A stretch of 64,000 nt of DNA from Natronomonas marina (GTDB taxonomy: Archaea; Halobacteriota; Halobacteria; Halobacteriales; Haloarculaceae): NCBI RefSeq assembly GCF_024298905.1, contig NZ_CP101154.1, positions 2,294,001-2,358,000 on the forward strand. The letters are read 5' to 3'. The translations under genes and the position numbers were made by a program. This document shows, one piece after another, positions 1 through 64,000 of the stretch; positions within the stretch are counted from its first letter, which is position 1, and each line of letters starts with the position of its first letter. Under the pieces are notes generated by a model. The model was not told where the DNA came from and ran no database searches. It was given only the letters and a program-made list of their open reading frames with translations.

Positions 1-1
1 G

Positions 2-151
2 TCGAGCAGCGAGGAGGTCCGACACGGCATCGCGGTCTGTGAGAACTGCGATGCGATCCAGCCGGTGGAAGTACGCCCGGATGGTGAACTCGAGGCGATG
101 GGGAACCCGAACTGCCGGTGTGGGAGCAACCAGTTCCGATTGGTCGAATAA
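2..151 (+). CDS. C-terminal part of a small zinc-ribbon protein (cut by window start)
   Basis: Open frame from the window edge to a TAA stop gives a 49-residue C-terminal fragment. It holds a CxxC pair (CENC) followed about 26 residues later by a CxC pair (CRCG), which is a likely treble-clef or zinc-ribbon site. The rest is short and acidic, and ends FRLVE. The start lies outside the window, so full length and function are unknown. It faces the membrane-protein gene that ends at 266, with about 115 bp of apparently empty sequence between them. Confidence 0.6.
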   Translation, partial: SSSEEVRHGIAVCENCDAIQPVEVRPDGELEAMGNPNCRCGSNQFRLVE

Positions 152-265
152 GCCGAGACCGGCTCCGACCGGTCGAACGGGCCGACCGTCGACGATTTTC
201 GAGTCCTCTCTTGCGGTGAGTTCGCCGGCGCCGCTGTCGTGTGTACGCGAGGCTCCGCGCCGACG

Positions 266-496
266 TCAGTTGTCGATCTGTATCGAAACGACGTACAGCA
301 GGGCGATACAGAGCGGTAACGCCGTCATCACGAGGACGCCCACGAGCAGGTAGCCGCCCACGGGGCCGAGGGCCAACTCCGGGGTCGGGACGGCGGCGCG
401 GCCGGGGAGCATCGGCGCCGAGAGCGCGAGTCCGCCGGCAACGCCAGCGAGGAAGGCGCCCGCGGTTCCGGTCGGGTCACGGAAGCTACTGCTCAC
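266..496 (-). CDS. Small two-helix membrane protein
   Basis: 76 residues starting at GTG (VSSSFRDPTG). Two hydrophobic segments, about residues 11-32 and 45-70, flank a Pro-rich loop. A TATA-like stretch on the minus strand at about 516-524 sits roughly 25 bp upstream of the GTG, which fits leaderless transcription and decides this start. A larger open frame in the same phase reaches 1276, but its upstream part is Arg-rich noise antisense-overlapping the gene at 526. The gene is 29 bp downstream of the membrane-protein gene at 526-1308 and probably works with it. No family recognised. Confidence 0.6.
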   Translation of the reverse strand: MSSSFRDPTGTAGAFLAGVAGGLALSAPMLPGRAAVPTPELALGPVGGYLLVGVLVMTALPLCIALLYVVSIQIDN

Positions 497-525
497 GGCG
501 ACCCTTGCGCTTGCGGGTATATAAT

Positions 526-1308
526 TCACCCGAGGGTTACCGCCGAGACGAGGACGGCGGTGCCCGACCAGAGCGTCACGACCGAGACGACGAAGACGAC
601 GGTCCGGCCGGCGTCGGTCCGCCACCGCGAGAGCCGACCGCAGACGGCGACGATCACGAGTCCGACCGCGAGGTGGGCGGCGACGAGGGCCCACCACCCG
701 GGAGCGACGCCGGCCGCCGAAAACGCCGGGCGCAGCGCCGACGCGAAGAGCCCCTCGGCGTCGGCCGCCAGCAGACGTCCGGCGGCGACGGATGCGGCCC
801 CCTCGAAGACGACGGTCACGACGGCGAACAGCCCGGAGAGCCGCAGTTCGGTGAACAGGTCCGTGACGAGGAACCCGAACGCGACGAAGCCGACCGCTGC
901 CGGTACGGCGGCGGCGACGGGCACGATGAGGACCCACACGAGGCTGCTCGCGGGCGCCCCCAGGTGGGTCACAAGCGCCACGAGGACGACGGCGGCGACC
1001 CCGACGCCCGCGGCCGCGAAGTAGCGCTCCCGGTAGTCGACCCCCCAACCGGCGGCAAGACGGCCGACGACGATCCACGAGGCGGCGGCGAACCCCGCGA
1101 CGACCGAGAGGAGCAGGCTCGCCGAGGGGGACGTTTCGAGGGCCGCGTAGACGCCGGCGCCGCTGGCGACCGTGACGGCTCCGCCCGCGACTGCCCAGGG
1201 GCCGGCCGCCGGAACCGTCCAGTGGGAGAACCCGTCTTCGACGGCGAGGCCGACGGCCGCGAGCGTTGCGAGACACGACACGACGACCGCCGGCGACGCC
1301 ACCTCCAT
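526..1308 (-). CDS. Polytopic membrane protein of unknown function
   Basis: 260 residues from ATG (MEVASPAVVV). Composition is dominated by Ala, Val, Gly and Leu, with about seven hydrophobic segments; the short loops carry the charges (for example DYRERYF and RWRTDAGR). The frame is open further upstream to 1419, but a pyrimidine-rich TATA-like element at about 1330-1340 lies some 26 bp before the ATG at 1308, and the upstream extension is charged and unlike a membrane protein. It is followed at once by another small membrane protein. The general look resembles haloarchaeal DUF63-like proteins, but I cannot assign it. Confidence 0.65.
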   Translation of the reverse strand: MEVASPAVVVSCLATLAAVGLAVEDGFSHWTVPAAGPWAVAGGAVTVASGAGVYAALETSPSASLLLSVVAGFAAASWIVVGRLAAGWGVDYRERYFAAAGVGVAAVVLVALVTHLGAPASSLVWVLIVPVAAAVPAAVGFVAFGFLVTDLFTELRLSGLFAVVTVVFEGAASVAAGRLLAADAEGLFASALRPAFSAAGVAPGWWALVAAHLAVGLVIVAVCGRLSRWRTDAGRTVVFVVSVVTLWSGTAVLVSAVTLG

Positions 1309-1462
1309 ACTCCCCGCCGCGCTCCGGGAGAGAAAAGCCCTTGCGGTCCGGACGACCGGCGACCGGCCGCGGTCCCGAGCACTCGACTCCCGGTACGAGC
1401 CCGGTTCCGCCGGAATCACGGTGGGTTCGAGACGGGCTCGCGTAGCTGATCGATGCGAGACA

Positions 1463-1468
1463 TTATAC
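1463..1468 (+). promoter_or_regulatory. TATA box of the sensor kinase gene
   Basis: TTATAC lies about 27 bp before the ATG at 1494, the spacing of an archaeal leaderless promoter. This favours ATG 1494 over the in-frame GTG at 1476, which would fall only about 10 bp from the TATA box. Confidence 0.5.
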
Positions 1469-1493
1469 TGTAGGGGTGACGAATGGTGGCACG

Positions 1494-2912
1494 ATGGGAC
1501 GCTTCGACGACTACGTGCCAGCCGGGGCGATCCTGGCGCTCGGTGGCCTCGGGGCTATCGCCGTCGCGGGGTGGTACGCCTCGACCGTGGAGACGATCGA
1601 CGGGCTGTTGCTCCTCGCGCTGGCGCCGCTGTTCGTCGCCGGTGGACTGCTGGCCTCGCTCGGCTATCGCGTCCGCTCGCTGGATGCCGGCGGGGTCCGC
1701 GTCGTGGCCTGGACCCTCGTGCCCGCCGTCGCGGTCGCCGCGGTCGGCGACCTCCTCTTGGCCCAGGAGTTCGGCATCACGCTCCCGGACTCGGTGCTGG
1801 TGGTCGCCACCATCGCGTCGGTCGGCGGCGCCGCCGGCGCAGTCGGCGGGTTCCTCGCCGCACGCCAGGAGAGCGCGGTCGCGGACGCCGAGCGGCGAGC
1901 CGACCGGGCCGAGCGGTTCGTCGAGGGCGCAAGCGGGTTCGCCGTCGTCCGACTGGACCCCGAGGGGTTCGTCGAGACCTGGAGCGAGGGCGCGGCGGCC
2001 GTCACCGGCTTCCCCGCAGACGAGGTCGTCGGGTCGCGGCTGGACGAACTGTACACCGGCGACGACGCCGACGAAGTGGTGAGGGCCCAGCTACAGCGTG
2101 CGCTCCGGACCGACGCCGTCGAACTGGAGCGGACCTTCCGCCGCAGCGACGGCGAGGAGTTCCACGGTTCGGGGACGCTCACCGCCATCGACGAGGACGG
2201 CGAGTTGCTCGGCTACCTCCTCGTGCTGTCGGATCGATCCGAGACGCGCGAACGGCTCGAACAGCTCGAGCGCCGCAACAGCCAGCTCGAGGCGTTCGCC
2301 TCGGTCGTCAGCCACGACCTCCGGAACCCGCTCAACGTCGCCATCGGCAGCATCGGGATGGCCCAGAAGAAGGATGACGACGAGTCACAGCTGGAATCCG
2401 CCGAGTCGGCCCTCGAGCGCATGGAACAGCTCATCGAGGACGTGCTCACGCTGGCCCGTCAGGGCAAGGACGTCGACGAGTTCGAGCGGGTCGAACTCGA
2501 GGAGACCGTCCAGCTTGCCTGGGGAACCATCGACCAGAAGCACGCCGACATGGAGTACGGGGAGCTGTCGGCGATCACCGCCGACGGCGAGCGGCTCCGC
2601 CGGCTGTTCGAGAACCTCTTCCGGAACGCCATCGAGCACGGCGGCGAGGACGTCGAAATCAGCGTCGGAATGCTCGACGGCGGGGAGGGATTCTTCGTCG
2701 CCGACGACGGACCGGGCATCCCGGATCACAAGCGCGACGAAATCTTCGAGGCCGGATACACCACCGGCGACGACGGGACGGGACTCGGTCTCGCAATCGT
2801 CAGGAGCATCGTCGAGGCCCACGGCTGGGAGATATCGGCGGCGAAGAGTCAGGCGGGCGGCGCGAGGTTCGAGATTCGGGGCGTCCAGACGCTGGCGGAC
2901 GTGCAGGCGTGA
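1494..2912 (+). CDS. PAS-domain sensor histidine kinase with N-terminal membrane segments
   Basis: 472 residues. The N-terminal ~120 residues contain about four hydrophobic helices. A PAS domain follows at about 140-250 (VRLDPEGFVETWSEGAAAVTGF). Then come a HisKA dimerisation helix with the H-box SVVSHDLRNPLN (phospho-acceptor His274) and a HATPase domain with the N-box (NLFRNAIEHG), G1 (DDGPGIP) and G2 (GTGLGLAIV) motifs. It should autophosphorylate and pass phosphate to a response regulator, but no regulator is adjacent. This is typical of haloarchaeal orphan kinases. The signal is unknown. An in-frame GTG at 1476 would add six residues. Confidence 0.9.
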   Translation: MGRFDDYVPAGAILALGGLGAIAVAGWYASTVETIDGLLLLALAPLFVAGGLLASLGYRVRSLDAGGVRVVAWTLVPAVAVAAVGDLLLAQEFGITLPDSVLVVATIASVGGAAGAVGGFLAARQESAVADAERRADRAERFVEGASGFAVVRLDPEGFVETWSEGAAAVTGFPADEVVGSRLDELYTGDDADEVVRAQLQRALRTDAVELERTFRRSDGEEFHGSGTLTAIDEDGELLGYLLVLSDRSETRERLEQLERRNSQLEAFASVVSHDLRNPLNVAIGSIGMAQKKDDDESQLESAESALERMEQLIEDVLTLARQGKDVDEFERVELEETVQLAWGTIDQKHADMEYGELSAITADGERLRRLFENLFRNAIEHGGEDVEISVGMLDGGEGFFVADDGPGIPDHKRDEIFEAGYTTGDDGTGLGLAIVRSIVEAHGWEISAAKSQAGGARFEIRGVQTLADVQA

Positions 2913-2919
2913 CCACCCC

Positions 2920-3060
2920 TCAGCCGACGGGGGTCGGCTCGTCGGCCTGAAGCCAGGCGTCCTCGTTTTCGGTGTCGTAGATGATGAGGCCGCCGTCCTC
3001 CAGGCGGACCTCGCGGATGGCCGGTTCGTCGTCAGTGGGTCGGTCGTTCCGTAGGCTCAT
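2920..3060 (-). CDS. Haloarchaeal microprotein (DUF7331-like)
   Basis: 46 residues beginning MSLRNDRPTDDEPAIREV and ending ADEPTPVG. It is very acidic, with a short beta-hairpin-like centre (EDGGLIIYDTENEDAW). The pattern of a short strand, IYD, an Asn-rich turn and AW resembles the small DUF7331 family of haloarchaea; I recall this family only loosely. It is convergent with the sensor kinase, whose stop is 7 bp away. Function unknown. Confidence 0.6.
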   Translation of the reverse strand: MSLRNDRPTDDEPAIREVRLEDGGLIIYDTENEDAWLQADEPTPVG

Positions 3061-3395
3061 ACCCGTCGCTACCCCGAGGGGCTACTTCATACTTCGCCGG
3101 ATTCGGTCTAGGGTCTCACCCAAATTCGGGACGCCACCCGGCCCCAGCGGTCGGCGAGAGCGTTCGGTTCGGCGAAAACTTTTATATCGGTGGCTATCCC
3201 TCGTCAAAGGAACTGCGGTCGTACCACCTCGGCGGTCGTCCGTTAGCCTGTTGGGGGGCTCTCGTCGCGGAGGGGGACGGAACCGTAGGGGGGAGACATG
3301 TACACGACTGGTTCGATCCGTGGCGGCCGGCCGGCGGTATCGGGGCGTACGCAAGTGACTGGAGCCTTCGCGTCGGGGCGGGGGTCCTCGGGCAG
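3061..3395. other. 335-bp intergenic region with one clear TATA box
   Basis: Divergent region between the microprotein (minus) and the protease (plus). It holds TTTATATC at 3181-3188, an A-rich stretch before it, and a possible 36-codon leader ORF (3298-3408). No hairpin or repeat stands out. If 3181-3188 drives the protease, its mRNA has a leader of about 185 nt, unusual in a window where most genes look leaderless. Confidence 0.5.
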
Positions 3396-3408
3396 GTGGA
3401 CACCGTGA
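3298..3408 (+). CDS. Possible leader peptide upstream of the protease
   Basis: A 36-codon ORF (MYTTGSIRGG...) starts at an ATG preceded by a purine-rich, SD-like GGGGGGAGA and ends with a TGA that overlaps the GTG at 3405 as GTGA. This coupling geometry would allow reinitiation at the protease. The peptide has no recognisable family and could be chance, since GC-rich DNA leaves many frames open. Confidence 0.25.
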   Translation: MYTTGSIRGGRPAVSGRTQVTGAFASGRGSSGRWTP

Positions 3409-6278
3409 CGGCGCGCGGCCGACGGCGGCGGGTCCTCCTCGCCGTGGGCCTCTTCGTCGCCGCGGTCGCCGTCCTCGTGGCCGCGACGGGCGGCGTCGCC
3501 GCCACGCCCGACGCGGGTGCGACCAACGACACCGTCGGTACCGAGTCCGTCCAGGGCGCGGACGACCGGACCCGGGTGGACCCGACGACGGCGTGGCCGC
3601 GGCGGGCGACCGGCCACGTCTTCATGGAGTACCCCAACGGGAACACTGGCGTCTGCTCGGCGGCGACCATCTCCGAGACGGTCATCCTGACGGCGGCCCA
3701 CTGCGTCTACAACTCCACCACGAACGAGTGGGCCAACGAGACGCTGGTCTTCCGGCCGGCGCGGCACAACGCCTCGACGGCGCCGTACGGCTCCGCCGAC
3801 TGGACCCACATCGTGACGTACAAGAACTGGACCGACAGCGGCAACAACGACTACGACGTCGCCATCGTCCAGCTCGACCGGCCGATCGGCAAGGTCGTCG
3901 GCTACATGGGCCGGGTGGCCGCCCCCTCGAACCACCCGCTGTACTCGGGGTGGGTGAACCTCAACCAGTATCCGGCCGACAAGCCCTTCGGGACGATGTG
4001 GTTCGACTCCAACAAGACGGGCACCTCCCTCACGGGCGACGGCAAGCACATCAGGCACAACGCCGACACCGCCGGCGGGTCCAGCGGGAGCGCCCTCTAC
4101 AAGTACTACTCCGGGAACGGCGGCTGTCCCCCGTGGGCGTCCTGTCCCGGTCGGTACACCGCGGGCGTCCACACCTACGCCGGCAACTTCGCCAACCGGC
4201 TCACCCCCTCGAAGTTCGCGGACATCGAGTACTGGATGAACACCGTCGTCGACGAGAGCCTGGTCGACGATAACGCCGACCTGGTCGACGACGGCCCCCG
4301 GTGGACCGACCTCGACGACTCGACGGTCTCGCCCGGCGGCAGCGTCGGCGTCAGTCACGACGTCCGCAACATCGGCACCTCGCGGGTCTCCAACAGCCGC
4401 GCCTCGGGGTCGGGAGCCGACTTCACCGTCGAGTACTACCTCTCGACCCTCGACGACGGCGTCGACAGCTTCGACACGAAGGTCGACGAGCGGACCGTCT
4501 CCGCCGACGTCGCTCCGTTCGACTACGCGAACGTCGACACGGACGTCGACATTCCCTCCGATACGATCGAGGACGACTACTACGTCTGCTACGAGATAGA
4601 CGCCGACGCCGAGGTCACGGAGTTCGACACCGACAACAACGACGCCTGCACCGACGAGCAGGTCACCGTCTCCTCGACGACGACCGAGGCGGTCGAGACC
4701 GACGGCGCCACCGTCTACGTCGGCTCCAACGACACCAGCCTGTACGCGGTCGACGCCGACACCGGCCAGGCGGCCTGGACGTTCACGGAACCGGCCGGGC
4801 AGGTCATCGGGTCGCCGACCGTCGTCGACGGGACGGTCTACGTCGGCACCGGCGTCGCCGAAACCGACACTCCCGGGGCGCTGTACGCCATCGACGCCGA
4901 CACCGGCGACAAGGAGTGGGAGTTCACGGTGACGGACCGGGTCTTCACCTCCTCGCCGACCGTCGTCGACGGAACGATTTACCTCGGCGGCACCGAGGCC
5001 AACGAGAGCCAGAGCCTCGGCGAGGGGAACGGCGAACTGTACGCCGTCGACGCAGCGACCGGACAGAAGCAGTGGGAGTACACCGACACCAGGGGCGCCG
5101 TCATCAGTTCGCCCAACGTCGACGACGGCACCGTCTACGTCGGCTCCTTCAACGCGACCGCCCAGAACGGAACGCTACACGCCGTCGACGCCGGCACGGG
5201 CCAACAGGAGTGGGTCTACAGTGGCCCCAACTCGTTCGTCTTCTCGTCGCCGACGGTCCACGACGGCACGGTGTACGTCGCCTCCGACGGCGTCTACGCC
5301 GTCGACGCGGCCACCGGCGCCGAGGAGTGGTCCTTCGTCGACGTCTCCTTCATCGACTCCTCGCCGACGGTCGCCAACGGCTCGGTGTTCGTCGGCACAT
5401 GGGACGAAACGGTCTACGCCTTCGACGCCGCCACCGGCACGCCCGAGTGGAGCTTCCACGAGCCGAGCGGTATCGTCAGTTCCTCGCCCACCTACTCGAA
5501 CGGCACCGTCTACGTCGGCTCCGACGACACGGCGCTGTACGCCGTCGACGCGGCGTCGGGCACCCAGGAGTGGCGGTTCAACGGGTCGACCGACTACGTC
5601 CGCTCGTCACCGACCGTCCGGGACGGAACCGTCTTCGTCGGCTCCAACGACGGCAACCTCTACGCCGTCGACGCCTCGTCCGGTCAGGAGGCCTGGAGTT
5701 ACTCGGGGGTCGGCGAGATCGGCGTCTCCTCGCCCACCGTCGTCGCGGACCCAGCCGGCGGCGACAGCGTCGGCACGCGGGTGGCACTCCGGACGCTCGG
5801 CCACCACAACGAGTCGACGACCGACGGCGGCACGCAGGTGGACAAGTCCCAGCTGACCTACCTCCAGCAGGTCGCAAAGAGCCCGTGGGCGACGCCGCCG
5901 ACGGGGAACGTCGACCCCGTCGACCCGCCGCCCTTTGCGCCCTTCTCGGGGACGGCCACCCGCGGCATCGCCATCGACGAGAACGGCAACGTCCAGACGT
6001 TCCAGTTGCCGGGCCAGCGAATCACCGCCGCCGCCCCCGGCGACGAGGGCCTGCTGGAGAACCGCGACGCCATCGCCGACGACGGCAGCACGGACCGCAG
6101 CGGCACCACTGGCTTCGTGGGACTCGGCGTCCCCCAGTACGCCAACGACGACGGCGTCGTCGACAACGACGGCCTGCGGACCGCCGTCGACGACTGGCGC
6201 GTCCAGAACACCTCGACGGTCACGCTCCGGGACACCGTCGACGTCTGGCGGACGGGCGAGACCGTCACCGTCGGGTGA
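3396..6278 (+). CDS. Secreted trypsin-like serine protease with CARDB-like and PQQ-propeller domains
   Basis: 960 residues. The N-terminus has an Arg-rich patch then a hydrophobic stretch (about residues 12-35), so it is a Sec or Tat export signal. A chymotrypsin-fold S1 domain follows, with the triad readable as His102 (TAAHC), Asp154 (NDYDVAIV) and Ser230 (GGSSGSA). Residues about 290-430 look like a CARDB or Ig-like module with spaced acidic turns. Residues about 440-790 form seven to nine PQQ/WD-like blades (VYVGS...LYAVDA.TG...W.F). The C-terminal ~150 residues include a short dockerin-like acidic segment. The substrate is unknown. The start is GTG 3396; GTG 3405 is a close alternative. 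Protease-propeller fusions are rare enough to note. Confidence 0.85.
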   Translation: MDTVTARGRRRRVLLAVGLFVAAVAVLVAATGGVAATPDAGATNDTVGTESVQGADDRTRVDPTTAWPRRATGHVFMEYPNGNTGVCSAATISETVILTAAHCVYNSTTNEWANETLVFRPARHNASTAPYGSADWTHIVTYKNWTDSGNNDYDVAIVQLDRPIGKVVGYMGRVAAPSNHPLYSGWVNLNQYPADKPFGTMWFDSNKTGTSLTGDGKHIRHNADTAGGSSGSALYKYYSGNGGCPPWASCPGRYTAGVHTYAGNFANRLTPSKFADIEYWMNTVVDESLVDDNADLVDDGPRWTDLDDSTVSPGGSVGVSHDVRNIGTSRVSNSRASGSGADFTVEYYLSTLDDGVDSFDTKVDERTVSADVAPFDYANVDTDVDIPSDTIEDDYYVCYEIDADAEVTEFDTDNNDACTDEQVTVSSTTTEAVETDGATVYVGSNDTSLYAVDADTGQAAWTFTEPAGQVIGSPTVVDGTVYVGTGVAETDTPGALYAIDADTGDKEWEFTVTDRVFTSSPTVVDGTIYLGGTEANESQSLGEGNGELYAVDAATGQKQWEYTDTRGAVISSPNVDDGTVYVGSFNATAQNGTLHAVDAGTGQQEWVYSGPNSFVFSSPTVHDGTVYVASDGVYAVDAATGAEEWSFVDVSFIDSSPTVANGSVFVGTWDETVYAFDAATGTPEWSFHEPSGIVSSSPTYSNGTVYVGSDDTALYAVDAASGTQEWRFNGSTDYVRSSPTVRDGTVFVGSNDGNLYAVDASSGQEAWSYSGVGEIGVSSPTVVADPAGGDSVGTRVALRTLGHHNESTTDGGTQVDKSQLTYLQQVAKSPWATPPTGNVDPVDPPPFAPFSGTATRGIAIDENGNVQTFQLPGQRITAAAPGDEGLLENRDAIADDGSTDRSGTTGFVGLGVPQYANDDGVVDNDGLRTAVDDWRVQNTSTVTLRDTVDVWRTGETVTVG

Positions 6279-6282
6279 GCGC

Positions 6283-6699
6283 CTAGGGACCGTCGATTCC
6301 GGTCCCGAGTCCGACGTGTCGCCACCGCTGGAGAAGGTAGACGAACGTGACGAAGAACGGCGAAAGCAGGAGGTGGGCCAGCACGTACGCCCACCAGACG
6401 GGCCGCCAGTCGGCATCGGCCGCTCGCAGACGCTTTGCCTCGACGCGATAGGCGAAAAGCGAGAGCAGCGAACAGACTATCGTGCCGAAGACGGCCGCGA
6501 ATCCGACGAGACGGAGCGGTTCGGGCCGCCCGGCCGCGATGAGGACCACGACCGAACCACCGAACGCGAGCGTTCCGACGGCCGCGAGATGCCAGCGGCT
6601 CTCGAACGGGACCGCCTTCGGATCCTCGGGGCGTCGTCGAGAGGAATGTCCCCGCCCGTCGACGCCCCGCGACTGACTGCCGTTTGCGCCCTCGGTCAC
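6283..6699 (-). CDS. Small membrane protein, three to four helices
   Basis: 138 residues. A charged, disordered N-terminus (about 35 residues) is followed by hydrophobic segments at about 38-56, 61-82 and 103-123. The last soluble piece, LQRWRHVGLGTGIDGP, is short. It converges on the protease with a 4-bp gap. No family recognised; similar hypothetical membrane proteins are common in haloarchaea. Confidence 0.6.
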   Translation of the reverse strand: MTEGANGSQSRGVDGRGHSSRRRPEDPKAVPFESRWHLAAVGTLAFGGSVVVLIAAGRPEPLRLVGFAAVFGTIVCSLLSLFAYRVEAKRLRAADADWRPVWWAYVLAHLLLSPFFVTFVYLLQRWRHVGLGTGIDGP

Positions 6700-6905
6700 G
6701 ACGTGTATTCATTGCTCTAATTACTTCATTTTAACTATTATTGGTCGAGATATTACTTCGGTAGGTCCGTCGGGTGGCCGGTATTCCCTCCCGTTTCCCG
6801 GGCGACCCGGTGAGGGTGGTGCCCGAATCGCTGATTCGAGGCGAGGATTCGACGTGAACTCGCCGACTGAAGAGGTTTCGTACAGGCCTTGAACCTGAGT
6901 GAGTA

Positions 6906-6979
6906 AGCCAGGGGTGGGATTTGAACCCACGAACTCCCGATTACAAGTCGGGTGCTTGAACCGCCCAAGCTCCCCTGGC
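6906..6979 (-). tRNA. tRNA-Thr (TGT anticodon)
   Basis: Full cloverleaf on the minus strand. The acceptor stem GCCAGGG pairs with CCCTGGC, the anticodon stem is CCCGA/TCGGG around a CTTGTAA loop (anticodon TGT), and the T arm is GTGGG TTCAAAT CCCAC. The discriminator is U, as usual for archaeal tRNA-Thr. No intron; CCA is not encoded. Downstream (lower coordinates) lies about 200 bp of non-coding sequence with a small CGAATC/GATTCG hairpin. Confidence 0.93.
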
Positions 6980-6990
6980 GCGTTCGGGGC

Positions 6991-7506
6991 TTAGCCGTCG
7001 TCCGTTGTGAGGCTATCGCTTTCGAGCGACTTCTCGAGTTCGACCCGGTGTGGGGTGTAGCCGTGCCGGCGGTAGAACCGGCGGGCGGCGTCGTTGTCGG
7101 CCATCGCCTCCAGGCCGACGGCGTCGACGCCGTACTCGCCGAGAGTCGCTTCGGCGGCCGCAAGCAGCGCGCTGCCGACGCCCTCGTCGCGGTCGCCCTC
7201 GCGGACGTAGACGTTGTGGACGACCCCGCGGGCGACCTCCTGGGTGTAGCTCTCGGATTCGAGGCCGAACGTGACGAAGCCGACGACCGCACCGCCGTCC
7301 GTTCGGCGGGCGACGAGGGTGGTGTCGGTGACGACGTGCTGGAGCATCGTCTCGTGGATGCGGTCGCGGTTCTCGGCGGCCAGCAGATGCGACCCGTGGC
7401 GTCGCTGGTCGGCCGCCAGTTCGACCCACAGGTCCGCCATCGCGTCGGCGGCGTCCGTGTCTGCGGCCTCGATGACGTAGCCGGGCGGGGCGTCGGGCAC
7501 GGTCAC
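6991..7506 (-). CDS. GNAT-family N-acetyltransferase
   Basis: 171 residues. It has the GNAT fold pattern: a beta4-type strand (VVHNVYVRE), the acetyl-CoA pyrophosphate-binding stretch (RDEGVGSALLAAAEA), and the C-terminal DNDAARRFYRRHGY signature of motif B. The acceptor is unknown (protein, amino acid or small amine). Its GTG start overlaps the TGA stop of pgk (GTGA), so it is probably translated by coupling in a pgk operon. A second GTG six bases downstream is also possible. Confidence 0.85.
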   Translation of the reverse strand: MTVPDAPPGYVIEAADTDAADAMADLWVELAADQRRHGSHLLAAENRDRIHETMLQHVVTDTTLVARRTDGGAVVGFVTFGLESESYTQEVARGVVHNVYVREGDRDEGVGSALLAAAEATLGEYGVDAVGLEAMADNDAARRFYRRHGYTPHRVELEKSLESDSLTTDDG

Positions 7507-8687
7507 ACCCGGAGCGCCTCGACGCCCGCCAGCGTCTCCCCCGAAAGCATCCGGAGGGCGGCGCCGCCGCCGGTCGAGACGTGGTCGAATCCCTCGACGC
7601 CGAGCTTTCGCATCGCCGCGGCCGTGTCGCCGCCGCCGACGATGCTCATCTCGGCCCGGGTGGCGGCCCCGTACAGTTCGCGGGTGCCGAACTCGAAGCG
7701 TTCGTCCTCGAAGACGCCCGGCGGGCCGTTGAGGATGGCCGTCCCGGCGTCCTCGAGGATGTCGGCGTAGGCGGCCAGCGTCCGGGCGCCGATGTCCATG
7801 GCGGGTTCCTCGGCCGGCAGGTCGTCGAGGTCGACCTCGACGCGCTCGCCGTCCCGCTCGACGGCGATGTCCCTGGGCATGTAGATTCGGTGGCTGAAGT
7901 CGTCCAGCAGGTCGCCGGCGGCCTTGACCGCCTTGTGGCTCCGCTCGTTGACGACGCCGGCGGAGGCCGCCCCCAGCGAGACGCCGTCGGCGAGCAGGAA
8001 GGCGTTGCCGACGATGCCCGCCGTCAGCACCGAATCCGCCAGCCCGCGCTCCAGCACCGACCGGGCGACGTCGATTGAGTCTTCGACCTTCGCGCCGCCG
8101 AGGACGTACACGCGCGGTTCCGGGCTCTCCTCGATGTTTCCGAGGACGTCCAGTTCCCGCTCCATGACGCGGCCGGCGTAGGCGTCCAGCGCCGTCGGGA
8201 AGCCGACGATAGAGGGCTGGCTCCGGTGGGCGGCGGCGAAGGCGTCGTTGACGTAGGCGTCCAGGGCGGGCGCGAGCCGCGAGACGAGGAACGTCTCGGC
8301 GGCCACGTCGGGTTCGAAGGACATGTACTCCTCCGAGTAAAAGCGGGTGTTCTCCAGGAGGACCGCCTCGCCGTCCTCGAGTGCGGCCACGCTATCGCGG
8401 GCCGCCGCAGTGAAGGTCGCATCACAGTAGCCGACCGGCGCGTCCAGCAGGTCGTCGAGCCGATCGGCGTGCGCCGAGAGGTCGCTGAACTCGTCGCCGC
8501 CGGGGCGGCCCTGGTGGGCGAGCAGCGCCACACGCGCCCCGAGTCCGCAGCACTCGTCGATCGTATCGACGTGCGCCCGGAGCCGTGCGTCGTCCGCCAG
8601 CCCGTCCCTGCCCAGCGGGCTGTTGATGTCGACGCGCACGCCGAGTGCGGCCCCCTCGGCGTCCAGGTCGTCGAGGGTCCGGATCAT
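7503..8687 (-). CDS. pgk: Phosphoglycerate kinase
   Basis: 394 residues. It converts 1,3-bisphosphoglycerate and ADP to 3-phosphoglycerate and ATP, and runs in reverse for gluconeogenesis. Family signatures are present: the N-terminal substrate-binding stretch VRVDINSPLG, the ALLAHQGRPGG loop, ENTRF, NDAFAAAHRSQPSI, VLGGAKVEDS, NGPPGVFE, and the nucleotide-binding end GGGDTAAAM...STGGGAAL. The frame is open 53 codons upstream, but homologues start near MIRTLDDL, so ATG 8687 is chosen. It is the first gene of a pgk-GNAT operon. Confidence 0.95.
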   Translation of the reverse strand: MIRTLDDLDAEGAALGVRVDINSPLGRDGLADDARLRAHVDTIDECCGLGARVALLAHQGRPGGDEFSDLSAHADRLDDLLDAPVGYCDATFTAAARDSVAALEDGEAVLLENTRFYSEEYMSFEPDVAAETFLVSRLAPALDAYVNDAFAAAHRSQPSIVGFPTALDAYAGRVMERELDVLGNIEESPEPRVYVLGGAKVEDSIDVARSVLERGLADSVLTAGIVGNAFLLADGVSLGAASAGVVNERSHKAVKAAGDLLDDFSHRIYMPRDIAVERDGERVEVDLDDLPAEEPAMDIGARTLAAYADILEDAGTAILNGPPGVFEDERFEFGTRELYGAATRAEMSIVGGGDTAAAMRKLGVEGFDHVSTGGGAALRMLSGETLAGVEALRV

Positions 8688-8824
8688 ACTCTGAGGTCCC
8701 CCGGCTGGGGCAAAGGCGTTACGTTCCCCGTCGCCCCGGCAGTCCCCACCGTGGTCGACCGACTCGTTCCGTTCGCTGTGGGTCCCACCAGGGTCAAACC
8801 GATCGCCGATGCACGTTCGAAAAA

Positions 8825-8837
8825 CCGGCAATGCCGG
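8825..8837. promoter_or_regulatory. Palindrome upstream of the Liv operon
   Basis: CCGGCAATGCCGG is a perfect 6-bp inverted repeat around one base. It lies about 40 bp before the TATA-like CTTTTAC at 8876-8882, which in turn is 36-42 bp before the permease ATG. It is a plausible activator or repressor site, shown by position and symmetry only. Confidence 0.35.
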
Positions 8838-8917
8838 GGCGTTCAAACACGATGAACCGGAAAAGAGCGATAGTTCTTTTACGGAACGCGCCCCGCTATC
8901 GTCCGTGACTCAGAACC

Positions 8918-10036
8918 ATGGGTGTAACTAGGCAACTTCGAGCGCTGGCGCCGTTCGTCATGGCGGCCGCACTTGGCTACCTCCTCGTCGACCTGGTGGC
9001 CAAGCTCGCCGGCGTGACCGTCGACCCCGGCGGGGTCTTCCTGCTCGGCGGTCACATCGCCGTCTCGTCCGTGTTCAAGTTCATCGCCAACGGCCTGATC
9101 CTCGGGCTGATAATCGGGCTGGCCGGAGTCGGGCTCTCTATGACGTACAGCATCCTGAACTTCGCAAACTTCGCCCACGGCGACTACCTCACCGTCGGGG
9201 CCTTCTCCGGATGGACCGCCGCCTACATCGTCGCGCTGGTCACCCTCGGCCTCGAGCAGCCGTTCGGTCGGCTGTTCCTCCTTGACGTCCCATCCGTCGT
9301 GTCCATCGCCAAGTCACCGCTGGCCGTGGTCGTCGGACTCGCGGTCTCGGCCGCCTTCGCGGTCGGTCTGGCGCTGGCGCTGGACCGCGTCGTGTACAAA
9401 CCGATGCGTAACCGCGGCGGCATCCCACTCCTCATCGCGTCCATCGGGGTCGCCCTGTTCCTCCGGTACAGCATCGTGTTCGTCTGGGGCACGAGTACCC
9501 GCGGCGTCACCGCCGTCGGCGCGGATTCCCTCCCGTCGTTTTCGATCCCTATCGTGGACGGGACATACACACTCAACCTCCACGAGATCACGATGGTCGT
9601 CGCCGCGGTCGCACTCATGCTTGGGGTGCACATCCTCCTGCAGTTCACCAAGCTCGGGAAGGCCATGCGCGCGATGGCCGATAACAAGGCCCTCGCCCAG
9701 GTGACGGGTATCCCCACCGAGCGCGTCGTGCGGGCGACCTGGATCATCGGCGGCGGCCTCGCCGGCATGGCCGGGTTCCTCATCATCCTCAATCGTGGCG
9801 TCCTCTCGTTTAACTTCGGCTGGCGGCTCCTGCTATTCATCTTCTCCGGCGTCATTCTCGGCGGCATCGGGTCGGTGTACGGCGCCATCGGCGGCGGGAT
9901 CATCATCGGGATCGCCTCCCGGATGGCGCTCGTCTGGATCCCCTCCGAGTTCGCCCGCGTCGCCGCATTCATGGTCATGATCCTCGTGTTGCTGTTCCGG
10001 CCATCCGGCCTCTTCGGGGGGGTGACAACCGCATGA
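8918..10036 (+). CDS. livH: Branched-chain amino acid (Liv-type) ABC transporter permease, LivH family
   Basis: 372 residues, about eight to nine membrane helices. It carries the LivH/UrtB pattern: a long first loop, LSMTYSILNFANFAHGDYLTVGAF near the N-terminus, and the EAA-like loop LGKAMRAMADNKALAQVTGI. It forms the membrane channel with the LivM-type protein encoded next. First gene of a four-gene overlapping operon. The substrate may be branched-chain amino acids, urea or amides; the sequence does not decide. Confidence 0.9.
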   Translation: MGVTRQLRALAPFVMAAALGYLLVDLVAKLAGVTVDPGGVFLLGGHIAVSSVFKFIANGLILGLIIGLAGVGLSMTYSILNFANFAHGDYLTVGAFSGWTAAYIVALVTLGLEQPFGRLFLLDVPSVVSIAKSPLAVVVGLAVSAAFAVGLALALDRVVYKPMRNRGGIPLLIASIGVALFLRYSIVFVWGTSTRGVTAVGADSLPSFSIPIVDGTYTLNLHEITMVVAAVALMLGVHILLQFTKLGKAMRAMADNKALAQVTGIPTERVVRATWIIGGGLAGMAGFLIILNRGVLSFNFGWRLLLFIFSGVILGGIGSVYGAIGGGIIIGIASRMALVWIPSEFARVAAFMVMILVLLFRPSGLFGGVTTA

Positions 10037-11400
10037 GCATCGGTCAGGCCCTCTGGCAAGCGATCCCGTCGGCGATCCGGGAGGACGACACCCGACTCAT
10101 CGTCGCCATCCTGGTCGTGGTGTCGATCGGGTACATGCTCACCGGCGGCCTGCAGGCGTTCCTCGCCGACCAGTCCGAACTGGCGAACGCGATGGCGAAC
10201 TCGATGCGGTTCATCCTCCTGACGGCGACCGCCTACGCCCTCCTCACGCTCGCGTTGAACCTCCACTGGGGATACACCGGCCTGTTCAACATCGGTGTCG
10301 CCGGGTTCATGGCAGTCGGGACCTACACCGCGTACATCCTGGCCGCACCGCCAGGCGGCCGACCCGCTCCGGGCCTCGGTCTCCCGGTGCCGGTCGCCAT
10401 CCTCGGCGGTGTTATCGCCGCCGGGCTCGTGGGCGGCATCGTTGCGCTCCCCGCGCTCCAGCTCGACGCGGACTACTTCGCGATCGTCACGGTGGGCTTT
10501 TCGGAGATCGTGCGGTTGAGCATCCAGGCGAGCACCTTCTCCGGGACCGTCCAGGACCCGAACCTCGACACCTACAACGTCGTCAACATCCTCGGGTTCA
10601 AGTTCGGGACCGGCGGCGGTCGTGGCATAAGCTCGCCGATCGGCCCCGTGACCGACCCGCTCTTCGAGGGCTCACCACCGCCAGCCCAACCGCTCTTGGA
10701 CATTACCAGTCAGTTCGGGATCGGGACCACCGTCGTAAAGGGGCTCGTCTATGTCGTGTTCCTCTTGCTTTTCTTCCTCACGACCTACTACGTGGTCTCC
10801 CAGCGACTCGGGAACTCGCCGTTCGGTCGCGTCTTGAAGGCGATCCGGGAGGACGAAACCGTCGCCCAATCGCTCGGGAAGGACACCCGCTGGTTCAAGA
10901 TCAAGGTGTTCATGCTCGGTGCTGCGATGATGGGCCTCGCCGGTATCCTCTGGCGTGGTCGCGCCGGCTACATCAACCCGCCGGCGTTCAGGCCGCTCAT
11001 CACCTTCTACGTGTTCACGGCACTCATCATTGGCGGCGCCGGGTCGAACACTGGGAGCGTGATCGGAGCCATCGCGTTCACCTCACTGCTGTTGAACGGG
11101 CCGCGCCGAGTGGCGGGCCTGATCAACGGCGCCTTCGGCGGACTCCCGACCCCGTCGGACTTCTGGGTGGCCGCGAGTTCGCTGGACCCGATCATGTATC
11201 TCGGATTCATCGTCTCCGAGAGCTCCACGTTGAAGTTCCTCGTGGTCGGCGTCGTTATCGTCTACCTGATGCAGAACCGGCCCGAGGGGTTGATGGGCCA
11301 TCGGAAGGATATCGCCTCCAGCATCGATCTCTCCGACCGGCCCGACACGACCGACGGCGGGCGCATGCCCACCGATGACGGAGGTGACTCCGATGAGTGA
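10033..11400 (+). CDS. livM: Branched-chain amino acid (Liv-type) ABC transporter permease, LivM family
   Basis: 455 residues, about nine to ten membrane helices. LivM signatures include LNLHWGYTGLFNIGVAGFMAVGTY, ALPALQLDADYFAIVTVGFSEIVR and GRVLKAIREDETVAQSLGKD. It has a longer N-terminus and an acidic, soluble C-terminal tail compared with bacterial LivM. Start and the previous stop overlap as ATGA, so the two permease subunits are translationally coupled. Confidence 0.9.
   Translation: MSIGQALWQAIPSAIREDDTRLIVAILVVVSIGYMLTGGLQAFLADQSELANAMANSMRFILLTATAYALLTLALNLHWGYTGLFNIGVAGFMAVGTYTAYILAAPPGGRPAPGLGLPVPVAILGGVIAAGLVGGIVALPALQLDADYFAIVTVGFSEIVRLSIQASTFSGTVQDPNLDTYNVVNILGFKFGTGGGRGISSPIGPVTDPLFEGSPPPAQPLLDITSQFGIGTTVVKGLVYVVFLLLFFLTTYYVVSQRLGNSPFGRVLKAIREDETVAQSLGKDTRWFKIKVFMLGAAMMGLAGILWRGRAGYINPPAFRPLITFYVFTALIIGGAGSNTGSVIGAIAFTSLLLNGPRRVAGLINGAFGGLPTPSDFWVAASSLDPIMYLGFIVSESSTLKFLVVGVVIVYLMQNRPEGLMGHRKDIASSIDLSDRPDTTDGGRMPTDDGGDSDE
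11381..11388 (+). promoter_or_regulatory. Strong Shine-Dalgarno site for livG
   Basis: GGAGGTGA is a full anti-16S match, spaced four bases before ATG 11393, inside the end of livM. It decides the livG start: the in-frame ATG at 11375 lies before this site and has no such sequence. Confidence 0.65.
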
Positions 11401-12292
11401 ATCGGACGACCCGCCCGTCGACGGTGGCGACGCGCCGGTCCAGACGAACGTTCCGGACGACGTCGAGGTCGACCCCGAAGCCGGCGACTCCAGCGTCGAG
11501 GAGGAGGCCAAAGAGATGCCCCGTGGGCTCCCACTCCGCGTCCAGAACCTCCAGAAACGGTTCGGCGGCATCACCGCGATAGATGGCGCAAGCTTCGAGG
11601 TCGAGGAAGGATCGCTCACCGGCCTCATCGGCCCGAACGGCGCCGGGAAGTCAACGACGTTCAATTGCATCACCGGCATCCACGAGCCCGATGGCGGTAC
11701 GGTGCTCTTCCAGGGCGAAGACATCACCGGCCTGAAACCGTATGATGTCGCCAACCGCGGACTCGTCAGAACCTTCCAGATCGCCCGGGAACTCGAGGAG
11801 ATGACCGTCCTCGAGAACCTGATGCTCGCCCCGCAGGGCCAGAAGGGCGAGCGCCTCACGTACGCGGTCACGCCGGGGCTCCGCAAAAGCGTCAAGCGCG
11901 ACGAGGAGGCGATCCGCGAGGAGGTCTGGGAGACGCTCGAACTGTTCGAGATCGACCACCTCGCCGAGGAGTACGCCGGCAACCTCTCGGGTGGCCAGCG
12001 GAAGCTCCTCGAGATGGCACGCGCCATCATGACCGACCCAGCGATGTTGATGCTGGACGAGCCCTTCGCCGGTGTCAACCCGACGCTCGAGGAGAAGCTA
12101 CTCGACCGGATCCACGAACTCACCGAACGGGGCTATACGTTCCTGCTGGTTGAACACGACATGGACCTCATCATGGAGCACTGCGAACATATCATCGTCA
12201 TGCACCAGGGCGATGTCCTGGCGGAGGGCACCGCCGACGACATCCGTGGAAACGAACAGGTCGTCGAGGCCTACCTGGGTGAGGACATATGA
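11393..12292 (+). CDS. livG: Liv-type ABC transporter ATP-binding protein, LivG family
   Basis: 299 residues. An acidic N-terminal tail of about 40 residues, not seen in bacterial LivG, precedes a standard ABC domain: Walker A GPNGAGKST, Q-loop region (RTFQIARELEEMTVLENL), signature LSGGQRKLLEMARA, Walker B LMLDEPFAGVNP, H-loop LLVEHDMD. The LivG-type insertion with VRTFQ is present. It hydrolyses ATP to drive import with LivF. It overlaps livM by 8 bp. Confidence 0.92.
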   Translation: MSESDDPPVDGGDAPVQTNVPDDVEVDPEAGDSSVEEEAKEMPRGLPLRVQNLQKRFGGITAIDGASFEVEEGSLTGLIGPNGAGKSTTFNCITGIHEPDGGTVLFQGEDITGLKPYDVANRGLVRTFQIARELEEMTVLENLMLAPQGQKGERLTYAVTPGLRKSVKRDEEAIREEVWETLELFEIDHLAEEYAGNLSGGQRKLLEMARAIMTDPAMLMLDEPFAGVNPTLEEKLLDRIHELTERGYTFLLVEHDMDLIMEHCEHIIVMHQGDVLAEGTADDIRGNEQVVEAYLGEDI

Positions 12293-13035
12293 GCGCCGAG
12301 ACCGAGAACCGACACCCTGTGACGCTGAAGGACGGCATCCTCGAGGTCCGCGACCTCGATGCCGGCTACGGCGACCTCCAGATCCTCGACGATGTCGACC
12401 TCGACGTCGACGACGGCGAGTACGTCACAATCGTCGGCCCGAACGGCGCCGGCAAGTCGACGCTGATGAAGAGCGTCTTCGGGCTGACGAACTACATGGG
12501 CGGCAACATCGTGTTCAACGACGAGGCGATCGCCGGCCAGAAGCCCGAGGAGATCATCCACAAGGGAATCGGCTACGTCCCGCAAAACGAGAACATCTTC
12601 GGGAAACTCTCGGTCCGCGAGAACCTCGAGATGGGCGCGTACATTCTCGATTCCGTCCCCGAGGACCGCATCCAGGAGGTCTACGAGTACTTCCCCGTGC
12701 TTGAGGAGCGCACCGGCCAGAACGTTGGGTCGATGTCGGGCGGCCAACAGCAGATGGTCGCGATGGGCCGCGCACTGATGCTCGACCCCGACCTCCTGAT
12801 GCTCGACGAACCCTCCGCGGGGCTGGCGCCCGACCTCGTCGAGGAGATGTTCGACCGCATCGACCGCATCAACGAGTCCGGCACCGCCGTCCTCATGGTC
12901 GAACAGAACGCCAAGGAGGCGCTTCGGCGCTGCGACCGTGGCTACGTCCTCGTCCAGGGCGGGAACCGCTACATGGACGCGGGTGACGCCCTCCTGGACG
13001 ACGAGCAGGTCCGGCAGGACTTCCTCGGCGGCTGA
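12289..13035 (+). CDS. livF: Liv-type ABC transporter ATP-binding protein, LivF family
   Basis: 248 residues. Walker A GPNGAGKST, LivF-like YVPQNENIFGKLSVRENLEMG, signature MSGGQQQMVAMGRALM, Walker B LMLDEPSAGLAP, and the H-loop region LMVEQNAKEALRRCDRGYVL. Second ATPase of the importer, coupled to livG by ATGA. It is the last gene of the operon; the hairpin at 13278-13301 probably ends transcription. Confidence 0.92.
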   Translation: MSAETENRHPVTLKDGILEVRDLDAGYGDLQILDDVDLDVDDGEYVTIVGPNGAGKSTLMKSVFGLTNYMGGNIVFNDEAIAGQKPEEIIHKGIGYVPQNENIFGKLSVRENLEMGAYILDSVPEDRIQEVYEYFPVLEERTGQNVGSMSGGQQQMVAMGRALMLDPDLLMLDEPSAGLAPDLVEEMFDRIDRINESGTAVLMVEQNAKEALRRCDRGYVLVQGGNRYMDAGDALLDDEQVRQDFLGG

Positions 13036-13277
13036 CGTCGACGCCCCGCCCCAGTCTTCTCACGTTCGAGTCCACAAGCCAGCGACACTCTCTCCCGCGC
13101 ACCGTCGCCGCTCCGGGACGGTGCCTGAACCGACGGACGGGCGACCAAATGACTCGAGCGTTCACACCCAGCCGGTAGTGACTCGACCAGCCGCCATCCC
13201 ACGCCGTCTGCCAGCGGGTCGATGCCTCCCAGGCGTCGGCATCGACGGACCGGGTTCGACTGTGCTATCAGAGGAGT

Positions 13278-13301
13278 GCCGCCGCTCCGAGGGGCGGCGG
13301 C
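13278..13301. terminator. Hairpin between convergent livF and substrate-binding gene
   Basis: GCCGCCGC pairs perfectly with GCGGCGGC around an 8-nt loop (TCCGAGGG). It sits 22 bp beyond the stop of the minus-strand gene at 13323 and about 240 bp after livF. Being symmetrical it could serve both strands. No long T-run follows, so intrinsic termination is only inferred. Confidence 0.4.
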
Positions 13302-13322
13302 CGAAAGAATTGCGTGGGTGGT

Positions 13323-14618
<1,296 letters not shown>

Positions 14619-14640
14619 ACCCATCCCCAGCAACCGTTGG

Positions 14641-14650
14641 CATATAAAAT
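14641..14650 (-). promoter_or_regulatory. TATA box of the Liv substrate-binding gene
   Basis: On the minus strand this reads ATTTTATATG, centred about 27 bp before ATG 14618. Spacing fits a leaderless transcript and fixes the start. Confidence 0.55.
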
Positions 14651-14783
14651 TAAGCCTCGTGGATGGGGTTCACCGAGATAAAAAGACCAAGGAATGCCCA
14701 GGTTACGTTCACAAACGCCGATATTAATCGGTGGCTACCGACCAAACGGGTCGTTTTCCGGGGTCGGGCCGCCGGGGGGCCGT

Positions 14784-15545
14784 TCACTCGGCGAACTCGA
14801 CGTCGGTGGTCTCCTCCCGGCAGGTCTCGAGGGCGTGTTTGGCGGCCATGCCGGCTTCCTGGGCGGTTTCCGCGCGCCCGACGCCGACCTTCAGGTCGAC
14901 GCCGACCGACTCGTGGACGTGTTCCACGGCGTCGGCGTAGCCCTCCTGGTCGATCGCCTCACAGACCGCGATGATGTTGTCGCCGCCGACGAAGAACGAC
15001 AGCGAGTCGTGGGCCCGCCGCATGTACCGCATCAACTCGGCGTACCCCTGCTCGATGTTGATGAAGGAGTCGAACTCGTTGAGGCGGTCGGTGTACTTGC
15101 CGGTGGCGTCGTTGACGTCGAAGTGGGCGATCTGGACATCGGTGCCGGCCCGCTCGGTGTCGGCCAGCGGCGTCCCCTTCAGTATCTCGGTCCGGCCCCG
15201 GTCCTGTGCGCTGCCGGCATCCTGAAGCTGGCTGGTGGCGACGCCGAGTGCCTCGGCCGGCGAGGGGTCGACCGCGATCGACAGGCTGACCGTCACCGGG
15301 TAGCGGTTGGCGATGGACTCCTGAATCAGCGCGTGGTCGTCGACGTCGAGGCCGTTGGTCACCGCGACCATGTTGTCGAATCGGGTGAAGAAGACGTACC
15401 CCTCGCGGTTGCCGAACAGCTGTGAGAGGTCCGCGTAGAGCCGCGACTGCATCGTCTGGAGGTCCACCTCCCGGCGGGGCTCCGGCGTCACGGTCCAGGG
15501 ACCGTAGTTGTCTATCTGGATGAGCGTCAACTGCGTGTTCGTCAC
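14784..15545 (-). CDS. arfA: GTP cyclohydrolase III (FAPy-forming)
   Basis: 253 residues. It converts GTP to 2-amino-5-formylamino-6-ribosylamino-pyrimidinone phosphate, the first archaeal step toward riboflavin and coenzyme F420. Family signatures: the start VTNTQLTLIQIDNYGPWTVTP, then REVDLQTMQSRLYADLSQLFG and the duplicated half-domains GYVFFTRFDNMVAVTNG and SLSFFVGGDNIIAVCE. The second F-D/GG-D pair places metal-binding acidic residues in both halves, as in the adenylyl-cyclase-like fold. GTG 15545 is taken; the upstream extension is unrelated to the family. It is 240 bp from the divergently read sequence upstream and 98 bp above the next minus-strand gene. Confidence 0.9.
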   Translation of the reverse strand: MTNTQLTLIQIDNYGPWTVTPEPRREVDLQTMQSRLYADLSQLFGNREGYVFFTRFDNMVAVTNGLDVDDHALIQESIANRYPVTVSLSIAVDPSPAEALGVATSQLQDAGSAQDRGRTEILKGTPLADTERAGTDVQIAHFDVNDATGKYTDRLNEFDSFINIEQGYAELMRYMRRAHDSLSFFVGGDNIIAVCEAIDQEGYADAVEHVHESVGVDLKVGVGRAETAQEAGMAAKHALETCREETTDVEFAE

Positions 15546-15644
15546 GCCCGCAGGTTCGGCGCGGTCCGGTATTTGCCTTGCCATCCGCGGCGCTCGACCG
15601 CGGGCGTCCCGGGCCAACGGTCCGACGGCCGACCGGCCGGGTCC

Positions 15645-15947
15645 TCAGGCGTGTTTTTCGACGTCTATCTCCCACATCCCCGCCCCGCGCATCGCCCGGC
15701 CGACGGCCTTGTGGAAGGCGACGATGTCCTCGAACTCCGTCTCCTCGACGTTCTCGAAGATGTCGGCGACGCTGACGACCCGCTCGTGGTTGAGCCGGAC
15801 CGGTTCGTCGCCGTGCGCCTCGACGAACTCGGCTTTCTCCAGCGGGAAGTCCTCGTCCTCGTCGAGCTTCTTTGCGAGTATCGCCTGTCCGTACTTGCGC
15901 ATCCCCTCCGAACCCTCCTCGCCGTCGGGGTCGTGCGGCCAGTCCAT
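15645..15947 (-). CDS. DUF5785-like haloarchaeal protein
   Basis: 100 residues from ATG (MDWPHDPDGEEGSEGMRKYG). Acidic, alpha-helical, with no Cys and no membrane segment. The opening WPHDPDGEEGSEGMRKYG and the closing RAMRGAGMWEIDVEKHA resemble the small DUF5785 family as I recall it. The frame is open to 16010, but that extension runs into the promoter region of the divergent HTH-10 gene. Function unknown. Confidence 0.7.
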   Translation of the reverse strand: MDWPHDPDGEEGSEGMRKYGQAILAKKLDEDEDFPLEKAEFVEAHGDEPVRLNHERVVSVADIFENVEETEFEDIVAFHKAVGRAMRGAGMWEIDVEKHA

Positions 15948-16017
15948 ATCGGAGGTGGGTGAGCCGCCTTCAAAGCGTTTCCGCTCCCGGATCCTGTGAA
16001 AGGCTGGCAACGTTTGG

Positions 16018-16036
16018 AAGGTTTTGTCAGAACCTT
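16018..16036. promoter_or_regulatory. Inverted repeat at the TATA box of an HTH-10 gene
   Basis: AAGGTT and AACCTT arms around 7 bp. The right arm runs into CTTAAAT (about 16034-16040), the likely TATA box of the gene starting at 16079. A protein bound here would sit on the BRE/TATA element. Confidence 0.4.
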
Positions 16037-16048
16037 AAATCCCCGTCC

Positions 16049-16065
16049 TACCCCGGTGTGGGGTA
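16049..16065. promoter_or_regulatory. Inverted repeat between TATA box and start of an HTH-10 gene
   Basis: TACCCC and GGGGTA are perfect 6-bp arms around GGTGT. It covers the expected transcription start, 14 bp before the ATG, so a bound protein would block initiation. It may be an autoregulatory operator of the downstream regulator. Confidence 0.45.
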
Positions 16066-16078
16066 GACCGCAGAACCC

Positions 16079-16729
16079 ATGAGGTACCTGAAACTCAGTC
16101 TCTCACCGACGGAGCGGGCGATCCACCCCATCGACCGGTTCCTCGCGGACCACGGCGCGATAACGCGGGAAGCGCTGCTGCACGTCGACGCCCGGGCCGA
16201 CGGGACGACGGTGCTGCTCTACCGCGTGACCGGCAACGGGGAGGCGTTCGACGACGCCCTCGACGGACAGCCGGCAGTCTTCGATCACGAGGTGGTCGAC
16301 CTCGCAGGGGACGGCTACCACGCGTTCGTACAGGCGAAGGCCGCCGAGGAAGGCGGAACGCTGCTGGACGTCGCCCACGAGCACACGCTCATCGTCGATA
16401 CGCCGCTCGAGTTCGCCGAGGACGGACTGCGAGCGACGCTCGTCGGCACCCACGACAACCTCCGGGCGGCGCTGGGGACCATCCCCGACACCCTCGAGTT
16501 CTCGGTCAACGATGCCGGCACGTACATCCCCGGCAACGAGGACCTGCTCTCGCCGCTGACGGACCGCCAACTGGAGGTCTTCGAGACGGCCGTACAGGAG
16601 GGTTACTACGACGTGCCGCGGAAGGCAACCCACAAGGACATCGCCGAGAACCTCGGGTGTGCGCCCTCGACCGTCGACGAACACCTCCGGAAGGCCGAAT
16701 CGCGCGTCGTCACGGGCCTCATACGCTAA
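16079..16729 (+). CDS. HTH-10 (bacterio-opsin-activator-like) transcriptional regulator
   Basis: 216 residues. The N-terminal ~150 residues form a Bat-like sensory region without an obvious GAF or PAS signature. The C-terminal ~55 residues are the HTH-10 domain: LTDRQLEVFETAVQEGYYD, then DIAENLGCAPSTVDEHLRKAE. Such proteins regulate haloarchaeal genes, sometimes in response to light, oxygen or redox; this one's target is unknown. Two inverted repeats lie in its own promoter, suggesting autoregulation. Paralogous in architecture to the gene at 46061. Confidence 0.88.
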   Translation: MRYLKLSLSPTERAIHPIDRFLADHGAITREALLHVDARADGTTVLLYRVTGNGEAFDDALDGQPAVFDHEVVDLAGDGYHAFVQAKAAEEGGTLLDVAHEHTLIVDTPLEFAEDGLRATLVGTHDNLRAALGTIPDTLEFSVNDAGTYIPGNEDLLSPLTDRQLEVFETAVQEGYYDVPRKATHKDIAENLGCAPSTVDEHLRKAESRVVTGLIR

Positions 16730-16797
16730 TTCGGGAGACTCGATTTTCGGCCGTCTCGAACGTCGAGGGCCGTCGGTGAGGGGTCGTCGAGACCGGG

Positions 16798-17247
16798 TTA
16801 CAGTTCGACGCCGCTGGGGATGAGACTCCGACTCCGGAGGAGTTCGCCCTCGTGGTCGTAGACGAGAAGCGTGGACTTGTCGTACGTCGCCAGGTGGTCG
16901 CCGCCGGACTCGACGACGATCCGGTAGCGGTCCTCGGTGTCGGTCGCCTGGCCGAACTCCCGTGCGGCCTCGACGAGCGCGAAGACGTCCTCGGCCCCGG
17001 CGTTGAGTTCGAGGACGTACTCGCCGGTGACGCGGTCGGCGATAGCGAGCACGCCGGCGCCGTCGTCCTCGGCCCCCTGGAGCCGGTAACCGACGTCTAC
17101 CTCCGACTCCCCGAGCAGCGATCCGCCTTTCGTCATCCGCGTTTCTAGCTGGTCGGCCGGGCCATCGTAGCCGATGGTGACCACCGGCCGTCGGTTCGCC
17201 TCGTCGCCGACGCCGTCGACAGCCAGAGTGAAGTAATCACGCCGCAT
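16798..17247 (-). CDS. DUF5793-like haloarchaeal protein
   Basis: 149 residues beginning MRRDYFTLAVDG. It is beta-rich and acidic, with alternating strands (VVTIGYDGP, YVLELNAGAEDVF, YRIVVESGGDHLATYDKSTLLVYDHEGELL). The start and overall pattern fit the haloarchaeal DUF5793 family as I recall it. No catalytic motif is visible. It is convergent with the HTH-10 gene (68 bp gap) and divergent from the membrane protein at 17392. Confidence 0.65.
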   Translation of the reverse strand: MRRDYFTLAVDGVGDEANRRPVVTIGYDGPADQLETRMTKGGSLLGESEVDVGYRLQGAEDDGAGVLAIADRVTGEYVLELNAGAEDVFALVEAAREFGQATDTEDRYRIVVESGGDHLATYDKSTLLVYDHEGELLRSRSLIPSGVEL

Positions 17248-17391
17248 CCCTTGTTGCTAACGGTTCTACGAGGGCCGACGGCATGAACGTAACGCCACCG
17301 TCAGACCCGGCCGCATCGGCCGCCGCACCGATCCGACTCCGAGTGGGTGTCGTTCGGTAGCTTTTATCCCCTCTCGGACACCCGGACGGGT

Positions 17392-17892
17392 ATGTGGGTC
17401 CGTTCGGAGTACGCCGGCGAACTGGCCGTGCTGTCGGCGTGGCTGTGTGCGCTGCTGCCCTGGAGCGTCTCGTATACGAGCCTCGGCGATCTCCGGCTGT
17501 TCCGCATCCACTTTCTCCCCGCCTTCGTCCAGTTCCTGTCCGGCATCGACCTCGGCGAGGCGGCCGACCCGTTCGTCTTCGTCCACGACGCTCCCGGATT
17601 CCCGCAGGGGTCGAGCGTGGCGATGGGGTACCGACTGTGGCTGGCCGCGGCGGCCGTCTTCGCGCTCGCGCTGGCCTGGAGCGTCCTCTACTACGCCTTC
17701 GACGAACGGCTGGCCGAACGGTCGCCGCTGGATCCCGTCCGGGTAATGGGCGGGTTACTCCTGGCGACGGCCCTGCCGCTTACCGCCGCGACCTACTACG
17801 TCTCCGTCGGGTTCTCCGGCGTCACGGTCCCCGTCGGCGTCGTGTTCATGTACGTGTTCGGGGGGCTCCTCCTGATCGTCGACAGGGCGTGA
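17392..17892 (+). CDS. Haloarchaeal four-helix membrane protein (DUF7549-like)
   Basis: 166 residues from ATG (MWVRSEYAGELAVLSAWL). About four hydrophobic segments; an amphipathic N-terminus leads into LSAWLCALLPWSVSY. CTTTTAT at 17361-17367 lies about 28 bp before the ATG, so the transcript is probably leaderless and the in-frame extension to 17347 is rejected. I connect it loosely with DUF7549. Function unknown. Confidence 0.65.
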   Translation: MWVRSEYAGELAVLSAWLCALLPWSVSYTSLGDLRLFRIHFLPAFVQFLSGIDLGEAADPFVFVHDAPGFPQGSSVAMGYRLWLAAAAVFALALAWSVLYYAFDERLAERSPLDPVRVMGGLLLATALPLTAATYYVSVGFSGVTVPVGVVFMYVFGGLLLIVDRA

Positions 17893-18062
17893 GACGGGTC
17901 CTCGTGGCACGCACTGCTGACGGCCAGCCCCCCGGAGCCGCCGCGGGCGGCGGAGTACGGTCCGCCTAACGGGTCAGGCGTCGAGTCGCCAGCGGGATTT
18001 ATACGGGCAGAGGAAGTATAGCGCGACAGACACCCACGGACCGCTGTCGGAGGCCCCGATCG

Positions 18063-19700
18063 ATGGCACGCACTCAAGGAAACAGCACTCTGTCGACCGT
18101 TCGTGAGCGGCTGTCGCGGACCGCCGAGATACTCCGGGGGTCGAGCGTCCCGGACGAGCAGTACCGACCGAACGACCACGGGCCGATCGTCGAGGATGTC
18201 GAGTTCGAGGACCGCGTTGTCGACCGCTACTGGCTGAACCCCCCCTTCGCGTACGTGGTGGTCACGTACGACGACCGGGCGGACAAGCACCTCTACCGGG
18301 CCATCGAACCGTCGCTGGACCCCTTCGAGACCGAACTCATCGACGCGCTGTACGACGACGTCCGGACCCCGCTTCTGTACGGCGAAGGCGACTCGCACGA
18401 CGACCCCGAAGACGCCCTCAGGCGGGAGCTCAAGACCCGCCTCGAGAAGTACGGCGTCGACACCGACGTCGCCGGGTTCTATCGGCTCTACTACTACCTC
18501 TACCGTCGGTTCCGTGGCTTCGGGCGCATCGACCCGCTGATGCACGACCCGAACATCGAGGACATCTCCTGTGACGGCTACGAGGTCCCGCTGTACGCCT
18601 ACCACGACGACTACCAGGACATCGAGACGAACGTCTCCTTCCAGCAGGAGGAACTCGACAGCTACATCGTCCGGATGGCCCAGCAGGCGGGCCGACACAT
18701 CTCCGTCGGCAACCCGATCGTCGAGACGACCCTGGAGGACGGTTCCCGAGCCGAACTGGCGCTGGGCGAGGAGGTGACCCCGCACGGCTCGGCGTTCACC
18801 ATCCGGAAGTACAGCGAGGAGCCGTTCACCCCCATCGACCTCCTGGAGTTCGGCACCTACTCGCTGGAGCAGATGGCCTACCTCTGGATGGCCATCGAGC
18901 ACAACAAGAACATCATCTTCGCCGGCGGGACGGCCTCCGGGAAGACCACCTCGATGAACGCCATCTCGATGTTCATCCCGCCGCGCTCGAAGCTCATCAC
19001 CATCGAGGACACCCGCGAGCTGGCGCTGCACCACGAGAACTGGCTCTCCAGTGTCACCCGCGAACGGCTCGACGAGGGGTCGAACGTCACGATGTACGAC
19101 CTGCTCCGGTCGGCGCTGCGGCACCGCCCCGAGTACATCATCGTCGGCGAGGTCCGCGGTGAGGAGGCCATCACGCTGTTCCAGGCGATGAACACCGGCC
19201 ACACGACGCTGTCGACGATGCACGCCGACTCGGTCCAGACCGTCATCAACCGTCTGGAGAACGAGCCGATCAACGTTCCCCGGCCGATGGTCCAGTCGCT
19301 GGACGTCCTCTGCGTGCAGACGCTGGCCCGGTTCGGCGGCGAGCGGGTCCGCCGGGCCGACGCCATCGCCGAAATCGAGGGCATCGACCAGCGGACCGGC
19401 GAACTCGACTACACGAACGCCTACGAGTGGCGGTCGGCCGACGACAGCTTCCGGGAGGGCAACAAGAAGCTGCTGGACGAGATACGCGAGGAGCGCGGGT
19501 GGGCCCAGTCGGAACTGCTGCGGGAGATGCAGCGCCGCCGGAAGTTCCTCAAGTACCTCTGGGACGAAGGGATCGACCAGTATCAGGACTTCACGGCGAT
19601 GGTGAACCGCTACTACGCCAGGCCGGGCGAAGTGATGGACCGGATCGGCGAACTGGAGGGCAACGTGGGGGCCATGGCCATCGACGCGGCGGACCAGTAG
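18063..19700 (+). CDS. Type IV pilus assembly ATPase (PilB/TadA-like), first module
   Basis: 545 residues. Archaeal type II/IV secretion ATPase: an N-terminal domain, then the RecA-like core with Walker A GGTASGKTTS (Lys294), an Asp box (TIEDTRELALHH), Walker B region (PEYIIVGEVRGEE) and the His box (GHTTLSTMHADS). It powers pilus subunit insertion through the platform protein encoded next, with no gap. TTTATAC at 17998-18004 gives a leader of about 35 nt with a GGAG element before the ATG. No pilin gene follows this pair. Confidence 0.92.
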   Translation: MARTQGNSTLSTVRERLSRTAEILRGSSVPDEQYRPNDHGPIVEDVEFEDRVVDRYWLNPPFAYVVVTYDDRADKHLYRAIEPSLDPFETELIDALYDDVRTPLLYGEGDSHDDPEDALRRELKTRLEKYGVDTDVAGFYRLYYYLYRRFRGFGRIDPLMHDPNIEDISCDGYEVPLYAYHDDYQDIETNVSFQQEELDSYIVRMAQQAGRHISVGNPIVETTLEDGSRAELALGEEVTPHGSAFTIRKYSEEPFTPIDLLEFGTYSLEQMAYLWMAIEHNKNIIFAGGTASGKTTSMNAISMFIPPRSKLITIEDTRELALHHENWLSSVTRERLDEGSNVTMYDLLRSALRHRPEYIIVGEVRGEEAITLFQAMNTGHTTLSTMHADSVQTVINRLENEPINVPRPMVQSLDVLCVQTLARFGGERVRRADAIAEIEGIDQRTGELDYTNAYEWRSADDSFREGNKKLLDEIREERGWAQSELLREMQRRRKFLKYLWDEGIDQYQDFTAMVNRYYARPGEVMDRIGELEGNVGAMAIDAADQ

Positions 19701-21797
19701 ATGCTGCTGGTCTATCTCCCACTGCTGGCGGCGCTTTCGGTCATCTGTCTGTTCGTGCTGGTTCCGTACAGCGAGCTGCTCGATCGGGTCGTCGCCAGGC
19801 TGTCGTTCGCGCTCTTCTCCGGCATCGAGGTCGAACCCGAGAGCCGGCGGGAGCGACTCCTCCGGACGGCGGCTATCGGGACGCCGTACCGGGAGTACGC
19901 CACACGAACCCGCCTGTACATCCTCGGGTCGGCGATCGCGAGCACGGTCGTCGGCGCCTACCTCGCGTTCCTCGTCATCGAGCAGGCGGGGCTGACCGAG
20001 AGCCTGACGTTCCGGCTCCCGCGGCTGGGGGTCTTCTCGAACGCGCCCAGGCCCGAACGCATCGAGGCCGTCCTGAACGGGGCTGCCGCCGTCGTCGGCG
20101 TGCAGGCGGGGGTCGCAATCGCGGTGTTCTTTTCGGCGGCGCTCTTCGGCGCGATCGGCGGTGCCGCCGCCTACCTCGTTCGGTGGAACCTCCCGTCGGT
20201 ACGGGCCGACACCCGGCGGCGACAGATCGACGCCGGGATGCCGCGGATGGTCGCGTTCGTCTACGCGCTGACCCGGGGCGGAATGTCGTTTCCCGACGTG
20301 ATGCGGGCGCTGTCGCGCAACGAGGGCGTCTTCGGCGAGAGCGCGACCGAGATCGGCGTCGCCGTCCGGAGCATCGACCTCTTCAGCGTCGACCTCGTGA
20401 CCGCTATCCGGGAGACCTCCCGCCGGACACCCTCGAACCAGTTCGAACAGTTCAGCGAGAACCTCGGGAGCGTCCTCCAGAGCGGCGGGAACATCTCGGA
20501 GTTCCTCCGGAACCAGTACGAACGCTACCGCGAGGAGGCCGAGGAACAACAGCGAGAGATACTCGATTTGCTGGCGACGACGGCAGAAGTGTACGTCACC
20601 GTCGTCGTCGCCGGCATGCTCTTTCTGATAACGATACTGTTCATCATCGGCGTCGTCGCCGGCAACACGCTGTTTTCCCTCCAGGTCATCACCTACGTCG
20701 TCCTGCCGGCGGTGAACCTGATCTTCGTCGCCTACCTCGCGGACGTCACCCAGCCGCTGCGGATCTCCCGGGACAGCGGGCGAGTGCTGATCGGCGGCGA
20801 GGACGGCGGCAACTCGCTGCGCGGGGTCCGGTCGGACGGCGGCTACCTCCGGCCGAACTCCCGGGTCAACCACGGCCGCCTGCATGCCCACCAGCGAATC
20901 CGGTCGCTCCGGGATACGGTCGCGTCCCCGCTGCAGTCGATGGTAGAGCGGCCGATCCTCGTCCTCTACGTCACCGTTCCGATCGCCGTCGGCGTCACAC
21001 TCTATCGACTGCCGACGGCGCTTTCGGCCGGCGGCTTCGACGTCCGCGTCGCCGACGACCTCGTCATCCAGGCCGTCCTCTTTCTGATGGCGACGTTCAC
21101 GCTCGTCTACGAGGTGAGCAAGCGCCGGCTCAGGCGTCTCGAGGGGTCGGTCCCGGATCTGCTGGACCGGCTTGCGAGCCTCAACGAGGCGGGGACTGCG
21201 GTCGTCTCCTCGTTCGATCGGGTCCGGCAGAGCGACCTCGGCCCCCTCGACGAGGAGGTCGAGCGCATCTGGCGAGACATCCAGTGGGGAGCGACCGTCG
21301 AGCAGGCGCTGGACCGCTTCGAGAGCCGCGTCCAGACCTCCTCGGTCACCCGCGTCGTGACGCTCATCACCAACGCGATGCGGGCCTCCAACGAGATCGG
21401 GCCCGTGCTGCGCATCGCTGCCGAGCAGGCCCGCGCCGACCAGCGGCTCCGCCGGCAGCGTCGCCAGGAGATGCTCACGTACCTCGTCGTCATCTACATC
21501 TCCTTTCTCGTCTTCCTGGTCGTCATCGTGGCAATCGACTACGTCCTGATACCGAACCTGCCGGACACCAGCGGGATCGACAGCGACTCGCTGGCGCAGG
21601 CGCCCGGCGTCATCGGTGGCATCGAGGGCGGGGACGTCCCGCCGTTCCGGCTCGTCTTCTTCCACGCGGCGCTCATCCAGTCGCTGCTCTCCGGGCTGGT
21701 CGGCGGGATGATGGGCGGCGGCTCGATCAAGGACGGCGTCAAGCACGCGACGGTCATGCTGACGATCACGTACGTCGTCCTGACCCTTCTCGGGTGA
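19701..21797 (+). CDS. Type IV pilus membrane platform protein (PilC/TadC-like), first module
   Basis: 698 residues with two T2SSF (GspF) domains in tandem, the usual long archaeal form. It has hydrophobic clusters at the N-terminus, at about residues 120-165, 290-350, 420-470 and the C-terminus, and soluble helical domains between them (GMPRMVAFVYALTRGGMSF; LLDRLASLNEAGTAVVSSF). Its ATG follows the ATPase stop directly (TAGATG). It should bind the ATPase and act as the pilus base. Confidence 0.9.
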   Translation: MLLVYLPLLAALSVICLFVLVPYSELLDRVVARLSFALFSGIEVEPESRRERLLRTAAIGTPYREYATRTRLYILGSAIASTVVGAYLAFLVIEQAGLTESLTFRLPRLGVFSNAPRPERIEAVLNGAAAVVGVQAGVAIAVFFSAALFGAIGGAAAYLVRWNLPSVRADTRRRQIDAGMPRMVAFVYALTRGGMSFPDVMRALSRNEGVFGESATEIGVAVRSIDLFSVDLVTAIRETSRRTPSNQFEQFSENLGSVLQSGGNISEFLRNQYERYREEAEEQQREILDLLATTAEVYVTVVVAGMLFLITILFIIGVVAGNTLFSLQVITYVVLPAVNLIFVAYLADVTQPLRISRDSGRVLIGGEDGGNSLRGVRSDGGYLRPNSRVNHGRLHAHQRIRSLRDTVASPLQSMVERPILVLYVTVPIAVGVTLYRLPTALSAGGFDVRVADDLVIQAVLFLMATFTLVYEVSKRRLRRLEGSVPDLLDRLASLNEAGTAVVSSFDRVRQSDLGPLDEEVERIWRDIQWGATVEQALDRFESRVQTSSVTRVVTLITNAMRASNEIGPVLRIAAEQARADQRLRRQRRQEMLTYLVVIYISFLVFLVVIVAIDYVLIPNLPDTSGIDSDSLAQAPGVIGGIEGGDVPPFRLVFFHAALIQSLLSGLVGGMMGGGSIKDGVKHATVMLTITYVVLTLLG

Positions 21798-21838
21798 TGA
21801 ACCGCGCCGTTCTTGGGGCCGCCGCCGGAACGTCGGGC

Positions 21839-22495
21839 ATGGCCGACGACCGCCGGACGGTCCGGGAGACCTACGACGCCATCGCCGAGCACTTCGCACG
21901 GACTCGGGCGTACCCGTGGCCGGAGACCGAGACGTTCTGTGCGGACCGGCAGGTCGGCACCGCCCTCGACGTCGGCTGTGGCAACGGCCGGAACGCGGAG
22001 GTGCTCGTCGAGCACGCCGAACGCGTCGTCGGGGTGGACGCGAGCCGGAACCTCCTGGCGCTGGCCCGCGAGCGGGTTCCCGAAGGGAGTTTCCTCCAGG
22101 GCGACGCCTCGCGGCTCCCGCTGGTTGACGACGCCGTCGACCTGGCGGTCTACGTTGCGACGCTGCATCACCTCCCCGAGCGGGGACTCCGACGGCGGAG
22201 CCTCGACGAACTGGCCCGGGTGCTTTCGCCGGGCGGCGAGGCGCTCGTCAGTGCCTGGAGCACGACCCACGACCGCTTCGACGCCCCGGCCGACGCCGAG
22301 GTCGGCTTCGACACGCACGTCGACTGGACGCTCCCGGACGGCGAGACAGTCCCCCGCTTCTATCACATCTACGCGCCCCCGGAGTTCGACGCCGACCTCG
22401 CCGCCAGCGACCTGACGGTCGTTCGGTCGTGGCGCTCCAGCGGCAACTGCTATGCGGTCGTTACCCCCAGCGACGGGGAACGGAAAGGCCCTTAG
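21839..22495 (+). CDS. Class I SAM-dependent methyltransferase (Trm9-like)
   Basis: 218 residues. Motif I is ALDVGCGNGRNAEV, then VVGVDASRNLL, GDASRLPLVDDAVDLAVYVATLHHL and the ARVLSPGGEALVSAW strand. The opening VRETYDAIAEHFARTRAYPWPE resembles Trm9/ALKBH8-type tRNA wobble-uridine methyltransferases, so a tRNA role is possible but not proved. An in-frame ATG at 21797 overlaps the previous stop; the extra 14 residues are low-complexity, so ATG 21839 is preferred. It may be co-transcribed with the pilus genes. Confidence 0.8.
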   Translation: MADDRRTVRETYDAIAEHFARTRAYPWPETETFCADRQVGTALDVGCGNGRNAEVLVEHAERVVGVDASRNLLALARERVPEGSFLQGDASRLPLVDDAVDLAVYVATLHHLPERGLRRRSLDELARVLSPGGEALVSAWSTTHDRFDAPADAEVGFDTHVDWTLPDGETVPRFYHIYAPPEFDADLAASDLTVVRSWRSSGNCYAVVTPSDGERKGP

Positions 22496-22519
22496 TGGGC
22501 GGTGTGTTACTACCGACAA

Positions 22520-22642
22520 GCGCCGATGGTGAGCGGTTCCGAAGGAACCGCGAGTCACGGCGCGAGGAACGAAGTGAGCGCCGATGGTGAGTGATTCCGA
22601 AGGAATCACGAACCCCGGGGCGCGAGGAACGGTGTGACGAGC
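22520..22642. repeat. Two tandem hairpin modules carrying the 5' end of tRNA-Gly
   Basis: The first 11 bases of the tRNA (GCGCCGATGGT) are repeated upstream at 22520-22530 and 22578-22588. Each copy is followed by a perfect hairpin with an 8-bp stem and GAA loop: GCGGTTCC/GGAACCGC in the first, GTGATTCC/GGAATCAC in the second. The stems differ by compensatory changes. A GGCGCGAGGAACG(A/G)(A/T)GTGA-type segment follows each hairpin. Confidence 0.75.
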
Positions 22643-22713
22643 GCGCCGATGGTCTAGTGGTAGGACCTGAGCCTTCCAAGCTCATGGCCCGGGTTCAAAT
22701 CCCGGTCGGCGCA
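22643..22713 (+). tRNA. tRNA-Gly (TCC anticodon)
   Basis: 71-nt cloverleaf without intron. The acceptor stem GCGCCGA pairs with TCGGCGC, discriminator A. The anticodon stem TGAGC/GCTCA encloses CTTCCAA (anticodon TCC). The T arm is CCGGG TTCAAAT CCCGG. CCA is not encoded. Repeats and hairpins flank it on both sides. Confidence 0.93.
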
Positions 22714-23285
22714 TTGCGAGACCGAACAGAGTGAGGTCTCGAAGACGTGAACGGGGAGCGAAGCGACCCGTGAACGCACTCCCTGCGGTCGTTTGCCGCT
22801 TTGATTTCCCGTCGTCCCCACGCGAGTTCCGGTCGGCGAGGCGGTCTCGGGGTCGACCGGTTCCTCCAGCAAGGTATTATCAGGAATAGAAATCGCTCGA
22901 ACGATATTTATCGGTACGCGTCGTCGATCAATCCGGGGGATTCCGTCGAGAAGGTGGAGATGCACCCGACACGTCGCGGCGTTCGAGTCACGGCGATTCG
23001 GAGCCCGAGTGGACCACCCGAGCCGGGATCGCGTTTTATAAAACGGACGTGTGAACTTTTGGTGGATTCACGGATGGTTTTATTCGCCAACAATATTAGG
23101 CTCCGCATATAGTAACGAATTATCAGGCATGTCCTCCCTCATCCTCCGACAGATGTGGCGACATGCGCCAGAGGTCTAAGCGAGCGTAAAAAACAGGTGG
23201 TATCAACGATAATGTCATCAAACCGATATATAGTACGGCTGTGGAAGATGCAACGGACCCACGCTTTCCGACGGGGAGGATTCTC
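22714..23285. other. Intergenic region with tRNA-flanking hairpins and pilus-operon promoter
   Basis: About 570 bp, no supported gene. Just after the tRNA are two hairpins: CGAGACC/GGTCTCG (22717-22741, loop GAACAGAGTGA) and ACGGG/CCCGT (22751-22771, loop GAGCGAAGCGA). Further on the DNA becomes AT-rich, with the 14-bp palindrome CGTTTTATAAAACG at 23032-23045 and a TATA box (GATATATAG, about 23224-23232). GGGGAGG just before ATG 23286 is the ribosome site. ATTATCAGG occurs twice (about 22876 and 23119). Confidence 0.55.
23032..23045. promoter_or_regulatory. 14-bp palindrome with TATA core
   Basis: CGTTTTATAAAACG is perfectly symmetrical, about 250 bp upstream of the second pilus ATPase. It could be a second promoter (reading either way) or a regulator site. 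Nothing downstream within 30 bp looks like a gene start. Confidence 0.35.
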
Positions 23286-25091
23286 ATGAGCAGCGACAGC
23301 GAGACCGCCGAGGGAGACGAGGAGTTCGAGTGGCAGGATTCGGACCAGGAGCGAGAGGGTCCCGACGGGTCGGACCGGGAGGCCAGTACGGACGCCGAAT
23401 CGGGGGGTTCCTCGGCCACCGAGGCTGCGACGGGAGATCAACGAAAGCTCGTCTCCGACCACCCGATAAAGGGAGAGATACTCCGGGAAGTCCACGACTA
23501 CTTCCGAGAGACCGACATCGACGAGACGTTTGCGAGTCGCCCCGACACCGAGTTCATCAAGGGGCGGTTCTTCGACTTCTCGTATCTCGACAACCACGAG
23601 GAGGTAGAGCGGCTCTGGGTCGACAAGCCGTACGCCTACGTCTCCATCCTCCGTCGTGACGGCGAGGACAAGCTCCGGTATCGGGTCCACGAACCACACC
23701 TCTCGGAGTTCGAGGAGTACGTCCGCGAAGACCTGGTGAAGATACTGCGCAACAGCCTCATGTACCAGGACTTAGAGGAGGGCGACGACCGCGAGGCCAT
23801 CTTTGAGGAGAAGGCAAAGGAGATCATCTCCGACCACGCCGCGGCGACCATCGAAGACGGCTCGCTGCTGAAGCTGAAGTACTACCTGCTCCGTGACTTC
23901 GTCCACCTGGGTCCCATCGAGCCGATCATGCGGGACCCCAACATCGAGGACGTCTCCTGTGACGGCGTCGGCATCCCGGTCTACGTCTACCACACCGAAC
24001 ACCGGGACATGCCGACGAACATCACCTTCGAGAAACAGCAGTTGTCCTCCTTCGCGCTACGGTTGGCCCAGCGGGCCGGCGAGCAGGTGTCGGTTTCGGA
24101 GCCGCTGATGGACGGGACGCTCCCGGACGGCTCCCGCGTCCAGCTCACGTTCGGCTCTGACGTGGCGACCCGGGGATCGAACTTCACCATCCGGAAGTTC
24201 GCCACCATCCCCTTCACGCCGGTCGACCTCATCCAGCGCGGCACGTTCAGCACCGAGCAGATGGCGTACTTCTGGCTGGCCATCGAGAACAACCGCTCTC
24301 TCATCTTCTCGGGCGGTACCGGGTCGGGCAAGACCACCTCGATGAACGCGGTCTCGATGTTCGTGCCGGAGGACGCCAAGGTCGTCTCCATCGAGGACAC
24401 CCGCGAGATCACGCTCCCGCACGACAACTGGATCCAGAGCCTCACCCGCGAGTCCATCACCTCCGAGGGCCGCGGCGAGGTCTCGATGTACGAACTCCTG
24501 CAGGCGGCGCTGCGGCAGCGCCCCGAGTACCTGCTCGTCGGGGAGATACGGACCCAGCAGAACGTCGCGTTCACCTTCTTCCAGGCCATCGGGACGGGCC
24601 ACACGGCCTACACCACCATCCACGCCGAGAGCGTCGAAGGCGTCCTCAACCGCCTGGAGAACCAGCCGCTGAACGTCCCGACCCAGATGGTGCTGGAACT
24701 GGACATCATCTCCATCCAGAAGCAGACGTTCATGGACGGCGACCGGGTCCGACGGAACGACGGCGTCACGGAGATCCTGCCCGGCGGCGACGCCGAGGAT
24801 TCGATCCGTGCCATCGACATCTTCGCCCGGGACGCCGACGAGGACACCATCCAGCGGGTGAACAACTCCCAGGTCCTGCAGGACATCGCCGACGACCGCG
24901 GCTGGAGCGGCCGCGAACTCGCCGAGGAACTGCGGAAGCGCCGCGAGTTCCTGCAGTACCTCGTCGACAACGACATCTCCGACTACCACGACGTCACCTC
25001 CGCCATCCACATGTTCGGTAACAACCAGGAACGGCTGCTCGAGAAGGTCGACGAGGGCACCCTCGAACCGGGGGACTTCCAAGAGGAATGA
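23286..25091 (+). CDS. Type IV pilus assembly ATPase (PilB/TadA-like), second module
   Basis: 601 residues. An acidic disordered N-terminus (about 60 residues) precedes the ATPase core: Walker A GGTGSGKTTS (Lys349), Asp box SIEDTREITLPHDNW, PEYLLVGEIRTQQN, and His box GHTAYTTIHAES. It is homologous over its whole core to the ATPase at 18063 but clearly diverged. GTG 23241 is in frame, but ATG 23286 has a good ribosome site (GGGAGG) and a TATA box at about 23224-23232, leaving a leader of about 30 nt. It overlaps the next gene as ATGA. Confidence 0.92.
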   Translation: MSSDSETAEGDEEFEWQDSDQEREGPDGSDREASTDAESGGSSATEAATGDQRKLVSDHPIKGEILREVHDYFRETDIDETFASRPDTEFIKGRFFDFSYLDNHEEVERLWVDKPYAYVSILRRDGEDKLRYRVHEPHLSEFEEYVREDLVKILRNSLMYQDLEEGDDREAIFEEKAKEIISDHAAATIEDGSLLKLKYYLLRDFVHLGPIEPIMRDPNIEDVSCDGVGIPVYVYHTEHRDMPTNITFEKQQLSSFALRLAQRAGEQVSVSEPLMDGTLPDGSRVQLTFGSDVATRGSNFTIRKFATIPFTPVDLIQRGTFSTEQMAYFWLAIENNRSLIFSGGTGSGKTTSMNAVSMFVPEDAKVVSIEDTREITLPHDNWIQSLTRESITSEGRGEVSMYELLQAALRQRPEYLLVGEIRTQQNVAFTFFQAIGTGHTAYTTIHAESVEGVLNRLENQPLNVPTQMVLELDIISIQKQTFMDGDRVRRNDGVTEILPGGDAEDSIRAIDIFARDADEDTIQRVNNSQVLQDIADDRGWSGRELAEELRKRREFLQYLVDNDISDYHDVTSAIHMFGNNQERLLEKVDEGTLEPGDFQEE

Positions 25092-27115
25092 GCCAGGGTA
25101 ACATCGAGGACGCGACCCCGATTCCGGACTACGAACTGGAACAGCGGTTCCCGGAACGGCACGACCTCTCCGAGGACGACCGCGAGCGCCTCCGGGACGA
25201 ACACGGCCGGATACGGACGTACTTCCTCCTGAACCCCTCGGGGTTCAAGGACCTCCAGCGCTGGCTCAACCAGGCCCGCATGGGGTACACCTACGACATC
25301 TACCTCGAGCGGATCGTCGGCTACACTCTCATCGCGGCCGCCGTCGGCCTGATTCTCGGGACCGCGTTGAGCCTCCAGCTTTTCATCTTCGGCGGCTGGC
25401 AGAGCCTCGGCGTCTCGTCGGTGGCGCTGCAGGGCGGGCTGACCGTCCTGCTCATTCTCGTTTCCGTCGGGCTGTTCGCCGGCGGCGCCTTCGTGACCGG
25501 CTACTACTACCCGCTGATGCGTGCCAGCACCCGCGAGCGCCAGATCGATATCCTGCTTCCGCACGCCATCGTCTACATGTACGCGCTGAGCCACGGCGGG
25601 ATGAACTCCTTCGAGGTGCTGAAGGAACTGGCGGAGGCCGAGGACGTCTACGGCGAGGTCGCCCAGGAGTTCGACGTGGTCGTCCGCGACGTCGAACTGT
25701 TCGGCAACGACCTCTTTTCGGCGCTGCGGGACGCCCGCTCCGTGACGCCCTCCGAGAACCTCGAACAGTTCATCGACGACATGATCTCCGTGCTCGACTC
25801 CGGCAGCGACTTCTCGACGTTCCTCGAGGACGAGGCCGGCACCTACATGGACCAGGCCCGCGACGAACAAGAGGGCTTTCTCGACACGCTGTCGATCCTC
25901 TCGGAGATATTCATCGTCGCCTTCGTCGCCGCGCCGCTGTTTCTCATCGTCACGCTGATGGTCATCACGCTGCTGGGCGGCGACGCACTGCTGCAGGCGT
26001 TCTTCCTCGTCTACGTCGGGCTCCCGCTGGGGATGCTGGGCTTCCTGGCCGCGGTCGACATTCTCGCAAAGCCGTACGCGGAGTCGACCGAGACCCTCGA
26101 GATCGAGCGCTCGGAGTTCCGGACCGAGTGGAGCAATCAGGTGCAGGCCGACCCGGACTACGAGGAGTACGAGGACAGAAAGAAGCGGGACGAGCGCCGT
26201 GCGAAACTGGAGAACCCGATCCAGCAGATCCGCGAGCGGAACCCGCTCCTCTCGCTGGCGCTGACCGTCCCGGTGGCGCTGCTGTGTCTCGGTGGGCTCG
26301 TCGTCAGCGGTGCGGTCCCGACATCGCTGGAGGGGCTGTTCGACGCGCCCGTCCAGGGAACGCTCGGCCTGTTCGTGGTTCCGTTCCTCGTCGTCACGGT
26401 CCCGCTCGCGGGGCTGTACGAGTCCCAGCGGCGGCGCAAGCGCTCCATTGCAAAGCGGTTCCCCGACACGCTGAACATCCTCTCCAGCGCCAACCAGATG
26501 GGCATCCGGCTCGTCGAGGCGCTGAACCTCGTCTCGCGGTGGTCCGAGGGCGCCCTGGCCGACGAACTCCGGAAGGTGCGCAACGACATCGCCTGGAACG
26601 AGGACGTCGAGCGAGCGCTCTTGGAGTTCGCAAACCGCCTGCGCGTCCCGCAGGTGACCCGGACGATGAAGCTCATCGCCAAGGGCAACCGCTCGTCGAG
26701 CAACCTCTCACAGATCATCTCCATCGCGGCGGAGGACACCCGCAACCGCTACCAGATAGAGCGCAAGCGCCGCAGCGAGATGGGCGCCTACACTGCCATC
26801 GTCGTCATCGGCTTCCTCGTGTTCCTGGCGGTCATCGTCATGCTCGACACGAGCTACCTGACGCCGATAAGTAACCTCTCGGGGACGACCGGCGAGGTCG
26901 GCGGTGAGGCTGCCCCCGGCGGCGTCGCCGGCGTCGCAAGCGTCGGCGACGTGCCGGTCGGCGTCTACCGGGCGGTGTTCCTCCACTCGGCGCTCATTCA
27001 GGGCATCGGTAGCGGACTGTTGGCCGGCAAACTCGCGGAGAACAACGTCCTCGCGGGGCTGAAGTACAGCATCGGCCTCGTGACGATCACGGCCATCGTC
27101 TTCCTGGTGATTTGA
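25088..27115 (+). CDS. Type IV pilus membrane platform protein (PilC/TadC-like), second module
   Basis: 675 residues with a soluble N-terminal ~70 residues and two T2SSF domains (RQIDILLPHAIVYMYALSHGGMNSFEV; RFPDTLNILSSANQMGIRLVEAL). Several membrane helices are seen, notably at about residues 78-145, 275-340, 390-440 and at the C-terminus. Coupled by ATGA to the ATPase and followed after one base by the pilin-like gene, so it builds a fibre from that or other pilins. Confidence 0.9.
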   Translation: MSQGNIEDATPIPDYELEQRFPERHDLSEDDRERLRDEHGRIRTYFLLNPSGFKDLQRWLNQARMGYTYDIYLERIVGYTLIAAAVGLILGTALSLQLFIFGGWQSLGVSSVALQGGLTVLLILVSVGLFAGGAFVTGYYYPLMRASTRERQIDILLPHAIVYMYALSHGGMNSFEVLKELAEAEDVYGEVAQEFDVVVRDVELFGNDLFSALRDARSVTPSENLEQFIDDMISVLDSGSDFSTFLEDEAGTYMDQARDEQEGFLDTLSILSEIFIVAFVAAPLFLIVTLMVITLLGGDALLQAFFLVYVGLPLGMLGFLAAVDILAKPYAESTETLEIERSEFRTEWSNQVQADPDYEEYEDRKKRDERRAKLENPIQQIRERNPLLSLALTVPVALLCLGGLVVSGAVPTSLEGLFDAPVQGTLGLFVVPFLVVTVPLAGLYESQRRRKRSIAKRFPDTLNILSSANQMGIRLVEALNLVSRWSEGALADELRKVRNDIAWNEDVERALLEFANRLRVPQVTRTMKLIAKGNRSSSNLSQIISIAAEDTRNRYQIERKRRSEMGAYTAIVVIGFLVFLAVIVMLDTSYLTPISNLSGTTGEVGGEAAPGGVAGVASVGDVPVGVYRAVFLHSALIQGIGSGLLAGKLAENNVLAGLKYSIGLVTITAIVFLVI

Positions 27116-27116
27116 T

Positions 27117-28673
27117 ATGATAGAACGACTTCGTGCGGACGAGAGAGGTGTATCGGAAGTAATCGGGGCCATTCTGGTGTTCGGTATCCTGATTACACTA
27201 CTTGCGATCCTACAGACGCAGGCGATCCCCGCTGCAAACCAGAAAGTCGAGTTCAACCACAACCAGGAACTGCAGAGCGACTTCGTCAACTTCAACACCG
27301 CGATGTCGGAGGTCGCCGTAACGGGCACGCCCAAGTCGGTGAAGATCCAGATGGGGACGACCTATCCCTCCCGACTGCTGTTCTTCAATCCCGATCCACC
27401 CGGCGGCGAGATACGTTCGGCAGGGAACGGCTCCGTCAGCATCTACAACATCAACGCAACCGACGAGCACACCAGGGACTACGTCAACGGCTCGATGACG
27501 AACCTGACGAGCCGACGGCTCGAGTACGACCCGACGTACAACGAGTACGACGAGGCCCCGGTGACGGTGCTGGAGTACGGGACTGTCTATCGGGACTTCG
27601 GTAACACGACCATCGTCGACGACGAGACCAATCTGGTCCGAGGAAACACCATCTCGCTGATGCTGCTCAACGGGAACCTCTCGCAGGGGCAGTCGACCGC
27701 GCTGTCGCTGGAAGCCCAGGCGACGAGCGCGCCGGCCCGAACGGTCACCATCGAACCCGACCAGAGCGGCCAAAACATCACGATCAACGTCCCCACAAGG
27801 CTCAACGCCTCCCAGTGGGAGGAGATGCTCGCCGACGCGGACAACGTCCGGGGCGTCGTCCAGAACGGGAGTCGCGTCGAGGTGCGGCTCAACGGAACCA
27901 AGGCGTACAACCTCCGGGTGCCACAGGTCGGGGTCGGGAACGGTGTCCCCGATCCGAACGCCACCTACGTGACGCGCTCGTCGAACCGGCAACTACAGAT
28001 CGACCAGGCGAACATCCTCCCGGTCGAGGTCCGGGACAGGTACAACAACCCGGTGAGCGGTGAGTCGGTCAACATCACCGTCGACTCGGGTAGCTTCAAC
28101 AGCACCGGCACGCAATCGGTGGAAGCCAACACGACCGACGACGGCCGGCCGGCCGTCAGCTACTTCGGTGGCCCGCAGGGCGTCGTCGAGGTCAACGCCA
28201 GCTACGAGGGCGACCCCGCCGACCCCTCCTACGACTTCGATCCCGAGAACGACCCCGAAGACATCAACATGCTGGTGACGTTCGATCCACGGCTGGACGA
28301 CGAGAAGCCGACCCTCGATAACGTGACCGTCACCAGCAACACCTACGACGTCTGTACGACGTTCGGGGACGTCAACATCCCCGTCATCTCGGATACGATC
28401 CTGTCCTGTACGCTCACCAGTGACGCCACCACGATATCCGTGAACTACAAGGCGAGTGACACCGGCGGGTCGGGACTCGACTACATCGAACTGGGGGTCA
28501 ACGACTCCAGTACCGTCCTCCTGAACAAGACCCACCAGCTCCAGGGTAGCTCCGACAGCGGGACGTTCTTCACCCCGCAGATCCGACACGACCTCGATGG
28601 GGAACCGGCCGCGGTCAACATCACCGTCTACGACCGGAACGGGAACCGAGTCAGCGAGTCGGAGGACCTGTAG
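27117..28673 (+). CDS. Very large type IV pilin-like surface protein
   Basis: 518 residues. The N-terminus ADERGVSEVIGAILVFGILITLLAIL is a class III (type IV pilin) signal: cleavage by the prepilin peptidase is expected after the Gly before VSEV, exposing the hydrophobic assembly helix. The rest is extracellular, Thr/Asn-rich with many N-glycosylation sequons. It includes an Ig-like (Big_1-type) segment at about 305-370 (NILPVEVRDRYNNPVSGESVNITVDSG, rich in Gly turns) and another beta domain with two Cys near 420-435. Ordinary haloarchaeal pilins are 100-200 residues, so this may be a tip adhesin or a minor pilin. Last gene of the second pilus operon. Confidence 0.85.
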   Translation: MIERLRADERGVSEVIGAILVFGILITLLAILQTQAIPAANQKVEFNHNQELQSDFVNFNTAMSEVAVTGTPKSVKIQMGTTYPSRLLFFNPDPPGGEIRSAGNGSVSIYNINATDEHTRDYVNGSMTNLTSRRLEYDPTYNEYDEAPVTVLEYGTVYRDFGNTTIVDDETNLVRGNTISLMLLNGNLSQGQSTALSLEAQATSAPARTVTIEPDQSGQNITINVPTRLNASQWEEMLADADNVRGVVQNGSRVEVRLNGTKAYNLRVPQVGVGNGVPDPNATYVTRSSNRQLQIDQANILPVEVRDRYNNPVSGESVNITVDSGSFNSTGTQSVEANTTDDGRPAVSYFGGPQGVVEVNASYEGDPADPSYDFDPENDPEDINMLVTFDPRLDDEKPTLDNVTVTSNTYDVCTTFGDVNIPVISDTILSCTLTSDATTISVNYKASDTGGSGLDYIELGVNDSSTVLLNKTHQLQGSSDSGTFFTPQIRHDLDGEPAAVNITVYDRNGNRVSESEDL

Positions 28674-28802
28674 CGGCAGTTCCCGAGCGTTTCACGTCAG
28701 TGAACACGGACGATCCGTCCGGGACGGATCCGTCTCCGACGACCGTATCGCACAATCCGAAGCCAAACTATACGTTCCTCCCCACAAAAAGGCCGGTAGT
28801 AG

Positions 28803-29414
28803 ATGACGGAATCGGATCAACCGACGGTCCTCGTCGTCGAGGACGAGCAGGCTCTCATCGAGCTGTACGTCCGGTGGCTCGACGACGAGTACGACGTCCG
28901 AACGGCCAAGGGGGGTGAGGAGGCCCTCGAGCAGTTCGACGAGGCGGTCGACGTCGTGCTGCTCGACCGGCTGATGCCGGGGATGAGCGGCGACGAGGTC
29001 CTCGAGGAGGTCAGGAGTCGCTCGACGGATTGTAAGGTGGCGATGGTGACCGCGGTCGAACCCGACTTCGACGTGATCACGATGGGGTTCGACGACTACC
29101 TGACCAAGCCCGTCGAGCAGGAGACGCTCCTGGAGACCATCCGTCGGTTGCTCTCGCGGACGGAGTACGCCGACCTCGAACAGGAGCTGTACGCGCTGGT
29201 CTCGAAGCAGGCGGTGTTGCAGTCCTCCAAGCCCGAAGAGGAGCTCGAAGACAGCGAGGAGTTCGCCGAACTCGAAGAACGCATCGCCGGGATTCGGGCC
29301 AGTCTCGACGAGGCACTGCCGGACATGGAGAGCGACGAGTTCGTCGCTATGGTCCGGGACCTCGAAGGGAAGGGCGGTGACCGACCGGACGAGGGAGAGG
29401 AGGGTCGAGAGTGA
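28803..29414 (+). CDS. HalX-domain response regulator
   Basis: 203 residues. REC domain about 8-120 with the acidic pocket VVEDE, phospho-acceptor Asp55 (VVLLDRLMPG), Thr83 and Lys102 (DDYLTKPV). A HalX coiled-coil domain follows (about 110-190, rich in Glu/Leu heptads). There is no DNA-binding domain, so it probably acts by protein contacts. An ACTATAC box at 28767-28773 gives a near-leaderless transcript. It overlaps the next gene as GTGA. The cognate kinase is not adjacent. Confidence 0.9.
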   Translation: MTESDQPTVLVVEDEQALIELYVRWLDDEYDVRTAKGGEEALEQFDEAVDVVLLDRLMPGMSGDEVLEEVRSRSTDCKVAMVTAVEPDFDVITMGFDDYLTKPVEQETLLETIRRLLSRTEYADLEQELYALVSKQAVLQSSKPEEELEDSEEFAELEERIAGIRASLDEALPDMESDEFVAMVRDLEGKGGDRPDEGEEGRE

Positions 29415-30001
29415 GCTACCGCGTCGAAGGCTTCGACGGACCCGTGTCCTTCGACCCGGGGACGAGCCTCCTCCTGACGGGGACGTCCGCGCTGACCGAC
29501 GGTCGGCTCTTCGACGCGATCGCGCCCGACGACGGGGAATCGACCATCCTCATCACGACGAACACGGGCGCCGCCCAGGTGGTCGAGGAACTGCTGGACC
29601 GCGGTGCCGATCCCGACCAGCTCGGAATCATCGACTGTACGAGCCGTGAATCGGAGGTCGAGGAGGCCCGCGTTCGGCAGTTGAGCTCGCCGGGCGATCT
29701 GACCGGCATCAGCCTGGAGTTCGCAAAGCTGCTGGACGAGGCGGACGATCCCGGCTCGGTCCGGGTCGGGTTCGCCTCGGTCTCGACGGCGCTGATGTAC
29801 ACCGAACAGCAGACGCTGTTTCGGTTCCTGCACGTCTTCACGGCCCGGATCAGCTCGGGCGATATGTTCGGCGTGTTCACGATGGATCCCGGGATGCACG
29901 ACGAGAAGGCCTACAACACCATCCGTGCGGTGTTCGACGCCGAGGCGGAGGCCGCCGACGAGGGGCTGACCTCGCTGCGCGGGACCGGGTTCACCCAGTG
30001 A
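29411..30001 (+). CDS. Degenerate KaiC/RAD55-like ATPase-fold protein (DUF7504-like)
   Basis: 196 residues from a GTG that overlaps the regulator's stop. The alternating strands and helices (TSLLLTGTSALTDGRLFDAI, STILITTNTGAAQVVEELL, VRVGFASVSTALMYTEQQTLFRFLHVFTARI, DMFGVFTMDPGMHDEKAYNTIRAVFD) follow the RecA/KaiC fold used in haloarchaeal RAD55 or HTR-like proteins. The Walker A site is replaced by TGTSALTDG, without GKT/S, so ATP hydrolysis is unlikely. Paired with the HalX regulator it may be its signalling partner. Confidence 0.7.
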   Translation: MSYRVEGFDGPVSFDPGTSLLLTGTSALTDGRLFDAIAPDDGESTILITTNTGAAQVVEELLDRGADPDQLGIIDCTSRESEVEEARVRQLSSPGDLTGISLEFAKLLDEADDPGSVRVGFASVSTALMYTEQQTLFRFLHVFTARISSGDMFGVFTMDPGMHDEKAYNTIRAVFDAEAEAADEGLTSLRGTGFTQ

Positions 30002-30019
30002 TCCGGTACGCGAACCCGG

Positions 30020-30847
30020 TTACATCTCGATGCGTTCGACGAGGTCCTCGTCGTCGCTGTGGGTGTTGACCGCGACGATTCGGACCGCCTCCTCGATACG
30101 GGAGTCCCGGAGCTTCGCCTTCAGGAGTTCGTCGACCTGGAAGACGCCGGCGGCGTCGACCATCTCGATCTCGACCAGCACCGGCGTCCCGTCGCCGGGC
30201 TGTAACGTCACGTTCCGGATGGCCTGACTCGAGATGGTGTTGATGCCGCGGCCGCCCTTCTCGTAGGGGATGCGGGAGCGGCCCCGCTCCATGTCCAGCG
30301 CGTCGGCGACGCGGACGACGCCGGCCTCGTGGGTGAGCGGCTTCTCGGGGGTGTGGTGACAGAGGATGGCGTGCAGCACCTCCCCCTTCAGGCGGACCGT
30401 CTCGCCGATGTCGTAGAAGCCGAGTTCGGGAAGTATCCGGTCGAGGATGTCCGCGGCCAGCGGGATCGAGTAGTAGGGGTGGTCGTCGCGGTGGACGACG
30501 TGGCCGATGTCGTGCAGCGTCGCCGCGAGCGCGACGATGACGGGTTCGTCGGCCTCGTCGAGGCCCTGGTCGTGTGCGCCGTTGAACTCGACGCCGCCGC
30601 GCTTGAGCAGTTCGTAGAGCCGCAGCGCCCGGTTGCGGACGATCTCGATGTGCTTCGTGCCGTGGTCGTTGTACCCCTTCCGGGTGACCGGGTTGACGTT
30701 CTGGGCGTCGAGGTACGCGGCGATCTCGGTGTCCGACCGGATGGTCTCGAGGACGGCGTTGAGCCGTTCGTCGGGGAAGGCGTGTTCCGCGTCGGGGTCG
30801 TAGACCCACGACCCGTCGACGCTTTCGGTTCTGTCGGCGTCGCTCAT
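30020..30847 (-). CDS. HD-domain metal-dependent phosphohydrolase
   Basis: 275 residues. The HD superfamily metal site is visible: DHGTKH near residue 62, LHDIGH near 112, and a later HH pair (CHHTPEK) with DALDMERG. This family hydrolyses nucleotides or cyclic dinucleotides; the substrate here is not indicated. It converges on the KaiC-like gene with an 18-bp gap. ATG 30847 opens a good haloarchaeal-style acidic N-terminus. Confidence 0.85.
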   Translation of the reverse strand: MSDADRTESVDGSWVYDPDAEHAFPDERLNAVLETIRSDTEIAAYLDAQNVNPVTRKGYNDHGTKHIEIVRNRALRLYELLKRGGVEFNGAHDQGLDEADEPVIVALAATLHDIGHVVHRDDHPYYSIPLAADILDRILPELGFYDIGETVRLKGEVLHAILCHHTPEKPLTHEAGVVRVADALDMERGRSRIPYEKGGRGINTISSQAIRNVTLQPGDGTPVLVEIEMVDAAGVFQVDELLKAKLRDSRIEEAVRIVAVNTHSDDEDLVERIEM

Positions 30848-30895
30848 ACCCGTCGGACGCCGGGCACGGAGAAAAAACGTCCGGCCCCACCGCGG

Positions 30896-31375
30896 TCAGG
30901 CGTCGGCCGCGGCCTCGACGACCTCGTCGTAGTCGGGTTCGACGCCGGGGTCGTCGCCGACCCACGCGTAGGTGACGGTCCCGTCTTCGTCGACGACGAA
31001 GACGGCGCGCTCGGCGACGCCCTCGATGTCCAGCGCCTCGAAGTCCATCCGGACATCGTAGGCGTCGAGGAGTTCCTTCTCGGTGTCGCCGACGAGCGGG
31101 AAGTTCAGGTCGTGCTGGTCGGCGAACTCCTGTAGCGAGAAGGGCGAGTCGATGCTGACGCCGTAGAGGTCGGCGCCCGCAGCCTCCAGTTCGTCCAGGC
31201 GGTCGCGGAACGTCACCATCTCGCCGGTACAGACGCTCGTGAACGCACCGGGGAAGAAGGCGAGGACGGTCGGCCCGTCCGCGAGCGTCTCCGAGAGGGA
31301 GACGGCCTCGATGTCGCCGTTCGGTTTCGCTGCCGGGGCGGTAAAGTCGGGTGCGTCGTCGCCTTTTTCGACCAT
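30896..31375 (-). CDS. Peroxiredoxin (AhpC/TSA family)
   Basis: 159 residues from ATG (MVEKGDDAPDFTAP). Thioredoxin-fold peroxidase with the peroxidatic Cys49 in PGAFTSVCTGEM and the later Arg of ERAVFVVD. There is only one Cys, so it is 1-Cys-like and needs an external thiol reductant. It removes peroxides in the cytoplasm. The frame stays open far upstream, but a standard peroxiredoxin starts here. Confidence 0.9.
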   Translation of the reverse strand: MVEKGDDAPDFTAPAAKPNGDIEAVSLSETLADGPTVLAFFPGAFTSVCTGEMVTFRDRLDELEAAGADLYGVSIDSPFSLQEFADQHDLNFPLVGDTEKELLDAYDVRMDFEALDIEGVAERAVFVVDEDGTVTYAWVGDDPGVEPDYDEVVEAAADA

Positions 31376-31486
31376 ATCGGTACGTGCGGTTCCGCCGGTT
31401 TGAAACTGGCCGTTTCCGACGCCAGCGGGGAGTCGGCAACCGGTGGACGGCGAAAGGCCTACAAGTAGCCGCGCGAACGGAGAGGT

Positions 31487-31729
31487 ATGACACTGCCACT
31501 GTTCATCGGCGGGCTCGGTCCGCTGGAGTTGGGGGCCATCGCGCTCGTGTTGATACTGCTCTTCGGCGCAAGTAAGCTGCCGGAACTCGCCCGGTCGATG
31601 GGGTCGGCCACCGGCGAGTTCAAGAAGGGCCGCCAGGAGGTCGAGGAGGAACTCGAGAGCATGCAGGAGGAACCGAGTGACGGCGAAGAGGTCACCACGG
31701 AGACGGAAGCGGAAGGCTCCAACGCCTGA
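31487..31729 (+). CDS. tatA: Twin-arginine translocase subunit TatA
   Basis: 80 residues. One membrane helix near the N-terminus (PLELGAIALVLILLFGASKLPEL), the hinge and an amphipathic helix (ARSMGSATGEFKKGRQEVEEELE), then an acidic tail. It forms the translocation pore of the Tat pathway, the main export route in haloarchaea. Several cargo candidates lie in this window. A second TatA gene follows at 31806. Confidence 0.9.
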   Translation: MTLPLFIGGLGPLELGAIALVLILLFGASKLPELARSMGSATGEFKKGRQEVEEELESMQEEPSDGEEVTTETEAEGSNA

Positions 31730-31805
31730 CCCAGGTACTGCCGCCTTTTTTGATTCCCGGGGGAGGAAAAAGCCTATAATCGACAGTGGGCTAGCCACGG
31801 GTACG

Positions 31806-32117
31806 ATGGTAGACCCACTCCCACTGCAGTTGGGCATCCCCGGCGGACCGGAGCTGCTGGTCATTCTGCTGATCGCGGTGCTCCTGTTCGGCGCGAACAA
31901 GATACCGAAACTGGCCCGCTCGACCGGCGAGGCGATGGGCGAGTTCCAGAAGGGCCGCGAGGAGGTCGAACAGGAGCTTCAGGAGATGAAGGAAGGCCCC
32001 TCGACCGACTCGGGGACGAGCGTCGACACCGGAACCACGACCGACGCCGGCACCGAGGCCGACCAGGAGTTCGAGATCTCCGACGCCGAGACGTCCGAGG
32101 AAACCGAACAGAACTGA
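31806..32117 (+). CDS. tatA: Second twin-arginine translocase TatA-type subunit
   Basis: 103 residues from ATG (MVDPLPLQLGIPGGPELLVILLIAVLLFG). Same helix-hinge-amphipathic plan as the gene before it (NKIPKLARSTGEAMGEFQKGREEVEQELQ), but with a long Thr/Asp/Glu-rich tail. TATAAT at 31775-31780 gives a near-leaderless transcript, so it has its own promoter despite the 76-bp gap. Haloarchaea commonly carry paired TatA paralogues. Confidence 0.9.
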   Translation: MVDPLPLQLGIPGGPELLVILLIAVLLFGANKIPKLARSTGEAMGEFQKGREEVEQELQEMKEGPSTDSGTSVDTGTTTDAGTEADQEFEISDAETSEETEQN

Positions 32118-32158
32118 ACGGACCGACCGGCCGGTTCCCCACTTCTACAGCCATCGCT

Positions 32159-32231
32159 GGGCATGTGGCCTAGTGGACAGGGCGAGAGGTTCCTAACCTC
32201 TAGACCGCGGGTTCGAATCCCGCCATGCCCG
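32159..32231 (+). tRNA. tRNA-Arg (CCT anticodon)
   Basis: 73-nt cloverleaf. The acceptor stem GGGCATG pairs with CATGCCC, discriminator G. The anticodon stem AGAGG/CCTCT encloses TTCCTAA (anticodon CCT, reading AGG). The T arm is GCGGG TTCGAAT CCCGC. Copies of its last 13 bases recur downstream. Confidence 0.93.
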
Positions 32232-32263
32232 CTCGCCTCACTTCGTTCGGCTCGCGCGCATGG

Positions 32264-32307
32264 CGACCCTCGCGAACCCTGCGGGTTCGCTCGGTCCCGC
32301 CATGCCC
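32264..32307. repeat. 44-bp direct repeat, copy 1 (ends in tRNA-Arg 3' end)
   Basis: Identical to 32435-32478. It contains a perfect hairpin GCGAACCC-TGC-GGGTTCGC and ends TCCCGCCATGCCC, the last 13 bases of the tRNA-Arg body. Confidence 0.8.
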
Positions 32308-32434
32308 GTGCAACGAGGAGCGAAGCGACGAGTGAAGCGGAACGGGATTCGAACCCTGCAAGACGCAGCGCCGAGTGGAGCGAGGCGACCGTCTTGCTCC
32401 GGCTCGAATCCCGAGAGACGCCCACGGCGTCTCT

Positions 32435-32478
32435 CGACCCTCGCGAACCCTGCGGGTTCGCTCGGTCCCGCCATGCCC
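32435..32478. repeat. 44-bp direct repeat, copy 2 (ends in tRNA-Arg 3' end)
   Basis: Exact second copy, 171 bp after the first begins. It is followed at once by a hairpin with a perfect 10-bp stem (TTCGAGGCGC/GCGCCTCGAA, 32479-32509) and an 11-nt loop GAACGGAGTGA. Confidence 0.8.
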
Positions 32479-32652
32479 TTCGAGGCGCGAACGGAGTGAG
32501 CGCCTCGAAAGGACGAACGGCGAGCGAAGCGAGTCGTGAGTCTGCCTCGGCGAAGTGAACAGTGGGCACAGCGAGCCACCAGTCCGGCTCGACGAACCGA
32601 ACGACACCGGCCGAGCGGCGCCCTTTTGCTCTCGCGAACCGAGCCGGCGACC

Positions 32653-32922
32653 ATGGGACGGCCGAACCTGGCTGACGTACGGACACTCGCGGGCCGGCGG
32701 GTCCGGCTCGTCGTTCCGAAGCCGCGGGAGAACCAGCGGCTGGTCGGGACCGTCGTCGTCGACGACGACGGCGTCGGCCTTCGCATCGAGGAGGGGGGAG
32801 CCGACCGGTTCGGGACGGTCCGGCTCCGGGAGCGCGAACGCGACGGGGTCCTGCAGGCCTACCTGTCCGACGGGACGCTGGTGGGGCGGGTTACACGACT
32901 CTCGACGCTCGAAGCGGAGTAG
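32653..32922 (+). CDS. Small acidic/basic protein of unknown function
   Basis: 89 residues from ATG (MGRPNLADVRTLAGRRVRLVV). It looks like a small beta-barrel: VRLVVPKPRENQRLVGTVVVDDDGVGLRIEEGGADRFGTVRLRERERDG. The Gly-rich strands recall an SH3- or Hfq-like fold, but there is no firm family match. The frame is open upstream into the repeat region; ATG 32653 is the natural start. Confidence 0.5.
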   Translation: MGRPNLADVRTLAGRRVRLVVPKPRENQRLVGTVVVDDDGVGLRIEEGGADRFGTVRLRERERDGVLQAYLSDGTLVGRVTRLSTLEAE

Positions 32923-32952
32923 CGAAGAAGACGGCGGGAGAAGGGCCGCCGT

Positions 32953-33210
32953 TCACGCGGCCGCCGAGGCGGGGTCGGCATCGGCCGACACCGCCGTGTA
33001 CATCGACTTGCGGGCGTCCATGAGGTAGGCGGACTCCTCGACGACCCCCGCGTCCTGCAGCTTGCCGAGGGCGTGCCGGACGGTTCGCTGGGGCAGCAGC
33101 GACTCCTCGGCCAGCTGTGATTGCGTCAGCGAGCCCTCGTACTCCAGGGTCTTGTAGACCAGCTTCGCGCTCGGAGGCAGATCCGCCACCGCGGCCTCGG
33201 GGTCGTTCAT
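32953..33210 (-). CDS. Winged-helix (MarR/TrmB-type) DNA-binding protein
   Basis: 85 residues from ATG (MNDPEAAVADLPPSAKLVYKTLEYEG). A single winged helix: LTQSQLAEESLLPQRTVRHALGKLQDAGVVEESAYLMDARKSMY. The recognition helix is RTVRHALGKL. A minus-strand TATA-like GGTTAAGC at about 33234-33241 makes it leaderless. There is no effector domain; the target is unknown. Confidence 0.8.
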   Translation of the reverse strand: MNDPEAAVADLPPSAKLVYKTLEYEGSLTQSQLAEESLLPQRTVRHALGKLQDAGVVEESAYLMDARKSMYTAVSADADPASAAA

Positions 33211-33283
33211 ACCCGTATCCAACGGCGGCGGTCGCTTAACCCTCGGTCGGTCGTGTACGGCGCGCGCACAGGCGGAGCTGGAA

Positions 33284-34327
33284 CTACCGTCCGGGCTGTG
33301 CCGTCGGTGACAGCGCAGCCGACACGTCGGGAAACAGCGACGCCAGTTCCGGGTCGGACTCGAGCAGTTCGAACCGACGGCCGTCGCGGGCGACGATGCC
33401 GGCCGCTTCGAGGTGCTCGAGGTGAGCGAACGACTCTCCGGGACCGTGGAGGACGTGGATGGCCGACAGCGACCCGAACAACTCGGCGCTGACCTCCCAG
33501 GGCGTCGCCGGGCCGTCGACGAGGACGTCGACGACGCGCTCGGTTCGCTCGCGGTGGTGGACGACGATGTCGGCCGCCCGCCCTGGCGGGTCGACGATCG
33601 GGCCGCGGTGGCCCGGCCACGCGCGGGTGTATCCGCGCTCGACGGCGGCGGCGAGAGTGTCGAGGTACTTCGCTAGGGCGTCCTCGACCCGTGTATCGGC
33701 GCCGCCGACGTTCGGCGTGTAGTACGGGAGAATGGCGTCCCCGCTGAACAGTTCCTCGCCGTCGCGGCCGTCGAACGCGAAACCCGTCATGCCCGCGGCG
33801 TGGCCCGGCATGTGCACTGCCTCGAGTACGACGCTGCCGAGGTCGAACGTCTCGCCGTCCTCGAAGGTCGTCACCTCGGGCGGATCGCCGTCGACACCGG
33901 CGGTACCGCCGACGAACGACAGCAGTTCCTCTTGTTTGTCCTCCGGCATCCCCCACTCGTCGATGACGCTCCTGAGGCGCTCCTCGGCGGCCACCATCGC
34001 TTCGTCCGTCTGTGCGACGAGCGGCGCGTCGGCGGTGTGGACGTAGACCTCACAGCCGCTTTCGGCCTGAATCTCGCCGGCCAGTCCGGTGTGGTCGGGA
34101 TGGTGGTGGGTCAAAAGCACCTGTTCGATGTCGGCGAACTCGACGCCGTGATCGGCCAGCCCGTCCCGGAGTTGCTCGCGGGTCGACGGGGTGGCGACGC
34201 CGGTGTCGACGAGCGTCGTCGTCGCTCCCGACTCGGTGCCGAGCACGTAGCTGTTGTTGTTCCCCTCGAAGGCCCGGTTGTCCAGCGAGACGATTCCGAG
34301 ATCGAACCCGAGACCGGGATCGGTCAT
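33284..34327 (-). CDS. Metallo-beta-lactamase-fold hydrolase with C-terminal helical domain
   Basis: 347 residues from ATG (MTDPGLGFDLGIVSLDN). The zinc-binding motif THHHPDHTG is near residue 74, with later ligands in HMPGHAAGM, FSGDAIL and WPGHRG. The C-terminal ~80 residues form a helical or winged domain (VLVDGPATPWEVSAELFG...HLEHLEAAGIVARDG), as in LACTB2-like hydrolases that cleave nucleic acids or thioesters. The true substrate is not shown. Upstream lies 290 bp without a gene. Confidence 0.85.
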   Translation of the reverse strand: MTDPGLGFDLGIVSLDNRAFEGNNNSYVLGTESGATTTLVDTGVATPSTREQLRDGLADHGVEFADIEQVLLTHHHPDHTGLAGEIQAESGCEVYVHTADAPLVAQTDEAMVAAEERLRSVIDEWGMPEDKQEELLSFVGGTAGVDGDPPEVTTFEDGETFDLGSVVLEAVHMPGHAAGMTGFAFDGRDGEELFSGDAILPYYTPNVGGADTRVEDALAKYLDTLAAAVERGYTRAWPGHRGPIVDPPGRAADIVVHHRERTERVVDVLVDGPATPWEVSAELFGSLSAIHVLHGPGESFAHLEHLEAAGIVARDGRRFELLESDPELASLFPDVSAALSPTAQPGR

Positions 34328-34617
34328 TCGGCTCCTCCGCCGGCGTTTCCGGGCGAGAGCGTTCGTTCCCCGAACGTGGCTACGGCGCCCCGGCATCTCC
34401 CGACGAACGCCCTTGCTTCGAACGCATCGACGACAGACCGCCCCCCGACGACATCCCCGAACCTCGCGTGGAACCGCGAATCGATTCGCATACCTGTCGT
34501 GGGTACCCCCGGGCTCAAAACCTTTCGTTCGCGGCGAGACGCCGGCGCCACGAGCCAGTCGACCCCACCCTGTCGAGAGAGCATCCTTTTTGATGTCCCG
34601 ACCGTGCGGTGTCCCTC

Positions 34618-35388
34618 TCAGGCGGCGACCGCGCAAAAGCGGACGCTGCCCGGCACCTTCCACAGCAGGTCGGGCAACGCCTCGTCGTCGGGGTCGCCGT
34701 GCTCGGCGCGGTGGTGTCTGGTCTCCAGCAGCCGTCGGACCTCGAAGCCGGCCCCCACGAGCGCGTCGTGGAGGTCCCCGACCGTCCGGTCGAAGACCAC
34801 CATCTCGGCGTCGTAGGACTCGTCTATCGTTATCGTTCGCCGGTCGGGACCGAGGTAGTCCCGCTCGAAGGTCCCCGTCTCGACGTCGAGAATCTCGTAG
34901 ATGGGATGTGGCACGCTGACGACGAAGACGCCGCCGTCTCGGAGCACCCGCCGGGCCTCGCGGAACGCTCCCTCGAGGTCTGCTATCATCTGGTAGACCG
35001 CCTCCGAGGAGGCCACGTCGAAGGCGTCGTCGGGGAACGGCAGGTCCGTCACGTCGCCCTGGAGGAAGCGTGCGTCGACGCCGTAGTGGTCCCGCAACCG
35101 CCGGGCGTGCCGTAGCTGTTCGCCGGAGAAGTCGACCCCGACGACCGGCTCGGCGCCGAGTTCGGCGGTGCCGACGCTGCCCTGGCCGCCGCCACAGCCC
35201 AACTCGACGTACGCCTTGTCCTCGAGGGAGTCGAGCACCTCCGGCTGGCGGCCGCCGGGCGCCTCGGGGTCGAACGGCGAGGGGGCCGGCGGCGGGCCGC
35301 CCTCGGCGGTGTCGGCGTTCCACAGCGCCTGGAAGTCGTCGCTCCACTCGTTCCAGAGGTCCTGGTTCTCCCGTCGGGGGTCGGTCAT
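34618..35388 (-). CDS. Class I SAM-dependent methyltransferase
   Basis: 256 residues. An N-terminal helical stretch with Trp (NQDLWNEWSDDFQALWNAD) precedes motif I (YVELGCGGGQGSVGTAELG), VVGVDFSGEQLRHARRL, GDVTDLPFPDDAFDVASSEAVYQMI and the ARRVLRDGGVFVVSVPHPIYEIL strand. The Pro-rich insert near residue 35 is usual in haloarchaeal homologues. Substrate unknown. No operon partner: 290 bp follow and about 150 bp precede. Confidence 0.85.
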   Translation of the reverse strand: MTDPRRENQDLWNEWSDDFQALWNADTAEGGPPPAPSPFDPEAPGGRQPEVLDSLEDKAYVELGCGGGQGSVGTAELGAEPVVGVDFSGEQLRHARRLRDHYGVDARFLQGDVTDLPFPDDAFDVASSEAVYQMIADLEGAFREARRVLRDGGVFVVSVPHPIYEILDVETGTFERDYLGPDRRTITIDESYDAEMVVFDRTVGDLHDALVGAGFEVRRLLETRHHRAEHGDPDDEALPDLLWKVPGSVRFCAVAA

Positions 35389-35535
35389 CGGCGGACGGCG
35401 GTAGCTCCGACGGTGGGCGTAATAGGTCTTGTCACGCCCTGGGATGCCGTCACGAACGGGTGTCGGTCGAACTCGCGGACGACGTTACGGACGGAGCGGT
35501 CGGGCGAATCGTCTCCCGGAAGCCGCTCGCCGCCC

Positions 35536-36144
35536 TCAGACGCCGGCCCCGGTCGGCGCCTCGCCCTCGAACTTGGGCGTCGAGTCCAGGCCCAGTTCCT
35601 CCAGGGCGGCCTGCATGTGTTCGTCGTCGACGAAGCCGGCGCCGGCATCGACGCGCTTCTCGTGGGCCAGCGCCAGCACCTCGCCGCGCCGGTCGTCGGG
35701 GATGGCGTACTTCTCGACGACCAGTTCGACGACGAGGCCGGCGGGGTCCTGGGTGTACAGCGAGTGGAAGGCGCCGCGGTCGAACTCGTTGAAGCCGTAG
35801 CCGGCGTCGTTCAGCGCCTCCTTCGTGGCGTCGAACTCCCCGGGGGCGATGGAGAAGGCCAGGTGGTGGACGTTGCCCGGTCCGCGGTGGGGGCGGGTCG
35901 GTCGGTCGGTGCCGACGAAGAAGGTGAGGATGCGGCCGTCGCCGGTGTCGAAGAAGAGGTGGGTCAGCTCCGGCGCGTCGAGGTTGGGCTGTTCGAGAAC
36001 GAGCGGCATGCCGAGCAGGTCGCGGTAGAAGGCGATGGTGCTTGCGGCGTCGCCGCCCATCACGGTCATGTGGTCGGTGCCGACCGTGTGGACCGGGCTG
36101 TCGGGCGCTTCGGCGGTGACGTCGTGCTCGGGGGTGTGCTCCAT
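35536..36144 (-). CDS. VOC-family (glyoxalase/extradiol dioxygenase-type) protein
   Basis: 202 residues. An N-terminal VOC unit (HTVGTDHMTVMGGDAASTIAFYRDLLGMPLVLEQPN) is followed by NVHHLAFSIAPGEFDATKEAL and LYTQDPAGLVVELVV. Possible metal ligands are His25 (DHMTV), the HH pair and Glu of VVELVV. It may be a glyoxalase-type lyase or a ring-cleaving dioxygenase. The C-terminal ~45 residues (after YAIPDDRRGE) are an extra helical tail. Confidence 0.8.
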   Translation of the reverse strand: MEHTPEHDVTAEAPDSPVHTVGTDHMTVMGGDAASTIAFYRDLLGMPLVLEQPNLDAPELTHLFFDTGDGRILTFFVGTDRPTRPHRGPGNVHHLAFSIAPGEFDATKEALNDAGYGFNEFDRGAFHSLYTQDPAGLVVELVVEKYAIPDDRRGEVLALAHEKRVDAGAGFVDDEHMQAALEELGLDSTPKFEGEAPTGAGV

Positions 36145-36218
36145 GCCCGCCGTACGGGCCGAGAACTCAAGTAGGCTTCTCTGAGCAATGTTACCCGACG
36201 GCGAGCGTTCGCCTAACA

Positions 36219-36226
36219 GTTATAAC
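36219..36226 (+). promoter_or_regulatory. TATA box of the haloalkane-dehalogenase-like gene
   Basis: GTTATAAC, centred about 26 bp before GTG 36248. This supports a leaderless transcript from the GTG. The in-frame ATG at 36188 lies upstream of the TATA box and cannot be the start. Confidence 0.6.
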
Positions 36227-36247
36227 TCGCCGCGCGGAAGGTGGGCC

Positions 36248-37144
36248 GTGTCCATCGTCACCACGCCCGAGGAACGGTTCGAGGACGTCCCGGACTACGA
36301 CTACCCTCACGAACGGGTCCCCGTGACCGACGACGGCGCCGAGATGGCCTACGTCGATGTTGCGGGCAGCGGCGAGGAGACGTTCCTGTTGATGCACGGC
36401 GAACCGACGTGGGGCGTCCTCTACCGGAAACTGATTCCAACCCTCGCCGAGCGCGGCCGTGTCATCGTGCCCGACATGCTCGGCCTCGGCCGCTCGGACA
36501 AGTACACCGACCCCGACGCCTACAGTTTCGACCTCCACTACGAGAGCTTCGAGACGCTGCTGTTCGACGAACTGGACCTCACCGACGTAACGCTGGTGTG
36601 TCAGGACTGGGGCGGCATCCTGGGGCTGGCGCTGGCGGGCCACCACCCCGAGCGGTTCGCCCGTCTCGTGCCGATGAACACCGGCGTCCCGGACGGCACC
36701 CAGGAGATGTCCGACGCCTGGCACCAGTTCGCGGACTTCGTCGAGAGCGTCGAGGAGTTGCCCATCGAGATGCTCGTCGAGAACGCGACGGCGACGGACC
36801 TGACCGACGAGGAACTGGCCGCCTACAGCGCCCCGTTCCCGACCGAGGAATCGAAGGCCTGCGCCCGCGTGCTTCCCTTCCTCATCCCGCAGTCGCCCGA
36901 CGACGAGGGCGCGGCGACGATGCGGGCCGCGAAGGAACGGCTCGCCGAGTGGGACAAGCCCGCGTTCGTCCTGTTTTCGGACTCGGACCCCATCACGGGC
37001 AACGCCCGCGACCCGCTGCGGGAGCTCATCCCGACCGCCAAAGAGCAGCCCGACACCTGGATCGAGGGCGCGATGCACTTCCTGCAGGAGGACGCGGGCG
37101 AGGAGATAGCCGAGGAGATAGTCGCCTTCGTCGACCGGACCTAG
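36248..37144 (+). CDS. Alpha/beta hydrolase resembling haloalkane dehalogenase
   Basis: 298 residues from GTG. The fold motifs are HGEPTWG (oxyanion and halide region), the nucleophile elbow VCQDWGG (Asp120, Trp121), an acid loop SDSDPI (Asp247 or Asp245) and the catalytic His277 in AMHFLQED. A nucleophilic Asp followed by Trp is what haloalkane dehalogenases use to displace halide; epoxide hydrolases share part of this. The natural substrate is unknown. Its TAG stop overlaps the TAG of the convergent UDG gene by 4 bp (CTAG). Confidence 0.88.
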   Translation: MSIVTTPEERFEDVPDYDYPHERVPVTDDGAEMAYVDVAGSGEETFLLMHGEPTWGVLYRKLIPTLAERGRVIVPDMLGLGRSDKYTDPDAYSFDLHYESFETLLFDELDLTDVTLVCQDWGGILGLALAGHHPERFARLVPMNTGVPDGTQEMSDAWHQFADFVESVEELPIEMLVENATATDLTDEELAAYSAPFPTEESKACARVLPFLIPQSPDDEGAATMRAAKERLAEWDKPAFVLFSDSDPITGNARDPLRELIPTAKEQPDTWIEGAMHFLQEDAGEEIAEEIVAFVDRT

Positions 37145-37728
37145 CCCACCCGCGTGGCGACGCCCTTCGTCTGTCGGTAGTCGCCGTCGAGAATACCCTC
37201 CAGCGTCTCGACGAGCGCCGCCTCGTCGCCGTCGCTCCAGCGGGCCGGCTCCTTGACCGGCACGACAAGGAAGCCACGGCCCCGAATCTCGGTGGCGTGC
37301 AGCCGGTCGGCGTCGTGCGGTAGCTTGCGGGCCCGCGTCGTGAACTCCTCCAGGACGTACGACAGCGCCTCGTCGCCGACGGCCAGCAGGATATGGGCGT
37401 TGATGGCCCGGAGTTCGGCGTCGAGGTACCGCTCGAGGTCGGCGGGGTCGCCGGGCGACAGCCGCAGGTACGACAGATAGCAGTTCGAGAGGTCGGGCTC
37501 GTCGCTGTACGGTTCGGCCGCGAAGCCGACCGCGTGCAGAACTGCCTGCAGCCGGCGGCCGGCAACCGACCCGGTGAACGGCACCCCGGTCTCGGCGCCG
37601 CCGTGGGCCTCGGCGTCGGCGCCGACGACGTGGAAGTCGGCGTTGGCGTCCCCGTAGCCGTAGACCGCCGGCTCGCCCGGCGCCCGCATACCGAAGGGGT
37701 TCGACGTGCGGTCCGTCACTCGCTTCAC
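37141..37728 (-). CDS. Uracil-DNA glycosylase family protein
   Basis: 195 residues from GTG (VKRVTDRTSNPFGMRAPGE). UDG-fold signatures: YGYGDANADFHVVGADAEAHGG, GVPFTGSVAGRRLQAVLHAVGF, a Cys in LSNCYLSYLR, and HILLAVGDEALSYVL. It removes uracil from DNA to start base-excision repair. It lacks the four-Cys iron-sulfur cluster of families 4 and 5, so it belongs to another haloarchaeal-type subgroup. Confidence 0.8.
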   Translation of the reverse strand: MKRVTDRTSNPFGMRAPGEPAVYGYGDANADFHVVGADAEAHGGAETGVPFTGSVAGRRLQAVLHAVGFAAEPYSDEPDLSNCYLSYLRLSPGDPADLERYLDAELRAINAHILLAVGDEALSYVLEEFTTRARKLPHDADRLHATEIRGRGFLVVPVKEPARWSDGDEAALVETLEGILDGDYRQTKGVATRVG

Positions 37729-37767
37729 GGCTCTCGATAGGTCGCCACCGTAGAAAAGCGCCGCGCG

Positions 37768-38256
37768 TTACTCCTCGACGACGTCGATAGCGCCCTTCAT
37801 CCCCTGGGATTCGTGGGGTTCACAGACGTACAGCTGGACGCCGGTGTTGTCGAAGGACTGTTCGTAGGTGTGACCCTCCTCGCTGACGAAGTCATCGCCG
37901 CTCCTGAAGTCCGATTCCGAGCCCTCGACGCTTGCGACGTTGTGTCCGCCGCCCGCGCCGGTCCACTCCCAGGTAACCGTCGTGCTGGAACTGATGCGGA
38001 CCGCGGCCGGGTCGAACGCCAGTCCGTCGCCGGCGCCGACCATGACGGTGACCCCGCTCTCGCCGGTCATGTCGGCGATGGTGCCGTCGTAGCCGTTGGC
38101 GCCGGAGAGGTGGTCGTCGATGGCCTGCGGGACGTCGCTACTGCCGTCGCCGTTGCCCCCACCGTTGCCGCCGTTGCCGGTACAGCCGGCCAGCGCGCCG
38201 ACCGCGAGTGCGGCGCCGGTGCCCCGAACGAACCGTCGTCGACTGAACTCGCTCAT
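37768..38256 (-). CDS. Halocyanin-type blue copper lipoprotein
   Basis: 162 residues from ATG. A Tat signal (FSRRRFVRG) and a lipobox with Cys25 (LAGC) are followed by a Gly/Asn-rich linker and a plastocyanin fold. Copper ligands are readable: His105 (GGGHNV), Cys145 (YVCEPH), His148 and Met153 (QGMKG). It carries electrons at the outer face of the membrane. CATAAAC at 38283-38289 makes it leaderless from ATG 38256; the upstream frame to 38316 is rejected. Confidence 0.93.
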   Translation of the reverse strand: MSEFSRRRFVRGTGAALAVGALAGCTGNGGNGGGNGDGSSDVPQAIDDHLSGANGYDGTIADMTGESGVTVMVGAGDGLAFDPAAVRISSSTTVTWEWTGAGGGHNVASVEGSESDFRSGDDFVSEEGHTYEQSFDNTGVQLYVCEPHESQGMKGAIDVVEE

Positions 38257-38392
38257 ACACCTCGATTTTGGAGCCGCGAACACATAAACGCAGTTTGAGA
38301 CGTGTGAACAGGACACCGGATCGGGACCGTTCGGGCGGGGTTTCGGCCGCGACCTGGACCGCCCCGACCTGCCCGGTCTCGCGCCCGCGCCG

Positions 38393-40465
38393 CTACTCCT
38401 CGCGGCCGAGCAGGTCGCGGGCGCCCTCGACGATCCGGTCCCGCTGGTGGGCCGCCATGCCGACGGTGGCGGCCGCGGTGCCGGCCACGAGATTCGTGGG
38501 GGCGCCCACCACGAAGTTGGTGTCGAACGTGCCGGGGAGGGCCTGCCAGGTCTCGCCGCCGTCGGTGCTCACCTCGACGGGACCGACCCGAGCGGCGTCG
38601 CTTCCCCCGCCCACGTCGGCGAAGTACGACAGCGTGTCGCCGCCGCTGGCGGCGGCGTCGAACTCGACGTAGGTCGCGGCGCCCTCCTCGTAGGTCTCGT
38701 AGGCGTCGTCGTCGTAGGCGTCCCACGAGGCGGGCAGACGGTCCCGGACCAGCACCTCGTCGTAGCGCTCGACGAACCGGACGTCGATGTCGATGCGGTC
38801 GGTCTGGCCGCCGGTGAAGAGGCTCCCGTCGTCCGAGCGCACGGCGTCGACGACCGCGGGACCGCCGCCGTACTCGATGCCGTCGGCCTTCACCGCGTGG
38901 ACGCCCTGGTTGATGTCGGAGGCGAAGGTGACGCCGTTGGACTCGACGGCCGCCCAGCAGTTCGGGACGACCTCGCTGAGTCCCTGCATCCGGGACGCCT
39001 TCGGCGTGTCGTAGACCGGCCGGGAGAAGCCCTCCTGCGTGAGGCCGAGCGTGCCGTCGTCCTCCTCGACGCCCTTGAGGTAGCGGATGCCGCCGTGGTA
39101 GTGGGACTGGTGGATCCACAGTTCGCCGTCCTGGTCGATGACGACGTCGGAGTTGTGCGGCGACAGCTGGAAGTTGCCGAACTGGATCTCCTCGGCGTCC
39201 GGGGTGTCGGTGTCCTCCTCGAGGTTCTGCCACTCCCAGGTGTCGAAGGTCTCCAGCTGTGCGACGCCGTTCTCGACGGTCAGGTCGTCGGGCACGTCCA
39301 TGACCTCGGCGTCCGCCTCGTAGATGCCGGAGACGTCGACGAGGTGGATGCGGCCCGTCCGCGTGCCGTTGCTGCCTATCTCCTGGCTGGCGACGGCGAC
39401 CCGTTTGGTCTCGCCGCCGGGCGTCTCGTACAGCGTCGGTGCCGGCGAGGTGAAGTGACACGCGCTCATGTCGAACTGGCCGATCTGGGTGATGTCCTCG
39501 GGGTTTGACACGTCGAGCACCTGCAGGCCCTGCCCCCAGTAGCCGAGGTAGGCGGTCGGCGTGCCGGTGACGGGGTCGTCCTGGACCTCGACGTCGTGGA
39601 TGTAGGCCGTGTCGCCGGCGTACTCGCCCTGTCGGGCGTCGCCCGCGAGCGTCCAGAGGTTGACCGGCTCCAGCTGGCCCGTGGTGCGGTCGAACCGCAG
39701 GACGTACATCCCGGTGCCGTCCGGCTGGTCGTGGATGGCGAAGACGTACTCCTCCTGGCCGATGCGGTGGTGGAAGAGGTTGTGAACGCCCAGGCCGCTG
39801 ACCTGGAAGGCGCCGACCGTCTCGGGGTTGCCCTTGTCGGAGACGTCGACGGCCACGACCGCGCCGGGCGCCTCGGTGAAGGAGTTGCCGTCGAGGTTCG
39901 GCGTCGGGTCGGTCGCCTCACCGTTCGGCCCGGTGGTGAAGAGCGCCGTGAGCGGCTGGGTGCCGAGGAAGACGTAGTCGCCGTCGTCGCTCACCTTCAG
40001 GTCCATCACGGCCGTTCCCGTGCTGTTGTTGCGGACGAACGACAGCACGGACATGTTGGCCGCCTCGGCCTCGGCGTCCGTCTCGGCGTCGTTGTAGGAA
40101 CTGATGTCGACGATGGCCATCCCGCGGCCGGGCGTCGGGGCGTCCGAGGAGAAGAAGGAGACGTAGGCGTAGTCGCCCCGCGTCCGGATTTCCGTCTGGG
40201 CCCCGTAGTGGGGGTTCCGCGAACCGTTCGTGGTCTCGGAGCCGACGCTGCCGAGGCTGTGGTAGCCCATCACCTGTGCGCCGACCGTGTTGCCGGGCGA
40301 GTCCAGCGCGGAGGGGCTTCCGCCCTCGATTTCGCTGTCGTTGGGATGGGAGTCCCACTTCTCGTGGGCGCTCGCCGTCCCCGCCGCCCCGACCGCGACC
40401 GAGGCCCCGACCGCCTTCAGCACCGCACGCCGCGTCGTCCCGGACAGTTCAGAGGAACCTGACAT
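38393..40465 (-). CDS. Tat-exported LVIVD-repeat beta-propeller protein
   Basis: 690 residues. Tat signal with TTRRAVLKAVGASVAVGAAG. The body has LVIVD-like blades (GMAIVDISSYN, VVAVDVSDKGNPETVG, LQVLDVSNPEDITQIG, IHLVDVSG) and a HHRIG motif, consistent with a beta-propeller. A final domain at about 550-640 (VRFVERYDEVLVRDRLPASWDAY) looks like a small beta sandwich. No membrane anchor or lipobox is evident. Function is unknown; propellers of this sort usually bind ligands or partners at the surface. Confidence 0.85.
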   Translation of the reverse strand: MSGSSELSGTTRRAVLKAVGASVAVGAAGTASAHEKWDSHPNDSEIEGGSPSALDSPGNTVGAQVMGYHSLGSVGSETTNGSRNPHYGAQTEIRTRGDYAYVSFFSSDAPTPGRGMAIVDISSYNDAETDAEAEAANMSVLSFVRNNSTGTAVMDLKVSDDGDYVFLGTQPLTALFTTGPNGEATDPTPNLDGNSFTEAPGAVVAVDVSDKGNPETVGAFQVSGLGVHNLFHHRIGQEEYVFAIHDQPDGTGMYVLRFDRTTGQLEPVNLWTLAGDARQGEYAGDTAYIHDVEVQDDPVTGTPTAYLGYWGQGLQVLDVSNPEDITQIGQFDMSACHFTSPAPTLYETPGGETKRVAVASQEIGSNGTRTGRIHLVDVSGIYEADAEVMDVPDDLTVENGVAQLETFDTWEWQNLEEDTDTPDAEEIQFGNFQLSPHNSDVVIDQDGELWIHQSHYHGGIRYLKGVEEDDGTLGLTQEGFSRPVYDTPKASRMQGLSEVVPNCWAAVESNGVTFASDINQGVHAVKADGIEYGGGPAVVDAVRSDDGSLFTGGQTDRIDIDVRFVERYDEVLVRDRLPASWDAYDDDAYETYEEGAATYVEFDAAASGGDTLSYFADVGGGSDAARVGPVEVSTDGGETWQALPGTFDTNFVVGAPTNLVAGTAAATVGMAAHQRDRIVEGARDLLGREE

Positions 40466-40602
40466 GGTCTACCATCCTCGATTCACTATCCTACAAAAGC
40501 CGTTCTGACAAAACCGTCCAAGTTTGTCATTCGTTAACACGATTTGCCGCCGCGGATGGCCGCCTCGTGAGCTTTCATTGTGCTGTGGGCCCTCGTTTCG
40601 GT

Positions 40603-42141
40603 ATGACCGTCTGGGTCCTCGGCGACCAGCTCTCCCGCGAGCACGGGCCGCTCTCGCGGACCGACGACGGCGAGCGGGTCCTGTTGATAGAGGCGACGGC
40701 CTTCGCCCGCCGCAGGCCGTACCACCCCCACAAGCTGACGCTCGTCTTCTCGGCGATGCGGCACTTCCGCGACGAACTCCGGGCCGCGGGCCGAACGGTC
40801 GAGTACCACCGCTGTGAGACGTTCGCCGAGGGGCTGGACGCCCACTTCGAGACCCACCCCGGCGACGAGTTGACGGTGATGCACCCGCCCGGCCACGGCG
40901 CCGTGGACCGGCTGACCGAGCTGGTCGAGGCCCGCGGCGGCAGCCTCTCGGTCATCGACGACGAACTGTTCGTGACGACGCCCGACCAGTGGGAGGCGTG
41001 GATGGGCGACCGCGACCCCCCGTATCGGCAGGAGACGTTCTACCGCGAGGCCCGCCGGGCGACGGGCTACCTGATGGACGGCGAGGAGCCACTCGGCGGC
41101 GAGTGGAACTACGACGACGAGAACCGGCAGTTCCCCGGCGCCGACTACGACCCGCCGGAGCCGCCGCGGTACGAACCGGACGCGCTCACCCAGCAGACCC
41201 GCGAGTGGGTCCACGAGACGTTCGCCGGTGACTACGACGACGACCCGCCGGGCGTCGGGTGGGCCGACCCCGAGCCGTTCGGCTGGCCCGTCACCCGCGA
41301 GGCGGCCGTCGACGCCCTCGACCGCTTCGTCGACGAGCGACTCGTCGAGTTCGGTCCCTACCAGGACGCCATGCTCGCCGACGAGCCCGCGATGAACCAC
41401 GCGCTCTTGTCCGGCGCGATGAACCTCGGCCTGTTGCACCCCCGCGAGGTCCTCGAGACGGTCCTCGAGGCGGCGAAGAGCGACCCGGACGTGCCGCTGA
41501 ACTCCGTCGAGGGGTTCGTCCGCCAGGTGCTCGGCTGGCGGGAGTTCACCCGCCACGTCTACCGCGAGGCGATGCCGGAACTGGCCGACGCGAACCAGCT
41601 CGACCAGACCGAGGCGCTGCCGGCGTTCTACTGGACGGGCGACGTCGACGCCGCCTGCCTCTCGGACGTCGTCGACGGCGTCCGCAAGCGGGGCTACTCA
41701 CACCACATCGAGCGGCTGATGATTCTCGCGAACTTCGCGCTCATCTACGGCGTCGAACCGCGCCAGTTGAACGAGTGGTTCCACGCCGCCTACGTGGACG
41801 CCTACCACTGGGTGACGACGCCCAACGTCGTCGAGATGGGGTCGTACGGCGCCGGCGTCTTCGCCACCAAGCCGTACGCCGCCTCGGCGAACTACGTCGA
41901 CCGGATGTCCGACTACTGTTCGGGCTGTCCGTACGCCAAGACGAAGACGACCGGCGAGGACGCCTGCCCGTTCAACGCGCTGTACTGGGACTTCCTGGAC
42001 CGCAACGCCGAGGAGTTACGGTCGAACCACCGGATGGGGCTGGTCTACTCGCACCTGGACGACAAGGACGACGAGGAACTGGCGGCGATACGGGAGCGAG
42101 CCGAGGCAGTGCGGGCGATGGCCCGGCGCGGGGAGCTGTGA
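40603..42141 (+). CDS. Iron-sulfur (6-4) photolyase/cryptochrome-related protein
   Basis: 512 residues from ATG (MTVWVLGDQLSREHGPL). Matches the FeS-BCP (PhrB-like) family: an N-terminal chromophore domain, then the FAD domain (LLSGAMNLGLLHPREV, VEGFVRQVLGWREFTRHVYRE, HHIERLMILANFALIYGVEP). Four Cys in the family spacing (DAACLSD; YCSGCPYAK; EDACPFN) suit the [4Fe-4S] cluster. It repairs (6-4) photoproducts or senses light. Divergent from the LVIVD gene with 137 bp between. Confidence 0.92.
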   Translation: MTVWVLGDQLSREHGPLSRTDDGERVLLIEATAFARRRPYHPHKLTLVFSAMRHFRDELRAAGRTVEYHRCETFAEGLDAHFETHPGDELTVMHPPGHGAVDRLTELVEARGGSLSVIDDELFVTTPDQWEAWMGDRDPPYRQETFYREARRATGYLMDGEEPLGGEWNYDDENRQFPGADYDPPEPPRYEPDALTQQTREWVHETFAGDYDDDPPGVGWADPEPFGWPVTREAAVDALDRFVDERLVEFGPYQDAMLADEPAMNHALLSGAMNLGLLHPREVLETVLEAAKSDPDVPLNSVEGFVRQVLGWREFTRHVYREAMPELADANQLDQTEALPAFYWTGDVDAACLSDVVDGVRKRGYSHHIERLMILANFALIYGVEPRQLNEWFHAAYVDAYHWVTTPNVVEMGSYGAGVFATKPYAASANYVDRMSDYCSGCPYAKTKTTGEDACPFNALYWDFLDRNAEELRSNHRMGLVYSHLDDKDDEELAAIRERAEAVRAMARRGEL

Positions 42142-42191
42142 GCGGCCGGCGCGAACCCTTTTGACGCCGGCCGACGAACCCCGAAGCGAAT

Positions 42192-43472
42192 ATGAGTCTC
42201 GACGACGCCGCCGAGGAGCTCGCCTCCGACCTCGGCGCGGACAAACAGGAGGTCAAAGAGAAGCTAGAGACCCTGCAGTCGTACTCCGTCCCCATCGAGG
42301 AAGCCAAGCAGAGCATCCGGCGGGAGTACGGCGACTCCGGCGGTGGCGGCGGGACCGACAGCCCCCCGGAGACGGACGTCGCCGACGTCGAACCCGACAT
42401 GGGCAACGTCACCGTCACGGCCCGCGTATTGACCGTCGGCAAGCGCTCCATCCGCTACGAGGGCGAAGACCAGACCATCTTCGAGGGCGAGGTTGCCGAC
42501 GGGACGGGGACCATCTCCTACACCGCCTGGACGGACTTCTCGCTGTCGCCCGGCGACACCATCACCGCGGGCAACGCCGGCGTCCGCGAGTGGGAGGGCG
42601 AACCGGAACTGAACCTCGGGGAGTCGACGACCGTGACGCTGCACGACGAACCGCTGGAGGTCCCCCAGGAGGTCGGCGGCGAGCGGGACCTCATCGAGTT
42701 GCGGCCGGGCGACCGCGGCCGGACCGTCGAGGTCCAGGTACTCGAAGTCGAGTCCAAGACCATCGACGGCCGGGACGGCGAGACCGACATCCTGAGCGGC
42801 GTCGTCGGCGACGAGACGGCGCGACTGCCCTTCACCGACTGGGACCCCCACGAGGCAATCGCGGCCGGCGAGTCGGTCCGAATCGGGGACGTCTACGTCC
42901 GGGAGTTCCGCGGCGTGCCGTCGGTCAACGTCACGGAGTTCTCGACGGTCGAGCCGGTCGGCGAGGTCGACGTTAGCGACGCGGCGACCCGGATGACGGT
43001 CGGCGAGGCCGTCGCCGCCGGCGGCGTCTTCGACGTCGAGGTGGTCGGCAACGTCCTCGAGGTCCGGGACGGCTCGGGGCTCATCCAGCGGTGTCCGGAC
43101 TGTGGCCGCGTCGTCCAGAACGACCAGTGCCGGAGCCACGGCGAGGTCGACCCCGAGGACGACCTCCGGGTGAAGGCCATCCTCGACGACGGCACCGACA
43201 CGGTCACCGCCATCCTGGGCCGGGAGCTGACCGAGGCGATTTACGGCGGGACGCTGGAGGACGCCCTCGAGGACGCCCGCGACGCGATGGACCGGGACGT
43301 CGTCGCCGACGCCATCGCGGAGGACCTCGTCGGCGGCGAGTTCCGCGTCCGCGGCTCGCTGTCGGTCGACGAGTACGGCGCCAACCTCGACTGCGAGGCC
43401 TTCGAGGAGAGCGCCGACGACCCCGAGGCGCGCGCCCGGGAGTTCCTCGCCGACGCGGAGGTGGACGCATGA
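42192..43472 (+). CDS. rpa1: Replication protein A, RPA1-type single-stranded DNA-binding protein
   Basis: 426 residues. An N-terminal helical region leads into three OB folds (about 70-155, 175-260, 285-370) and a zinc finger of C-x2-C-x8-C-x2-H type (CPDCGRVVQNDQCRSH). It coats single-stranded DNA in replication and repair. Three OB folds plus the zinc finger fit RPA1 rather than RPA3. It starts 50 bp after the photolyase gene and overlaps rpap1 as ATGA. Confidence 0.9.
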   Translation: MSLDDAAEELASDLGADKQEVKEKLETLQSYSVPIEEAKQSIRREYGDSGGGGGTDSPPETDVADVEPDMGNVTVTARVLTVGKRSIRYEGEDQTIFEGEVADGTGTISYTAWTDFSLSPGDTITAGNAGVREWEGEPELNLGESTTVTLHDEPLEVPQEVGGERDLIELRPGDRGRTVEVQVLEVESKTIDGRDGETDILSGVVGDETARLPFTDWDPHEAIAAGESVRIGDVYVREFRGVPSVNVTEFSTVEPVGEVDVSDAATRMTVGEAVAAGGVFDVEVVGNVLEVRDGSGLIQRCPDCGRVVQNDQCRSHGEVDPEDDLRVKAILDDGTDTVTAILGRELTEAIYGGTLEDALEDARDAMDRDVVADAIAEDLVGGEFRVRGSLSVDEYGANLDCEAFEESADDPEARAREFLADAEVDA

Positions 43473-45028
43473 GCGGCTCCGCGCCCGGCCGCCGCGAGGT
43501 CGCCTACCGGCTGTTCGCCGCCGAGTTCGACGACGCGGAGTTCTCCTACAGCGAGAGCGACGAGGAGCGGGCGCCGAACTACGTCGTCACGCCGACCGGC
43601 GCCCGCGTCAACCGCCTCTTCGCCGTCGGCGTCCTCACGGAGGTCGACGACGTCAACCCGGAGATGGTCCGCGGCCGCGTCGTCGACCCGACGGGGGCGT
43701 TCGTCACCTACGCTGGCCAGTACCAGCCGGACGCCCTGGCGTTCCTCGAGCGGGCCGACCCCCCGACCTTCGTCGCGCTGTCGGGAAAGGCCCGGACCTT
43801 CGAGCCCGACGACGACGACGTCGTCTACTCGTCGGTCCGACCGGAGTCGGTGAACGAGGTCGACGCAGAGACGCGGGACCGCTGGGTCGTCACCGCCGCC
43901 GATCGGACCGTCGAGCGGGTCGGCGTCGTCGCCTCGGCCATCGAGGCCGATCTGGCCGGCGACCAGCTACGGGTCGCGCTGACCGAGGCGGGCGTCGATG
44001 ACCGCCTCGCCGACGGCGTCGCCCTGGCGCAGGATTTCTACGACACGACGCCCGCCTACCTCGGCGCACTCCGGGAGACGGCGCTGGACGCCGCCCGCGT
44101 CGTCGCCGGCGAACTGGACGAGGTCGGACGGCTCGACGCCGCGCCGGACGAGGTCGGGGGACCGGAGGCCGCGACGGCGGCCGAACTGGCGACGCTTGAC
44201 CTCTCCGGTGCGCCGTCGCCGGCGACGGCTGCCGCGGCCGCCGACGCCGGCGAGTCCTCGGATACGGATGCGGGAACGGACCCGGACGACGGAGGCGAAT
44301 CCATGGAGGTCTCCGAACCCGACCGGGACGTCGAGGCCGGGTCGACCGGCGAGACATCGGAGCCAGCGACCGGGGCGGACACGGCGACGGAGCCGGAAGC
44401 GGCGGCGGAGACCGAAGCGACCGGGGAGCCGGAAACGGCGACGGCAGCGGAGACCGAGACGACCGCGGAGCCGGAGTTCTCCGAAAGCGACGCGGGTGAT
44501 GGTTCGCCGGAGACGGCGTCCACGGAGCCCGAATCGGAGAGCGAGCCGACGGCGGAGTCGGCGCCCGACGAGGGCGAAGAGCCCGGCGAGTTCGAACCGG
44601 GCGAGTTCGACCTCGACGAGGAGACGAGACGGGAGGTCGAAGAGGAGTACGGGACGGAGTTCTCGACGGCCGACGAGGTCGAGGAGGCAGACATCGAGAC
44701 GCCGGACCCCGAATCGGACCCGGAGGCCGTCGACGCCGAGACGGACGCCGCGGCCGAGCCCGAATCGGAGCCCGAACCGGAACCAGCCGACGGCGAGGCG
44801 GCCGAGGAGTCGGGCGAGGAATCGGCCGGCGAGGTCGACCTGGAGGACGCGGTGATGGCGGCCATGGAGCGGGTCGGGGACGACGAGGGCGCCGACCGCG
44901 AGGAACTGGTCGCCGCGGTCGTCGACGAGCACGGCGTCGACCCCGAGGCCGTCGAGGACGCCATCCAGGAGGCGCTGATGAGCGGCCGGTGTTACGAGCC
45001 CGCCGACGGGACGCTGAAGGCCATCTGA
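43469..45028 (+). CDS. rpap1: RPA-associated protein RPAP1 with long acidic linker
   Basis: 519 residues. The N-terminal ~200 residues are the COG3390-type domain (YRLFAAEFDDAEFSYSESDEERAPNYVVTPTGARVNRLFAVGVLTEVDD). About residues 245-450 are almost only Glu, Ala, Thr, Pro, Ser and Asp (for example TEPEAAAETEATGEPET), so an intrinsically disordered linker. A C-terminal winged-helix-like piece follows (AVMAAMERVGDDEGADREELVAAVVDEHG). It works with RPA1. The linker is longer than I expect for the family. It is coupled by ATGA and followed with no gap by the phosphoesterase. Confidence 0.85.
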   Translation: MSGSAPGRREVAYRLFAAEFDDAEFSYSESDEERAPNYVVTPTGARVNRLFAVGVLTEVDDVNPEMVRGRVVDPTGAFVTYAGQYQPDALAFLERADPPTFVALSGKARTFEPDDDDVVYSSVRPESVNEVDAETRDRWVVTAADRTVERVGVVASAIEADLAGDQLRVALTEAGVDDRLADGVALAQDFYDTTPAYLGALRETALDAARVVAGELDEVGRLDAAPDEVGGPEAATAAELATLDLSGAPSPATAAAAADAGESSDTDAGTDPDDGGESMEVSEPDRDVEAGSTGETSEPATGADTATEPEAAAETEATGEPETATAAETETTAEPEFSESDAGDGSPETASTEPESESEPTAESAPDEGEEPGEFEPGEFDLDEETRREVEEEYGTEFSTADEVEEADIETPDPESDPEAVDAETDAAAEPESEPEPEPADGEAAEESGEESAGEVDLEDAVMAAMERVGDDEGADREELVAAVVDEHGVDPEAVEDAIQEALMSGRCYEPADGTLKAI

Positions 45029-45763
45029 ATGCTCGAACCGGTCCCCGGCGAGCCCGCCGCGGTCGCCGACTGCGGGCCGGAACGGGCGCTGGTCGTCGCC
45101 GACTACCACGCGGGCCTGGAGGTCGGCCTCCGCGCCGAGGGCGTCGAGATACGGAGCCACGCCGACGAGCGCCGCGAGAGCCTGCTGGGGCTGGTGACCG
45201 AGACTGGGGTCGACCGGGTCGTCTTCCTCGGCGACCTCGCAAACGCCATCGGCGAACCGACCGGCGAGGAACGGGTCGAACTCCGGGATCTCCTGGACGT
45301 CGTGACCGACCGCGTCCCCGTCACGGTGACGAAGGGGAACCACGACGGCGGCGTCGAGTCGGTGACCGACGGCTTCGAGGACGTCGCGGTCGTCGACGGC
45401 GAGGGGGCGCGGGTCGGCGACGTCGGCTTCTGTCACGGCCACACCTGGCCCGCCGAGACGGTCCTTTCGGCACCGACCGTCTGTACGGCCCACGAGCATC
45501 CCCTCGTGGCGCTGGAAGACGAGGTGGGCGGCCGCCGGACCGAGCGGGTCTGGCTGCGCGGCCGCCTCGACCCCGAGGGCTTCCCCGAGTACGACCACGT
45601 CGGCGACCGTCTGGTGGTCTGTCCCGCCTTCAACGACCTCTCGGGCGGAACGTTCGTCAACGAGGGCGACGACTTCCTCTCGCCGTTCCTCCCGGACGGG
45701 CTGGCAGACGGCCAGGCGTACCTGCTCGACGGGACCCGCCTCGGGCCGTACCGGACGGTCTGA
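45029..45763 (+). CDS. rpe: Calcineurin-like phosphoesterase of the rpa operon
   Basis: 244 residues. Metallophosphoesterase motifs: VVADYHAGLE, FLGDLANAI, GNHDGG, HGHTWP, and HEHPL in the metal site. It begins right after the rpap1 stop (TGAATG). Known haloarchaeal rpa1 operons carry rpa1, rpap1 and rpe in this order, so it probably serves the RPA complex, perhaps as a nuclease or phosphatase. Confidence 0.88.
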   Translation: MLEPVPGEPAAVADCGPERALVVADYHAGLEVGLRAEGVEIRSHADERRESLLGLVTETGVDRVVFLGDLANAIGEPTGEERVELRDLLDVVTDRVPVTVTKGNHDGGVESVTDGFEDVAVVDGEGARVGDVGFCHGHTWPAETVLSAPTVCTAHEHPLVALEDEVGGRRTERVWLRGRLDPEGFPEYDHVGDRLVVCPAFNDLSGGTFVNEGDDFLSPFLPDGLADGQAYLLDGTRLGPYRTV

Positions 45764-46010
45764 GAGGAGGCGCGTCGGCCGTTCCCGACCGCCGAACCAC
45801 CGACAGGCGACCGATGGACAGTTCGGGGCGCCGCCATCGCCCGGAACCCACCAGCAAAATATCATAAATAGAAATATGTGTAACGGTAGGGAGACGGACT
45901 ACTACCTCGCAGACCTGCTCAAATAGATACAAAACCGCATCACACGAATTAAATCCACTCCGGAGCGTCCTCCGGGAGTCCGAATCAGTATCAATATTCA
46001 AATATTAACG

Positions 46011-46022
46011 GTCGGTACCGAC
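46011..46022. promoter_or_regulatory. Palindromic operator candidate at HTH-10 promoter
   Basis: GTCGGTACCGAC is a perfect 12-bp palindrome. The AT-rich TATA element AATAAATAC begins three bases later, so the palindrome covers the BRE position of the gene starting at 46061. The flanking 297-bp region (45764-46060) is AT-rich and has no gene. Confidence 0.45.
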
Positions 46023-46060
46023 AGCAATAAATACTCGTTGCACCACCAACGACCAACGAC

Positions 46061-46777
46061 ATGTCTATCCGACGGCAGGAGTCGACCTCCGACCCGGTCG
46101 TAGAGATAGAGCTCCTGCTGTCGGACGAGACGGTCCCCGCCATCGCCGCCTCCGAGGCAGAGGGCTGCCGGTTCGAACTCGAGGAGTTCATCCCCCGTGG
46201 CGACGACAACCACGTCGAGTACTACAGCGTCGTCGGCGGCGATCCGGGGGCCGTCGCGGAGATGGTCGCCGAACACGAGGCCCGGGAGGCGGACCTCCTC
46301 AGTCGGCGCGAGGATGCCGGCCTGCTGGAGGTGCTCGTCTCCGGCGACAGCCCGGCGATGCTGCTCGCGGAGAACGGCGCGCTTCCACGGCGGGTCACGG
46401 TCGAGGACGGCGACATGACCATCGCCGCGGAGGTCCCCTCCTCGCACGACGCCTCGGCGGCGATCGAGGCGTTCACCGACGCCTACGAGGACTCGCGGCT
46501 GCTCGCCCAGCGCCAGCAGTCGTACTTCACGCCGCTTTTCAGCCACCGGGAGTTCGAGGAGGCCATCGAGGAGGCGCTCACCGACCGCCAGCGCGAGGCA
46601 CTACAGGCCGCCCACGAGGCCGGCTACTACGAGTGGCCCCGCCAGATAACCTGCCAGGAACTGGCCGACCGACTCGACGTCGCCACGCCGACCTACACCG
46701 AACACCTCCGGACCGCCGAACAGAAGCTCATCCAGTTGCTCTTCGAGGACGGCACCGTCAGCGAACCCGATGGGTAG
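46061..46777 (+). CDS. HTH-10 (bacterio-opsin-activator-like) transcriptional regulator
   Basis: 238 residues. A Bat-like N-terminal domain (about 1-150; FIPRGDDNHVEYYSVVGGDPGAVAEMV) is followed by HTH-10 (LTDRQREALQAAHEAGYYEWPR, then ELADRLDVATPTYTEHLRTAEQKLI). It is diverged from the HTH-10 gene at 16079. The palindrome just before the TATA box may be where it controls itself. It faces away from rpe, 297 bp downstream. Confidence 0.88.
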   Translation: MSIRRQESTSDPVVEIELLLSDETVPAIAASEAEGCRFELEEFIPRGDDNHVEYYSVVGGDPGAVAEMVAEHEAREADLLSRREDAGLLEVLVSGDSPAMLLAENGALPRRVTVEDGDMTIAAEVPSSHDASAAIEAFTDAYEDSRLLAQRQQSYFTPLFSHREFEEAIEEALTDRQREALQAAHEAGYYEWPRQITCQELADRLDVATPTYTEHLRTAEQKLIQLLFEDGTVSEPDG

Positions 46778-46827
46778 CCACGCCGAGAGCGGGCCCCTTA
46801 ATCCGCTCGCGTCCGTACCCGGGTCCG

Positions 46828-49668
46828 ATGAGCGACGGCACGGCCGCCGGCATGGACGCCTTCGCCCACCTGCACCCCGAGGTCCGGGCGGCGCTGTCCG
46901 AGCGCGGCTTCACGACGCCGACCGAGCCACAGCGGGCGGCGATTCCGGCCCTCGCCGACGGCGAGGACGGTCTCGTCGTCGCGCCGACCGGGTCGGGCAA
47001 GACCGAGACGGCCGTGCTGCCCGTCCTCTCGGCCATCCGCGACCGGGAGCACCGCTTCGGGGTGCAGGCGCTGTACGTGACGCCGCTTCGGGCGCTGAAC
47101 CGCGACATGCGCGAGCGGCTGGAGTGGTGGGGCGAGACGCTCGACGTCGACATCGACGTCAGGCACGGCGACACGACCGACTACCGCCGCCAGCAACAGA
47201 CCGAGGACCCGCCGGACGTGCTGGTGACGACGCCGGAGACGATGCAGGCGATGTTCACCGGCGAGAAACTCCGCCGGGCGCTCGCCGACGTCGACCACGT
47301 CGTCGTCGACGAGGTCCACGAACTCGCCGAGTCCAAGCGGGGCGCACAGCTGACGGTCGGTCTCGAACACCTCCGGGAGCACGCCGGCCCCTTCCAGCGA
47401 ATCGGGCTGTCGGCGACGGTCGGCGACCCCGCGGAGGTCGGCCGCTTTCTCACCGGGGACCGGGGCTGTCACGTCGTCGAAATCGAGGCCGGCTCGAACC
47501 TCGCGGTCGAGGTGCGAAACCCGGCGGTGCGACCGGAGGACCACGAGACGGCGAGCGAACTGATGACCGACCCCTCGGTCGCCAGCCACGTCCGCTGTAT
47601 CGACGAGATCGTCGCGGCCAACGAGTCGACGCTCGTGTTCGTCAACACCCGCCAGACCGCCGAGGGGCTCGGCTCGCGGCTGAAGGCCCACGGCACCGAC
47701 GTCGGCATCCACCACGGCTCGCTGTCGAAGACCGCCCGCATCGACGTCGAGGACCGCTTCAAGGATGGCGACCTGGACGCCCTGCTGTGTACCTCCTCGA
47801 TGGAACTCGGCATCGACGTCGGCCGCATCGACCACGTCGTCCAGTACTCGAGTCCCCGCGAGGTTCGGCGACTCCTCCAGCGGGTCGGCCGCGCCGGCCA
47901 CCGCCGCGACGAGGTTTCCGCGGGGACGGTCATCACGACCCACCCCGACGACACCTTTGAGGCGCTGGCCATCGTCGACCGCGCCGAGCGCGGCGCCGTC
48001 GAACGGGCGGGCATCCACCACGCCAGCCTCGACACCGTCGCCAACCAGGTGGCGGGCCTGCTGATGGGCTTCGGCGACCTGTCGGCCGCCCGCGCCTACG
48101 ACATCGTGACGCGGGCCTACCCGTTCCGAAACCTCCCCGAGAGCGACTTCAAGGCCGTCGTCCGGGAACTGTCGGAGAACCGTATCCTCTGGCTGGAGGC
48201 AGACGAGGACCGCATCGAGAAGTCCGGCGGCACCTGGCAGTACTTCTACGCGAACCTCTCGATGATACCCGACGAGGCCAACTACACGGTGACGGACATG
48301 GCCTCCGGCCGGACCGTCGGCACGCTCGCCGAGCGGTTCGTCGTCACCTTCGCCGGTCCCGGCGAGACGTTCGTCCAGGGCGGCGACATGTGGCGCATCA
48401 CCGAGGTCGACGACGAGGAGGAGGAGGTGCTGGTCACCCCCATCGAGGACCCGACAGGGGAGGTGCCCTCCTGGGTCGGCCAGGAGATACCGGTCCCCCA
48501 CGACGTGGCCCGGCGCGTCGGACGAATCCGCGGCACGGCCGACGAGCGGTTCCGGGCGGGCGCCGACCGGGCCACGGTCGCGGGAGAACTCGCCGACCGG
48601 TTCCCGACCGACGACCACACCGTGAACGAGGCCCTGGAACCGCTGGAGCGCCAGGAGGCGCCGATGCCGACCGACGAGCGGGTCGTCGTCGAGGGGTACG
48701 GCCGCAACGTCGTCGTCGACGCCGCCTTCGGCCACACGATAAACGAGACGCTCGGTCGCCTGCTGTCGGCGCTCGTCGGCCAGCGGACGGGGTCGTCGGT
48801 CGCCCTCGAGACCGACCCCTACCGCATCGAACTGGAGGTGCCCGGCGGGACGACGCTGGGCGACGTCCGGGAGTTGCTCGAGGAGACCGACCCCGACCAC
48901 GTCGCCGACCTCGTCGAGTTGAGCCTCAAGAACTCCGACTCGCTGAAGTTCACGCTGGCACAGGTCGCCGCCAAGTTCGGTGCCCTGAAGCGCTGGAAGG
49001 GCAAGGGCTCGGGCAGCAGTCGCTTCGGGAAGGACCGCCTGCTCGACGCCCTGGAGGACAGCCCCATCTACGACGAGGCGGTCCGGGTCGTCCTCCACGA
49101 GCAACTGGACGTCGAGGGCGCCAGCCGGGCCCTGGCCCGCATCCAGTCGGGCGACCTCGCCCTGGAGACGGTCGGCGAGCGCACCCCCGTCGGCCGCGGC
49201 GGGCGCTCCTCGGGCCGGGAACTGCTCGCGCCCGAGAACGCCGACGCCTCGGTCGTCGAGACGGTCAAGGAGCGCATCCAGGAGGACCGCGTCCTGCTCG
49301 CCTGCCTGCACTGCCGGGAGTGGGACCGCCGCCAGCAGGTCCGCCGCGTCGCCGACCAGCCGGAGTGTCCCAAGTGCGGGTCGACCAGAATCGCGGCGCT
49401 GAACCCCTGGGCCGACGAGGTGCTCGCGGCGGTCCGGGCCGACGAGCGCGACGAGGAGGCCGAAAAGCGGACCGAACGCGCCTACCGGGCCGCCAGCCTC
49501 GTCCAGAGCCACGGCAGGAAGGCCGTCATCGCCCTGGCCGCCCGGGGGGTCGGCCCGCGCAACGCCGCCTACATCATCAACAACCACCGCGAGGACGAGA
49601 CCGACTTCTACCGGGACATCCTCGAACGGGAGCGCAACTACGCGAAGACCAAGTCGTTCTGGGACTAG
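46828..49668 (+). CDS. Lhr-type superfamily 2 DNA helicase
   Basis: 946 residues. Helicase motifs in order: Q-like TTPTEPQ, motif I APTGSGKTE, Ia TPLRALNRDM, II VVDEVHELAESKRG, III LSAT, IV/V region (FVNTRQTAEGL, TSSMELGIDVG), VI QRVGRAGHR. The winged-helix and Lhr core follow. A C-terminal four-Cys zinc site (CLHCREW...CPKCGS) precedes a helical tail. It unwinds DNA or RNA-DNA hybrids in repair. CTTAAT at 46797-46802 puts the start at ATG 46828, leaderless; ATG 46852 is less likely. Confidence 0.92.
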   Translation: MSDGTAAGMDAFAHLHPEVRAALSERGFTTPTEPQRAAIPALADGEDGLVVAPTGSGKTETAVLPVLSAIRDREHRFGVQALYVTPLRALNRDMRERLEWWGETLDVDIDVRHGDTTDYRRQQQTEDPPDVLVTTPETMQAMFTGEKLRRALADVDHVVVDEVHELAESKRGAQLTVGLEHLREHAGPFQRIGLSATVGDPAEVGRFLTGDRGCHVVEIEAGSNLAVEVRNPAVRPEDHETASELMTDPSVASHVRCIDEIVAANESTLVFVNTRQTAEGLGSRLKAHGTDVGIHHGSLSKTARIDVEDRFKDGDLDALLCTSSMELGIDVGRIDHVVQYSSPREVRRLLQRVGRAGHRRDEVSAGTVITTHPDDTFEALAIVDRAERGAVERAGIHHASLDTVANQVAGLLMGFGDLSAARAYDIVTRAYPFRNLPESDFKAVVRELSENRILWLEADEDRIEKSGGTWQYFYANLSMIPDEANYTVTDMASGRTVGTLAERFVVTFAGPGETFVQGGDMWRITEVDDEEEEVLVTPIEDPTGEVPSWVGQEIPVPHDVARRVGRIRGTADERFRAGADRATVAGELADRFPTDDHTVNEALEPLERQEAPMPTDERVVVEGYGRNVVVDAAFGHTINETLGRLLSALVGQRTGSSVALETDPYRIELEVPGGTTLGDVRELLEETDPDHVADLVELSLKNSDSLKFTLAQVAAKFGALKRWKGKGSGSSRFGKDRLLDALEDSPIYDEAVRVVLHEQLDVEGASRALARIQSGDLALETVGERTPVGRGGRSSGRELLAPENADASVVETVKERIQEDRVLLACLHCREWDRRQQVRRVADQPECPKCGSTRIAALNPWADEVLAAVRADERDEEAEKRTERAYRAASLVQSHGRKAVIALAARGVGPRNAAYIINNHREDETDFYRDILERERNYAKTKSFWD

Positions 49669-49696
49669 CCCCCGAACGCCGGGGGCACTTCCGGAC

Positions 49697-51925
49697 CTAT
49701 CTCTCGAACTCGATCTCGTTCGTCGTGACGTGGAGGTACCTGACCGTCGGGACATCGCCCTGGCCGTCGCCGACGGTCCGCCCGGAGAGGGCCTCGTCGT
49801 AGTGGACGCCCCCGCCGCCGTCGGTCTGGACCTTGTCGGCGATGACCGCCCCGAAGACGTTGGCGCCGTCGTCGATGTCCACCTTCGTCCCCGGCGCGTT
49901 GACGACGCCGGTCACGTTCGAGGACAGCGAGACCGACGCCTCCTCGTCGTAGACGTTCATCTCGAACTCGGTGGCGTTCTGGTGGCCCGAGTCGCCGGTC
50001 TCGACGTTCGCGCTCTCGCTGATCGAGACGTCGCCGCCGACGTACAGTTCGACCTTTTTCCCGGCGCCTTCCGTGCTGATGTCGAGTGTCCCGCTGTCGA
50101 CCGAGACCTGCGAGACGTCGTACTCGCCGGGGTCGAGTTCGCACGTCCTGCCGTCGTCGATGATGATGGCCTCGTTGTCCGGGTTCCCGTTCGCGTGGCA
50201 GTCGTCGGGCAGCTCCTCGAACTCCTCTTCGGGCGGCAACTCGACGGCCGGCGGGTCGACGACCGGTTCCTCGGGCGTCTCGGTCGCGTCCGGGGCGTCG
50301 GAGTCGTCGGGCGCGACGGGGTTCGGCGCGCCGTCGCTCGGGGGGCACTCGCTGGTCATCTGCGCGTCGTCGACGTAGAGGTCGCCCTGTATCTCCGATT
50401 CGCCGTCACAGATGAGCTTTCCCCCGACGTGGAGGTCGCCGGTGATGGTCAACTCGCTTATTTCGGCGTCACCGGTGACGTGGACCGACCCCTCGACGTC
50501 AGTGGGGTCGCCGTCGCTACCCGCGATTTTCCCCACGTCGCCGTCGACGTAGACGTCGTCGTCGAAACTGCTCTCGTCGGCCTGTTTGAGCGTGCCGGTG
50601 ACGTGGACCTCCTCCTCGAAACGGGCCTCGTCGGCGGTCACGTTCCCCTCGACGTACACGGTGTCGCCGAACCTGGCCGAGTCGATGACTGCCGACCCGT
50701 CGGTGTGGACCTCGCCGGCGACGTCGACGGCGCCGTCGTCGTCGTCGAGGACGAGACCGTCGTCGGCGTAGATGTCGCCGTCGACGTCCACGGTGTCGAG
50801 GTCGACGGCGTCCTGAGTGTGTATGTCGCCGTCGACGCTGCTGCTGTCGAGGGTGACGTTCTCGTCGGCGTAGACGCTCCCGGTGACCTCGCTACCGTCG
50901 AGTTTCACCCGCCGCTGACCGTGGACGTCGCCCTCGACGGTGCCGCTGTCGACCGAGATCTTGCCGCCCTGCCGGACGCTGTAGACGTTCCCCCGGACGG
51001 TGTCCTCGAGGCTGATACCCCCGTCCGTCACGACCGAGCCCGAGGAGCCGGCGTGGTTCGGGGGCTGGTACCTCGGCGGCGGGTCGCTGGAGTCGTAGCT
51101 GTCGACGAGACCGCTGTCGACGGTGGCCGCGTTGCCGCCGTCGCTGCTGGCGTAGATGGCGTTCTCGACGGTCGGCGGCGACGGGACGACCAGTTCGACG
51201 GTCACGGTCCGGTCGTCGTGGTCCAACTCGACGACCTCGCCGTCGGTCCGCTCGGCGACGAACTCGCCCCACGCCTCGTAGTAGTTGCTGTGGACGGTCA
51301 CGTAGACGCGCCCGCTGGAGCCGTTCAGCGGGTTGTTTATGTCTTCGACCCGCTCGGTCTCGCCCGCCTCCGCGAGCAACTCCACCTCGGAACCGCCCGT
51401 GTTCAACTCGCCCTCGACGGTGACGACGGGCAGCGTCAGGGTACTCTCCCGGTAGTGGAACTCCGGGGGGGACACCATCCGGCTGCCCCCGTCGCCCTCG
51501 CGAGTCCAGACGCCGCCGCCCTCGTAGGCGACCGTCCCGGCGTCCGTCTCGTAGAACACCGTTCCCATATGCGTCTTGGCTTCGCCGCAGTTCTCGTCGG
51601 CGGCGCCGCTTTCGGGCAGTATGAACTCCCGGTCGGACGTCGTCCCGTTGCGGACGCATATCCAGGAGGCCTCGTCGTCGACGGTGAGTTTCCCGCCGGA
51701 GGCGTCGAAGGTGACTCGGCGCTGCCGACTCCCGCCGAGTGCGACCGCGGCGGACTCGGAGGCCAGGTGGCTCATCTCCTGTCCGGCCCGCTCGGTGTCG
51801 GCGGTAGTCGATAGGCTCTCGATCAGCCCACCGCCGAACAGCACGACGGTCGTCGCACCCGTGACGACGATGCCGACGAGGATGACGATGGCGAGCGGGC
51901 TGGTCTGTGCCCTGCTTCGTTCCAT
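49697..51925 (-). CDS. Pilin-type-anchored beta-helix (bactofilin-like) surface protein, DUF7289/DUF7305-like
   Basis: 742 residues. The N-terminus (ERSRAQTSPLAIVILVGIVVTGATTVVLFGG) is the hydrophobic segment of DUF7289-type pilin-like proteins. Residues about 300-540 hold many short repeats such as GSVYADENVTLDSS, GDIHTQDAVDLDT, GDIYADDGLVLDD and GDTVYVEGNVTAD, each a turn of a right-handed beta-helix as in polymer-forming bactofilins. After a Pro/Glu-rich linker the last ~170 residues look like DUF7305 (VVNAPGTKVDIDDGANVFGAVIADKV). It probably sits outside the membrane. A minus-strand TTTTTAATG at about 51950 makes it leaderless. Confidence 0.82.
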   Translation of the reverse strand: MERSRAQTSPLAIVILVGIVVTGATTVVLFGGGLIESLSTTADTERAGQEMSHLASESAAVALGGSRQRRVTFDASGGKLTVDDEASWICVRNGTTSDREFILPESGAADENCGEAKTHMGTVFYETDAGTVAYEGGGVWTREGDGGSRMVSPPEFHYRESTLTLPVVTVEGELNTGGSEVELLAEAGETERVEDINNPLNGSSGRVYVTVHSNYYEAWGEFVAERTDGEVVELDHDDRTVTVELVVPSPPTVENAIYASSDGGNAATVDSGLVDSYDSSDPPPRYQPPNHAGSSGSVVTDGGISLEDTVRGNVYSVRQGGKISVDSGTVEGDVHGQRRVKLDGSEVTGSVYADENVTLDSSSVDGDIHTQDAVDLDTVDVDGDIYADDGLVLDDDDGAVDVAGEVHTDGSAVIDSARFGDTVYVEGNVTADEARFEEEVHVTGTLKQADESSFDDDVYVDGDVGKIAGSDGDPTDVEGSVHVTGDAEISELTITGDLHVGGKLICDGESEIQGDLYVDDAQMTSECPPSDGAPNPVAPDDSDAPDATETPEEPVVDPPAVELPPEEEFEELPDDCHANGNPDNEAIIIDDGRTCELDPGEYDVSQVSVDSGTLDISTEGAGKKVELYVGGDVSISESANVETGDSGHQNATEFEMNVYDEEASVSLSSNVTGVVNAPGTKVDIDDGANVFGAVIADKVQTDGGGGVHYDEALSGRTVGDGQGDVPTVRYLHVTTNEIEFER

Positions 51926-52068
51926 CCATTCGATTCACGAATTGCATACATTAAAAAGCAATCACGATTATCGATATTTGAATCGTCGTTAGTTGATTAA
52001 GCACCCCAAATTCGTGTCAAAAGGTAACACACGACGGTTCGGGGTGGGTCGATCCCGGAGCCGGCGGC

Positions 52069-54189
<2,121 letters not shown>

Positions 54190-54285
54190 TCACTCGGGCC
54201 GCCGCCGGCTTTACCGTTCCGCCCCCGGCGTCCCGTTCCGCCCGCCGGAGAAACGAATATACGTCACCGTGGCACAGTAGCACAC

Positions 54286-54420
54286 ATGGTCGCCACCACC
54301 GAGCGGGACGGGACGACGTGGTACGAGTGCGAGAAGTGCGGGATGCTGTTCGACGACCAGACGGACGCCAGACAGCACGAGGAAAACTGCGACTCCGAGG
54401 ACCCGAGCTACATCCAGTAG
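54286..54420 (+). CDS. C2HC zinc-finger microprotein (DUF7128-like)
   Basis: 44 residues. Cys15, Cys18, His31 and Cys35 (YECEKCG...RQHEENC) form one zinc finger. GAATATACG at about 54255-54263 gives a leaderless transcript. It is divergent from CDC48. Haloarchaea have many such single-finger proteins, some affecting motility or biofilm; this one's role is unknown. I place it loosely in DUF7128. Confidence 0.75.
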   Translation: MVATTERDGTTWYECEKCGMLFDDQTDARQHEENCDSEDPSYIQ

Positions 54421-54478
54421 CGGCGCGGTCCGACGGGAACTGCGGTGGCTCCCCGACCGCCCGGGGAGATTCCCCGTC

Positions 54479-54652
54479 TCAGAACTGCTTGAGGTTCTGC
54501 AGGTCGTGTTCGGTCCGTGCGAACTCCGAGAGCGGACGGCTCGCGTGACAGCCGGGACAGTGGAACGTCCGAGCGGGCGACGGCAACTCCTTCGGGGAGT
54601 CCTGCCAGCTCTTTCCACACTCCGGACACAGCAGTCGGACGTACGTTTCCAT
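54479..54652 (-). CDS. Four-Cys zinc-ribbon microprotein
   Basis: 57 residues from ATG (METYVRLLCPECGKSW). Cys9, Cys12, Cys32 and Cys35 make a ribbon. The tail (SEFARTEHDLQNLKQF) is helical. It converges on the C2HC protein and may share a promoter region with tfb. Unknown role. ATG 54652 is favoured over an in-frame start four codons upstream. Confidence 0.75.
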   Translation of the reverse strand: METYVRLLCPECGKSWQDSPKELPSPARTFHCPGCHASRPLSEFARTEHDLQNLKQF

Positions 54653-54746
54653 ACGCAGGGTCACGGCTGGGAGGGTTGAAAACCTTTGTCACGATTTTCG
54701 TCGCAGTACGACGCCCGGCGCCGGGAGGCTGCGTCGGAAAGCGGCC

Positions 54747-55724
54747 TCAGGCCGTGACGACTTCGCCGGCCTCGAGCAGTTCCTTGTACCGGTTGCGGAT
54801 GGTGACCTCGGAGATGTCCGCGACCTCGCTGACCTCGCTCTGGGTCACCTTCTCGTTGCACAGCAGGGCGGCGGCATACACCGACGCGGCCGCGAGTCCG
54901 ACCGGCGACTTGCCCGACAGGATGCCGTCCTGGCGGGCCGCCTCGATGAGTTCGCGGGCGCGGCGCTCGACCTCGTCGGAGAGGTCGAGGTCGCTCGCGA
55001 ACCGGGGCACGTAGCTCTCGGGGTCGGCGGGCTTGACCTCGAGGTTCAGCTCCCGGATGATGTAGCGGTACGTCCGAGTCAGCTCCATCTTCTCGACGCG
55101 GGAGACGCGCTCGACCTCGTCGAGGCTGCGCGGGACGCCCGCCTGTCGAGCGGCGGCGTACAGCGACGCCGTCGCCACACCCTCGATGGAGCGGCCGGGG
55201 AGGAGGTCCTCGTCGAGGGCGCGGCGGTAGATGACGCTGGCGGTTTCGCGGACGTTCTCGGGCAGGCCGAGCGCCGACGCCATGCGGTCGATTTCGCCGA
55301 GCGCCTGCTTGAGGTTGCGCTCTTTCGAGTCCCGTGTCCGGAACCGCTCGTTCCAGGTGCGGAGTCGCTGCATCTTCTGGCGCTGGCGGCTCGACAGGGA
55401 GTTGCCGTAGGCGTCCTTGTCCTGCCAGCCGATGTTCGTCGACAGCCCCTTGTCGTGCATCATCTTCGTGGTCGGGGCGCCGACGCGGGACTTCTCGTCC
55501 TTCTCGGCGGAGTCGAAGGCCCGCCACTCCGGCCCGCGGTCGATCTCGTCTTCCTCGACGACGAGCCCGCACTCGCTGCAGACCGTCTCCCCGCGCTCGG
55601 TGTCCGACTCCAGGCGGGCGCCACACTCGGGGCAGACGGTCTCGTCTTCGCTCTCCTCGGCGGCTCGTTCGGTCGATTCGGTACGGTTCTCTTCCGTGAA
55701 CGTTCTGATGCTGGTATCGCTCAT
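54747..55724 (-). CDS. tfb: Transcription initiation factor IIB (TFB)
   Basis: 325 residues. Zinc ribbon (Cys31, Cys34, Cys49, Cys52), B-finger/linker (GPEWRAFDS) and two cyclin folds: the first with LRTWNERFRTRDSKERNLKQALGEIDRMASALGLP, the second with YVPRFASDLDLSDEVERRARELIEAA and the C-terminal helix-turn-helix (VTQSEVSEVADISEVTIRNRYKELL) that reads the BRE. It recruits RNA polymerase to TBP-DNA. The gene has a complex promoter with two inverted repeats. Confidence 0.95.
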   Translation of the reverse strand: MSDTSIRTFTEENRTESTERAAEESEDETVCPECGARLESDTERGETVCSECGLVVEEDEIDRGPEWRAFDSAEKDEKSRVGAPTTKMMHDKGLSTNIGWQDKDAYGNSLSSRQRQKMQRLRTWNERFRTRDSKERNLKQALGEIDRMASALGLPENVRETASVIYRRALDEDLLPGRSIEGVATASLYAAARQAGVPRSLDEVERVSRVEKMELTRTYRYIIRELNLEVKPADPESYVPRFASDLDLSDEVERRARELIEAARQDGILSGKSPVGLAAASVYAAALLCNEKVTQSEVSEVADISEVTIRNRYKELLEAGEVVTA

Positions 55725-55780
55725 GATGGGTTACTCCGGGCTCCGGAGGAGGAAAACCCAAGAAATCCGGAACCGGCTTG

Positions 55781-55795
55781 CTAACAGTACGTTAG
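55781..55795. promoter_or_regulatory. Inverted repeat near the tfb transcription start
   Basis: CTAAC-AGTAC-GTTAG, perfect 5-bp arms around five bases. It lies about 57 bp before the tfb ATG and roughly where transcription should begin if the TATA box is 55805-55812. Confidence 0.35.
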
Positions 55796-55796
55796 T

Positions 55797-55820
55797 CCGA
55801 AAGGCTCTTAAACCTTTCGG
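55797..55820. promoter_or_regulatory. 8-bp inverted repeat enclosing the tfb TATA box
   Basis: CCGAAAGG and CCTTTCGG are perfect arms around CTCTTAAA, which reads TTTAAGAG on the minus strand and is the best TATA candidate for tfb. A dimer bound here would cover BRE and TATA and so control TFB supply. The region 55725-55986 has no gene. Confidence 0.55.
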
Positions 55821-55986
55821 CAGGTTTCCCGCTCGAAACTCCGATTTCGGCCGTTTCAGGCAGAATCGTGTGGGAGGCAGTACCGTGTGCTAGACAGTGA
55901 CGGCCACCTCTTGTTGTTAAGCGTTACGAACCCACAGCTGGGCGGCTGCTACGACCGCATAAAAAACCGTTCGGCTGCCGGTACTC

Positions 55987-58359
55987 TCAGTTCAGGCGGC
56001 GGGCGGCGAGCACCGACGCGACGACGGCGACCAGCGCGACGACCGCGCCGAAGCCGGCACCGTCGCCGCTGGAGCCACCGGTGTCGGTCATCTCGTCGCC
56101 GCTGGAGCCGTCCGTCTCGTTCATGTCACCGTCACCCATGTCGCCGGACTCGACGGTCAGGGAGGCGTCCGCGATGACGGGGCCGTCGTCGGTCGTGTAG
56201 GGACCGTCAGCCTCGCCACCGCTGGTGACGAAGTCGTACTCCTGGTTGTCGTTGGTGTCCAGGTGCGGCATGGCGACGACCGTGCCGTCCTCCTCGTAGG
56301 GGGTGTCGAGCGAGATCTCGATGTCGGAGTGCTCGCCGGCCTCGAGGTAGTCGCTCGTGCCGCGGACGCTGTCGATGACCGCGCCGTCGAGCAGCGTGCC
56401 GTCGTGGATGGTGACGAAGCCGCCCCGCGAGAGGGTGGCGCTGTCGACCGTGACGGTGCTGCCGTCGGTTGTCTGGTCGGAGACGGAGACGCTGGCGGTT
56501 GCCTCGGCGGTCACCGTCGCCGGCACGACGTTCGCGGAGCCGGCCACGAGGTAGGGACCGTCGGCGCTGCCCTCGCTCGTGACGAAGTCGTACTCCTGGT
56601 TGTCGTTGGTGTCGCGGTGCGGCATCGCGACGAAGGTGTCCTCGCCGCCGGGCACCTCGTCGATGTCGATGGAGACGTTCTCGTGGGTGCCGGGACCGAG
56701 GTACTCGCTCGTGCCACGGACGCTCTCGAGGACCGCGCCGTCGAGCAGCGTCGAGTCGTGCAGCGTCACGAAGCCGCCGTCGTGCAGCGTCACGCTGTCG
56801 ACGGTGACGCTGTCACCGGCGCCTTCCTCGCCGTCGAAGGTCACCTGTGCGAGCACGCTCGCTCGCGCGGTGTCGACGACCGGGTTGCCCGCTTCGGTCG
56901 CGTACGGGCCGTCGGCGCTGCCCTCGCTCGTGACGAAGTCGTACTCCTGGTTGTCGTTGGTGTCCTTGTGCGCCATCGGCACGACGACCTGCGACGTCTT
57001 CAGCGGGTCGTCGAGCGTGATGTTGACGTCGGAGTGGAAACCGGGTTCGAGGTACGCCGAGGTGCCGCGGACGCTGTCGAGGACCGCACCACCGAACAGC
57101 GACGCGTCGTGGATGGTGACGAAGCCGCCCTCCGAGAGGTCGACGTGGTGGACCGTCACGGTGTTACCGTTGGTCTCGAAGTCACCGGTCGAGACCTTCG
57201 CCGAGACGTTGGCCTGTGCGGTGTCGACCACCGGGTCGCCGCCCTCGGTCGTGTAGGGGCCGTCCTCCTCGCCTTCCGACTCGGGGAAGTCGTACTGCTG
57301 GTTGTCGTTGGTGTCGCGGTGCGCCATCGGGACGAGCGTGTCGCTCTCGTTGAGCGGCTCGTCCAGCGTGATGTGGATGTTCTCGTGGGTACCCGGCGCG
57401 AGGTAGTCGCTCGTGCCGCGGATGCTGTCGAAGACGGCGCCGTCGAGCACCGTCGAGTCGTGGATGGTGACGAACCCGCCGTCGGGCAGGTAGGCCTCGT
57501 CGACGGAGACGAAGTGCCCACCCGTCGTGGTGTCGTTCATGCTGACGGTCGCCTGGTCGCTCGGCGTCACCGTCGCGGTGTCGAGTACGATCTCGCCGTT
57601 GTTGTCGAGGAAGGGACCGTCGGCTTCGCCCTCGCTCGTGACGAAGTCGTACTGCTGGTTGTCGTTGGTGTCCTTGTGCGGCATCGGGATCAGCGTGTCC
57701 TGCTCGGTCTGATTCTCGTCGAGTTCCACGCGAACGTTCTCGTGGACGCCCGCACCGAGGTAGCCGCTGACGCCGACGACGCTGTCGAAGGTCGCACCGT
57801 CGAGCAGCGAGCTATCGTGCATCGCGACGAAGCCGCCCTCCGAGAGTTCGACGCGGTCGACCAGCACCGACGAGCCGCCGGTCGACTGGTTGGACATGCT
57901 CACCGTCGCGCTGACCGTGACGTTCGCGCTGTCGACGACGATGTCGCCGCCCTCGGTCGTCGAGGGACCGTCGACCTCACCGCCGCTGGAGACGAACGAG
58001 TAGACGCGGTCCCCGTTCGTGTCCCTGTGGGGCATGGCGACGAGCGTCGCGTCCTCGGTGAGGGGGTCGTCGAGCGTGACCGTCACGTTCGAGTGGTTGC
58101 CCGCCTCCAGGTACGCGGAGGTACCGCGGACGCTCGTGAGGACGTCCTCGCCGCCGTTGTTCAGGCTGGCGTCGTGGATGGCCACGAAGCCGCCCTCCGG
58201 GAGATACACGTCGTCGACGACGACCGTGTGGCCGCCGCTCGTCTGTTCCGATATGGATGTCGATGCTACGTGGCTCGCCCCCACGACGCCCGCTCCAGCG
58301 GCCCCCGCGACGGAGACCATGAGCAGCGTCATGAGGACAACGCCTATGCTACGATGCAT
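55987..58359 (-). CDS. Surface protein of six DUF7282 repeats
   Basis: 790 residues. A Sec signal (MHRSIGVVLMTLLMVSVAGAAGAG) is followed by six tandem DUF7282 domains of about 117 residues. Each contains GGFV.IHD, SVRGTS.YL..G.H, and the acidic D-T-N-D-N-Q-Y-D-F motif before a SEG..DGPY turn. A Gly/Ser/Asp-rich stretch and a C-terminal hydrophobic segment (GAGFGAVVALVAVVASVLAARRL) resemble PGF-CTERM sorting signals. Probably anchored on the cell surface. TACTTAAAG at 58378-58386 makes it leaderless. Function unknown. Confidence 0.85.
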   Translation of the reverse strand: MHRSIGVVLMTLLMVSVAGAAGAGVVGASHVASTSISEQTSGGHTVVVDDVYLPEGGFVAIHDASLNNGGEDVLTSVRGTSAYLEAGNHSNVTVTLDDPLTEDATLVAMPHRDTNGDRVYSFVSSGGEVDGPSTTEGGDIVVDSANVTVSATVSMSNQSTGGSSVLVDRVELSEGGFVAMHDSSLLDGATFDSVVGVSGYLGAGVHENVRVELDENQTEQDTLIPMPHKDTNDNQQYDFVTSEGEADGPFLDNNGEIVLDTATVTPSDQATVSMNDTTTGGHFVSVDEAYLPDGGFVTIHDSTVLDGAVFDSIRGTSDYLAPGTHENIHITLDEPLNESDTLVPMAHRDTNDNQQYDFPESEGEEDGPYTTEGGDPVVDTAQANVSAKVSTGDFETNGNTVTVHHVDLSEGGFVTIHDASLFGGAVLDSVRGTSAYLEPGFHSDVNITLDDPLKTSQVVVPMAHKDTNDNQEYDFVTSEGSADGPYATEAGNPVVDTARASVLAQVTFDGEEGAGDSVTVDSVTLHDGGFVTLHDSTLLDGAVLESVRGTSEYLGPGTHENVSIDIDEVPGGEDTFVAMPHRDTNDNQEYDFVTSEGSADGPYLVAGSANVVPATVTAEATASVSVSDQTTDGSTVTVDSATLSRGGFVTIHDGTLLDGAVIDSVRGTSDYLEAGEHSDIEISLDTPYEEDGTVVAMPHLDTNDNQEYDFVTSGGEADGPYTTDDGPVIADASLTVESGDMGDGDMNETDGSSGDEMTDTGGSSGDGAGFGAVVALVAVVASVLAARRLN

Positions 58360-58542
58360 ACTCCGGACGTGGGAGAACTACTTAAAGAGGATTCTCCGAA
58401 GTCTTACCCAATTTCGTCCCAGACTGGGAAAACCCACGGAAGAAAGTCTGTTCTCCGAACATCTTTTCCGGCAAGCGTGGCCGGGGATGGTGTTAAAAAA
58501 CGTATATGAATTCACAGACAGAACGGCGGGAAGAAAGGCGGG

Positions 58543-58848
58543 TCAGTCCCAGCTGACCCAGGTCAGGAAGGCGAGGCCGCCGAACTCCATGAGTCGGAGT
58601 CCAGCGAGAGTTATCTGCGCCGGGCGCGGCACCTGCTCGGCGTTGCTGATCCACGCCGACAGCGTCGGGTCCATGATGAACAGGTACGCCGCGGCCGCGT
58701 TCTCCGCCAGCAGGAACCCCCCGAAGAGGACCAGCCCGAGCGTGTGCTTCGACCGGAGTTGCCACCAGTTGGAGCCCCAGATGTACAACAGGCCGGCCAA
58801 CAGCAAGATGTTCAGGATCGCGAAGACCTGCACGATTCTAACGAACAC
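58543..58848 (-). CDS. Small membrane protein, DUF7521-like
   Basis: 101 residues from GTG. Three hydrophobic segments (IVQVFAILNILLLAGLLYIWG; HTLGLVLFGGFLLAENAAAAYLF; ITLAGLRLMEFGGLAFLTWVSW). It follows the winged-helix gene after 55 bp. Haloarchaea often pair a winged-helix protein with a DUF7521 membrane partner, which suggests membrane-tied control of the regulator. I am fairly sure of the pair, less of the exact family. Confidence 0.75.
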   Translation of the reverse strand: MFVRIVQVFAILNILLLAGLLYIWGSNWWQLRSKHTLGLVLFGGFLLAENAAAAYLFIMDPTLSAWISNAEQVPRPAQITLAGLRLMEFGGLAFLTWVSWD

Positions 58849-58903
58849 TATACATCACCTTCCCCGTTCGTCCACATATACGCTTTCCCAAATTCCTCCA
58901 TAG

Positions 58904-59179
58904 TTAGGCCACCTCGTCGATTATCTCCTCGACGGTCTCCCAGTGGACCCGAGTCGCCTCGCTCGGCAGGTAAATCTTCCCGTAATCGTCGCCACTGTCC
59001 GTGATGACGTTGTTCTCCTGAAGGACATCGAGGTGGTGTCGGACGGTCTTGTAGTCGAGGTCGAGATCCTCGGCGAGCTGGTTCGCGTTCCGGGGCCGTT
59101 CGTTCAGCGCGCGGAGGATTCTGGCGCGGTTCGCGCCGCCGCGCGTTCCCGACAGCACGTACCACAGAGCCGCCTCCAT
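58904..59179 (-). CDS. Winged-helix transcriptional regulator (ArsR-like)
   Basis: 91 residues from ATG (MEAALWYVLSGTRGGANRARILRALNERP). One winged helix: NANQLAEDLDLDYKTVRHHLDVLQENNVITDSGDDYGKIY. The recognition helix is KTVRHHLDVL. GTG 59194 is in frame, but GTAAAA at 59206-59211 (minus strand TTTTAC) makes ATG 59179 the leaderless start. It pairs with the membrane protein gene downstream. Confidence 0.85.
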   Translation of the reverse strand: MEAALWYVLSGTRGGANRARILRALNERPRNANQLAEDLDLDYKTVRHHLDVLQENNVITDSGDDYGKIYLPSEATRVHWETVEEIIDEVA

Positions 59180-59230
59180 CACCCGACCGGACACACCCGA
59201 CCGACGTAAAAGAGGGGGTTCCGACGACGG

Positions 59231-59515
59231 TCACACCGTAAAGAGGTGTCCGTCCGTTGGTACCTCGAAAACGCCCAGCCTCGCGCCGGCGTCCATCCAG
59301 CCGTGGCCGTACGAGAAGGACGCCAGCGCGTTCACGAGGTCACCGTCAGCCCGGAAGTGTCGGCCGTCCTCGAGGTACGAGGCGGCCATCTCCTCGTAGT
59401 CGGCCGCGACCTCGTGCAGCGGCGTCCCCTCCGGCGGGGCGATTTCGGCGGTCTCGAGGGCCTCGGCCAGAAGCGACTCGTAGCGGTCGGTCTTCTCTTC
59501 GAGTTCGGCGGGCAT
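59231..59515 (-). CDS. DUF357-family protein
   Basis: 94 residues from ATG (MPAELEEKTDRYESLLAEALE). All-helical, with the family hallmark ALASFSYGHGWMDAGARLG near the C-terminus. Archaeal DUF357 proteins are of unknown function. An in-frame extension to 59542 is short and basic and is rejected. No operon link is clear with the regulator after it. Confidence 0.85.
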   Translation of the reverse strand: MPAELEEKTDRYESLLAEALETAEIAPPEGTPLHEVAADYEEMAASYLEDGRHFRADGDLVNALASFSYGHGWMDAGARLGVFEVPTDGHLFTV

Positions 59516-59578
59516 ACGCCGACGGTTCGGCGGCAAACACAAAAACGCAGCGTGCCGGCGCGCGAACCGGACCCGGCC

Positions 59579-61429
59579 TCAGAACTCCTTGACGACGCCG
59601 TAGCCCAGCCCCATGATGAGACCGTAGACGACGAACGCCAGCAGGAAGTACGGCTGCAGGATGGGGACGGGCATGCCGTGGGTCGAGACGGTGTTGACCG
59701 CGATGGGGATGGCGATGGCGCCGACGGCGACCGCGACGACGACGCCGTAGACGAAGCCGGCCATGGTCGCCGTCGTCGTGACGGGAGCGTCCTCGAGGTA
59801 GTCGCCGAGCGTCTCGTTTACGTCCTCCTCGCGCTCGGCGAACTCGTCGATGGAGCGGGTGTAGTCGGAGAGTCGCGGGCCAACCGCGACCGCGAACACC
59901 ATCCCGAGGACCACGGAGAGTCCGAGCCAGACGAGCCAGCCGACGCCGAGACTGCCGGCCCGCCCGACGAGCGACCCCATGAACAGCATCGTGACCGGGC
60001 CGACCATGTGGTACGCCAGCAGGCCGCCCGCGGCCCCGCCGAACAGCGAGCCGAAGACGATGGCGCGCTGGCCCTTCGTGCCGATCGACGGAGAGGTCGG
60101 AAGCTCCTCGCGGGCGAGACGGCGCTTCCGTAGCGCCGCGTAGACGCCCCCGAAGACCAGCCCGAACACCAGGTACGCGAAAATCGTCGTCTGGGTGTTC
60201 GGCGAGTCGATTGGGAAGCCCCGCGACTGGACGAGCGACGGCACGAGGAACGCCCCCACGAGCGCGGTGAGGACGACCCCGTAGACGGTCCCGACGAGGA
60301 CGCCCCGGCCGACGCCGATGCGGGACTCGACGGCCCGGGCGGCCAGCGGGACGAACGCCACGCCGAGGAGGAAGACGAGCCCGAACCAGATGCCGACGCC
60401 GATCTGCCAGGAGGGGGAGACCCCGAGATAGCTCAGCCCCAGGAAGTAGATGGGCTGCGGATTGACGAGGGAGATGAACGCCGCGCCCGCGGCGCCGCCG
60501 AGGACGGTGCCACCGAGGACCGGAACGACGCGTCCCTGCAGGAACGCCGGGGCAGCGCCGCCCTGCCCCTCGATGACGCCGTAGCTGATCCCGTGGACGA
60601 TCCCGAACAGGAGGTAGGCCGCGAGTACGGCGACGCCCGGCCGCGGCGGGTCGAACGCCGTCGCCGAACCCAGGAACTGCGGGACGAGAACCACGCCGCC
60701 CAGGAGGAGCAGCACCATCCCGTAGATCGCCCCCAGTTTGAAGCCGCTCTGTCCGGGGAGGTCCTGCCGTTCGACCCGGCGGGCGGGAAAGACCGCAAAG
60801 CCGGCGCCGAGCAGGAGCGCAAACAGGAGGAAGACGGCGAAGCCGGCCGGCACCGAGCCGCCAGCACCGGCGACGAGCGCGAAGTACACCAGGTGATGCG
60901 GCGCCGCGACGACCATGACGGCCCCGGTGACGATGCCGGCGACGAGCGACGCCAGCAACGTCGACCCGGTCCGGCCCACGAGGAACAGCGGTCGGAGCGG
61001 CCGACGGTTGATGGACTTCCCGAACAGCGACCCGAGGACGACACCGTAGATGGCGAAGCCGACGAGCGTACTGACGCCGACCTGGGTGTAGGGGAACTCC
61101 CACTGCGTGGTCGCGGTGACCGCCTCCGGAATCGCCAGCAGGCCGGCGAAGACTGCCAGCACGATTCCGTACACGAGCCCATAGCCGGTGGTGCTGTTGC
61201 CCCGCTTTGCGTGGTTCATGGCGAGGCTACCGAAGATGACACCGAGGACGATCGTCGTGCCGATCCAGGCGGCCAGCCCGATCTCCGGAGAGCCGTTGCC
61301 GACGGCGGCACCGAGATACCGCATGTAGAGTGGCTGGAGCGTGTAGACGAATCCCCCCGACAGGGCGCCGGCAAGCACCGACGCCAGAAGCGTCGCCCGG
61401 CCGACCGAGCCGGTTTCGGCGTCGCTCAC
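59579..61429 (-). CDS. Fourfold-repeat integral membrane protein
   Basis: 616 residues from GTG. About sixteen hydrophobic segments in four similar units of roughly 150 residues. Each unit has an AGG-type opening, a G.V/AWIG...GVVFG stretch, a YG.VL/V....G....P segment (YGIVLAVFAGLLAIP; YGMVLLLLGGVVLVP; YGVVLTALVGAFLVP; YGVVVAVAVGAIAIP) and a final FGLV.G.YG.(I/L) helix. No enzyme or transporter motif is seen. The DNA shows no near-identical repeats, so the duplication is old. Function unknown. Confidence 0.75.
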   Translation of the reverse strand: MSDAETGSVGRATLLASVLAGALSGGFVYTLQPLYMRYLGAAVGNGSPEIGLAAWIGTTIVLGVIFGSLAMNHAKRGNSTTGYGLVYGIVLAVFAGLLAIPEAVTATTQWEFPYTQVGVSTLVGFAIYGVVLGSLFGKSINRRPLRPLFLVGRTGSTLLASLVAGIVTGAVMVVAAPHHLVYFALVAGAGGSVPAGFAVFLLFALLLGAGFAVFPARRVERQDLPGQSGFKLGAIYGMVLLLLGGVVLVPQFLGSATAFDPPRPGVAVLAAYLLFGIVHGISYGVIEGQGGAAPAFLQGRVVPVLGGTVLGGAAGAAFISLVNPQPIYFLGLSYLGVSPSWQIGVGIWFGLVFLLGVAFVPLAARAVESRIGVGRGVLVGTVYGVVLTALVGAFLVPSLVQSRGFPIDSPNTQTTIFAYLVFGLVFGGVYAALRKRRLAREELPTSPSIGTKGQRAIVFGSLFGGAAGGLLAYHMVGPVTMLFMGSLVGRAGSLGVGWLVWLGLSVVLGMVFAVAVGPRLSDYTRSIDEFAEREEDVNETLGDYLEDAPVTTTATMAGFVYGVVVAVAVGAIAIPIAVNTVSTHGMPVPILQPYFLLAFVVYGLIMGLGYGVVKEF

Positions 61430-61730
61430 GCGGCGACACCCCCGGGCGGTGCGACGGAACCACGGCGTGTGAGATTGCGGAACGGTTCAGTTCGTGCGGT
61501 CAACCAGCCGGCCGGCGACCCCCCGGGCGCCGTCCGGGCGGCCGTCCCGCCGACGCTCACCGCCGGTCGACTGGTGTGCTCTCCGGGAGTCACGGTTCTG
61601 TACTCCCCCTGGCCTGCCTACCCAATAAAGCGTTGCGGGGGTCGTAGCCGGGTTTTTATATTGCCCCGCGACGGGTCGCCGAATCGTTTAAGAGACGGTC
61701 GGCCTACGTGTGACAGGGTGACACGACACG
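61430..61730. other. 301-bp intergenic region with two TATA boxes
   Basis: Divergent promoter region. TTTTTATATT at about 61653-61662 and GTTTAAGAG at about 61686-61694 both face the plus strand. The second is about 41 bp before ATG 61731. No hairpin or repeat of note; nothing else supported. Confidence 0.45.
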
Positions 61731-62153
61731 ATGGCGACACCGTTCCCGTCGGACGAGTGGATCCGAGAGTGGCGCGACCGACTGAACGAAAACGAGGCCT
61801 ACGCCGAGAAGGGCCAGGGGTGGGGCGTCGGCTTCAACGGCGACTTCGTCTTCCACGTCCGCGCCGACGACCGGCTCCCCGAGGACCACTACTTCTTCAT
61901 CGCCCTGGAGGACGGCAAGTGTACCGAGGCCCGCGAGATCGACGACCCGGCGGACGTCGACGCCGGGTTCGTCTACCGGGGTGACTACTCGGACTGGATC
62001 GCGCTCAACGACGGCGACATCGGCCCGATAGACGGGATGATGTCCGGCGTCTTCGACATCGACGGCGACATGCAGAAGGTACTCCAGTACAGCGAGGCTG
62101 CCGTGGCGATGACCGAGACCGGCCGGGAGATAGAGACCGACTACGAGTACTGA
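61731..62153 (+). CDS. SCP2 sterol-binding-domain protein
   Basis: 140 residues. Opens MATPFPSDEWIREWRDRLNENEAYAEKGQGWGVGFNGDFVFHV, as the haloarchaeal SCP2-like group does, with the later strands YRGDYSDWIALNDGDIG and the hydrophobic-tunnel helix DIDGDMQKVLQYSEAAVAM. It probably binds a lipid or acyl chain. It has its own promoter. Confidence 0.8.
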   Translation: MATPFPSDEWIREWRDRLNENEAYAEKGQGWGVGFNGDFVFHVRADDRLPEDHYFFIALEDGKCTEAREIDDPADVDAGFVYRGDYSDWIALNDGDIGPIDGMMSGVFDIDGDMQKVLQYSEAAVAMTETGREIETDYEY

Positions 62154-62227
62154 CCCCGTGTTTTTAATTGACCGGTATTGAGAGGCGATACACACAACAC
62201 CGACGACGTGTACGTTGGGGTCGTACC

Positions 62228-62482
62228 ATGGCAGACCGAGAGGCAGTCCGCGAGCAGTTCGAGGAAGCGTTCGGGGGAGCCGACTACCCCGTCAACAGTC
62301 CGATGGATCTCGTGCCGGCGCTCCCGCAGGGCCCCGGAACGACCTTCGACATCGGCGACGAGACCATCACCGCGATGGAGTTGAACCAGGAAGCCTCCGG
62401 GCAGGGCGACTACCCCTACGACAGCGTCGACGAGCTCGTCGACGACCTGATGGACGGTCTCGAGGACGAAGGCTACGTCTGA
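62228..62482 (+). CDS. MTH865-like protein
   Basis: 84 residues from ATG (MADREAVREQFEEAFGGADYPV). Short, acidic, helical, as the archaeal MTH865 family, with PMDLVPALPQGPGTTFDIGDETITAMELNQ and YPYDSVDELVDDLMD. Function is unknown. The in-frame upstream stretch from 62168 is not family-like and is rejected. It lies 74 bp after the SCP2 gene and may be co-transcribed. Confidence 0.82.
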   Translation: MADREAVREQFEEAFGGADYPVNSPMDLVPALPQGPGTTFDIGDETITAMELNQEASGQGDYPYDSVDELVDDLMDGLEDEGYV

Positions 62483-62602
62483 GTCGGCGCCGAGCCATTC
62501 CGTTTTTCCGCAGCCCGTCGATTCACACCGCCACACTCTCGGCCGCACCGACGGGGAGCAACCGTTAACCGTCCCCCGGATGAACGAACTGCCGGGAAGC
62601 CG

Positions 62603-63274
62603 ATGTCGTCGGAACGAACGACGGTGTTGATAGTCGAAGACGAGCACGACCTAGCCGACCTCTACGCCGAGTGGGTCGAGATGTCGGGCTACCGGACCCG
62701 GACGGCCTACGACGGCGCATCCGCGCTGGAACAGCTGGACGAGGAGGTAGACATCGCGCTCCTCGACCGCCGGCTGCCCGAGATGCAGGGCGGAGAGATA
62801 CTCGACCGGATACGCGGAGAGGGACACGACTGTTCGGTGGCGATGGTGACCGCCGTCGAACCCGAGGCCGACATCGTCGAGATGGGCTTCGACGAGTACC
62901 TCGTCAAGCCGGTCGAGCGGTCGGAACTGGCCGAACTGCTCGAGGAGCTCTCCGAGCGGCTCCCAGCCGGGATAGACGATCCGACACTGGACGCGCTCGG
63001 GGACCCGAAGGCGAGACGCTGCTTCTACGAGCTCCAGAACGCACCCAAGAGCGCGAGGGAACTGGCCGGGGCGACGGGCTACTCCCGGACGACGGTGTAC
63101 CGCCGGCTCAACGCCCTGCGACAGGCCGGGCTCATCACGAGCCGGACCACCATCGATCCGGACGGCGACCACTACGAGACGTTCGTCACGGAGACGGACC
63201 TGATCCTCGTCGAACTCGACGACGGGTTCCGAATCGAGATGAACCCCGAGGCGGTGGACCGGACGGACAGCTGA
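62603..63274 (+). CDS. Response regulator with C-terminal winged helix
   Basis: 223 residues. REC domain with VEDEH, phospho-acceptor Asp55 (IALLDRRLPEM), Thr83 and Lys102 (DEYLVKPV), then a winged helix (SARELAGATGYSRTTVYRRLNALRQAGLITSRTTI). The REC half is closely similar to the HalX regulator at 28803 (AMVTAVEP and MGFD.YL.KPV are shared), so the two probably share an ancestor but differ in output. No kinase is next to it. Confidence 0.88.
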   Translation: MSSERTTVLIVEDEHDLADLYAEWVEMSGYRTRTAYDGASALEQLDEEVDIALLDRRLPEMQGGEILDRIRGEGHDCSVAMVTAVEPEADIVEMGFDEYLVKPVERSELAELLEELSERLPAGIDDPTLDALGDPKARRCFYELQNAPKSARELAGATGYSRTTVYRRLNALRQAGLITSRTTIDPDGDHYETFVTETDLILVELDDGFRIEMNPEAVDRTDS

Positions 63275-63290
63275 GAACGGACGGACCGGG

Positions 63291-64000
63291 TCAGACGCCG
63301 CGACCCTGGAGCTTCTCCTCTTCGGACATCGTCTCGTTGGCCTGGCCCTTCATGCCGCGGCCGATGCCCTTGGCGATGTCCCGGAGCCGCTCGGGGTCGT
63401 CGTAGTTGTTGACCGCCTCGACGATGGCGGTGCCCATCGCGGTGGGGTCCTCGGCGCCGAAGATGCCGCTGCCCACGAAGATGCCGTCACAGCCCAGCTG
63501 CATCATCAGCGCGGCGTCGGCGGGCGTGGCGATGCCGCCCGCGGCGAAGTTGACGACCGGCAGCCGGCCCATCTCGGCCGTCTCGTGGACGAGTTCGCGC
63601 GGCGCCTCGTTCTCGCGGGCCCACTCGTCGCGCTCCTCGTAGTTCATCCCCGAGAGCTTCCGGATGGACCGCTTGATGGTCCGCTGGTGGGTGACGGCCT
63701 GGTTGACGTCGCCGGTGCCCGCCTCGCCCTTCGTGCGGATCATGGCCGCGCCCTCGTCGATGCGCCGCAGCGCCTCCCCGAGGTTCCGGGCGCCGCAGAC
63801 GAACGGCGCCGTGAACCCGCGTTTGTCGATGTGGTAGCGCTCGTCGGCCGTCGTCAGCACCTCCGACTCGTCGACCATGTCGGCGCCGGTCGCCTCCAGG
63901 ATCTGTGCCTCGGCCGTGTGCCCGATGCGACACTTGCCCATCACGGGGATGGAGACCTCGTCGATGATCTCCTCCAGGGCGGCGGGGTCGGCCATCCGGG
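63291..64000 (-). CDS. pdxS: Pyridoxal 5'-phosphate synthase subunit PdxS (N-terminus cut by window end)
   Basis: The C-terminal 236 residues of the PLP synthase lyase subunit. The window edge cuts the N-terminus, which is on the right since it is a minus-strand gene. Family stretches: [90 protein letters not shown]. It makes vitamin B6 from ribose 5-phosphate, glyceraldehyde 3-phosphate and ammonia with PdxT (not in this window). It ends 16 bp from the response regulator's stop, convergently. Confidence 0.95.

Follow-up and report, generated by a model that had tools for sequence, protein, structure and literature searches.

Tandem palindromic tRNA-end cassettes upstream of a haloarchaeal tRNA-Gly gene and their possible origin by DNA strand switching

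The rtT repeats at the tyrT locus of Escherichia coli are tandem units of about 178 bp, direct only and found at one locus, which are cotranscribed and each carry a copy of the tRNA 3′ end. REP/RAYT systems pair a TnpA-REP gene with a conserved palindrome that is scattered over many intergenic regions. Integrating elements leave direct partial tRNA copies that lie kilobases apart (PMC9897764, PMC3119063). At the level of DNA copying, inverted triplications begin at short interrupted inverted repeats (PMC4689423), template switching makes the arms of inverted repeats identical (PMC8604942), and high transcription increases the perfecting of quasi-palindromes by template switching (PMC3820800). 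Here, we describe palindromic cassettes built from tRNA ends, of which no earlier description was found in the literature searched, subscription journals and rtT papers lying outside its scope.

The window analysed is a stretch of 64,000 nt from Natronomonas marina (NZ_CP101154.1, positions 2,294,001 to 2,358,000), and all coordinates below refer to it unless another sequence is named. tRNA-Gly(TCC) lies at 22643-22713 (+), and its 11-nt start, GCGCCGATGGT, occurs three times, at 22520, 22578 and 22643, as a first-pass annotation had noticed. The two upstream copies open unit 1 (22520-22577, +) and unit 2 (22578-22642, +), in which the order is E (tRNA bases 1-11), GA, an apex hairpin, GA, E′ (E inverted) and a linker that leads to the next E or to the tRNA. 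In unit 1, E (22520-22530) is followed by the apex hairpin at 22533-22551 (GCGGTTCC-GAA-GGAACCGC, between GA/GA), E′ CGGCGC at 22558-22563 and the linker at 22564-22577; the counterparts in unit 2 are E at 22578-22588, the apex hairpin at 22591-22609 (GTGATTCC-GAA-GGAATCAC, also between GA/GA), E′ GGCGC at 22619-22623 and the linker at 22624-22642, after which the third E (22643-22653) begins the tRNA. The units share 83% identity across 46 nt and matched a covariance model of the upstream unit, R2, with E-values of 6.3e-13 and 2.9e-12. Both apex stems are perfect over 8 bp with a GAA loop and stand two paired changes apart, and CGGCGC (22558-22563) and GCGCCG (22578-22583) flank GAGGAACGAAGTGA, all as first read. 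The arrangement goes far beyond chance, and the segment 22500-22780 folds far lower than its dinucleotide shuffles (z = -5.5, 0/200). What the annotation had missed is that the inverted E′ closes E, so that the full hairpin is E-hairpin-E′. Between E′ of unit 1 (22558-22563) and E of unit 2 (22578-22583) stands the linker hairpin core GAACGAAGTGA (22567-22577, +), of the GA-NC-GNA-GN-GA type, and the linkers of units carry this core or a variant of it. A promoter-like box of the tRNA gene, CCCTTA (22489-22494, +), lies 31 nt ahead of the first E copy.

On the 3′ side of tRNA-Gly, two REP-like hairpins (CGAGACC-GAACAGAGTGA-GGTCTCG and ACGGG-GAGCGAAGCGA-CCCGT) occupy 22717-22771 (+). This two-hairpin module (CGAGGCCGAACGNAGTGAGGCCTCGG..CGTGAACGGGGAGCGAAGCGACCCGTGAACG) has similar copies scattered through the genome (L076, L090, L091, L097), and some dispersed copies apparently lie within reading frames. 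The segment that follows (22778-22840, +; CTCCCTGCGGTCGTTTGCCG ... GTTCCGGTCGGCGA) matches 11/14 of the tRNA 3′ end and is probably a mirror-image 3′ cassette that has decayed; an intact homologue is present at another locus (L003). No integrase was apparent among the ORFs around tRNA-Gly, which were judged by eye. A box C/D-like reading of the locus was dropped, the sR28 match being weak and under threshold, as was a derivation of the apex sequence from the T-arm, for which TCC and CCC loci proved uncorrelated when judged by eye.

The unit recurs at other haloarchaeal tRNA flanks, where the annotation had thought it worth seeking: R2 matched 206 of 391 Halobacteria genomes and 54 of 86 genera. 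In a sample of the phylum, the seven matching genomes out of 120 all belong to the window's order. Of the best 30 R2 loci, 29 directly precede tRNA-Gly (CCC or TCC), the remaining one being followed by tRNA-Thr. The tRNA-Gly locus was located in 59 of 60 relatives, many of which carry one to three units with the same plan and other stems. Across 120 tRNA-Gly loci, partly picked using R2, units were present at 29/54 TCC, 36/61 CCC and 0/4 GCC loci, and three apex types shared one common plan. A pattern scan of genome contigs, the matches of which were mostly chance bacterial ones, gave among the matches listed four haloarchaeal contigs, all with a unit before tRNA-Gly; the carriers are Natrinema thermotolerans, Halorussus aquaticus, Haloprofundus marisrubri and a Halobacteriales MAG. 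In Haloprofundus (L243), where the tRNA starts with GCGCCGATGGTCCAATGG, the unit before tRNA-Gly was assigned by reading. Gly-type 5′ units also stand ahead of a tRNA-Thr(CGT) gene (L113, 1430-1560), whose 5′ end has GCCGGTG in common with tRNA-Gly, which suggests, as far as the sequence of this locus goes, that units may have moved between tRNA genes. At the cassette-bearing tRNA sites examined with Rfam 15, only tRNA scored above the gathering score.

Both E and E′ follow the local tRNA. Where the tRNA starts with GCGGCG the unit reads GCGGCG...CGCCGC (L014), where it starts with GTGCCG the unit reads GTGCCG...CGGCAC (L158), and CCC loci with the tRNA start GCGCCGTT have GCGCCGTT in the unit as well; a few units are one base behind their tRNA (L125, L343). 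We then compared spacings to the promoter box. At TCC loci, the distance from box to tRNA is 32-34 nt in most unit-less loci, and the distance from box to the outermost E is 32-34 nt in several unit-bearing loci; at CCC loci, the modal spacing is 39-41 nt both from box to tRNA in unit-less loci and from box to first E in unit-bearing ones. This correspondence indicates that the outermost E stands at the former tRNA start, and hence that copy 1 in the window occupies the ancestral start of tRNA-Gly, a point the annotation had not raised. Many loci are off the modal spacing, in some cases because the oldest unit is too degraded for detection, and at 51 loci the search detected no box.

The same plan, in mirror image, is found 3′ of many tRNAs, which likewise goes beyond the first reading. 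In a census of 151 tRNAs from four genomes (the full sets of three and ten tRNAs of the other), 45 carried a copy of their own 3′ end (at least 13/14) within 300 nt downstream, against 0.50 for permuted identities and 2 and 2 in the cross controls. Own 5′-end copies were seen at 10 census tRNAs, six of them tRNA-Gly genes with units, while the remainder are partial copies of tRNA genes or, probably, a chance match. An inverted T-arm copy (at least 10/14) was present in 66 of 95 cassettes, compared with 2/95 after shuffling, and it fitted the own tRNA better than other tRNAs in 78 of the 95 and worse in 16. Direct copies lie 64-192 nt from the tRNA and are about 10 nt long on the 5′ side and 14 nt or more on the 3′ side. 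R2 also matches the same apex module in antisense downstream of tRNA-Ala and tRNA-Arg, with two such matches at tRNA-Arg(CCT) of the window. Outward from either tRNA end, the general plan is thus end, hairpin, inverted end, hairpin, end, over 60-190 bp. Because the acceptor stem forms an inverted repeat, either end of the gene reads the same when approached from outside, in keeping with a mirror-image process. At 26 non-halobacterial archaeal tRNAs, one 5′ copy and one 3′ copy were found, for which a tandem tRNA gene nearby and a tRNA fragment can account, and none of the 26 had a GA-GNA core.

The second cassette-bearing tRNA of the window, tRNA-Arg(CCT) (32159-32231, +), offers a fuller case than the tRNA-Gly locus, with an R′-type cassette between two mirrored 3′ units over 32258-32479. 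The first of these (32258-32308, -) consists of an inverted end, a CGAACCC-TGC-GGGTTCG hairpin and an exact copy of the tRNA 3′ end (14/14); the R′-type cassette (32343-32413, +) has an inverted T-arm, CGGGATTCGAACC, a stem plus hairpin and a direct T-arm copy, GGCTCGAATCCCG; and the second mirrored unit (32435-32479, -) carries a copy that matches the tRNA 3′ end at 13/14. Elsewhere in the same genome, a partial tRNA-Arg(TCT) copy that holds a GA-GNA hairpin precedes the intact gene by about 200 nt (L031, C1:100434-100493). In another genome, more than ten tRNA genes, some of them low-scoring, are packed into about 3 kb like the tRNA arrays of mobile elements (L179, G025 C1:2634400-2638500).

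The hairpins themselves are of a narrow type. Among tRNA-flank hairpins with a 2x2 internal loop, 112 had GA/GA, and no other type exceeded two apart from reverse-strand TC/TC. The inner stem was 2 bp in 110 of the 112, most of which have a C-GNA-G triloop, and a GNA triloop occurred in 167/231 hairpins with a strong outer stem versus 35/531 with a weak one. Linker and downstream hairpins prefer C-GNA-G triloops with tandem GA, a hallmark of hyperstable DNA mini-hairpins. C-GNA-G with two G-C pairs corresponds to the d(GCGAAGC) DNA mini-hairpin, which is extraordinarily stable (PMC4686876). The tRNA-sense strand was favoured 80:32, and upstream hairpins were 16:2 sense. In tRNA loci, GA hairpins are concentrated within 400 nt of the tRNAs, and they are also found in dispersed repeats; a whole-genome search showed many away from tRNAs, ruling out that they are exclusive to tRNA flanks. 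About eleven sites in the genome that holds the window (L074, L075, L079, L083, L087, L088, L089 and L093-L096) share a dispersed intergenic element, about 160 nt long, that has GA-GNA hairpins and an end resembling ctatttttcatcgaagtttttgccgg-hairpin-gtgcaaaaagttcg.

The first-pass annotation had taken the paired stem changes as selection for structure rather than chance. The stems do stay paired across genera: relatives retain the unit with paired changes and do not show the free variation that the annotation had named as a refutation. In 18 homologous units, 91.6% of cells were paired, double-change cells numbered 33 versus 9.9 in shuffled data, and the covariation score was 0.348 versus 0.151 shuffled and at most 0.105 with partners slid. 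Covariation in another alignment (A2) was set aside as circular, its members having been picked for pairing. However, paired changes alone are no proof of selection on RNA. RNA stems accept G-U and not A-C pairs, and in the tRNA stems of these loci G-U outnumbered A-C 79:8, whereas a strict count, with small numbers, gave 9:7 for the 3′ cassettes and, for GA hairpins, 3:7 and 3:3. On these numbers, neither the 3′ cassettes nor the GA hairpins show an RNA signature. The 5′ apex stems had 6 G-U, 2 A-C and 3 other mismatches in 264 pairs, a fixed-register count of few events. Moreover, orthologous loci that differ at 0-9 of 60 leader bases showed 19 double-changed stem pairs and 0 single-sided ones, in a set made up mostly of R2-found loci, R2 favouring paired stems. 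Two loci just one leader base apart (L103 and L121) differ at two stem pairs and one loop base. Stem change in paired blocks without single-sided intermediates points to templated copying, block replacement or cassette exchange.

Compared with the described systems, some 3′ loci resemble rtT in having tandem repeats beside a tRNA gene that each carry a tRNA 3′-end copy, such as tRNA-Ser(CGA) with three 3′-end copies 69 nt apart (L183). Most cassettes, in contrast, are single and palindromic; units measure 50-190 bp and are found at both tRNA ends (the 5′ units carrying the 5′ terminus), at many isoacceptors and in the majority of the haloarchaeal genera tested. REP elements and haloarchaeal PATEs (PMC3119063) are likewise short intergenic palindromes, as are those here, some of which are dispersed in the genome that holds the window, but REPs and PATEs have conserved arms or ends, while here the arms follow the local tRNA; relative to REP/RAYT, dispersed GA hairpins are present and the arms are not conserved. 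Partial tRNA genes that remain after integration (PMC9897764, PMC8371274) share the direct tRNA-end copy outside the gene, but they have kilobase spacing, an integrase nearby and neither inverted copy nor hairpins. In quasi-palindrome template-switch mutation (PMC3820800, PMC8604942), too, copying renders the arms of an inverted repeat identical, an effect that high transcription strengthens, although the process is known as point correction of existing quasi-palindromes and not as serial duplication of tRNA ends. The A-A′-A order of inverted triplications (ODIRA, tandem inversion duplication; PMC4689423), in which both junctions hold short interrupted palindromes, is found here as E-E′-E on the 5′ side and in the inverted T-arms on the 3′ side (66/95, own-tRNA match 78:16), and apex and linker hairpins stand at both turns; the known cases, however, span kilobases and amplify genes, whereas 10-25 nt of tRNA end are involved here, at many tRNA genes.

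Given this architecture and distribution, the tracking of the local tRNA, the block-wise paired change and the insertion point, we read the window segment as two palindromic tRNA-end cassettes in tandem, made by strand switching at the DNA level and representing, on the 5′ side, a pattern that is general to Halobacteria, and we put the probability of this reading at roughly 0.45. For the origin, we infer double strand switching at stable DNA hairpins followed by tandem duplication. The strand under copying at a tRNA gene, which is heavily transcribed and an inverted repeat, would fold where a small hairpin of very high stability forms (with a C-GNA-G triloop and tandem GA) and switch template, giving an inverted copy of the tRNA end; at a second hairpin it would switch back, so that the two switches would regain the orientation and leave the tRNA intact. 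Extra units would arise by ordinary tandem duplication, as may be the case for three nearly identical 63-nt units in tandem (L013) and the three 69-nt units of L183, and the arms would stay perfect via template switching or exchange with other units. The suggestion, made at first sight of the sequence, of a repeat that spreads by copying tRNA ends comes close to this. Lying between promoter and tRNA, the 5′ unit is presumably transcribed as leader RNA, and strand switching requires no role for that RNA. Against strand switching count the non-tRNA flanks of the Type-I apex (TGAGC...GCGA), which are common to several genera and to 5′ and mirrored 3′ units, so that the hairpin module resembles an inherited or spreading element and not a fresh accident at each locus; the 80:32 sense bias of GA hairpins, unexpected of a strand-neutral DNA process; the limitation of 5′ units to tRNA-Gly and one tRNA-Thr among the tRNAs checked; and the many loci with off-modal promoter spacing or with no box detected.

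Since strand switching alone explains neither the cross-genus apex modules nor the sense bias, readings by RNA function and by an inserted element stay alive. The units might form hairpins in the leader of the tRNA-Gly precursor, such as acceptor-like minihelices drawing RNase P or stabilising or timing processing, with selection on the RNA pairing the changes. Their place between promoter and tRNA, the nearly uniform sense orientation of upstream hairpins (16:2), the strong covariation, a plan kept over 54 genera and the 6:2 preference for G-U among the rare wobbles of 5′ apex stems are as such a function would have it; we nevertheless consider it somewhat doubtful, as the unit is dispensable, about half of the tRNA-Gly loci having no detected one, the G-U excess is absent from 3′ cassettes and GA hairpins, near-identical orthologues show no single-sided intermediates, and the Rfam matches were tRNA only. 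A non-autonomous, REP- or MITE-like palindromic element, moved in trans by a transposase or a Cas1-like integrase and inserting at tRNA ends, would leave the end copies as target-site duplications. Insertion with duplication would place the outermost E at the original tRNA start, as found, and apex modules common to 5′ and mirrored 3′ units, related GA hairpins scattered elsewhere in the genome and Gly-type units ahead of tRNA-Thr agree with it. Target duplication, however, does not produce an inverted E′ and R′ that match the local tRNA, the direct copies are unequal in length on the two sides, no fixed element ends were seen, and in place of a constant insert E′ and R′ vary with the tRNA and apex stems vary among near-identical loci, which makes such an element unlikely.

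Lower still we rank an idea drawn by analogy with integron attC and REP/TnpA, namely that haloarchaeal tRNA genes could be landing sites of a system that inserts single-stranded DNA hairpins by reading their structure. Its enzyme would recognise the GA-NC-GNA-GN-GA mini-hairpin and insert palindromic cassettes serially at acceptor-stem ends, which seems improbable to us. A scar of past integration, which the first-pass annotation had also considered, is very improbable. Tyrosine integrases of viruses and plasmids do act at tRNA ends and leave part of the tRNA behind as a copy, those of archaea favouring tRNA 3′ ends and pTN3-like ones the 5′ half (PMC8371274), and tRNA fragments are frequent as scars (PMC9897764). 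The copies seen here, however, are not distant partial tRNA copies free of an inverted partner: they lie 64-192 nt from the tRNA with hairpins and inverted copies, the latter 60-190 nt off, where scars are direct copies kilobases apart. Furthermore, about 30% of tRNAs are affected, tandem copies with a fixed period are possible, the 5′ copies are just about 10 nt long, and by eye the ORFs around tRNA-Gly do not have the look of an integrase.

Taken together, in the survey of four haloarchaeal genomes about 30% of the tRNA genes examined have palindromic duplications of the own 3′ end beside them, and the tRNA-Gly genes of most genera have such duplications of the 5′ end. These cassettes confound tRNA annotation, the calling of att sites and covariation-based searches for RNA elements, the last because perfect paired changes can arise without selection on RNA. 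If strand switching is their origin, the cassettes would document small inverted duplications at highly transcribed genes as these occur in nature, and would provide a test bed for tight DNA hairpins as a cause of such events.
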